Below, one piece after another: positions 1 through 21,729 of a stretch of DNA of 21,729 nt. The stretch is from a virus, in the IMG/VR virus record IMGVR_UViG_3300031601_000044, positions 1 to 21,729 of that record; one strand, 5' to 3'. The notes beneath the pieces were generated by a model, which made no database searches, was not told where the DNA came from, and was given only the letters and a program-made list of their open reading frames with translations. A program made the position numbers and the translations under genes. Position 1 is the first letter of the stretch. Every line of letters begins with the position of its first letter.

Positions 1-288
1 CATGCTATCTTCTGAAAATTCACGACATTGAGATGCAATTTCCTGAACTATCATCGCACATAGTTCCCGACATGTCCATGTATTCATTTCCTCGACAGTC
101 CAGGCCCCATACTGTTCGAAGTAGTCTATCACTTCTTCCCGGTTTTCATCGGTAACATAACCCAATACATATGCTGCATTTAGTGAGTTGTTCCATGTTA
201 TGCTTGCAGCATCATCACCCAATTCCATGCGACTACCACTTAGTGTACCCATGTCTTCTCTAACCATGCCATTTATGCATATGTCCAT
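1..288 (-). CDS. Hypothetical phage protein, partial (C-terminus outside window)
   Basis: An open leftward frame of 96 codons starts at ATG 288 and runs off the left edge. It begins MDICINGMVREDMGTLSG and is acidic, with a helix-like stretch near residues 55-70 and a Trp/Cys-containing segment (WTCRELCAMIVQ) near residue 80. The start is chosen because TAAGGGGATGAT lies just upstream, the same leader type as the neighbouring leftward genes; the other ATG, five bases upstream, hits a stop after six codons. It is the most downstream visible gene of the leftward cluster, 24 bp after its neighbour. I do not recognise a family and assign no function. Confidence 0.75.
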   Translation of the reverse strand, partial: MDICINGMVREDMGTLSGSRMELGDDAASITWNNSLNAAYVLGYVTDENREEVIDYFEQYGAWTVEEMNTWTCRELCAMIVQEIASQCREFSEDSM

Positions 289-312
289 ATCATCCCCTTA
301 TTAAACGATAGA

Positions 313-951
313 TTAGTATGTTTCGCCGGATTCTGTAAACTCACATTCATTTGCAATAAGACTTTCCCCTATCGCCTCATCACCTGTCAAGTATTCATAC
401 TCTTTAGTTAATCGCTGGTAGAACGTGTCCATTAGTTCACGCAATATCTGCTTTATGTCTTCAGGATCAAACGTCACACTTGCGTCCCCGTCCCATGTAT
501 GGCGTATGTCGAATTCTGTACACCCGGAATGATTGTAGTGTCCATGATGTTTAATGTCACCATAGATACCATAAAACGCGTGCCTCTGTTCAGACTGTAG
601 ACGTTCACCAATTGCGTGCAATTCTTTGTTGCACTCATCCTCTTTAATCCTGCCTGTCTTGTGGTCTTCCCATGTTTTTGGCGCGTATGATTCTAAACGT
701 CTACGCCATTGCCTTGAGTATTCAAAACGTCCCGTGAAGCAAAGACCATCACCTTGCGAGGCAAAACCACTAAACCATATGTTATCTATTTTAACTCCCA
801 ATATTTCACCTATGGCATAAAAGTCTTCATACGCTGAATCCCACCATTCATCGCATGACGTATTCCAGTCCCTATTGTTATCAAGAGCTTTCTGTTTAGC
901 CCCATCGCATAATTCCTCAAAAGAATATGTCTTTATCATGTATGTCTTCAT
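313..951 (-). CDS. Conserved phage hypothetical protein (212 aa)
   Basis: This is the largest leftward gene. The N-terminus has the pattern YSFEELCDGAKQKALDNNRD followed by DEWWDSAYEDFYAIGEILGV and then FSGFASQGDG. From memory this matches a family of small proteins common in phages and prophages whose members begin F-x-F-D-E-L-x-x-x-A-K-x-K-A and carry a WW/W-[DE]-x-[VA]-Y-[ED] core; some are auto-annotated as antitoxin-like, without experimental support that I know of. The start at 951 is supported by AAAGGGGATGAC immediately upstream. It is soluble, with no membrane segment or signal peptide. The gene lies 24 bp before its downstream neighbour and about 60 bp after the upstream one, so cotranscription is likely. 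Function unknown. Confidence 0.85.
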   Translation of the reverse strand: MKTYMIKTYSFEELCDGAKQKALDNNRDWNTSCDEWWDSAYEDFYAIGEILGVKIDNIWFSGFASQGDGLCFTGRFEYSRQWRRRLESYAPKTWEDHKTGRIKEDECNKELHAIGERLQSEQRHAFYGIYGDIKHHGHYNHSGCTEFDIRHTWDGDASVTFDPEDIKQILRELMDTFYQRLTKEYEYLTGDEAIGESLIANECEFTESGETY

Positions 952-1010
952 GTCATCCCCTTTAATCGGTTAATGATATTTGAGGCGATACACTTTGGTA
1001 ATGTGTACTG

Positions 1011-1283
1011 TTAGCATTCATCTGGTTTGTATGTCTCTGTGCCCACTAAGTCCATGTCTTCGGTTTCTACCACACCAATATAGTTCCCTACTGATTTAGT
1101 GACCCATAGCCAATGATCTAATTCATCCTCTGTCATGGTGGTGGCGACATAGATTTGGCAACATTCTTTATCTTCGTAATACAGCCCATGAAATTGGCAA
1201 GCCATTACATCCTTGCGTTTGCCCAATAACCTAATCGTAACGTTGGCATTTCGTGTCTTATGATCAATAATGAATGTGCGCAT
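1011..1283 (-). CDS. Hypothetical protein (90 aa)
   Basis: A 90-residue acidic protein beginning MRTFIIDHKTRNANVTIRLL, with alternating hydrophobic residues suggesting beta strands in the first half and an acidic C-terminal tail (VETEDMDLVGTETYKPDEC). Four cysteines are present but not as CxxC pairs. Start ATG 1283 follows TAAGGGGATATC, whose TAA is the stop codon of the 24-residue peptide upstream, so translation is probably coupled. No family recognised. Confidence 0.75.
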   Translation of the reverse strand: MRTFIIDHKTRNANVTIRLLGKRKDVMACQFHGLYYEDKECCQIYVATTMTEDELDHWLWVTKSVGNYIGVVETEDMDLVGTETYKPDEC

Positions 1284-1292
1284 GATATCCCC

Positions 1293-1367
1293 TTATGCTA
1301 AACCGATTAATACACCGATGACCAAGATCATCATTTGATTTGTGCTTATGTTGTTGAATAGTGTCAT
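1293..1367 (-). CDS. 24-residue membrane micropeptide
   Basis: A short frame begins at ATG 1367 after a GGAG ribosome-binding site (1375-1378) and ends 9 bases before the next start codon. Its last half, MMILVIGVLIGLA, is hydrophobic enough for a short membrane segment. The same C-terminal pattern (VIGVLI-A-LA) ends the protein at 1863-2063, and the DNA following both is nearly identical. The nearest promoter lies about 50 bp upstream. A shared protein tail, a good RBS and the promoter make it more than a chance ORF. It could instead be mainly a leader for translational coupling. Function unknown. Confidence 0.5.
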   Translation of the reverse strand: MTLFNNISTNQMMILVIGVLIGLA

Positions 1368-1421
1368 GACACTTCTCCATTTGGTTGATTAGCCTGCATT
1401 GTATGATAACCTTCACCCCAT

Positions 1422-1450
1422 AGTATAATCAATGGCAAGGGTGATTGCAA
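1422..1450 (-). promoter_or_regulatory. Leftward sigma-70-like promoter, copy A
   Basis: On the minus strand, TTGCAA (-35, 1445-1450) and TATACT (-10, 1422-1427) are separated by 17 bp. An A/T-rich block (AAATTAAAAGAT) lies just upstream like an UP element. A nearly identical block occurs at 2115-2160. It would drive the 24-residue peptide and the genes to its left. The -35 lies immediately after the stop codon of the 77-residue gene. Confidence 0.7.
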
Positions 1451-1465
1451 GCATTATCTTTTAAT

Positions 1466-1699
1466 TTAGCTTGTAAGCATATTCCAGGTATTACGCAATT
1501 CCCTATATCGTTGCGCTGTTATCTTGCGTATAAGGGTATGACGCACCATATGCTGGCCACCATTCGCTTTAGAGCACTTGAGCATGTCTATCTCACTTCG
1601 CAATCTATCTAAGTGCTTTGATGCACTGGTCAATCCATTGAGGTTTACGGCATTAATCAGTTGTGTCCTTATATTCGGTGTCATGGTCTGGGGTATCAT
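1466..1699 (-). CDS. Hypothetical protein (77 aa), basic and helical
   Basis: A 77-residue basic protein beginning MIPQTMTPNIRTQLINAVNL; the middle (SASKHLDRLRSEIDML) and end (RKITAQRYRELRN) look alpha-helical and Arg/Lys-rich, compatible with a small nucleic-acid-binding protein, but no recognised domain is visible. Start ATG 1699 follows AAGGAGATTAAGATT. It lies 13 bp after the zinc-ribbon gene in the same operon. Function unknown. Confidence 0.65.
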   Translation of the reverse strand: MIPQTMTPNIRTQLINAVNLNGLTSASKHLDRLRSEIDMLKCSKANGGQHMVRHTLIRKITAQRYRELRNTWNMLTS

Positions 1700-1712
1700 A
1701 ATCTTAATCTCC

Positions 1713-1853
1713 TTATGCTAATGCTGGCTTACTTCTTGGCTTGGCAATGAACGACCTGCCACACTTTAGACATTTATACTCATTCTCTGTGCTTGACCAT
1801 TTGGCCATAAACGCTACATCTTTTGAACCACACGCTTTACACTTGCTGTCCAT
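1713..1853 (-). CDS. Small zinc-ribbon protein (46 aa)
   Basis: This short frame encodes 46 residues with two CxxC knuckles: C5-x2-C8 (CKAC) and C28-x2-C31 (CLKC), 19 residues apart, followed by a basic tail (KPRSKP). That is the geometry of a treble-clef or zinc-ribbon fold, so a structural zinc ion and nucleic-acid or protein binding are likely. Start ATG 1853 follows GGGAGATATC. The upstream gene ends 9 bases before this start, and the downstream RBS overlaps its stop codon, so the gene sits inside a translationally coupled run. Its end, TTAGCATAAGG, is one of three near-identical gene junctions in this cluster. The specific role is unknown. Confidence 0.7.
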   Translation of the reverse strand: MDSKCKACGSKDVAFMAKWSSTENEYKCLKCGRSFIAKPRSKPALA

Positions 1854-1862
1854 GATATCTCC

Positions 1863-2063
1863 CTATGCTAATGCTATTAATACACCGATGACTAAATATA
1901 ACATCGTCCTAGTGCCAATATTGCTGAACGGTACTACCTTCTCAGTCTTCGTGACTGCTGATTCTGGATCCAGCCAGTTTGCGATAGTTATCCACTTATT
2001 GCTTTTGTGTGGTATCTCGATGACAAATGGATCAATCAAGTATCTTGCTATTAGCTTACACAT
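1863..2063 (-). CDS. Hypothetical protein with C-terminal hydrophobic segment (66 aa)
   Basis: The start is placed at ATG 2063 because GAGGA sits about 8 bases upstream; the longer frame to 2081 has no such site. The protein begins MCKLIARYLIDPFVIEIPHK and has W30 in a KWITIANWLDPES segment. It ends TMLYLVIGVLIALA, a short membrane-like tail shared with the 24-residue peptide at 1293-1367. It may be a tail-anchored small membrane protein. It is the first gene behind leftward promoter copy B, with a 5' leader of about 45 bases. An overlapping rightward frame (1741-2121) has no RBS and is its shadow. Confidence 0.6.
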   Translation of the reverse strand: MCKLIARYLIDPFVIEIPHKSNKWITIANWLDPESAVTKTEKVVPFSNIGTRTMLYLVIGVLIALA

Positions 2064-2114
2064 AATTCTAGTCCTCATCATTTATTACAGTCAATATCAA
2101 ACACATTCACACAG

Positions 2115-2143
2115 AGTATAATCAATGGCAAGGGGTATTGCAA
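2115..2143 (-). promoter_or_regulatory. Leftward sigma-70-like promoter, copy B
   Basis: On the minus strand, TTGCAA (2138-2143), a 17-bp spacer and TATACT (2115-2120). The spacer and the A/T-rich upstream block are almost the same as in copy A (1422-1450), including the CCTTGCCATTGAT core. It is the outermost promoter of the leftward cluster and borders the iteron-like region. Confidence 0.75.
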
Positions 2144-2212
2144 GCTAAATCTTTTAATTTGTGTGCCATTGTACTATATTTGTTCCCAATGGCTTAGATA
2201 GGCTTGTGTGTT

Positions 2213-2594
2213 CTGTCCATAGCTCTGTCCATAGCTGTCCATAGCAGACCAATGTCACATATGGACAGCATAAGTCTTTACTATTACTTGGTTTAAGTGG
2301 TGTTTTCAATACTCTGTCCATAGCAACCATAGCAGATAGTCAAATTGCTGCATATAGAGTAATAAGATAATAGTGCTGCATAGGTAGTTATACGTATAGT
2401 GTGTTTTATTGGATAGTGTTTTAAGTAAGGGGTACATAGTCAAATCTGCTATGGATGCTATGGACAAGATTGGCTAAGTATAGTAGTAGCAAGGGTTTAG
2501 ATGTATATGGAGCTATGGACAGGGGCTAAGTGTAGTAGCAATAAGGAGTTAAGTGGTTAATTGGTAGTGGACTGGTACAATTAGCTATGGACAG
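2213..2594. repeat. Iteron-like array of CTGTCCATAGC in both orientations
   Basis: Exact or near-exact copies of the 11-mer CTGTCCATAGC. Plus orientation: 2213-2223, 2225-2235, 2235-2245, 2314-2324 and a shortened copy at 2327-2333. Inverted orientation (GCTATGGACAG): 2260-2268 (9 of 11 bases), 2448-2455 (truncated), 2457-2466 (10 of 11), 2512-2522 and 2584-2594. Except for 2260, the plus copies lie on the left and the inverted copies on the right. The last two inverted copies are also followed or preceded by a longer degenerate direct repeat (GGCTAAGT-TAGTAG near 2472 and 2524). No gene is seen here. A multi-site binding region for a replication initiator, partition or regulatory protein is the simplest reading. 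Confidence 0.8.
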
Positions 2595-2705
2595 TAACAC
2601 GATTGACCTAGCCGAGTAGCACGATTCATGTCATTATGGCAGGTGGCAGCATGATATGGCATGCCGGATGTGCCAGCATTTCTAAGTCTACACGCCGTGG
2701 ATATG

Positions 2706-2731
2706 AAAAAGGCACCCGTCAAGGTGCCTTT
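2706..2731 (-). terminator. Leftward Rho-independent terminator
   Basis: A perfect 9-bp stem, AAAGGCACC (2708-2716) with GGTGCCTTT (2723-2731), closes a 6-base loop. Read leftward the stem ends in GGTGCC followed by TTTTT, a classical intrinsic terminator; read rightward the T-run is shorter. It would stop leftward transcription entering from 2735-3000 before the iteron region and insulate promoter copy B. Confidence 0.65.
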
Positions 2732-2734
2732 GGA

Positions 2735-2848
2735 CTACGTCAAGTCATCGCCGATCAAGTTGTTACCGGCCCCAACCCGACTCCGATATCGGTTATCGGA
2801 CCCCCGGGGTGCCACCCTTGAAGCCGCATACCCAAATTCGCAAATCAT
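2735..2848 (-). other. Possible 37-codon ORF or small RNA upstream of terminator
   Basis: On the minus strand an ATG at 2848 opens 37 codons that stop at 2735, four bases before the terminator stem. The stretch is more GC-rich than its surroundings and contains self-complementary pieces (CCGATATCGG, near 2783). The predicted peptide is Arg/Gly-rich (RYRSRVGAGNN), with only a crowded RBS-like GAGG touching the ATG. A terminated small RNA fits as well as a peptide. No convincing promoter is seen, so this is tentative. Confidence 0.25.
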
Positions 2849-2944
2849 CCTCACTACCCGGCACACATAATATCAGAATTTGTGGTATAACTATTCCAGC
2901 TTTTCCAAGGCAAACTTGTCAGAAGATGTATATGTTTTTCTGGC

Positions 2945-2996
2945 ATTGTGTAAATTTGTATCCACTTGTTGATAGGTGAGTACAAATTTACACAAT
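2945..2996. repeat. Perfect 16-bp inverted repeat
   Basis: Left arm 2945-2960 (ATTGTGTAAATTTGTA) is exactly complementary to right arm 2981-2996, with a 20-base spacer in which CACT/GGTG can extend the pairing. No T-run follows on either strand, so it is not a simple terminator. It may be an operator, a cruciform or a single-strand initiation structure in the control region. Confidence 0.8.
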
Positions 2997-3003
2997 TCGT
3001 GAG

Positions 3004-3060
3004 AAAAACTATATATGCGTTGTACAAACCTTGACAGTTAACAACATATATGTAGTTTTT
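3004..3060. repeat. Imperfect 20-bp inverted repeat
   Basis: Left arm 3004-3023 (AAAAACTATATATGCGTTGT) and right arm 3041-3060 (ACAACATATATGTAGTTTTT) pair over about 18-19 positions with one offset bulge on each side and a 17-base spacer. It ends in TTTTT on the plus strand, and the left arm gives the same on the minus strand, so it could act as a weak bidirectional terminator despite its A/T-rich stem. It follows directly after the 2945-2996 repeat. Confidence 0.65.
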
Positions 3061-3142
3061 CCCACAATCCATGCATACTAGGGAATATGTTGGAAGCCCA
3101 GGGAATAAAATAAATATTACCATATTTTTTGTAACAAAACCA

Positions 3143-3171
3143 TTCAAATATGGTACACTGTGATGTATAAT
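3143..3171 (+). promoter_or_regulatory. Rightward sigma-70-like promoter
   Basis: TTCAAA (3143-3148), a 17-bp spacer and a perfect TATAAT (3166-3171) precede the first rightward gene. Transcription would begin near 3178, giving a leader of about 40 bases before ATG 3221 with its GGAAGGA ribosome-binding site. It is divergent from the leftward promoters. Confidence 0.65.
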
Positions 3172-3220
3172 AGAAGGGTGTATGTTTTTGGAGAAATTGT
3201 TTAATTGGAAGGATACTAAA

Positions 3221-3523
3221 ATGGTTAAGATCATACGAAAGCGTAATTCTGGCAAGACAACAATGTTGCTGCATTATATGGTATGTAACCCATATAGCGT
3301 GATGATATGCAAGAATGAATTTACGTGCGAACGAAGACGCAGGGATGTGAAGGGACTCGATTTGGATATACGGGATGATAGATTCGTAAGTATGACCAAG
3401 GTATTCGGTTGTGGAAAGTTGACGCTGATTGCAGATGACCTGGATGTGATGATGCAAGGGCGTCCAGATATAGTGGCCGACTTTATTGGCAGGGTGGCAA
3501 TTGCCACAATGGCGGGAATTTGA
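3221..3523 (+). CDS. Minimal P-loop protein (100 aa)
   Basis: The start at 3221 is preferred over the ATG at 3182 because GGAAGGA (3207-3213) precedes it and the promoter at 3143-3171 would place 3182 at the very 5' end of the transcript. Residues 6-14 (RKRNSGKTT) form a Walker-A-like loop whose first glycine is replaced, and residues 67-75 (LTLIADDLD) look like a Walker B strand with D72-D73. At 100 residues it is far shorter than an AAA+ or RecA domain. Similar mini-NTPase-like proteins occur in phages, but I cannot name a family with certainty. It is the first gene of the rightward operon and its stop is 1 base before the next ATG. ATP binding is inferred; whether it hydrolyses ATP is unknown. 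Confidence 0.65.
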   Translation: MVKIIRKRNSGKTTMLLHYMVCNPYSVMICKNEFTCERRRRDVKGLDLDIRDDRFVSMTKVFGCGKLTLIADDLDVMMQGRPDIVADFIGRVAIATMAGI

Positions 3524-3524
3524 T

Positions 3525-3779
3525 ATGAGTATACCAAGATTGAGGAAGGGTGATAGAGTTGAGATAGTCTGGGAGGACATCATCTCAGACTCATCTTGGG
3601 TAGAGGACGATGATGCAGCGAAGAAAGGCACATGCACATGTCACACCATTGGATATTATGTTAATCGTACAAGGATGGTGCTCAGGGTAAGTCATTGCTA
3701 TAATGCAGAGAAGCAGCGTTCGGTAGATGTCATACCACGAGGTTGTATAACGCATGTGCATAAATTGAGAAGGGAATAA
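3525..3779 (+). CDS. Small phage hypothetical protein, beta-rich (84 aa)
   Basis: The start at ATG 3525 follows the preceding stop codon directly (TGATATG) with GCGGGAA upstream; the longer in-frame start at 3486 lies inside the previous gene. The sequence opens MSIPRLRKGDRVEIVWEDII, continues through an acidic stretch (VEDDDAAKKG), and then GYYVNRTRMVLRVSHC and a VDVIPRGCITHVHKL end. The pattern of a KGDxVEIxWxD strand, a GYxxxxxxxxVxxxxS strand and a final IPxxCI strand resembles a small phage protein seen in many genomes and suggests an SH3-like barrel. Function unknown. Confidence 0.65.
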   Translation: MSIPRLRKGDRVEIVWEDIISDSSWVEDDDAAKKGTCTCHTIGYYVNRTRMVLRVSHCYNAEKQRSVDVIPRGCITHVHKLRRE

Positions 3780-3783
3780 GTCT

Positions 3784-3999
3784 ATGAGACGACGTAAATT
3801 TCTGGGCGGTATAATTGGCCTTGCAGTAGGAGTTGTAAGTGCCGGATGCGCAAAACAAGAGAAGTTCAGGCGGTACGAAAAGGGCACGTGGCTGGTAAGG
3901 GGACAGGCAAAGGATCTTGTACGGACCACGCTGAAAGATGTGCAACATTATTTTCCTGATGGTTTACCGTATGGATATGCGGATAATGTTAAATTGTAA
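3784..3999 (+). CDS. Predicted Tat-like lipoprotein (71 aa)
   Basis: The protein starts MRRRKFLGGIIGLAVGVVSA and reaches C22 in an SAGC lipobox-like site. The RRRKFL run followed by a Gly/Val/Ile hydrophobic core is typical of a twin-arginine lipoprotein signal, although -3 is Ser rather than the usual Leu/Val. The mature part is about 50 basic and aromatic residues with no recognised domain. A phage lipoprotein could be a superinfection-exclusion factor or a lysis accessory (Rz1-like), but no holin or endolysin is nearby and the mature part is not proline-rich, so Rz1 is unlikely. The gene starts 4 bases after the previous stop. Localisation is inferred; role unknown. Confidence 0.65.
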   Translation: MRRRKFLGGIIGLAVGVVSAGCAKQEKFRRYEKGTWLVRGQAKDLVRTTLKDVQHYFPDGLPYGYADNVKL

Positions 4000-4033
4000 C
4001 AAGACGCGATGTTAAGGCATGCGATGTCTGGAT

Positions 4034-4064
4034 GACATGCACTTGATGGTGCCCATGCTATGTC
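4034..4064 (+). other. Intergenic hairpin
   Basis: GACATGCA (4034-4041) can pair with TGC-ATGTC (4056-4064, one bulged T). It lies in the 96-base gap between the lipoprotein gene and the next gene. There is no T-run, so a processing or stability element is more likely than a terminator. Confidence 0.35.
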
Positions 4065-4095
4065 AAGTCCCAGTTTGAACAGGTGAGGTTAAGAA

Positions 4096-4287
4096 ATGTG
4101 CACAACAATTAGAAAGCTACGACGCGGAACATTGCGCGGAATCAAAATCAAGTTATTCAAACGTCATATCATAATGCAGCTTAGGAACATCAGGAATGCA
4201 ATGGCCAGTGATAGGACCGGTGATGTATCCGAGTTACTCGCCAAATTTAGCATGCTGAACAAGTTGAAACGGAGCGTGAAGATATGA
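4096..4287 (+). CDS. Basic hypothetical protein (63 aa)
   Basis: A strongly basic small protein (MCTTIRKLRRGTLRGIKIKL...), probably helical, with 17 Lys/Arg residues. Start ATG 4096 follows AGGTGAGGTTAAGAA. Its TGA stop overlaps the next ATG (ATGA at 4284-4287), indicating translational coupling. Charge suggests nucleic-acid or membrane-surface binding, but no family is recognised. Confidence 0.65.
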   Translation: MCTTIRKLRRGTLRGIKIKLFKRHIIMQLRNIRNAMASDRTGDVSELLAKFSMLNKLKRSVKI

Positions 4288-4511
4288 TAGTATATAGAGA
4301 TGGGCACAATAAGAATAGGTGGCATAGGTGGTATCAGTGTTATTACACGCCACCCGGCAGGTGTCTAAATCCGGCTGATGATCCAGTGCTGGTGGCTAAG
4401 ATACAAGACAGGCTAGACAAGTTGTTCAGACCCGAACTGCGCAAGCCAGTAACGGCACCATGGTACACACGACTGTGGAAACGGGTTAAAAAGTATACTA
4501 GCTGGTTATAA
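4284..4511 (+). CDS. Hypothetical protein rich in aromatic and basic residues (75 aa)
   Basis: Begins at the ATGA overlap with the preceding gene. It contains WHRWYQCYYTPPGRC near the N-terminus and a basic-aromatic C-terminus (WYTRLWKRVKKYTSWL) that would form an amphipathic helix. No membrane span of sufficient length is visible. Function unknown; the arrangement between a basic protein and a GroES-like gene gives no further clue. Confidence 0.65.
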   Translation: MIVYRDGHNKNRWHRWYQCYYTPPGRCLNPADDPVLVAKIQDRLDKLFRPELRKPVTAPWYTRLWKRVKKYTSWL

Positions 4512-4521
4512 GGAATGAAAG

Positions 4522-4851
4522 ATGAAATGTATCAACAAATCAGTTGTACTGGAAGTTAAAAAAGTGACATCATTAAATAGAACCGACGGTGGAATTTTTC
4601 TGCCGGATGACAAGAATGCTGAAGACGAGTTAAAGTTCATCGTGTATATGATAGGCGAAGGCGTGAAAACGGTACGAGTAGGTGATGTAGTGTTAAAGCC
4701 CGAAGTGACAGTGTTGCGTCACACGCGTGTACGTCAGGGTGCCCCTGAGTATGACATGCGTCTGCCTAATGGTGGTGACGGCATAGTAGTTTATGAGAAT
4801 GACATCCGGGTGATTATTGAAGAAGCATCCGAAAATGTCGAAGATGCATAA
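4522..4851 (+). CDS. GroES-like co-chaperonin (109 aa)
   Basis: Residues 21-30 (TDGGIFLPDD) match the GroES mobile loop, where GG plus a hydrophobic tripeptide (IVL in E. coli, IFL here) docks onto GroEL. This is followed by a strand resembling GroES GEV-x-A-V-G (VYMIGEGV, 41-48), the VRVGDVVL segment (51-58; GroES VKVGDIVI) and a C-terminal YENDIRVIIE strand (91-100; GroES ESDILAIVE). Length is close to bacterial GroES (about 97). Several phages encode co-chaperonins (T4 gp31 and related) that replace host GroES so GroEL can fold the capsid protein; the same role is inferred here. Start ATG 4522 follows AAGGAATGAAAG. It is the last protein gene before the RNA array. Confidence 0.7.
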   Translation: MKCINKSVVLEVKKVTSLNRTDGGIFLPDDKNAEDELKFIVYMIGEGVKTVRVGDVVLKPEVTVLRHTRVRQGAPEYDMRLPNGGDGIVVYENDIRVIIEEASENVEDA

Positions 4852-4877
4852 CGCTCTTTGATAATTGAATAAGTAAG

Positions 4878-4949
4878 ACCAGGGTAGCTCAGTGGTAGAG
4901 AGACGCACTTATAAAGCGTATGTCGTGGGTTCGAGTCCCACCCCTGGTC
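4878..4949 (+). tRNA. tRNA-Ile with anticodon UAU
   Basis: A full cloverleaf: acceptor ACCAGGG/CCCTGGT, T8, D-arm with A14, G18G19 and A21, T-arm GTGGG-TTCGAGT-CCCAC. The anticodon stem is ACGCA/AGCGT (one A-A mismatch) around loop CTTATAA, giving anticodon TAT (4910-4912). G10-A25 is also mismatched and the discriminator is C. CCA is not encoded. It would read AUA, which appears often in the neighbouring genes. Confidence 0.85.
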
Positions 4950-4953
4950 TTTT

Positions 4954-5077
4954 GGTATGATCATCTAACTATGATCGGGCGGGGATATAGGATTCGCACT
5001 TTAAGTAGTTCACTGCTCGTTGGAGGATACCGTGGCGAACGAATGCGGGAAATGTCGGTGCAACCCCGACTCATACC
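4954..5077 (+). ncRNA. 124-nt tRNA-like structured RNA
   Basis: GGTATGA (4954-4960) pairs with TCATACC (5071-5077) as a 7-bp acceptor-like stem. Directly before the 3' strand is a 5-bp T-arm, GTCGG-TGCAACC-CCGAC (5054-5070), with the exact tRNA geometry and C56/A58 equivalents. No normal D or anticodon arm fits; the roughly 90 bases between contain CTAT-g-ATC/GATATAG around loop GGGCGGG, TTCGCAC paired with GTGGCGAA (one bulge), and AGTAG/CTGCT with loop TTCA. It lies between two tRNA-type genes with T-rich linkers. It could be a degenerate or insertion-bearing tRNA or a processed regulatory RNA. Confidence 0.4.
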
Positions 5078-5085
5078 TTTTAGTA

Positions 5086-5141
5086 AACCCCACAAGCCTC
5101 TCAAAACCATATGGTAACTTGAAGCTCAAATGTGTGGGGTC
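5086..5141 (+). ncRNA. Compact hairpin RNA in the tRNA array
   Basis: ACCCCACA (5087-5094) pairs perfectly with TGTGGGGT (5133-5140). Inside are AGC/GCT, TCAA/TTGA (5101-5104 with 5119-5122) and CCAT/ATGG helices stacking towards one apical loop. It ends in CTTTT like the neighbouring tRNA genes, so it could be processed with them or act as an imperfect terminator. It has no T-arm or anticodon loop, so I do not call it a tRNA. Confidence 0.35.
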
Positions 5142-5145
5142 TTTT

Positions 5146-5241
5146 GGCGTAGTAGCTCAGTGGATAGAGTATCGGAGAATTCGCAGCGTTTAAAAACCGC
5201 GCAAATTCCGAATGTCGCAGGTCCGAGTCCTGCCTACGCCC
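5146..5241 (+). tRNA. tRNA-like gene with a 30-nt anticodon loop
   Basis: Acceptor GGCGTAG/CTACGCC is perfect; T8, A14, G18G19, A21, D-stem GCTC/GAGT and T-arm GCAGG-TCCGAGT-CCTGC are present (C at position 55). The anticodon stem TCGGA (5172-5176) and TCCGA (5207-5211) is perfect, but 30 bases, not 7, lie between them. That insert can fold further (CGC/GCG pairing) and ends in an apical TTTAAAAA that looks like an anticodon loop for UAA. No T33 fits the usual place, so the anticodon is undetermined. The variable loop ATGTC equals that of the tRNA-Ile. Confidence 0.6.
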
Positions 5242-5437
5242 TTTCATATCTGGCTTGCTAATAAATCGGAACGACCGATTGGTCAACCCCAAAAACCGTA
5301 TTAAAGTAAGCCTGTCATCTTTCTTTCATTTCTTAACCAGTATCTTGGAAACTAATTCCAGCCACTTTGAAATGTGACCGTAGTCAGCCGGTCCCCAACC
5401 GGAAACCGATTCTAAATCAATATTCAGGAGAATTACT
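5242..5437 (+). other. Leader region before the packaging and capsid module
   Basis: No gene is seen. Two hairpins are present: AATCGG-aacga-CCGATT (5264-5280) and CCGGT-cccca-ACCGG (5388-5402). A pyrimidine-rich run lies near 5310-5335, and the region ends in a strong ribosome-binding site (CAGGAG) for the next gene. I see no consensus promoter, though a late promoter of unknown type would be expected here. Confidence 0.45.
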
Positions 5438-5941
5438 ATGCAATCTCGAAATTCATTTACACCAAGGGGAACGATAACAACGGCGCATGCCGCTCTTACA
5501 AATGCACAGAGATATCGACCAACGGTATCCATATTAGTGCCGGGTGAGTACGTAGAGGTGGAACTCAAAAACGATTATAATGAGTTTCTTGAGATTATAT
5601 CACATGTGGTGGGGGATGATGCTGATTCTAACGTGTTGCAACTATATGCTTCACGTGGAAAGAATGACGACTATACACATATGGTAACGCTTACGTTCAC
5701 GGTGGGTACTATGATAGTAAGGGGTGGTACTAAGTTATATCATGATACGCTTACATTGGCGGAGGTAGATGCCGCGTTTGAGACGGCTATATCCGCTTCG
5801 GCCATAAATGATATAGCAAAGTTATGGATAAACACTAATGGGTATAGTAAGTTACTATTCATAGCGTCAACACTTGGATCTACTAGCGTTACGGTCGAAA
5901 CCGCAAGCGTGGCCCGTGAGGGTTTACCAGTAGTAGCATAA
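5438..5941 (+). CDS. Hypothetical phage protein (167 aa), first gene of the late module
   Basis: Begins MQSRNSFTPRGTITTAHAAL after CAGGAGAATTACT. The body has alternating hydrophobic/polar strands (ILVPGEYVEVEL, MVTLTFTVGTMIV) and a helix near 120-132 (VDAAFETAISASAINDIAKLW), then Ser/Thr/Val-rich strands to the end. The composition is that of a virion or beta-sandwich protein, but I do not recognise the family. It lies 12 bp before the putative small terminase, so it may be a structural or packaging accessory. Function unknown. Confidence 0.7.
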   Translation: MQSRNSFTPRGTITTAHAALTNAQRYRPTVSILVPGEYVEVELKNDYNEFLEIISHVVGDDADSNVLQLYASRGKNDDYTHMVTLTFTVGTMIVRGGTKLYHDTLTLAEVDAAFETAISASAINDIAKLWINTNGYSKLLFIASTLGSTSVTVETASVAREGLPVVA

Positions 5942-5953
5942 TGGGGCAATGGT

Positions 5954-6436
5954 ATGGCAACTGGCAAGAAATCAGGAATGTTCGAAAAGAAGTTGCTTAA
6001 GTTTTTGCGTAATATTGGCGCCGAAGTGGAAGCACAGGAAGACGATACGGTGTCGACCAAGATAGAGGCATTGGCAAGGCTCACGTGGAAGGAAGCGTTG
6101 GGGTATACCTATGAGCGTGAAATACTAGGCAAGGAGGGCAAAGTAATTAAGGTGCAAGAACATATGGCACCAGATAGGTACGCAAAGCAAATACTGTTCG
6201 ATCATCTGCTGGGTAAACCCAAACCACAGACACAGAAACAGATGGACGATAAAAAGCCGAAGGCACCACCGGTACATGATCGTGTGGGTGAGTCGCTTAT
6301 TGGGCACCTAAACGAAATTGCGGAGAAAAGTCATGTTGACAGCAGTGGAAGCGGCAAGAGAAGTAATAAAGCCACAACTCGCAGTACCATTTCCGAGCGA
6401 CTCCGAATATTGGGTATGTCCAAAGACAGGACTTAA
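5954..6436 (+). CDS. Putative terminase small subunit (160 aa)
   Basis: Evidence is mostly position: it directly precedes and overlaps the large terminase gene. Residues 36-75 (KIEALARLTWKEALGYTYER) and 86-100 (APDRYAKQILFDHLLGKPKP) look helical. The second, ending in LLGKPKP, resembles the region of DUF5681-like and small-terminase proteins that ends in DRxxGKP. The C-terminal third is Ser/Lys/Arg-rich and probably disordered. The gene shares its last 104 bases with the large-terminase start, an unusually long overlap. In tailed phages the small subunit recognises the packaging site and regulates the large subunit; that role is inferred here. Confidence 0.5.
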   Translation: MATGKKSGMFEKKLLKFLRNIGAEVEAQEDDTVSTKIEALARLTWKEALGYTYEREILGKEGKVIKVQEHMAPDRYAKQILFDHLLGKPKPQTQKQMDDKKPKAPPVHDRVGESLIGHLNEIAEKSHVDSSGSGKRSNKATTRSTISERLRILGMSKDRT

Positions 6437-8255
6437 GGTTCCCAAGGGCATAATTCAAAACATGCAGTGGCGTAAAGATCTTTTGGAACGGGCGTATGAA
6501 GATACCGTGCTACAGCATGACTTATTGGTAGCATGTAAAGAGTCAAAACTGTTCTGGATAAACGCTTTCTGCTGGACGTTCCACCAGTGGGATGTTGATC
6601 CGAATACAGGTAAAAGGCATCCCGCGATAAACCAACACGTACCATTCGTTACGTGGGAGGTGCAAGATCGTTGCATAGATACGTTCGACTGGTGCCTTGC
6701 TAACGGTGAGGACGTACTTGTCAATAAGAGTCGTGATATGGGTGCCTCATGGTCATGTATGGCCTACATACATTGGCACTGGCTATTTACTACCAATGCC
6801 CAGATGTTGGAGATGTCACGTACCAAAGAGTATGTGGATCAGACCGCTAACATGAAGGCACTCTTTCCCAAGCATGATTATATGAATAGATGGCTACCTT
6901 GGTGGATGCGTCCTCCTGAGTGCTTGCCAGAGCAGAAGAACCGTTCATGCATGCACCTTTTCAATGAGTTAAACGGAGCGTGTGTAGATGGTGAATCAAC
7001 TACCGAACATGCTGCATCGGGTGATAGAAGACTCATTGTCCTTCTAGACGAGTTCGCGAAGGTCAAACATGGCAGAGAGATGCGTTCGGCTACAAGAGAT
7101 GCAGGAATCTTTAGAATCATTAATTCAACAGTTGCCGGGCCAGGAACGGAATATTCTAATTGGAAAAACTCTAGGCAAATCAAAATCTTCCCGCTCATGT
7201 GGTGGGACCATCCAGAGAAAGGTTCCAAACGCTACGTGCAACAGGAACCTGTATCCAAGGAATGGAAGATCAGATCACCGTGGTACAACTATGAAGAAAC
7301 AATTCGTTCACCTAAAGAAATGGCCCAAGAAGTTGATGCAGATGACATAGGGTCGGGTAATGCATTCTTTAACATAGCTGGCATAGACACACATGACGCC
7401 TTGTTCGGATGTAAGCCAAGAGTAGAACTAAACGTTGAATTTAAGCGGGGTATAGCGGATGATGCGATACCCTCTTTGTTACGCACAAGAAGCATAACGT
7501 GTCTGAAGGTGACGAGGGGACGCAAGAGCAAGTTAAAGTTATGGTGTCGACTAATAGGAGGAAGACCGAATCAGAACCTAACATACAATTTTGGTATGGA
7601 CATATCAAAAGGAATGGGTGCATCCAACTCAGTGATAAGCGTTCGATGCCTAGAAACTGGTGAGAAGGTGGCTGAATGGGCGTGTGCCCAAACGTTGCCG
7701 GTTGATATGGCACGCGTTGCAGTTGGACTCGCACTATGGTTCGGTGGACGTGGGAGATGCAATCTTCCATTCATGATCTGGGAAAAGAACGGTCCCGGTC
7801 TTAACTTTGGCAAGCGTATAGTTAGGACATATCACTACCCAAGGTATTACAGAACTGTTACTGTCGGAAATGTGCATGACAAGCAGAGTGATAAATACGG
7901 ATGGCAGAGTTCCACTGACGCTAAGTATGAGCTTATGACCGATTACGATCATGCATTGGCGTATGGTGACATTATAAACCATTCAAGTCTGGCTTTAGAA
8001 GAAGCTAGGAAGTACATAACATTTGGTGATAACAAAGTTGGACCATCGTGTCTAATAGAAGAAGACGCTTCAGCCAGAAAGACACATGGTGACAGGGTTA
8101 TAGCCGACGCCCTAACTCTGCTTGGCAAAAAGAAATCACGCAAGCCCGGAAATCTGCTGTCAATGCCACAAGGATCAGCAGGTCACAGGAAGGCACAACG
8201 TAAAAAGTTAAAGAGTAAGAAAAAAGGGTGGCGTCACGGTTTTGATAATAGGTGA
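6333..8255 (+). CDS. terL: Terminase large subunit (640 aa)
   Basis: The ATPase-nuclease motor that cuts and packages phage DNA into the prohead. The ATPase domain has the Walker-A-like KSRDMGASW (residues 132-140), the terminase variant of the P-loop, and Walker B LIVLLDEF (234-241) with catalytic E240. The RNase-H-like nuclease domain shows NFGMDISKG (419-427, D423), an acidic residue at E484 (IWEKNGPG) and a third set at GDRVIADAL (586-594). Start ATG 6333 is chosen over TTG 6318 because GGAGA lies 7 bases before it. Size is in the usual range. The C-terminus (HRKAQRKKLKSKKKGW) is strongly basic. Its stop overlaps the portal ribosome-binding site. Confidence 0.93.
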   Translation: MLTAVEAAREVIKPQLAVPFPSDSEYWVCPKTGLKVPKGIIQNMQWRKDLLERAYEDTVLQHDLLVACKESKLFWINAFCWTFHQWDVDPNTGKRHPAINQHVPFVTWEVQDRCIDTFDWCLANGEDVLVNKSRDMGASWSCMAYIHWHWLFTTNAQMLEMSRTKEYVDQTANMKALFPKHDYMNRWLPWWMRPPECLPEQKNRSCMHLFNELNGACVDGESTTEHAASGDRRLIVLLDEFAKVKHGREMRSATRDAGIFRIINSTVAGPGTEYSNWKNSRQIKIFPLMWWDHPEKGSKRYVQQEPVSKEWKIRSPWYNYEETIRSPKEMAQEVDADDIGSGNAFFNIAGIDTHDALFGCKPRVELNVEFKRGIADDAIPSLLRTRSITCLKVTRGRKSKLKLWCRLIGGRPNQNLTYNFGMDISKGMGASNSVISVRCLETGEKVAEWACAQTLPVDMARVAVGLALWFGGRGRCNLPFMIWEKNGPGLNFGKRIVRTYHYPRYYRTVTVGNVHDKQSDKYGWQSSTDAKYELMTDYDHALAYGDIINHSSLALEEARKYITFGDNKVGPSCLIEEDASARKTHGDRVIADALTLLGKKKSRKPGNLLSMPQGSAGHRKAQRKKLKSKKKGWRHGFDNR

Positions 8256-8260
8256 TAATA

Positions 8261-10042
8261 ATGTATGAATTGGTTTCAAAGAAAATGGCTGAAGCCGTAC
8301 GACAGGGTATGCGTAGAATGCGCGTACACCAGCGGAACCGGGCCATGTTTATTAAGGCATACGTAGGGCAGTACTTTGAGGAAAACCATGGCATGACTGG
8401 TGACATGCCAATCAACCTTATTTATAACGCCATTCGTGCAATCATCCCACAGTATGTAATGCGTAACCCCATCACAGATGTCACGTCTGATATCGTAGAA
8501 TATGATAACTATGCATTTCTACTTGGAAAAGCGTTAGATCAGAATAATAGGCGCACTAAGAAGAAGAATACCTTGCGATATGGATTGGTTGACGCCATGT
8601 TCTCCATGGGCATATTCAAGACTGGCCTTGCCAACAGTGGATCATTCGTCCAGTATGGCGACAAACGTATAGACCCGGGCATGGTGTTTACCGATAACGT
8701 AAGTCTTGATGACTTCGTTCCGGATCCTAATTGTAGATCATGGGATACCGCTGCATTTCTTGGCGATAGGATTAGAATGCCACGTTACACGTTCCTTGAG
8801 AATGATGAGTTCAACGAGGAACTTATCATGAAGATACCAAAGGCCGGAATATCAGATAAGGCAAACCGCGTAGAAAATATGTCAAAAAGGGGTCTTACTG
8901 ATAACAAGATTATTGATATTGAAGACCTAATTGACGTTATATACTTGTATGTGCCAAGTGCAGATGCGATATTAGCCATACCTGATCCCAACCAAATCGT
9001 TTTTGACGACTATCTGTCGGCAACTGATTACTACGGTCCAAAAGATGGTCCATATACGTTCCTCACAATGGGGCAACCAGTGCCGGACAACCCATTTGCC
9101 ATAGCACCAGTGGGCGTATGGTATGACCTTAATCGTATGGCAAATTCTATGATGGAAAAGGTTATGTCACAGGCTGAAAGGCAGAAATCAATTGTCATAG
9201 CTGATTCATCCCTAACTGATGAAGTTGAAGATCTGCGTAAATCGGAAGATGGTGATGTAGTATTCGCAGATCCCAAGTCAGCACAGGTAGCCAACTTCGG
9301 CGGGCAGGACAAGGGTAGTGAAGACTTTGTGGGTAGCCTGAGAACATGGTTTAACTACATGGCTGGCAACCCTGATCAGATGGCCGGTAACGCACAGAAC
9401 GCTAAGACCGCAACACAGTCACAGATTCTTGCGAGCAACGCTGCTGTCGGTCTTGAAGACGGCAAGGATATGACATATGATGCTACTGGCTTGTTAAGTG
9501 AAAAAGAAGCATGGTACATGCATCGCGATCCACTTATAAATGCACCCATACCGCATAGGCCAGATGGGACCACTGACCGTGTTCAGTTGTACCTGACACC
9601 AGCACAGAGACGTGGTGAACCTGAGGATTTCATCTTCAAGATCAGGTCACGTTCGATGCAGGTAAAAGATCCAACTCTCGTCGCGAAGCAGATACTTGAG
9701 TTTGCCGGTTCAATTGTACCAGCTATGGCACAGGCGACTATGGTGATGCAGCAGATGGGCCAACCGTTCAATCTTCAACAGTCACTTACTGACGTGGCTG
9801 ATAAAATGGGTATACTCGATGAGGTTCATGATTGGTTTATTGATCCAAACTTCCAGAAGAAAATGGATCTTATGATGCAGATGGGGCCACAGGGTAATAT
9901 GAAAGCGGGTACGGCCAGTCCGGGTGCCATGGCACAGAATGGTGCCCCGGCCAATGCGAAAAAGGGTGGCCCTACTTCGCCGATGCAGGACAAGAAATCT
10001 GGTGAACAGTCAACGGCTAATGTAGCCCAGAGTGCGAGGTAA
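8261..10042 (+). CDS. Portal protein (593 aa)
   Basis: The dodecameric ring at the unique capsid vertex through which DNA enters and leaves. Family features: an N-terminal basic helical region, then PINLIYNAIRAIIPQYVMRNP, a stretch typical of portal proteins (N...RaiipqyV.rNP), a VSLDDFVPDPNCRSWDTAAFLGDR segment, a long alpha-helical stem region around residues 285-400 with RMANSMMEKVMSQAERQKS, and a helical barrel-like C-terminus. The last 70 residues are Gly/Ala/Gln/Met-rich and probably disordered. ATG 8261 is chosen because GGTGA precedes it; an in-frame GTG at 8252 would overlap the terminase stop. Directly downstream of terL, as usual. Confidence 0.9.
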   Translation: MYELVSKKMAEAVRQGMRRMRVHQRNRAMFIKAYVGQYFEENHGMTGDMPINLIYNAIRAIIPQYVMRNPITDVTSDIVEYDNYAFLLGKALDQNNRRTKKKNTLRYGLVDAMFSMGIFKTGLANSGSFVQYGDKRIDPGMVFTDNVSLDDFVPDPNCRSWDTAAFLGDRIRMPRYTFLENDEFNEELIMKIPKAGISDKANRVENMSKRGLTDNKIIDIEDLIDVIYLYVPSADAILAIPDPNQIVFDDYLSATDYYGPKDGPYTFLTMGQPVPDNPFAIAPVGVWYDLNRMANSMMEKVMSQAERQKSIVIADSSLTDEVEDLRKSEDGDVVFADPKSAQVANFGGQDKGSEDFVGSLRTWFNYMAGNPDQMAGNAQNAKTATQSQILASNAAVGLEDGKDMTYDATGLLSEKEAWYMHRDPLINAPIPHRPDGTTDRVQLYLTPAQRRGEPEDFIFKIRSRSMQVKDPTLVAKQILEFAGSIVPAMAQATMVMQQMGQPFNLQQSLTDVADKMGILDEVHDWFIDPNFQKKMDLMMQMGPQGNMKAGTASPGAMAQNGAPANAKKGGPTSPMQDKKSGEQSTANVAQSAR

Positions 10043-10044
10043 AT

Positions 10045-10317
10045 ATGAAGACCAAATTAACTGGCAAGTATTATGAGGAATTGAAGAATAGCAAGGGTGC
10101 TATATTGAGCGATGATAGCAATGATTATTCTAAGTACCGCGTGGAAGATTCGCTACGCACGTTGCAAGACGCTCAAAAGATTCTTGCCGATTCAAAGATG
10201 GTTGGGTATGTTAAGAAGTACCTTGCCTTTCAGTTGGTACAGAATGCGGAAGTTGCCGCACAGATAAGTGTCGAAACTAAAGTCGGCAAGAAATTGAAGG
10301 AGGTGTTCAGTGGCTAA
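10045..10317 (+). CDS. Hypothetical protein (90 aa), helical
   Basis: Starts 2 bases after the portal stop. The sequence is alpha-helical (SLRTLQDAQKILADSKMVGYVKKYL) with a C-terminus EVAAQISVETKVGKKLKEVF and no membrane segment. It may be a head accessory or portal-associated protein by position. Its end contains the AAGGAGGT ribosome-binding site of the next gene, which it overlaps by 8 bases. No family recognised. Confidence 0.65.
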   Translation: MKTKLTGKYYEELKNSKGAILSDDSNDYSKYRVEDSLRTLQDAQKILADSKMVGYVKKYLAFQLVQNAEVAAQISVETKVGKKLKEVFSG

Positions 10318-10573
10318 AGTCACCAAGGAACAGGCAAGGAAGTCTGTGGAAGCGTATAAAAGGAATAGGAAACCGATGCCAAAACCGAAGGCTAAACCAG
10401 CGGCGAAGAAGGGCAAACCGGCAAACTGGTTGACAAGGTTGAGTGCCAATGTCAAGGTTGAGATGGCGAAGCGTGCCCAGAAGAAAGCCTACAAGAATCT
10501 AAGTGCCGCCGAAAAACGTGAGGACGCTGCTAAAAAGCGTAAAGCCGCCTACCGTGCCGCATGGGAGAAGTAA
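10310..10573 (+). CDS. Lysine/alanine-rich basic protein (87 aa)
   Basis: Starts at GTG 10310 behind AAGGAGGT. About one third of residues are Lys or Arg, with Pro-Lys-Ala runs (KPMPKPKAKPAAKKGKPA, residues 22-39) resembling the C-terminal tail of histone H1 or bacterial Hc1-like proteins, followed by amphipathic Lys/Ala helices. DNA binding or condensation is a reasonable inference, and a head protein that coats packaged DNA is possible, but low sequence complexity makes any family match unreliable. Confidence 0.6.
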   Translation: MAKVTKEQARKSVEAYKRNRKPMPKPKAKPAAKKGKPANWLTRLSANVKVEMAKRAQKKAYKNLSAAEKREDAAKKRKAAYRAAWEK

Positions 10574-10574
10574 T

Positions 10575-10937
10575 ATGCCAGCCTATACTTTCGTCTGCAA
10601 GGAGTGCGGAAACAGAAGGACAGAGATAGCAAGAATGAGCGAAGTTAGCGAGTTGGAACCATTATGTCTTATATGTGATAGGCTAATGCAAAGGGACTAT
10701 AAGGCTGACTTGTTCGCGACGGCGAATGATTCATATAGAGTACCATTACATTCAGATGCACTGGCGGTGGCACCAAGTCAGAGGAAGGAGCATGAGACAA
10801 AGTTTCCATACATAAAGCTAGACAAGAAATGCAGACCTATCCTTGATAACTTCAAGGATCATGATAGGTATCTGAAAGAATCCGGGTGTGTGAAGAAACC
10901 TGGAAAGAGTAGACGCAGATCAACAAAGGTATCCTAA
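10575..10937 (+). CDS. FmdB-type zinc-ribbon protein (120 aa)
   Basis: The start at ATG 10575 (not 24 codons further upstream) is supported by MPAYTFVCKECG, the classical beginning of FmdB-family zinc ribbons, which open MPxYxYxCxxCG. The zinc-binding pairs are C8-x2-C11 and C31-x2-C34, with PLCLICDRLMQRDY after the second knuckle. The remainder (RVPLHSDALAVAPSQRKEH...) matches a known phage extension, in which a predicted zinc ribbon carries a tail ending in SRRRST. It lies between the portal and scaffold genes; the function of phage FmdB-like proteins is unproven. Confidence 0.75.
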   Translation: MPAYTFVCKECGNRRTEIARMSEVSELEPLCLICDRLMQRDYKADLFATANDSYRVPLHSDALAVAPSQRKEHETKFPYIKLDKKCRPILDNFKDHDRYLKESGCVKKPGKSRRRSTKVS

Positions 10938-10981
10938 TATCTTACCCCTATATAATAGGCAACTTATTAAAGGAAAGTACC

Positions 10982-12118
10982 ATGGCAGCAAACGGTGAAG
11001 AAAGCGAAGTAAAACTTCGCGAAATGGATGAAGATGCACTTGATAAACCAGAACTGATCAGCAGTGTAGCAGAGATGCTGGCTGGTATTGGTGGAAGCCC
11101 GGCAGAAGACGAACTAAACGCGGCACCTACCCAGAAGGTTGACGATGAGGAAAATCAGGATGATAACCTTGAAGCAAAACCAGATGCAGACGCCGAAGTT
11201 GAGGACGATCAGCCTACCCCGGTGAGCAAAGACGGTGGCGAAGAAGAAATTGAGTTGCCAGAATTACCCGATGCCTACTATCGTAGTGGGGCACGGTTCG
11301 GTTATTCACCCGAGAACATCGCAGACATGGTCGATAAGATTGGTATAGATTATGTCACGACGTTACTTCAGAACATGCACACAAGAGATAACAGCATGAC
11401 CAATACATTCGCTGAGATGGGACGCAAAGCGAAAGCGATGGAACAAGCAAATGGTAATGGTCAGGCGGCACCGGACTTAACGAACGAAGGTGATAATGTC
11501 GTACCAAAGATCGACATGGAAGCGTTGAAAGTGAAGTACGGGGATGATGATCCTTTAGTGATGTTGTTCGCACAGCAGGCAGAGCAACTGACAGGAATGA
11601 AAGAGTCGTTCCAGCAGTTGAACCAGAGTCTTTCCGCTACACAGAATCAAGTGTCGCGGCAGGAACAGGAGATTGAAGATCAGACGCGTAAATCAGTGAA
11701 TGGTTTCTTCGACGGCAAGACGATGGACCTATTTAAAAAGTTTTACGGTGGTCTTGATAAGGTTGACGATACCTGGGAAAAACTGTCAGTTGGGCAAAAG
11801 TCTAATCGTGACTTAGTGTGTCAATACGCGGATCAAATCTTGATCGGTGCAAAGATGCACGGTGACGATATGGCACTTGGTGAAGCGATGGAGCGTGCTC
11901 ATATGATTGTGAGTGAACCGATTGCAGAAAGTATCGCACGGACTAAGATTATGAAGCAGGTACAGAAGCGAAGCAAGTCACGCGTTGTTCGTCCGTCCGA
12001 TGGAAAATCAAAGTCAAACAAAAACGTTACGGCTGGTGGTAAACCAGCTAACAAACAAGAACTTGTTGACAGAACAAACGAGCGTCTGTCATCTCTATTC
12101 AAAGGTTTACGCAGTTAA
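10982..12118 (+). CDS. Capsid scaffold protein (378 aa)
   Basis: Placed directly before the major capsid gene, where scaffolds normally sit. The first 90 residues are extremely acidic (for example DDEENQDDNLEAKPDADAEV). The middle carries a predicted coiled coil at about 197-238 (QQAEQLTGMKESFQQLNQSL and onward) and the C-terminus is basic (VQKRSKSRVVRPSDGKSKSN), the usual end of scaffolds that contacts the coat protein. No protease motif is visible. Start ATG 10982 follows AAAGGAAAGTACC. It is expected to guide prohead assembly and leave the head before DNA packaging. Confidence 0.75.
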   Translation: MAANGEESEVKLREMDEDALDKPELISSVAEMLAGIGGSPAEDELNAAPTQKVDDEENQDDNLEAKPDADAEVEDDQPTPVSKDGGEEEIELPELPDAYYRSGARFGYSPENIADMVDKIGIDYVTTLLQNMHTRDNSMTNTFAEMGRKAKAMEQANGNGQAAPDLTNEGDNVVPKIDMEALKVKYGDDDPLVMLFAQQAEQLTGMKESFQQLNQSLSATQNQVSRQEQEIEDQTRKSVNGFFDGKTMDLFKKFYGGLDKVDDTWEKLSVGQKSNRDLVCQYADQILIGAKMHGDDMALGEAMERAHMIVSEPIAESIARTKIMKQVQKRSKSRVVRPSDGKSKSNKNVTAGGKPANKQELVDRTNERLSSLFKGLRS

Positions 12119-12158
12119 GTAACTGTTAAACTGGAACTAGTTAGAAAGGAAATGAGTT

Positions 12159-13262
12159 ATGGCTGTAAAAGACTCTCAATTGGCTGACCTTCTTCAAACC
12201 ACCTTGGAAGACCTTCCTAGTCAGGAATTCGAGGTTATGTGGGACAATCCTGAATATGAATTCTGTAGAATTTATCAGAATGAAAGGGTTGAGATTGATG
12301 GTGGTACTGCTATCAGTCGTCGGGTCATGCTTGATCACAATGGTGCTGCACGTTATCGTCGGTTGTATGACACTGACGAACCGACTGTGAACGATGTGAT
12401 GCGAACCATCACTGTGCCATGGTGCCAGATTGGCACGAACTATTCCTGGGACAAGCTTGAGATCATGCGTAATGCCAACTCTGCAAAGGGTTTCATTCGT
12501 CTGATGGACTCACGTAGAATCGACGGTTTGTGGTCACTCGCTGACTTAATCGAGGAACGTGCGTGGAAAACCCCCACGTCAGTAAATGATACGTTGTATC
12601 CCAACGGTGTTCCCTACTATCTGAATATGCTGGATGCCGATGCATCTACTGATGGGTTTGAAGGTCAGACTATCCGCTATCAAGACGGTTCGACTGGAAC
12701 CACCTGTGCTGGGCTTGATGCTAATGCGAATGTTAAGTGGAAGAATTATGCTGCACTCTATAGTGATGTGGATGCAAGTATGGTTGATACCTTCCGTGTC
12801 GCATTTATGCGTACCAAGTTTAAGGCACCACTGATAGTCAATGATCCTGCTTCCGCTCGTTCTGCTGCAAAGCGTTGCTATGCTGGCTATGAATTGATTT
12901 CCAAGCTCATGCGGTTGTCTGATGAGAAGGATGATAACCACAGTGGCAAGGATGTCTTATCTAATTTGCGCGTTGATGATGGTGGCAATGTCATGATTAA
13001 CCGCCTGCCGGTTGTGTATGTGTCTGAACTCGACAGTGTCACCGACCCCGTGACTGGTGATGCAACAGATCCCCTATATTGCGTTGACTTCTCCAAGTTT
13101 GTCCCCGTCGTTCAGGATGGTTATTGGATGATTGAGTCTGAACCTATGACCGATCGTCGTCAGCACACCACGTTCACAGTCTTTCTGGACGGTTCCCACA
13201 ACAACTTGTGCCTGAACAGACGTAAGGCCGGTTTCGTCATTCACAAAGCTATCACTGCCTAA
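12159..13262 (+). CDS. Major capsid protein (367 aa)
   Basis: The shell-forming coat protein. It starts MAVKDSQLADLLQTTLEDLP, continues VMWDNPEYEFCRIYQNERVE and VPWCQIGTNYSWDKLEIMRN, with LADLIEERAWKTP near residue 130. These stretches resemble the HK97-fold coat proteins of metagenomic podoviruses that I recall. Downstream of the acidic scaffold and at a plausible size, this assignment is strong even without a search. The upstream ribosome-binding site AAAGGAAATGAG is good. The gene is codon-biased towards GTT/GCT-type codons more than its neighbours, consistent with high expression. Confidence 0.85.
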   Translation: MAVKDSQLADLLQTTLEDLPSQEFEVMWDNPEYEFCRIYQNERVEIDGGTAISRRVMLDHNGAARYRRLYDTDEPTVNDVMRTITVPWCQIGTNYSWDKLEIMRNANSAKGFIRLMDSRRIDGLWSLADLIEERAWKTPTSVNDTLYPNGVPYYLNMLDADASTDGFEGQTIRYQDGSTGTTCAGLDANANVKWKNYAALYSDVDASMVDTFRVAFMRTKFKAPLIVNDPASARSAAKRCYAGYELISKLMRLSDEKDDNHSGKDVLSNLRVDDGGNVMINRLPVVYVSELDSVTDPVTGDATDPLYCVDFSKFVPVVQDGYWMIESEPMTDRRQHTTFTVFLDGSHNNLCLNRRKAGFVIHKAITA

Positions 13263-13321
13263 TCTGGATACCAAATTAGTATCTAATTAGTACATACAAA
13301 CAATGACAAGGAGAAAAAACT

Positions 13322-14179
13322 ATGAGTGCATTTGTACGATATGGTGCTGCTGAATCCGAAGTTTCTCGTATGCCCAGCCCTATTATCTGGAACGACTGTC
13401 CTGTCAACGATTATTTGGCCGATCCTGCGAAGGGTCGCCATGACTTTGAGGACTTCCTCAGTGGCGTCGTAACCGGGACCACATTGGTGCACGGTCAACC
13501 AAAGGGTTGGATTTCTTACGCCACGTCCAACGATGTAGCCGATGTTGCATTGCAGACCGACGATGAGGGTTGGCTTCTGTTGCAACAGCGCGGAACTGAT
13601 GCCGATGTTGTGGCAGTTACGGATGGTGAAAACACCGCTGGTATGTGGAAGACACCTTCTGCCGGTTCACAGGGTTCTGCAAAGGGCCTGTGGTTTGAGG
13701 CACGCATTAAGGTTGTGTCTATTACCGATTCTGACAATGGTGCATTTGTTGGTCTTGCTGCACCGGGTGAAGCAAAAACTTCTGCCGGTGGTGGTATGAC
13801 CGCTGGTGGCGCCGCTATGTCTGATATTGACTATGTTGGATTTGCACAACTATCTGGTGATTGCGATGATTTGACGTTGGTTTACAATGAAGCCACTTCT
13901 GGCACTGCACAGTCAAGTACCGGCGTTATTACGTTGGTGGCCGATACATGGCACCGTGTGGGTTTCAAAATTGTAACCAAGAGTCAGGGTACTTATGTTC
14001 AGTTTTACGACGATGGCGTTTATCTTGGTGCTGCAACTGATATTGACCTTACGACCACCAATGCTAACTGGCCGGGTGCTACTAACATGGCGCGTCTGCT
14101 TTCTAGTATCGGTGAATCTGGCGTTGCCAATGGTGATGGAATTTACGTCGATTGGGTACGGGTAGCAACGGCATTGTAA
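13322..14179 (+). CDS. Putative capsid decoration or head-fibre protein, lectin-like fold (285 aa)
   Basis: The sequence from about residue 110 (GLWFEARIKVVSITDSDNGA) through WHRVGFKIVTKSQGTYVQFY near 225 and ATNMARLLSSIG looks like a concanavalin A-like beta sandwich: an aromatic strand with FEARIKV, a Trp-His-Arg strand, and a YVQFYDDG hairpin. The N-terminal 100 residues form a separate part with WISYATSNDVADVALQTDDE. Position right after the coat gene and a strong AAGGAG ribosome-binding site suggest an abundant head protein. A carbohydrate-binding role is only an inference from the fold. Confidence 0.6.
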   Translation: MSAFVRYGAAESEVSRMPSPIIWNDCPVNDYLADPAKGRHDFEDFLSGVVTGTTLVHGQPKGWISYATSNDVADVALQTDDEGWLLLQQRGTDADVVAVTDGENTAGMWKTPSAGSQGSAKGLWFEARIKVVSITDSDNGAFVGLAAPGEAKTSAGGGMTAGGAAMSDIDYVGFAQLSGDCDDLTLVYNEATSGTAQSSTGVITLVADTWHRVGFKIVTKSQGTYVQFYDDGVYLGAATDIDLTTTNANWPGATNMARLLSSIGESGVANGDGIYVDWVRVATAL

Positions 14180-14192
14180 TTGACCTGTCTTT

Positions 14193-14244
14193 CTGGGCGA
14201 AAGCCTAGCTAACGTGTACTCTCTGGTGGAACCAGGGGGTACAC
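14193..14244 (+). other. Two adjacent intergenic hairpins
   Basis: CTGGGC-GAAA-GCCTAG (14193-14208) has a GNRA tetraloop. It is followed by a 14-bp stem, GTGTACTCTCTGGT (14214-14227) with ACCAGGGGGTACAC (14231-14244), broken only by G-T pairs and closed by loop GGA. It sits between the head-fibre gene and the connector ribosome-binding site. No T-run follows, so an mRNA stability, processing or attenuation element is favoured over a terminator. Confidence 0.65.
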
Positions 14245-14261
14245 ATATTTGGAGTTTAATC

Positions 14262-15317
14262 ATGGCTGAATCAAGTGCTACTTTAACATTCCGAGACTTG
14301 CTTCTGTTTGTCGCGGAATACTATGGCGTCGCATCTTATGATACAAATGGGATACCATACATACCGGCTGATGATGCATTCAATCTCAGGGAATGTAAAA
14401 AGATAGTTAACGAAGCCATACGTATGTTCGCGTCACGGCCACCTAGTTCCAATGGAAAATGGCGATGGATGCGTAGGACAGAAACAATCTTATTCTACCC
14501 GAACGGTGATGGCGTCAGCAACATAGGTAGTGATGCTGCAAGGTATATGCTATCCGCTGGGTGTACCCAGCCTGCTGGTAAGATATCTTACATAGCCGAA
14601 TCAGGGCATGGGACACAGATAGACTGGTGTGATGCCACGCGCATTGTGCAGAGTAGATCAAATAGCATATCAACTGGCTACCCATCCCTTGCAGCTATAC
14701 GACCTTACCAACCTACGGCCAATACTTTGATGGCAACTAGACGGTGGGAAATTTTATTCAACCCAGAACCAAGTTTAGCCGACTCAGTCCAGTTCCCATA
14801 TGTGCTACAATTTGACAAGATGTTGCTCGAAGGTGGAACTGCTGATTCAACGAGTGACACCACTCTAGTAGATGCCACGAGATTAGAGCCGGACGACTAT
14901 TTTAACACGCAGATTATAAGCATTATATCCGGTACGGGCAAAGGCGGTTATGCCACTGTAACGGACTATACTGGGGCAACGGGTTCATTCACCGTGGCAG
15001 ATTGGCTGGACATAGAAGGTACAGTTGGTGGTACTAATCCTGCCGCCGATAGTATTTATGTTGTTGAGCCAGCCGCTAACTTACATCCTGCTGGTGCCCA
15101 ATTTGATGAGGCTATCAAGATCGCATGTTTGGCTAAATGTGAGATGGAAGCTGAAGATGCAGAACTTGGCAACAAGTATGTCAAATATTTTGAAGATGTC
15201 GCACTCCCAGCCGCGTACAGAATAGATGCAAATTCTGCGCCAAGAGCGTTGGGCACCATGAATAATAAATCGTCTAGGCACATACGTGTCTGGAACAACG
15301 TCGTATTTAATACGTAA
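14262..15317 (+). CDS. Head-tail connector (adaptor) protein (351 aa)
   Basis: The start at ATG 14262 follows TTTGGAG; a longer frame from 14214 would include the hairpin. The N-terminus is helical (ESSATLTFRDLLLFVAEYYG), followed by NLRECKKIVNEAIRMFASRP, then a RRWEILFNPEPSLADSVQFPY segment near 164-184 that is typical of phage connector/adaptor proteins (T7 gp11, P22 gp4 class). From about 195 a beta-rich insertion (residues 195-265, with TLVDATRLEPDDYFNTQIIS) precedes the helical end (DEAIKIACLAKCEMEAEDAE). It would bind under the portal and join head to tail. Confidence 0.7.
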   Translation: MAESSATLTFRDLLLFVAEYYGVASYDTNGIPYIPADDAFNLRECKKIVNEAIRMFASRPPSSNGKWRWMRRTETILFYPNGDGVSNIGSDAARYMLSAGCTQPAGKISYIAESGHGTQIDWCDATRIVQSRSNSISTGYPSLAAIRPYQPTANTLMATRRWEILFNPEPSLADSVQFPYVLQFDKMLLEGGTADSTSDTTLVDATRLEPDDYFNTQIISIISGTGKGGYATVTDYTGATGSFTVADWLDIEGTVGGTNPAADSIYVVEPAANLHPAGAQFDEAIKIACLAKCEMEAEDAELGNKYVKYFEDVALPAAYRIDANSAPRALGTMNNKSSRHIRVWNNVVFNT

Positions 15318-15327
15318 GGAATAAATT

Positions 15328-16530
15328 ATGGCCCTACATGGCTTTGAGCATCAGAATATGGTGCCGGATGGCGCTGCGCCTGATACCGGTGCCGTTAAAA
15401 CTATATTTACAACCGAAGATGGTATTACAGAGTGTCGTGGTATTACGGTTCCTACCGATACCGCAACCGGGTATGCCCCGGGATGTATATTTGTCCATGT
15501 GGACGGTACATCTGGCACCTCACGATATGTTAACGAGGGTACGAAGGCAAGTTGTGACTTCAATGCCGTCACTACTGGGGAGAATCTTGCCGTGACAGTT
15601 ACATCACCTCAAATTACGTCCGTTTTGAATACCGCTGGGTTTACCCAGGATGCTATGAACAGTGCTAACGGTAACGGACCGCGACATTATTATGTTGATA
15701 GCGACAATGGTCTTGATACTTATGATGGCCTTACTTGGGACACTGCCAAGAAAACCATTCAGGCCGGCGTCAATCTTTGCACCGAAGATAACTGTACAGT
15801 TTACGTGGGCGGATCGTCCTATAGCGAAGCTGTGACTACTCCCGGTGCTGGTGATCCTATCAATCGGTGCAAACTTATCGCAGTAAGCGGTTCAAGGCAA
15901 TTCCCCCTATGGCAGTCCGGTGCAACTGGATCATCCCATCTGACAATTATCGGTGCCGACTGGGAGGTGTGGGGTTTCCGGTTTCATAGTTCCGCCAACA
16001 CCGCCCCGTATATCGCGCTCGCAAAAGACGTTGGGGCCACTGAGTACGTCGATGGTATCGTGATAGCTAACAATTGGTTCTCCGGGGCCACGGCTAAAAT
16101 GGCGATCCAAGCATCTGGTGGGGTGACGGCTTGTCAAATCCGTAACAATAGGTTTAACGGCTTTACCACCACAGCCACATATGAAGGCGCTGTTTGCGGT
16201 ACCGACTATGTGCAGGCGGCGGTATTCTGGGAAATTACGGATAATTTCTTTGCTAACAACACAAAGAGTTTGAACCTCATGCTCAATTGCAGTGATGTTA
16301 AGCGCAACTCTTTCACCACGGCAACAGGAGAAGAAGCGGCAACTCTTGTTCTCAATACTGGCGGTGAGTATGATGGCGGCGGCGGTGGAAACGTAGTGTC
16401 TGACAATTACTTCAGTGATGTTGCGGCCGATATTGATAATACGGCAGGGTATTATGGCAGTGCTAATGATGTTTGGGCACATAATCATTGTACCGATGCA
16501 GAAGATAGTGGTGTTCCGGCGGCCACCTAA
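15328..16530 (+). CDS. Parallel beta-helix protein, probable tail spike or head-associated fibre (400 aa)
   Basis: After a 110-residue N-terminal part, residues 120-145 (RHYYVDSDNGLDTYDGLTWD) show the start typical of right-handed beta-helix (pectate-lyase fold) proteins: YYVD...G.D.Y.G..W.TAKKTIQAG. Repeats then follow of about 25 residues with N-x-F/W patterns (VIANNWFSGA, QIRNNRFNGF, EITDNFFANN, DVKRNSFTTA, VVSDNYFSDV). Such folds are common in phage spikes, often with polysaccharide-degrading activity, but I see no clear catalytic residues. It lies between connector and nozzle, where a spike is unusual. The next hairpin follows its stop. Confidence 0.75.
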   Translation: MALHGFEHQNMVPDGAAPDTGAVKTIFTTEDGITECRGITVPTDTATGYAPGCIFVHVDGTSGTSRYVNEGTKASCDFNAVTTGENLAVTVTSPQITSVLNTAGFTQDAMNSANGNGPRHYYVDSDNGLDTYDGLTWDTAKKTIQAGVNLCTEDNCTVYVGGSSYSEAVTTPGAGDPINRCKLIAVSGSRQFPLWQSGATGSSHLTIIGADWEVWGFRFHSSANTAPYIALAKDVGATEYVDGIVIANNWFSGATAKMAIQASGGVTACQIRNNRFNGFTTTATYEGAVCGTDYVQAAVFWEITDNFFANNTKSLNLMLNCSDVKRNSFTTATGEEAATLVLNTGGEYDGGGGGNVVSDNYFSDVAADIDNTAGYYGSANDVWAHNHCTDAEDSGVPAAT

Positions 16531-16541
16531 TAGTAAACAGG

Positions 16542-16570
16542 GCGGTCCCCGGCCAATAACTGGGGACCGC
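16542..16570 (+). terminator. Strong intergenic hairpin, terminator-like, next to an RBS
   Basis: A perfect 9-bp GC-rich stem, GCGGTCCCC (16542-16550) with GGGGACCGC (16562-16570) and an 11-base loop, sits between the beta-helix gene and the next ATG at 16578. The following bases are ATATCTT, a poor T-run. The only Shine-Dalgarno-like bases before ATG 16578 (GGGGA) are inside the stem, so the hairpin may restrict translation or partly terminate transcription. Confidence 0.6.
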
Positions 16571-16577
16571 ATATCTT

Positions 16578-16808
16578 ATGAAATTGACATTCCCATTCAA
16601 AGGTTATCATAAGGGTAACGCTACCACGCAGCAACCAGTTGGGACGTCACCGTATATTAATAATGTCAGGTCATTCGACTCACTCGATGATAGGGCACGC
16701 GGTGGCAAACGCCCTGCTATAAGGAAATGGAGTGCGACGCAAGTAAGCAAAACGGTAGCAAGCCCAATTGTGGAAATGGTACAAGTAACCGTAGTAGAAT
16801 CGGCATAA
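16578..16808 (+). CDS. N-terminal part of a P22 gp10/T7 gp12-like nozzle protein, first of three ORFs (76 aa)
   Basis: The sequence MKLTFPFKGYHKGNATTQQP, then GTSPYINNVRSFDSLDDRAR and GGKRPAIRKW, matches what I recall as the N-terminal signature of tail nozzle/stabilisation proteins, where a QP-x-G-T-S-P-x-x-x-N-V-R segment is followed by R-x-R-G-G-x-R-P. In other phages it is fused to the rest of the protein. Here it ends after 76 residues, 10 bases before the next ORF, whose sequence could continue it. It is either an independent short gene or one piece of a divided gene. Confidence 0.6.
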   Translation: MKLTFPFKGYHKGNATTQQPVGTSPYINNVRSFDSLDDRARGGKRPAIRKWSATQVSKTVASPIVEMVQVTVVESA

Positions 16809-16818
16809 GGGGTGACAT

Positions 16819-17670
16819 ATGTTGGCAATAGCAGGGCTAAGAGAAGGTTCAAAATCGGTATGGGCTTACGCAGACACAGGTGGTGCGTCGCCGTCGTGGT
16901 CAGCCGACACGGGTGGTGCTACCTACGGCGTTGCTATTGACTCAAGTGACAATGTGTATGCCGTGGGGGAAAACGTGGGTTCAAAGAACCTATGGAAATT
17001 TAATTCAAGTGGTACACTGGTGGGTTCCTACAACGCTGGTGGCTCCACTGCCTACGCTAATTGTGTGGCACTTGATTCAGCGGGAAGAATAATAGTAGGG
17101 CACGACGCAGTAAGTGGTGTATGCTTCACAAGGATAGCCGCTGACCTAGGAAGTGACGTACCATTTACATCTGGGCTAACGGGCGACTTCGGTCTACGCG
17201 TTGGCATTACGAGCACTGATTCTATAATGATACTCGTACTCGCTGCAAACTCACGCGGTGTTACGACACGGGAATACAACTCTAGCCTAGCACAACTGTG
17301 GACCAACACCAACGGCGTGGGTGCTGACATTATATTCTCAAGCCCTGGTTTAGTTGTACATTCCGATGGGGATATGAGTCATGCATTTCAGTATTCAACT
17401 GTTAGGGCACTGTGGCATACTAAGGGTACAACTGGTGCCGGTGACGGCAACGACCTAGCTGCATGGGGCAACGAGTTGAAGGGATTCGGCATAGACGCTA
17501 ATGACTTTATATGGTTGGGCACGGACGCTTTGGGCATGGAGAAGTGGCGTCACGATGACGGTGACGACTTCTATCAGGTGCTAGATGTTGCGGGTGAAGA
17601 CATATACTCCAATATCTACAACAATGGAACTATCACCTACGTGGCAACATGGGGTGCAGGAGGTGAGTAA
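16819..17670 (+). CDS. Beta-propeller-like middle part of the nozzle protein, second of three ORFs (283 aa)
   Basis: Starts after the block TAAGGGGTGACATATG that also begins the gene at 20146. Repeats of about 40 residues carry Trp/Gly-Asp motifs (VAIDSSDNVYAVGENVGSKN, GVAIDSSDN, VALDSAGRIIVGHD, FGIDANDFIWLGTD), the pattern of NHL/WD-like beta-propeller blades. T7 gp12 and P22 gp10 nozzle proteins contain propellers. It stops 3 bases before the next ATG, so the three reading frames look like one protein split into pieces. Possible cause: domain fission or frameshift; no frameshift can be pinpointed from the sequence alone. Confidence 0.6.
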   Translation: MLAIAGLREGSKSVWAYADTGGASPSWSADTGGATYGVAIDSSDNVYAVGENVGSKNLWKFNSSGTLVGSYNAGGSTAYANCVALDSAGRIIVGHDAVSGVCFTRIAADLGSDVPFTSGLTGDFGLRVGITSTDSIMILVLAANSRGVTTREYNSSLAQLWTNTNGVGADIIFSSPGLVVHSDGDMSHAFQYSTVRALWHTKGTTGAGDGNDLAAWGNELKGFGIDANDFIWLGTDALGMEKWRHDDGDDFYQVLDVAGEDIYSNIYNNGTITYVATWGAGGE

Positions 17671-17673
17671 CAC

Positions 17674-19374
17674 ATGGCCGTTTATACCATTAATGAAACC
17701 ACTGGTGCCCAGACGTCGCTAATAAGTGGATTGCCAAGTTATCCGCAATGGGGTGCAGTTACGCCGGTCGGCAACCCGGACCCTATAAACCCTGGTGACA
17801 AGAAGTACACCAGGAACATAGTTACGTTCTGTAATGACAAGGTTTATTATGGCCCTGACCCTGACAATCTCGTAGAACTGTCCGACGCTGCTGGTGATAT
17901 AGATTGTTCTAAGCCGTTGCGTGCAGCAGAAGCATATGGTAAGGTGTTCGTGGCTAACTACGACAACTTTAAGGTAGCAGATTTTATTAACGTGAAAATA
18001 ACCACCCTGGATATAGGCACCAACATACCGTATCATGGTGATATTATAAACGGTGGCACATCAGGTGCCGCTATGGTAGTAGACTACATAACAGCCGGTG
18101 CCGGTGCCGCTGCTACCATATACGGCAACAGGATATCCGCTGAGACATTTGAAGCAGAGACGGTGACGGGGACGAATAAAAATCTCGACGCAGTTTCATT
18201 CACTGGCACAATAGAAGTGGCTGGACCATTCTGGTATGCCTGGACGCCATACGCTAATGATGCAACTGCATTCGGTGCATTGCCGACGTATGCCAGTCTA
18301 GTTACGCTTCACATAGGGCGTGTGTGGTTGAGTGGCGACGTGTTGTATCCCCACCAATGGTACGCCACAAGGCAGAACAATCCGTGGGACTTCTTGTATG
18401 CACAGAACGACGCTGGATCTGCCGTGGCTGGTAACAACACCGATGCCGGTGAAGTGGGTGACATCATGATAGACATGATATCATACAGTGATGACTACAT
18501 GGTATTTGGTTGTGCCGGTGAACTTCATGTGATGCTAGGAAACCCGTGTGCCGGTGGTCGTATTAACCTAATGAGAACGACAGGCTTGCTGGCACCGCGT
18601 GCATGGTGTTGGGATAACGATCAGAACCTATTCATGCTTGCTAATGAAGGCATGTTGCAGATACCACCCGGGTTCGGTACAGCTGGCAATGTAACCAAGG
18701 AAACGTATCCAGACTTCATTGAGGACATAGCATACAATCCTTTGGTACACAGGATAACCATGGAGTATGACAATGCTGCGAAGGGCATAGTAATACAGAG
18801 AGTCACCATAGCTGATGGGACCAATGTAGGGTGGTTCTATGACCTCAGAACTGGCGGCTTGTTTCCTGAGACATACCCAGAAGAAGCGTCGATCTTCAGC
18901 ATGTGGAATTTCATTGCCGATGATCCCGATGACAGAGCATTGCTTATCGGTAGCCAAGATGGTTACATAAGAGAATGGGACAAGTCATCAAAGAGTGACG
19001 ATGCCGGTGCAGCAGGGGATGAGGCAATTGATTCCTATATAGGTTTCGGGCCTATGCCAACGTCTAACAAGGTACGTAGATACGGACGTATAGGTGGTAT
19101 AAACGTAGTAACTGGTGGAGATGGTGACGGCGGTTCAAACGATTCCAGCGTGGTGTATTGTAAAGTGTACGCTGAAGCATCCGCCGAAGGGCTTATAAAG
19201 AAGTTGACTTCGGGTGCATCCCCAAGATACCAGAGGAATATAAAGACCCCTGGATTCCAAAAGGGCAACGTGGATAGACGTAAGATCAGGGGAAGATGGA
19301 TGGGTATAGTGGTCGGAAACGATACAGTCGCCCAATCATTTGCACTTGAGAATCTAACAGCGAACAATATATAA
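17674..19374 (+). CDS. Tail nozzle/stabilisation protein (P22 gp10/T7 gp12-like), main part (566 aa)
   Basis: The most recognisable portion of the nozzle: SLVTLHIGRVWLSGDVLYPH (near residue 208) followed by QWYATRQNNPWDFLY, then MISYSDDYMVFGCAGELHVM (near 268), TTGLLAPRAWCWDNDQNLFM (near 300) and the near-C-terminal RRKIRGRWMGIVVGN. These match podoviral nozzle or stabilisation proteins, which form the lower tail ring and seal DNA in the head. The propeller-like N-terminal portion of that family is absent here because it is encoded by the preceding two ORFs. Confidence 0.75.
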   Translation: MAVYTINETTGAQTSLISGLPSYPQWGAVTPVGNPDPINPGDKKYTRNIVTFCNDKVYYGPDPDNLVELSDAAGDIDCSKPLRAAEAYGKVFVANYDNFKVADFINVKITTLDIGTNIPYHGDIINGGTSGAAMVVDYITAGAGAAATIYGNRISAETFEAETVTGTNKNLDAVSFTGTIEVAGPFWYAWTPYANDATAFGALPTYASLVTLHIGRVWLSGDVLYPHQWYATRQNNPWDFLYAQNDAGSAVAGNNTDAGEVGDIMIDMISYSDDYMVFGCAGELHVMLGNPCAGGRINLMRTTGLLAPRAWCWDNDQNLFMLANEGMLQIPPGFGTAGNVTKETYPDFIEDIAYNPLVHRITMEYDNAAKGIVIQRVTIADGTNVGWFYDLRTGGLFPETYPEEASIFSMWNFIADDPDDRALLIGSQDGYIREWDKSSKSDDAGAAGDEAIDSYIGFGPMPTSNKVRRYGRIGGINVVTGGDGDGGSNDSSVVYCKVYAEASAEGLIKKLTSGASPRYQRNIKTPGFQKGNVDRRKIRGRWMGIVVGNDTVAQSFALENLTANNI

Positions 19375-19388
19375 TAGGTGGTGATGAT

Positions 19389-20132
19389 ATGATTGTATCT
19401 TACAACTTTAGTAACATAAATGAGGAAGAAATTCAGTCCTTGTTGCAAAGTGGACAACTTTCCCCTGGTCTGGTACCACATGCGAATGCCAAGCTTGCCG
19501 GTCTTAAAGCCGATAGGAAACGTTCCAAATCAGCAGCAACAGCAGCAACAGCGGCACCAGCAGCGGTAGATCGTTCAGCACTTGACGCGGCGTCTGCCAA
19601 ATGGGTAGAGGGACAGAACGCTGACATTGACAAGGGTGCAGAGCGTAGCTTGTCACAGGGTATGAGCAATATGATAGGTTCCGGTCTAGCTGGCACCACG
19701 GCAGTGGGTGGCATGACGGCTAGCGTGGGTGAATCTGCTACACGGGCAAAGGGTGTCGTGGCTGGCGAATCTGCTGCTCGTACAGAGGGATTGGCATTGC
19801 AGTATGCTGGTCTTGCCCAAGGTGCCAGTGAGAGTGCCTTAAACCGCCAGTTTCAGGCAAGCGAAGGTGCCGCCAATCGTGCGAGTTCAGAGAGAATGTC
19901 ATCGAGTGGTTATGGTGGTGATGTCAGACAGGGCACCACACAGACACCGGGTCTTGACGCATTCGGGCGACCCATGCATGGTTCGGCACAACAGAAGGAA
20001 ATGGCACTGCAACAGCAGAAATTAGACATGCAACAGAAGGCACTATCAATGCAGGACAGCGGTGGCGGGTTGGCAAAGGCCAACCCCAACCTCGCGGCAG
20101 TATCAATGGACACTTTTAAATTCTGGGATTAA
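19389..20132 (+). CDS. Ala/Ser/Gln-rich internal virion (ejection) protein candidate (247 aa)
   Basis: After a 45-residue head, the sequence is dominated by Ala, Gly, Ser and Gln, with long helical or coiled-coil-like runs (for example NAKLAGLKADRKRSKSAATA and QQKEMALQQQKLDMQQKALS). A Gly-rich GSGLAGTTAVGGMTASVG segment (97-114) could be amphipathic or membrane-active. Position after the nozzle and before fibre genes matches the place of ejection proteins in P22-like phages. The family match is by composition and position only. Start ATG 19389 follows GGTGGTGATG. Confidence 0.5.
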   Translation: MIVSYNFSNINEEEIQSLLQSGQLSPGLVPHANAKLAGLKADRKRSKSAATAATAAPAAVDRSALDAASAKWVEGQNADIDKGAERSLSQGMSNMIGSGLAGTTAVGGMTASVGESATRAKGVVAGESAARTEGLALQYAGLAQGASESALNRQFQASEGAANRASSERMSSSGYGGDVRQGTTQTPGLDAFGRPMHGSAQQKEMALQQQKLDMQQKALSMQDSGGGLAKANPNLAAVSMDTFKFWD

Positions 20133-20145
20133 TAAGGGGTGACAT

Positions 20146-20712
20146 ATGAGTGATGGGAATCAAAATCCTGGTATCCTTATACCTACCGTGAATGATTGCA
20201 AACCACGCGTAAGGCAAGCATTGCAGGACATCATTCGTCGCCTTGGCACATCAAGTACACCAACGTATTCAACGCTAACCCTTGACGAATTGGAAGTGAA
20301 TAAACTAGTACGAACGGATTCAAATAAGTCACTAGCCCCGGCAGATATCAATGACTTTGTGGATGGCACTACCAACCAAATAAATAAAACTAATGACGGT
20401 GACGGTACGATGACCTTATCCACGCCTCAAGATATTCATGCCGGGGCAAGTATCACGTTTGCGGGTTTAACTTTAACAGATTTTGATGGCATATTACAAG
20501 CAACCAATGGTGTGGTATCGGTTAATTCGGAATTGACCACATGGCTAGACGATGTTACCCTGGAAGATGGTGGGGCCATAACAACTGAACAAGTAGCTAC
20601 ATTCGCTCAAGTGGTTTTAACACCAAGGACCGACGCGATATCTGCGATAGAAGGTGCTATGTTTTACGATAGTGATGATAAAAATGTTTATGTTTGTCTT
20701 GAAGGAGTTTAA
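20146..20712 (+). CDS. Tail-fibre-like protein (188 aa)
   Basis: Starts behind TAAGGGGTGACATATG. The sequence has a helical N-terminal segment (VRQALQDIIRRLGTS) and then Ser/Thr/Asn/Gly strands including TFAGLTLTDFDGILQATNGV, a motif typical of fibre and fibre-shaft repeats (LTG..GIL.A.NG). The C-terminus DAISAIEGAMFYDSDDKNVY resembles the end of collar/fibre domains. Probably part of the adhesin complex, attached at the tail. No receptor-binding domain is named with certainty. Confidence 0.55.
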   Translation: MSDGNQNPGILIPTVNDCKPRVRQALQDIIRRLGTSSTPTYSTLTLDELEVNKLVRTDSNKSLAPADINDFVDGTTNQINKTNDGDGTMTLSTPQDIHAGASITFAGLTLTDFDGILQATNGVVSVNSELTTWLDDVTLEDGGAITTEQVATFAQVVLTPRTDAISAIEGAMFYDSDDKNVYVCLEGV

Positions 20713-20714
20713 CC

Positions 20715-21275
20715 ATGGCAGAGACCTGGAAGACAGTTGCGTTTGTAGAAGATATTGTAACCAATGCATTGTTCGATGCTCAATCAGTTTTAGCTGCTAC
20801 AATAGATGACACACCCGCAGCATTAGTTGTAGCGGAACAGGAATTAGTAGGACGAATCACCGGTGGTAATGTGGACGGTATTGCCATCGGCATCGCTGAT
20901 GATAATATTGTGCAGATTGATCAAGCTGACGCGGCGACAGGGGAATATGCCAAGTTTACCGCTAACGGTATAGAGAGTAAGTCGGTCGTTGAGGTTCTGT
21001 CCGATTTAAGCGTTACCTCTGGAGCTGATGTAACCGCTGATAATGCACCCCAGGCACATGCTGTCAGTCATAAGAATGCCGGGTCAGATGAGATTCTGTT
21101 GAACGAATTGGGTGAACCTACTTCGGCTGTTGATTTTAATGGACAGCAGTTAGAAAATACCGTGATTCATACTGTTGCAGATGATGTAGCCAAAGCTGCC
21201 TTGACTCAGGTTGTAGGAATGACATGTTTCCAGACCAATGAGCTTGCAATTAAGGTTTGTACGGTGGCTGTATAG
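20715..21275 (+). CDS. Tail-fibre-like protein with MAETWKTVAFVED head (186 aa)
   Basis: The N-terminus MAETWKTVAFVEDIVTNALF fits a common phage fibre/collar motif (W-K-x-[VI]-A-[FY]-x-[ED]-D). Next come DDTPAALVVAEQELVGRITG, IADDNIVQIDQADAATGEYA, and a HAVSHKNAGSDEILLNEL repeat often seen in fibre shafts. The short gene at 21568 starts with the same 14 residues. It begins two bases after the preceding gene's stop codon, with GGAG just before. Function: fibre shaft or assembly. Confidence 0.55.
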   Translation: MAETWKTVAFVEDIVTNALFDAQSVLAATIDDTPAALVVAEQELVGRITGGNVDGIAIGIADDNIVQIDQADAATGEYAKFTANGIESKSVVEVLSDLSVTSGADVTADNAPQAHAVSHKNAGSDEILLNELGEPTSAVDFNGQQLENTVIHTVADDVAKAALTQVVGMTCFQTNELAIKVCTVAV

Positions 21276-21562
21276 TGGCAAAGATTAAAAAGGCGGCTAC
21301 CCTGGATGAGGTACGATCGAAAAATAAAGAATTACAGATACAGCAGATGATAAAATTGGCTCAAATTTATGAAGATTCACTTGAACCTAAGATTGTTATC
21401 CTATATCGTAGGCTTGAAGAATTGATCGCTCGATCAAAGATGCCGTTAACACAGATCAACTTAATTTTGGATATGCTTAAACATAGCTGCCTAGAACAGG
21501 CCACAGAGAAGTATGTTACTAATGGTCGCGATAAATTACAAGGTTTAGGCTTGGAGAAATAA
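21275..21562 (+). CDS. Hypothetical helical protein (95 aa)
   Basis: Starts at GTG 21275, overlapping by one base the stop of the previous gene (TAGTG). Residues are mostly helical (MAKIKKAATLDEVRSKNKEL, LEPKIVILYRRLEELIARSK, LILDMLKHSCLEQATEKYV). The context between two fibre-type genes suggests a fibre assembly partner or chaperone, but there is no recognisable domain. Ribosome-binding site is weak (GGTGG). Confidence 0.5.
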   Translation: MAKIKKAATLDEVRSKNKELQIQQMIKLAQIYEDSLEPKIVILYRRLEELIARSKMPLTQINLILDMLKHSCLEQATEKYVTNGRDKLQGLGLEK

Positions 21563-21567
21563 ATAAA

Positions 21568-21708
21568 ATGGCAGAGACTTGGAAAACAGTTGCATTTGTG
21601 GAAGATATAACACTTGATGGTACTTCTATTGTATACGATTTTGGTACTTCAGTTATTAGTAATACCGATACATGCTTAGTATGGGATGGTGGATATGGAA
21701 GGAATTAA
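21568..21708 (+). CDS. Short paralogue of the fibre N-terminus (46 aa)
   Basis: ATG 21568 follows GGAGAAATAAATAAA. The first 14 residues, MAETWKTVAFVEDI, are identical to those of the protein at 20715-21275. The rest (TLDGTSIVYDFGTSVISNTD) is unrelated and the frame stops after 46 codons, just before another RBS and ATG at 21711. It may be a genuine small fibre-tip piece, a duplicated module head, or a remnant of a longer gene. Confidence 0.5.
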   Translation: MAETWKTVAFVEDITLDGTSIVYDFGTSVISNTDTCLVWDGGYGRN

Positions 21709-21710
21709 AT

Positions 21711-21729
21711 ATGTCTATACGATTTCAGA
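21711..21729 (+). CDS. Start of a further gene, cut by the window
   Basis: ATG 21711 follows a good GGAAGGAATTAAAT ribosome-binding site directly after the previous stop codon. Only MSIRFQ is visible. The position implies another tail-fibre-region protein. Confidence 0.35.

Follow-up and report, generated by a model that had tools for sequence, protein, structure and literature searches.

Inverted 9-bp repeat doublets around an AT-rich segment, a probable replication origin in a group of uncultivated tailed phages

Phage P4, a satellite, has two repeat regions that lie apart from each other. The winged helix of its alpha protein binds the repeats of the origin (PMC4234260). In SaPIs, the iterons are read by the C-terminal domain of Rep, and the C-terminal domain of Cch2 binds its iterons (PMC7581432), while the repeats of SaPI origins stand in opposite orientations and load two head-to-head SF3 hexamers (PMC9894130). 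The locus described here lies in the window, which is the whole 21,729-nucleotide stretch of IMG/VR virus record IMGVR_UViG_3300031601_000044, and shares traits with both systems. Like the P4 origin (ori1/crr) and alpha, it appears to pair short repeats with a fused TOPRIM primase-helicase that models with a C-terminal winged helix, the domain order in relatives of the window being the same as in alpha. Unlike P4, it has one field with inverted 9-bp doublets round an AT-rich segment and sits in a tailed phage of full size that encodes its own DNA polymerase A. Its oppositely oriented iterons may be analogous to those of SaPIs, and the relatives' helicase region seems to resemble the SaPI5 primase-helicase, although at low model confidence. 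The origin of SaPIs is directly downstream of rep, whereas here the initiator gene is remote, and the primase is of the TOPRIM type, unlike that of SaPI Rep. By further analogy, inverted sites direct two head-to-head SF3 hexamers at SV40 T-antigen and papillomavirus E1 origins, but the binding domain of those proteins is N-terminal and the one here is predicted to be C-terminal. The best structural match of that domain, as modeled, is to RFX transcription factors, which act on X-boxes and are eukaryotic regulators rather than helicases; resemblance to X-box half-sites in the fields, such as GTTACC in G039, is only suggestive.

The field occupies 382 noncoding bases (2213-2594) and holds six exact and two degenerate copies of CTGTCCATAGC (Table 1). 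A preliminary description had counted at least eight copies of this 11-mer, a figure that is reached only when the two degenerate ones are included. The three near-tandem copies at the left end, with a 1-base gap and then a 1-base overlap, lie where they had been reported. Exact copies number four on the plus strand to the left (including 2314-2324) and two on the minus strand to the right, and a copy with one mismatch lies on the minus strand at 2457-2467. The reported flip of orientation across the field therefore holds overall, the exception being the degenerate copy at 2258, which is on the minus strand on the left side.

Table 1. Coordinates of the repeat field and of neighboring features in the window
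Feature	Position	Strand	Remarks
Leftward genes flanking the field	313..1699	-	Relatives' leftward cluster includes replication genes
Outer array, three near-tandem CTGTCCATAGC	2213..2245 (2213-2223, 2225-2235, 2235-2245)	+	Steps of 12 and 10 bp
Degenerate iteron	2258..2268	-	2 mismatches to the 11-mer, 1 to the 9-mer; outside left doublet, opposite orientation
Left inner doublet, CTGTCCATAGC + AACCATAGC	2314..2333	+	9-bp step; kept in L009
AT-rich interior, proposed unwinding element	2338..2443	.	106 bp; GC 0.33
Right inner doublet, inverted, GCTATGG at 2448 and 2457	2444..2467	-	9-bp step
Outer iteron, exact CTGTCCATAGC	2512..2522	-	
Outer iteron, exact CTGTCCATAGC	2584..2594	-	
Promoter-like site TTCAAA-17-TATAAT, rightward genes	3143..3171	+	Consensus match only
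Large terminase gene	6318..8255	+	First large gene of rightward structural block; used to find relatives

Neither the exact 11-mer nor the 9-mer TGTCCATAG occurs outside the field anywhere in the 21,729-base record. At up to two mismatches, the 11-mer has 13 matches in the whole window, whereas 100 dinucleotide shuffles of it average 5.4 and never exceed 11, and the best repeated 9-mer of the spacer scores 15, compared with no more than 7 in Markov shuffles. Copies of the respective 9-mer inside and outside the field number 7 and 0 in the window, 5 and 0 in G023, 10 and 0 in G008, 4 and 0 in G024, and 5 and 1 in G018. A uniform spread of the word through the genome, which had been named as an argument against a dedicated site, is thus not what is seen: in the window the word keeps to the field, and in four related records it almost does so.

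What is conserved is a shorter unit than the 11-mer, either the heptamer CCATAGC or the 9-mer TGTCCATAG. Each inner arm contains two CCATAGC units at a 9-bp step (2318 and 2327 on the plus strand, 2448 and 2457 on the minus strand), an arrangement missed in the preliminary description, and the two doublets are 130 bp apart from start to start. They are part of an inverted repeat with arms of 23 nt (2315-2337 and 2444-2466) that are 96% complementary and separated by 106 nt. In the window, GC content falls from 0.44 in the flanks to the value of the interior given in Table 1, and the poorest 50 bp of the interior rank in the bottom 5% of the 1.9 kb around it. Across the fields compared, the interior is mostly at the local GC minimum, 9 of 12 examples being in the lowest 6%.

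The spacer around the field contains no convincing gene, with leftward genes on its left and rightward structural genes (terminase, portal and capsid, the last at 12159-13262) on its right, which bears out the earlier statement that no gene is present in the field and agrees with its reported place between divergent promoters. The promoter-like site upstream of the rightward genes sits in a block (3101-3189) that aligns with the nearest relative, L009, at 73% identity. A GC-skew plot, suggested earlier as a check, shows a change of sign at the window's field. For the majority of complete relatives that have a field, the skew minimum falls on it or no more than ~1 kb away; as evidence for an origin this is confounded, because gene direction also changes there.

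Searches with the terminase and the capsid protein gathered dozens of related viral contigs. The capsid protein had no match among 50,697 deposited phage records, and the capsid and terminase searches returned no close named phage. By binning, the contigs that carry terminase relatives belong to Planctomycetota and other bacteria, assignments that may be wrong. The corresponding spacer of the relatives, upstream of the terminase, holds comparable fields, usually with a different 9-mer. In L009, the segment corresponding to window 2253-2467 aligns at 78% identity over 215 nt, both doublets are kept at a distance of 129 bp, and single copies of opposite orientation lie ~57 bp outside both doublets; of the spacer to the right, no more than two short blocks align. 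The L009 contig terminates within the field (window ~2236), as does that of G030 within its own. The field words include TGTCCCTAG in G023, TGTTCTATA in G008 (13 sites), TGTGTCTAG in G029, GTCTAGGTA in G049, GTCTGGGTA in G051, TCTAGGTAA in G039, ACACGATAA in G077 and TGGTATGAC in G021, with still others elsewhere, and TGTCCAT is common to G018, G041 and the window. Outer triples or quadruples at near-helical steps recur in G008 (7041, 7052, 7062), L436 (6652, 6663, 6673) and G077. The G077 field (p = 8, d = 131, as defined below) is an almost perfect mirror, with four outer copies per side at 10-bp steps. When all sites are considered, full mirror symmetry reaches significance in G049, G051 and G077 and is less marked in G018, G021 and G040; the window does not show it. 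Similar fields also occur in L430, L435 and L436, contigs from genome bins of Neptuniibacter, Aegiribacteria and Phycisphaerae, and several relatives, such as G003, G004, G013, G022 and G032, gave no field in these scans.

The layout was formalized as two 9-mers at step p (7-13) followed, at a distance d of 70-220, by the same pair in inverted orientation, with a score of at least 43 required, the best score in 113 shuffled loci being 42. In 1.42 Mb of mainly terminase-region DNA, 16 matches were found at p = 9, and d was 103-139 in 14 of them. Once overlapping records are removed, these represent ~10 lineages plus one doubtful AT-rich match (L416). A control of 1.94 Mb of other phage DNA gave two matches at p = 9 (d of 88 and 219) and none with d of 103-139. 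The window, L009, G023 and G008 share a d of 129-130. What the sequence shows is a lineage-specific 9-bp word used in both orientations, a pair of inverted doublets with a 9-bp step that stand ~130 bp apart, an AT-rich stretch enclosed by them, additional outer sites and a constant place between leftward and rightward genes.

Searches with the word itself were less productive. Just two viral contigs, L007 and L008, have two exact 11-mers close together; there the copies share an orientation and are spaced by multiples of three, as would be expected of coding repeats in frame. Matches to CCATAGCNNCCATAGC in viral contigs were mostly period-9 or multiple-of-3 repeats, and the mixed-orientation matches in L043 and L086 are unrelated.

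A TOPRIM primase/SF3 (D5-type) helicase of ~770 aa is encoded in the leftward cluster of all 10 relatives whose contig reaches the gene, near genes for DNA polymerase A, a RecB-like nuclease and an AAA ATPase. It lies ~17-20 kb from the field in G018, G023 and G024. The window contig ends before the gene, which would be beyond its left end, so the protein is assigned to the window by relationship. The earlier remark that the binding protein is not obvious in the window agrees with this, and the proposed search for an initiator gene, which finds none in the window, succeeds in the relatives. Among nine initiators scanned against Pfam, all have D5_N and DUF5906, and three have RFX_DNA_binding. 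A profile search with the C-terminal region gave RFX5 (2.6e-4) and SaPI5 Rep (0.0067). The AlphaFold2 model of this region (mean pLDDT 83.6, winged helix >90) matches RFX1 (1dp7, Z 10.6), RFX5 (Z 10.2) and the phage P4 origin-binding domain (1ka8, Z 8.6), and the C-terminal domain of the relatives thus models as an RFX-type winged helix. In the full-length model, the primase is of the T7 gp4/DnaG type (Z 16.8), and the helicase region, a low-confidence part of the model, aligns with SaPI5 and vaccinia D5 helicases.

We conclude that the field is probably the replication origin of a tailed phage, of the P4 alpha/SaPI Rep kind. This reading, one of those offered in the preliminary description, is supported by the recurrence of the layout with other words, the AT-rich interior, the nearby skew minimum and the P4-alpha-like initiator of the group. 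The primase/SF3 helicase would bind the words via its C-terminal RFX/P4-type winged helix, and the doublets would nucleate two oppositely facing hexamers, one per doublet. These hexamers may then melt the AT-rich interior, prime and launch two forks, and the outer copies could raise the local concentration of initiator or control firing.

That relatives keep the layout in place but spell the repeat differently hints that the word may evolve along with its reader protein. Overall, motif similarity did not track similarity of the initiator C-terminal regions (Mantel p 0.70); a post hoc association between motif and a residue column (p 0.03) failed as a prediction on three further genomes. More tentatively, and at somewhat less than even odds, the fields may form a class of origins in which the geometry is kept (inverted 9-bp doublets ~130 bp apart, an AT-rich segment and a distant initiator) while the word is rewritten with the RFX-type domain. 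What would be new about this predicted origin is its setting, a full-size phage with its initiator gene far away, and a conserved geometry with changing words.

The field might instead be a multi-site operator, at which a phage regulator would bind the inverted sites, loop the DNA and switch the leftward and rightward transcription units. Its place between divergent units, the ~12 helical turns between inverted sites, which suit looping, the promoter-like sites of the spacer and the small HTH-like proteins of some relatives would all fit. We nevertheless consider this unlikely, as no regulator was found conserved across all complete relatives, whereas the primase-helicase, with its winged helix of an origin-binding type, is present wherever a contig reaches its gene, and the AT-rich interior is expected of an origin and unneeded for an operator. 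One field could be both origin and operator. A packaging initiation (pac/cos) site or a physical genome end is a very improbable reading: two contigs do terminate inside the field, but others traverse it, assemblies often break at repeats, contig starts differ among relatives, and the terminase genes are 3.4-4 kb away.

Slightly less probable still is a structured RNA, with the 23-nt inverted arms forming a long-range hairpin in a transcript. The arms remain complementary as the sequence shifts between lineages, and in G023 the repeat reaches 27 nt, but this reading leaves the 9-bp tandem within each arm unexplained, as well as the extra unpaired copies that lie beyond the arms in both orientations, and the field matches no Rfam family. 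Both a packaging site and an RNA hairpin explain less of the anatomy of the field. Clustered sites of one protein in both orientations would also suit a centromere-like partition site for a ParB-type protein, as had been considered earlier, and short repeats flanking a core can be arm-type integrase sites, which counts for an attachment site. In 17 records, with positive controls, neither ParA (PF13614), ParB_N (PF02195) nor a tyrosine integrase (PF00589) was found, and this makes a ParABS centromere extremely unlikely, some partition systems being outside both families, and an attachment site more unlikely than any other reading.

Replication origins are mostly unknown in uncultivated phages, and the origin reading, if right, would give a straightforward rule by which to locate them across a large phage group. 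It would also supply many natural word/initiator pairs for the study of how RFX/P4-type domains read DNA and of how initiator and origin change together. If the origin class is real, its members would let the recognition code of RFX/P4 origin-binding domains be read from a natural series, and it would give a basis for replicon incompatibility between co-infecting phages.

Several minor observations were made in the relatives. The cultured Escherichia phage HelliStehle_Bas95 (L468/L469) encodes a related SF3 helicase with a 28%-identical segment. In its AT-rich divergent spacer (55815-56332), visual inspection picked out CTAACTAAG-like repeats together with a long-range inverted repeat, but the spacer did not score when scanned; as a lead only, the phage is a possible bench model. 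G003 encodes a separate 204-aa protein (L018:10569-11183) that carries a second copy of the initiator C-terminal domain with no helicase, possibly an origin decoy or regulator. A Band_7/SPFH domain protein (L209:7170-7769) is encoded near the putative-origin end of the rightward block and occurs in five relatives (G003, G008, G013, G018, G023).

In the window, two long imperfect hairpins (arms of 31 and 25 nt) lie at 2935-3065 between the field and the first rightward gene, and CACTTGTTGATARGTG at ~2963-2978 is also present in L009. A small protein (4522-4851, plus strand) has a weak match to a GroES co-chaperonin (phrog_3188, 1.6e-4). It is followed by a phage tRNA-Ile with anticodon TAT (4877-4950, plus strand); L009 has a tRNA-Ile with anticodon GAT at its 3132-3205. 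An abiF RNA match at 5088-5140 (plus strand; 35.8 bits vs a gathering score of 37) is directly 5' of an Rfam tRNA match with anticodon TAA (Leu) at 5146-5241 (plus strand; 50.4 bits), for which ARAGORN made no call. An insert of ~30 nt in the anticodon arm of the latter could lengthen the arm around a TTTAAAA loop, suggesting an unusual or intron-like tRNA.

Follow-up and report, generated by a model that had tools for sequence, protein, structure and literature searches.

The tRNA cluster of bacteriophage T4 contains two stable RNAs that are not tRNAs, RNA C and RNA D, neither of which has, to our knowledge, any similarity to the abiF RNA with which this report is concerned. abiF RNA is the antitoxin RNA of AbiF/Abi_2, a toxic HEPN ribonuclease, and is best illustrated by RCd22 of C. 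difficile, which binds AbiF directly and thereby neutralises it in trans, provided that the stems of its abiF motifs can form (PMC12373285). AbiF has furthermore been linked to the origin of Cas13 as its proposed ancestor (review PMC12737573). That phages can turn such antitoxins to their own advantage is known from pseudo-ToxI of phage PhiTE, a phage RNA antitoxin mimic that neutralises ToxN (PMC3475682). One phage abiF sRNA has been listed, with no function assigned, in cyanophage S-CREM1, in a report whose accessible text does not discuss tRNA linkage, orphan status or wide occurrence (PMC9964418). Phage tRNA arrays and anti-defence tRNAs are set against tRNA-targeting or RNase defences (PMC10264068, PMC11555353).

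By the window we mean the whole 21,729-nt stretch of viral DNA analysed (IMG/VR record IMGVR_UViG_3300031601_000044). At 4878-5241 on the plus strand lie four compact elements in a row, each closed by a helix and divided from the next by a T-rich linker of 4-9 nt (in order TTTT, TTTTAGTAA and CTTTT). We put at roughly three in four the probability that element 3 neutralises host AbiF as an RNA antitoxin mimic of the phage and is freed from its tRNA array by tRNA processing, a reading drawn from sequence and from analogy with the systems above. The features are as follows.

4522-4851, plus strand: gene for a GroES-like protein of 109 aa (phrog_3188, E 1.6e-4), directly upstream of the array
4878-4949, plus strand: element 1, an ordinary class I tRNA-Ile with anticodon UAU (RF00005, 61.7 bits; ARAGORN, Ile-TAT)
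4954-5077, plus strand: element 2, tRNA-like, 124 nt, with acceptor helix (4954-4960/5071-5077) and T-arm (5054-5070) intact
5087-5140, plus strand: element 3, abiF RNA (RF03085) by Rfam match, exact 19-nt core and fold
5087-5094/5133-5140, plus strand: outer stem of element 3
5094-5104, plus strand: core of element 3, AAGCCUCUCAA
5105-5123, plus strand: apical hairpin insertion of element 3
5124-5131, plus strand: GCUCAAAU of element 3
5141-5145, plus strand: CTTTT linker of 5 nt from element 3 to element 4, read from the sequence; the commonest phage spacing
5146-5241, plus strand: element 4, tRNA-bodied (RF00005, 50.4 bits; fold)
5146-5152/5234-5240, 5155-5169 and 5217-5233, plus strand: acceptor, D-arm and T-arm of element 4
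5172-5211, plus strand: enlarged anticodon arm of element 4, 40 nt

The identity of element 3 as an abiF RNA is near certain from its letters and fold. An Rfam search that included matches below the curated cut-offs aligned RF03085 to 5088-5140 with 35.8 bits (E 1e-4 in a 751 bp stretch, E 7e-7 over the 21.7-kb record), which is 1.2 bits below the gathering cut-off of 37 bits because of an additional apical hairpin; one phage locus (L040) has a hairpin like it at the tip, and a second (L045) has another. All conserved core letters are present and exact at 5094-5131, comprising AAGCCUCUCAA and GCUCAAAU, the AGC/GCU inner stem and the CAAAU bulge, while the outer stem forms 8/8 pairs (the model has 6), the six-base 3' bulge is as in the model and the element folds better than about 99.6% of its own shuffles (z about -3). 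It has the core AAGCCUCUCAA...GCUCAAAU, the stem architecture and the 6-nt 3' bulge in common with RCd22 (PMC12373285) and with AbiFr of PbAbiF; what sets it apart from them is the apical insertion, the lack of an adjacent abiF gene and its place in a phage tRNA array, where the next tRNA starts 5 nt downstream. A plain terminator hairpin was considered and rejected, the terminator scan being empty there and the core being that of abiF RNA, and other Rfam families gave only sub-threshold chance matches to elements 2 and 3. A blastn search with the sequence of element 3 itself returned no relatives. A preliminary description made from the sequence had rightly called element 3 a hairpin RNA and had missed its membership of a known family.

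That description was otherwise a sound guide to the layout. Four consecutive elements do lie here between closing helices free of mismatch (7/7 pairs in elements 1, 2 and 4, 8/8 in element 3) with T-rich linkers; elements 1, 2 and 4 carry a T-arm at the exact tRNA position, with a 5-bp stem and a 7-nt loop immediately 5' of the acceptor 3' strand; the three have ATGTCG in common, at the border of variable loop and T-stem; and the 124-nt and 96-nt members are, as it said, unlike ordinary tRNAs. Of the tRNA searches, both ARAGORN and RF00005 recover element 1, a full cloverleaf with its Ile UAU anticodon, only RF00005 recovers element 4, where 30 nt stand in place of the 7-nt anticodon loop and the rest of the body fits, and neither recovers element 2, which matches no Rfam family. 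The acceptor (7 bp) and T-arm helix (5 bp) of element 2 are both perfect and in exact tRNA arrangement, a composite that shuffled windows would show 0.02 times per strand; the D- and anticodon arms are missing from the cloverleaf, and about 93 nt stand in their place. Folding, another check then suggested, singles out element 3 and not this interior, which does no better than its shuffles (z +0.88).

The preliminary description went on to propose that the cluster as a whole could be a tRNA array remodelled to supply decoys for the enzymes that process or cut tRNAs. Such a role would suit elements 2 and 4, which retain acceptor and T-arm and not the decoding arm; the anticodon region is likewise enlarged in a 111-nt tRNA of L216, another phage with an abiF RNA, and phage tRNAs with altered anticodon loops have been proposed to evade anticodon nucleases (PMC10264068). 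Element 3, however, is not derived from a tRNA, an exact search of viral contigs with the inner pieces of elements 2 and 4 gave no homologues in which conservation could be read, and the interior of element 2 folds at chance level. With elements 2-4 also missing from the closest relative of the window phage, nothing shows elements 2 and 4 to be decoys, and we regard this account of the cluster as unlikely. Its broader notion, an array that makes a non-translational RNA against host nucleases, survives by way of the abiF RNA, the key element being no remodelled tRNA. Elements 2 and 4 themselves may, as a conjecture, be mainly processing modules, or protected or cleavage-escaping tRNA variants.

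abiF RNA proves to be widespread among phages. A first search of IMG/VR with the pattern AAGCCTCTCAA-N(4-34)-GCTCAAAT yielded 57 viral loci, about 37 of them with good abiF RNAs, the remaining 20 being set aside as chance or weak matches with mismatched flanks (those scored at most 22.5 bits). The pattern of a compensated inner-stem variant (AUGCC ... GCACAAA) gave at least 120 matches, and blastn of annotated phages gave 74 records, a few of the weakest possibly by chance, spanning mycobacteriophages of several groups, Kyanoviridae, a T4-like Acinetobacter phage, T7-like Aeromonas phages and phages of Arthrobacter, Salicola and Roseobacter; S-CREM1 alone among these records carries an abiF annotation. 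The isolated phages Bromden, MrMagoo, Mimi, S-CREM1, S-SZBM1, Acj61 and T7-Ah all carry the RNA, so the idea of a mimic is testable at once. Because the IMG/VR searches fixed the letters of the core, its invariance in those sets is in part imposed; the outer stem was left free. This outer stem covaries strongly and its structure is maintained: across 19 phage copies, the whole structure holds 25 double-change cells where shuffles give 6.5 (0/500), and 93.6% of cells are paired, a share that is 51% or less once the partner strand is slid. Lack of covariation among homologues, named beforehand as a sign against functional RNAs, is thus the reverse of what element 3 displays. The inner stem is likewise compensated, from A-U to U-A, in S-CREM1, T7-Ah and a Salicola phage. 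Tandem abiF-like copies occur, two in L037 and three in L042 and L050 beside a 23-tRNA array, much as RCd22 has two abiF motifs.

The phage copies keep close company with tRNAs. Of the 37 copies in the first set, 12 have a tRNA no more than 100 nt away, where random positions in the same loci would give 2.5 (Poisson tail 1e-5), and the 20 set-aside loci, none of which contains a tRNA, serve as a control. A second, independent set gave 73 of 88 non-redundant viral copies within that distance (15.7 expected), every neighbouring tRNA being on the same strand as the abiF RNA. Spacing is equally constrained, with the tRNA beginning 3-9 nt past the outer stem in 76 of 103 non-redundant phage copies and most often at 5 nt, the distance from element 3 to element 4 in the window; the 76 downstream tRNAs group into 30 clusters when the identity threshold is 85% and into 18 when it is 75%. 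Named phages in which a tRNA array encloses the RNA are S-SZBM1, Mimi, Bromden, Lolly9, MrMagoo and S-CREM1, whose copy (PMC9964418) lies 4 nt before a tRNA-Gly in the record that we examined. Only 1 of 124 bacterial copies has a tRNA within 300 nt, and the linkage is specific to phages.

Fixed spacing of 3-9 nt before tRNAs, together with a GC-rich outer stem followed by a T-rich linker, would also befit a hairpin with a structural or processing role in phage tRNA arrays (an insulator, 3'-end protector or RNase site), its likeness to abiF RNA then being superficial. A hairpin of this sort has no need of the unpaired core AAGCCUCUCAA...CAAAU, a letter-for-letter match to bacterial AbiF antitoxins, and T7-like and other phages have copies with no tRNA nearby; we hold this explanation to be highly improbable. 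As a separate observation on these neighbours, tRNA-Arg(UCU) is the downstream tRNA in 58 of the 76 cases (loci L014-L063 and L201-L320) compared with 70 of all 680 tRNAs of those loci, an excess that may reflect related phages and shared ancestry, or function.

The toxin gene is another matter. The Abi_2 family (PF07751) has no match in the window record, a 21.7-kb fragment, so that an antitoxin RNA is found there in the company of no toxin gene, as in a phage RNA antitoxin mimic. Beyond the window, the family has a member in 2 of 38 first-set virus records (L024 and L061, both times beside the RNA) and in 0 of 45 of the second set, or 2 of 83 other virus records overall, many of them fragments, and none of nine isolated-phage genomes that carry the RNA has the gene. 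In bacteria the same core stands directly upstream of Abi_2 genes, and a Pfam check placed an Abi_2-like gene within 1 kb of 56 of 124 copies. Orphan status alone is not proof of anti-defence, because about half of the sampled bacterial copies also have no adjacent Abi_2 gene. The abiF RNA occurs in well over a hundred other phage contigs with no nuclease gene, mostly just 5' of a tRNA, from which we infer that it probably disarms a host defence. On the bacterial side, about half of the loci sampled (L077-L196) have no Abi_2-like gene within 1 kb, and some bacterial abiF RNAs adjoin a gene of the PD-(D/E)XK transposase family, a RhuM-like gene or a cNMP-binding regulator.

Two further accounts turn on the missing partner. 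Prophage-borne AbiF modules exist (PMC12373285), L024 and L061 pair the RNA with the gene and the window is only a 21.7-kb fragment, so the abiF RNA could be what is left, or one half, of an AbiF toxin-antitoxin module that the phage carries for maintenance or to exclude superinfecting phages, with the toxin gene elsewhere in the phage or lost. The count of 0 of 9 isolated-phage genomes and 0 of 45 further records with an Abi_2 gene argues against this, and decaying remnants are incompatible with a covarying stem and fixed tRNA spacing; we think it very unlikely. The other account gives the RNA a different target, a HEPN protein related to AbiF or Cas13 and encoded by phage or host, for which the RNA would be guide or cofactor instead of inhibitor. 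It draws on the link between AbiF and Cas13, on an intermediate Cas13e whose crRNA, according to a review (PMC12737573), inhibits as well as guides, and on the altered inner stems or tip hairpins of some phage copies. Since an Abi_2-family partner gene is missing from these phages and inhibition is the only function shown for the family, we rank it the least probable of the alternatives.

If element 3 is an antitoxin mimic, its working can be sketched. The phage abiF RNA would be produced within the tRNA array transcript, where a cut by RNase P at the tRNA 5 nt downstream would set its 3' end and trimming of the upstream tRNA-like element would free its 5' end; the fixed distance to the downstream tRNA, read in the light of established tRNA processing, suggests that RNase P makes the 3' end. 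Elements 2 and 4 would contribute the acceptor and T-arm that tRNA-processing enzymes read, minus a normal decoding arm. Once released, the RNA would bind the host AbiF/Abi_2 HEPN ribonuclease in trans in place of the host antitoxin RNA, AbiF would be held inactive and abortive infection would fail. A wider proposition, for which we would offer somewhat less than even odds, is that many unrelated phages keep an AbiF-inhibitor RNA matured by tRNA processing about 5 nt before a tRNA, and that with replacement or cleavage-proof tRNAs it makes up a counter-defence cassette of two layers, one blocking the nuclease and the other replacing what it cuts.

Like pseudo-ToxI, the phage abiF RNA reproduces a type III antitoxin RNA of the host, and some phages (L037, L042) have it in tandem; unlike pseudo-ToxI, it concerns the AbiF HEPN toxin family and not ToxN, is set in tRNA arrays and is very widespread. 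It likewise differs from the anti-defence tRNAs (PMC10264068, PMC11555353) in that the proposed anti-defence element is an antitoxin RNA and not a tRNA. Phage RNA antitoxin mimicry is known for ToxIN, and in the literature that we searched it is not described for AbiF or as a widespread device. If the reading is true, AbiF-type defence would be a strong pressure on phages in nature, and phage tRNA arrays would house RNA inhibitors as well, which bears on why phages carry arrays at all. The phage copies would then be a natural collection of AbiF inhibitors, which could inform the control of Cas13-like HEPN nucleases.

The closest relative of the window phage (L001), with a terminase 90% identical, has the GroES-like gene upstream of the same site and, where the window has four elements, a single tRNA-Ile(GAU) at 3133-3204; elements 2-4 are missing there and no abiF RNA is present, so the abiF RNA is accessory, and the comparison of the two sequences indicates that the array comes and goes as a unit. 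A search of sequenced phages gave no DNA relatives of the window. Two of ten proteins tested between 4522 and 19371, the GroES-like protein and the terminase, match a PHROG family; those of the size of a portal, capsid or tail protein have no PHROG match, which points to a phage lineage that is poorly known. Lactococcal phage sk1, a region of which is reported to protect against AbiF, gave no abiF RNA match, and abiF RNA was accordingly dropped as the basis of that protection.

Unusual RNAs accompany several of these loci. In L042 (590-711, minus strand) and L050 (4412-4533, plus strand) the three tandem abiF-like RNAs differ in inner stems and bulges, and the triplet looks like an expanded antitoxin repeat. 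The array of L040, whose abiF RNA has a tip hairpin like that of the window, includes further structured-looking stretches between its tRNAs (2640-2735 and 3360-3440). The 111-nt tRNA of L216 (8727-8837), on the same contig as an abiF RNA, keeps acceptor, D-arm and T-arm intact around a large insertion in the anticodon region and is similar in kind to element 4. On the reverse complement of L306, at 3713-3804, a tRNA-like gene combines an unusually long variable arm with a UAU anticodon arm that looks normal; the contig also has an abiF RNA that adjoins a tRNA. Relatives of the window phage bear other odd tRNA-like elements at the same site (L005, 5108-5187; L003, 3274-3355), one with a 15-nt anticodon loop, the other with an acceptor and T-arm after a 5' half that is strange.

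Follow-up and report, generated by a model that had tools for sequence, protein, structure and literature searches.

The locus examined here raises the question of what a tRNA gene with an anticodon loop of 30 nt may be doing in a phage genome. The window, that is, the whole stretch of 21,729 nucleotides that was analysed, is a 21.7-kb phage fragment from a virus record, with matches to a terminase, to a GroES-like protein and, weakly, to a major head protein. Downstream of the GroES-like gene, and before the gene that follows it, there is a run of RNA elements on the plus strand; the features of this region are listed below.

4522-4851, plus strand: GroES-like co-chaperonin gene (Pfam Cpn10, E 2.4e-4, just over the cut-off; PHROG co-chaperonin GroES, E 1.6e-4)
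4853-4873, plus strand: boxA-like element GCTCTTTGATAATTGAATAAG, head of the RNA cluster
4878-4949, plus strand: tRNA-Ile(UAU) (RF00005, 61.7 bits; ARAGORN)
4954-5078, plus strand: second odd tRNA body (strict acceptor and T-arm scan)
5088-5140, plus strand: abiF-like RNA (RF03085, 35.8 bits, E 8.4e-5, slightly below the 37-bit gathering score; fold z -2.6)
5146-5241, plus strand: tRNA body with a 30-nt anticodon loop (RF00005, 50.4 bits; no excision product)
5177-5206, plus strand: 30-nt loop replacing the 7-nt anticodon loop, GAATTCGCAGCGTTTAAAAACCGCGCAAAT (read from the sequence; cmscan)
5252-5312, plus strand: structured leader (fold z -3.4 for 5252-5316; closing stem GGCTTGCT/AGTAAGCC)
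5438-5941, plus strand: first gene after the leader (no family match in Pfam or PHROG)
6318-8255, plus strand: terminase large subunit (PHROG, E 2.1e-5), used to find the phage family

The match of 5146-5241 (plus strand) to RF00005 lies well above the gathering score of 29 (E 2.6e-8; cmscan). The acceptor stem (GGCGTAG/CTACGCC) has seven Watson-Crick pairs, the D stem (GCTC/GAGT) includes one G.U, the anticodon stem (TCGGA/TCCGA) has five pairs, the variable region is ATGTC, and the T arm (GCAGG-TCCGAGT-CCTGC) joins five Watson-Crick pairs to a loop, TCCGAGT, that fits the T-loop consensus; bases 3:70 are C-G. A sequence-only reading had described an intact body, not simply decaying, with a 30-nt anticodon loop and without T33, and each of the details checked was borne out by sequence reading and cmscan: the acceptor, T and anticodon stems are perfect, and there is no U33 because the second loop base is A. 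The feature is real and non-trivial. Whereas an elongator tRNA that decodes has a 7-nt anticodon loop with U33, this gene has neither; ARAGORN misses it and in the window calls only its neighbour, tRNA-Ile(UAU), at 4877-4950. That it is nonetheless a working tRNA decoding with an unusual loop is extremely improbable, since an intact body and an A-rich apical loop stand against the length of the loop, the absence of U33 and a search within the insert that found no internal canonical anticodon arm.

The same reading had seen in the extra sequence an apical loop resembling an anticodon loop for UAA. The letters TTTAAAAA are present, but the predicted fold puts them in a 9-nt loop on a 3-bp stem and not in a canonical arm, and the resemblance is most likely due to chance. 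The fold z-score is -2.9 for the whole body and -1.2 for the arm alone (5172-5216), so the insert is not unusually stable. Against Rfam, the body gave no tmRNA or YrlA match at the gathering score, and a weak YrlA match (18.6 bits, gathering score 69) was taken as chance. Homologues with or without the insertion had been proposed as a check; none was found by an IMG/VR pattern scan and blastn in phages, which returned generic tRNA arms only.

The extra sequence had also been regarded as a possible short intron, and its position fits this idea: in archaeal pre-tRNAs, too, the tRNA body is intact and the extra sequence lies within its anticodon arm. The archaeal intron motif, the bulge-helix-bulge, consists of 3-nt bulges and a 4-bp helix; the best such reading of the 5146-5241 arm, made by eye on predicted folds, has opposite 2-nt bulges and leaves no canonical product. 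When all one-segment excisions were tried, none left an arm with a 5-bp stem, a 7-nt loop and U33 at up to one mismatch; in the shuffled-loop control, 79 of 200 loops yielded a canonical arm under a stricter form of the test. Excision was also applied to long-gap tRNAs collected by one DNA pattern (80 of 119 genome loci used). Among the matches listed, it rescued 46 of 59 archaeal, 5 of 17 bacterial and 10 of 106 viral tRNAs, against shuffled expectations of 0.7, 0.1 and 1.1, respectively. Thus the canonical arm is restored in most of the archaeal cases listed, but not at 5146-5241, and among the listed viral bodies that keep the stem just 2 of 27 have T as the second loop base. A group I intron was rejected as well. 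The catalytic core of group I tRNA introns takes up hundreds of bases, and the earlier statement that 23 nt is too short for one holds, the insert being about 23 nt and intron families remaining unmatched (cmscan/Rfam). The intron reading fails for 5146-5241, and removal of a short tRNA intron from its anticodon loop is very unlikely. Since short intron-like inserts occur in other phages, including Aeromonas T4-like phages with an intronless relative, the general idea is sensible, yet it misfits this gene.

In T4-like Aeromonas phages, a 26-28-nt insert splits CTTCT^AA in a tRNA (L559 655-753, L561 654-752, L560 654-754, L568 454-554, L566 454-554 and L569 455-552), and phiAS5 carries the same tRNA without the insert (L567 455-527). 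The 3' end of the insert can pair with the anticodon, and the anticodon after excision reads UCU (Arg); the tRNA is annotated as a joined tRNA-Lys in PX29 and as tRNA-Glu in Aeh1, and it adjoins gp57B, annotated as an RNA ligase. The tRNAs of PX29, Ah1 and Aeh1 are like 5146-5241 in having a short insert in the anticodon loop of a phage tRNA, but differ in that excision gives a CTTCTAA arm and that an intronless form exists in phiAS5. Occurring with and without the insert in named isolates, this tRNA offers a workable example of what may be tRNA splicing in a bacterial virus. Longer inserts, of about 46-58 nt, were seen in large-phage contigs (L146 1957-2071, 2085-2204 and 2324-2451, in minus-strand scan coordinates; L271 550-673; L199 1206-1321). 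They lie in the 5' strand of the anticodon stem, have a hairpin and an ACAGCA-like motif in common, and give a canonical arm on excision in three of five cases.

The surroundings of 5146-5241 were examined by a strict scan of the whole window on both strands, which required a 7-bp acceptor stem and a 5-bp T stem with T54, C56, R57 and A58. Three matches were obtained (4878, 4954 and 5146), against a mean of 0.0 in shuffled windows. The first is tRNA-Ile(UAU), the arm of which is of the decoding type (7-nt loop CTTATAA, anticodon stem with one A.A mismatch). The second, undetected by Rfam and ARAGORN, has seven Watson-Crick pairs in its acceptor stem (GGTATGA/TCATACC) and five in its T arm (GTCGG-TGCAACC-CCGAC), and the 93 nt between the two contain no standard D arm and no standard anticodon arm. 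Of the tRNA bodies in the cluster, two out of three therefore cannot decode as drawn. Each of the three is followed by a T-rich trailer (CTTTT, TTTTA and CTTTC). The element at 4853-4873 appears boxA-like at the sequence level, being of the GCTCTTTRNNAA type as in E. coli rrn; the pattern has this one match in the window (0.06 expected) and two matches in the leader and spacer of E. coli rrnB (0.01 expected).

Relatives were collected by TerL searches (8 and 80 loci), and the window was compared with five close relatives in which this region is present, L040, L041, L004, L042 and L043. In all six phages, the tRNA bodies lie upstream of the terminase gene and after a boxA-like sequence, the order being GroES-like gene, boxA-like element, tRNA bodies and late genes; the boxA-like element occupies the equivalent site in L040, L041, L004 and L042, and a variant is found in L043. 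The acceptor stem is free of mismatches in all 14 bodies of the six phages (G.U allowed; the second body of L041 has a 1-nt spacer). An anticodon arm with a 5-bp stem, a 7-nt loop and U33 is missing in eight of them, and six have an arm of the decoding type. The window supplies two of the eight odd bodies, L042 one with a 15-nt loop, L043 two with loops of 16 and 6 nt, L041 one without U33 and one without standard arms, and L004 one with no anticodon arm at all. An intact body lacking its anticodon arm thus recurs at the equivalent place in relatives, and in L071, which is more distantly related, the stem is perfect and its loop measures 19 nt. The inserts differ from phage to phage and do not align. 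Since three of the six phages (L004, L041 and L043) hold odd bodies only, the common element appears to be the tRNA body and not decoding. ARAGORN names one of the odd bodies Ser (L041 3198) and another Met (L043 5219), and lists a third as unassigned (L043 5357).

In L043, at 5434-5506, GGGTGGA...TCCACCC encloses two pieces in permuted order, the first resembling a T arm and the second a D arm, and these may be rearranged tRNA fragments. The boxA-like GCTCTTTGRNAAKTGAATARS is recurrent in other phage contigs (L538-L558), in several of them just before a start codon. The combination of boxA and tRNA as a general phage arrangement was rejected, as a tRNA body follows the boxA-like motif in just 2 of 22 loci, L137 and L540, both from the family of the window.

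Among 108 IMG/VR bodies chosen by their T arm only, hand reading of seven non-canonical rows left three as truly odd, after three misparsed canonical tRNAs (L250, L287 and L317) and one D-loop insert (L301) had been dropped; L271, one of the three bodies kept, is intron-like. The difference from 8 of 14 is significant (Fisher p 4.5e-7). This comparison bears on the main rival to a processing role, namely that the odd bodies are recent pseudogenes seen through detection bias: with fast turnover of the tRNA array, an indel or rearrangement would have destroyed the anticodon arm, and the remainder would not yet have decayed. The array differs in every relative and is variable, because in L001/L040 the stretch between the tRNA T arms is missing entirely; duplicated tRNA 5' pieces are present in L042 (same contig as L005). 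Furthermore, since the scanners need intact acceptor or T arms and so favour intact bodies, other broken bodies would be under-counted, and a recent single indel would look alike. However, pseudogenes do not readily account for an odd fraction of 8/14 against about 3% elsewhere, for the lack of a broken acceptor stem in any of the eight odd bodies, or for three phages that keep odd bodies only. Some odd bodies are also conserved elsewhere, as in records of Pseudomonas phages or plasmids, where a C-to-T/G-to-A change falls at pairable positions. Recent decay is possible but, overall, somewhat unlikely.

Long-gap viral tRNAs were searched in IMG/VR with a pattern that leaves out the acceptor stem except base 7. 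For 98 of the 106 distinct tRNAs listed, the acceptor stem shows no more than one mismatch, compared with 7.1 of 106 expected by permuted partners and 33 of 35 for normal viral tRNAs. After the eight rows with more than one acceptor mismatch had been dropped, the anticodon arm was unrecoverable in 82 of the 98 listed bodies. No anticodon arm was present in 55; a stem with an expanded loop was kept in 27 (3.5 expected by shuffling); the other classes were 7 excisable, 8 with an arm and a 3' insert, and 1 with a 5' insert. The 59 archaeal bodies listed comprise 5 without an arm, 2 with an expanded loop, 36 excisable, 14 with a 3' insert and 2 with a 5' insert. As intact D and T arms are required by the pattern, it would let young pseudogenes through as well. 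Among the matches listed, odd and normal bodies were further compared for the alanine identity pair G3:U70 (9/100 against 1/43, not decisive), an encoded CCA (27/100 against 15/43, no difference of note) and a four-T run in the 3' tail (18/100 against 2/43). D-loop inserts were found at 69 loci in a complete scan, and the canonical arm is kept in 31 of 51 distinct ones; this count gives no rate, as the anticodon-insert counts cover the matches listed only. Two tandem anticodon arms as a general design were rejected, since any internal canonical arm occurs in 3 of the 106 viral tRNAs listed (3.3 expected by shuffling), and two of these three are tandem tRNA pieces.

Several individual bodies were recorded in these searches. 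A conserved tRNA body with a 46-47-nt middle (L151, L186, L562 874-969 and L564 846-942) is found in viral contigs and in Pseudomonas aeruginosa plasmid records; the plasmid copies have no tRNA annotation, in a gene table that lists no RNA genes. In L234 and L381 (Nevskia MAG), tRNA bodies carry tandem anticodon stem-loops, UAU and GAU (both Ile), and the annotation of Stenotrophomonas phage DLP_6 includes a related Ile-UAU tRNA whose variable region is long. The anticodon-loop inserts of L267 14-143 and L305 2870-3004 resemble a small nested tRNA, as their ends are complementary and an ACCA tail comes after them.

Between the two odd bodies of the window lies the abiF-like RNA at 5088-5140, 10 nt after the body at 4954-5078 and 5 nt before that at 5146-5241. 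No Abi_2/AbiF protein (PF07751) was matched in the record of the window, which is a fragment. When the window was taken together with 30 viral records containing the abiF core motif, 29 of the 31 had no Abi_2 protein, in a set with many fragments and some motif matches without a closing stem. In 9 of the 30 viral records (3.3 expected), a tRNA body is found no more than 300 nt away from the motif, on the same strand in all nine. Orphan abiF-type RNAs in phages (the window at 5088-5140; L010-L039) often sit inside same-strand tRNA arrays, and they are candidate RNA decoys against AbiF. In Clostridioides difficile, the AbiF toxin is neutralised by abiF RNA (PMC12373285), and an abiF RNA was predicted in cyanophage S-CREM1 (PMC9964418). 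None of the relatives scanned carries the abiF-like RNA; therefore, bracketing such an RNA is not the general role of the odd bodies.

The half of a tRNA recognised by RNase P and RNase Z is the acceptor/T half, which is the half conserved here, and from this we infer that the bodies are cut out of a transcript. The best account, with chances that we consider to be about even, is that the odd bodies do not decode and are retained for the acceptor/T-arm half, most probably to provide RNase P and RNase Z sites in a late-operon leader. On this processing reading, 5146-5241 would keep the parts seen by tRNA-processing enzymes (acceptor stem, T arm and also the D arm) and would have lost a usable anticodon. 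It would stand in the transcribed leader of a putative head-and-packaging operon, after the boxA-like element and before the structured leader; RNase P would cut the 5' end of the body, RNase Z or a 3' exonuclease would trim its 3' end, and the cleavage would separate the boxA leader from the message. In the window phage, the cleavage would also free the abiF-like RNA on a fragment of about 68 nt (5078-5145).

The structured leader is itself found upstream of the late genes in the window, L040, L004 and L041, without an Rfam match at the thresholds used. Over these four sequences only, its closing stem differs on both sides (GGCTTGCT/AGTAAGCC, AGCCTGTG/CACAGGCT and GGCCTGTG/CACAGGTC; changed in L004 and L041); the stem was not seen in L042 and L043.

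A more specific form of the processing role is unlikely, though worth stating: the two odd bodies of the window would flank and release an orphan abiF-type RNA that neutralises a host AbiF toxin, and the bodies of the relatives would cut the boxA leader from the late message, both acting as natural processing brackets. In synthetic biology, tRNA-spaced guide arrays are used as such brackets. The leaders and spacers of rRNA operons, such as E. coli rrnB, likewise place a boxA-like element beside a tRNA, within the leader region of a long transcript, but their tRNA is normal and decoding, and in the spacer their boxA comes after the tRNA. Other tRNA-like RNAs, tmRNA and YrlA among them, keep a tRNA half and have lost decoding, as here, but 5146-5241 does not match these two at the gathering score. 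In van den Berg et al. 2023 (PMC10264068), phage tRNA genes are also altered in the anticodon loop; those loops carry substitutions, and their tRNAs are proposed to serve translation, whereas the arm at 5146-5241 cannot decode, and neither insertion nor intron occurs as a word in that text. Phage tRNA bodies without an anticodon were not found among the open PMC papers listed by the searches, which is weak evidence of absence, as subscription papers and preprints lie mostly outside it.

Alternatively, the body or the loop it displays may act in trans as a decoy, by binding a tRNA-acting host defence factor or pairing with a target RNA. An abiF-like antitoxin RNA adjoins 5146-5241 in a record without an abiF gene, the loop is expanded and not lost, and phage tRNAs have been proposed to counter anticodon nucleases (PMC10264068). 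However, the loop sequence is not conserved among relatives, some bodies have no loop whatsoever (L004), and the arm of 5146-5241 lacks unusual stability, which together make this role decidedly unlikely.

The presence of similar bodies in relatives and in many other viruses suggests that they are kept for a job other than codon reading. If the bracket reading is true, the wider viral set would represent a large unrecognised class of non-decoding tRNAs, which tRNA finders either miss or assign to an amino acid. The question of why phages carry tRNAs is a long-standing one, and decoding is assumed in almost every answer; a class of non-decoding phage tRNA bodies would place part of the answer in RNA processing, decoys, or RNA display.
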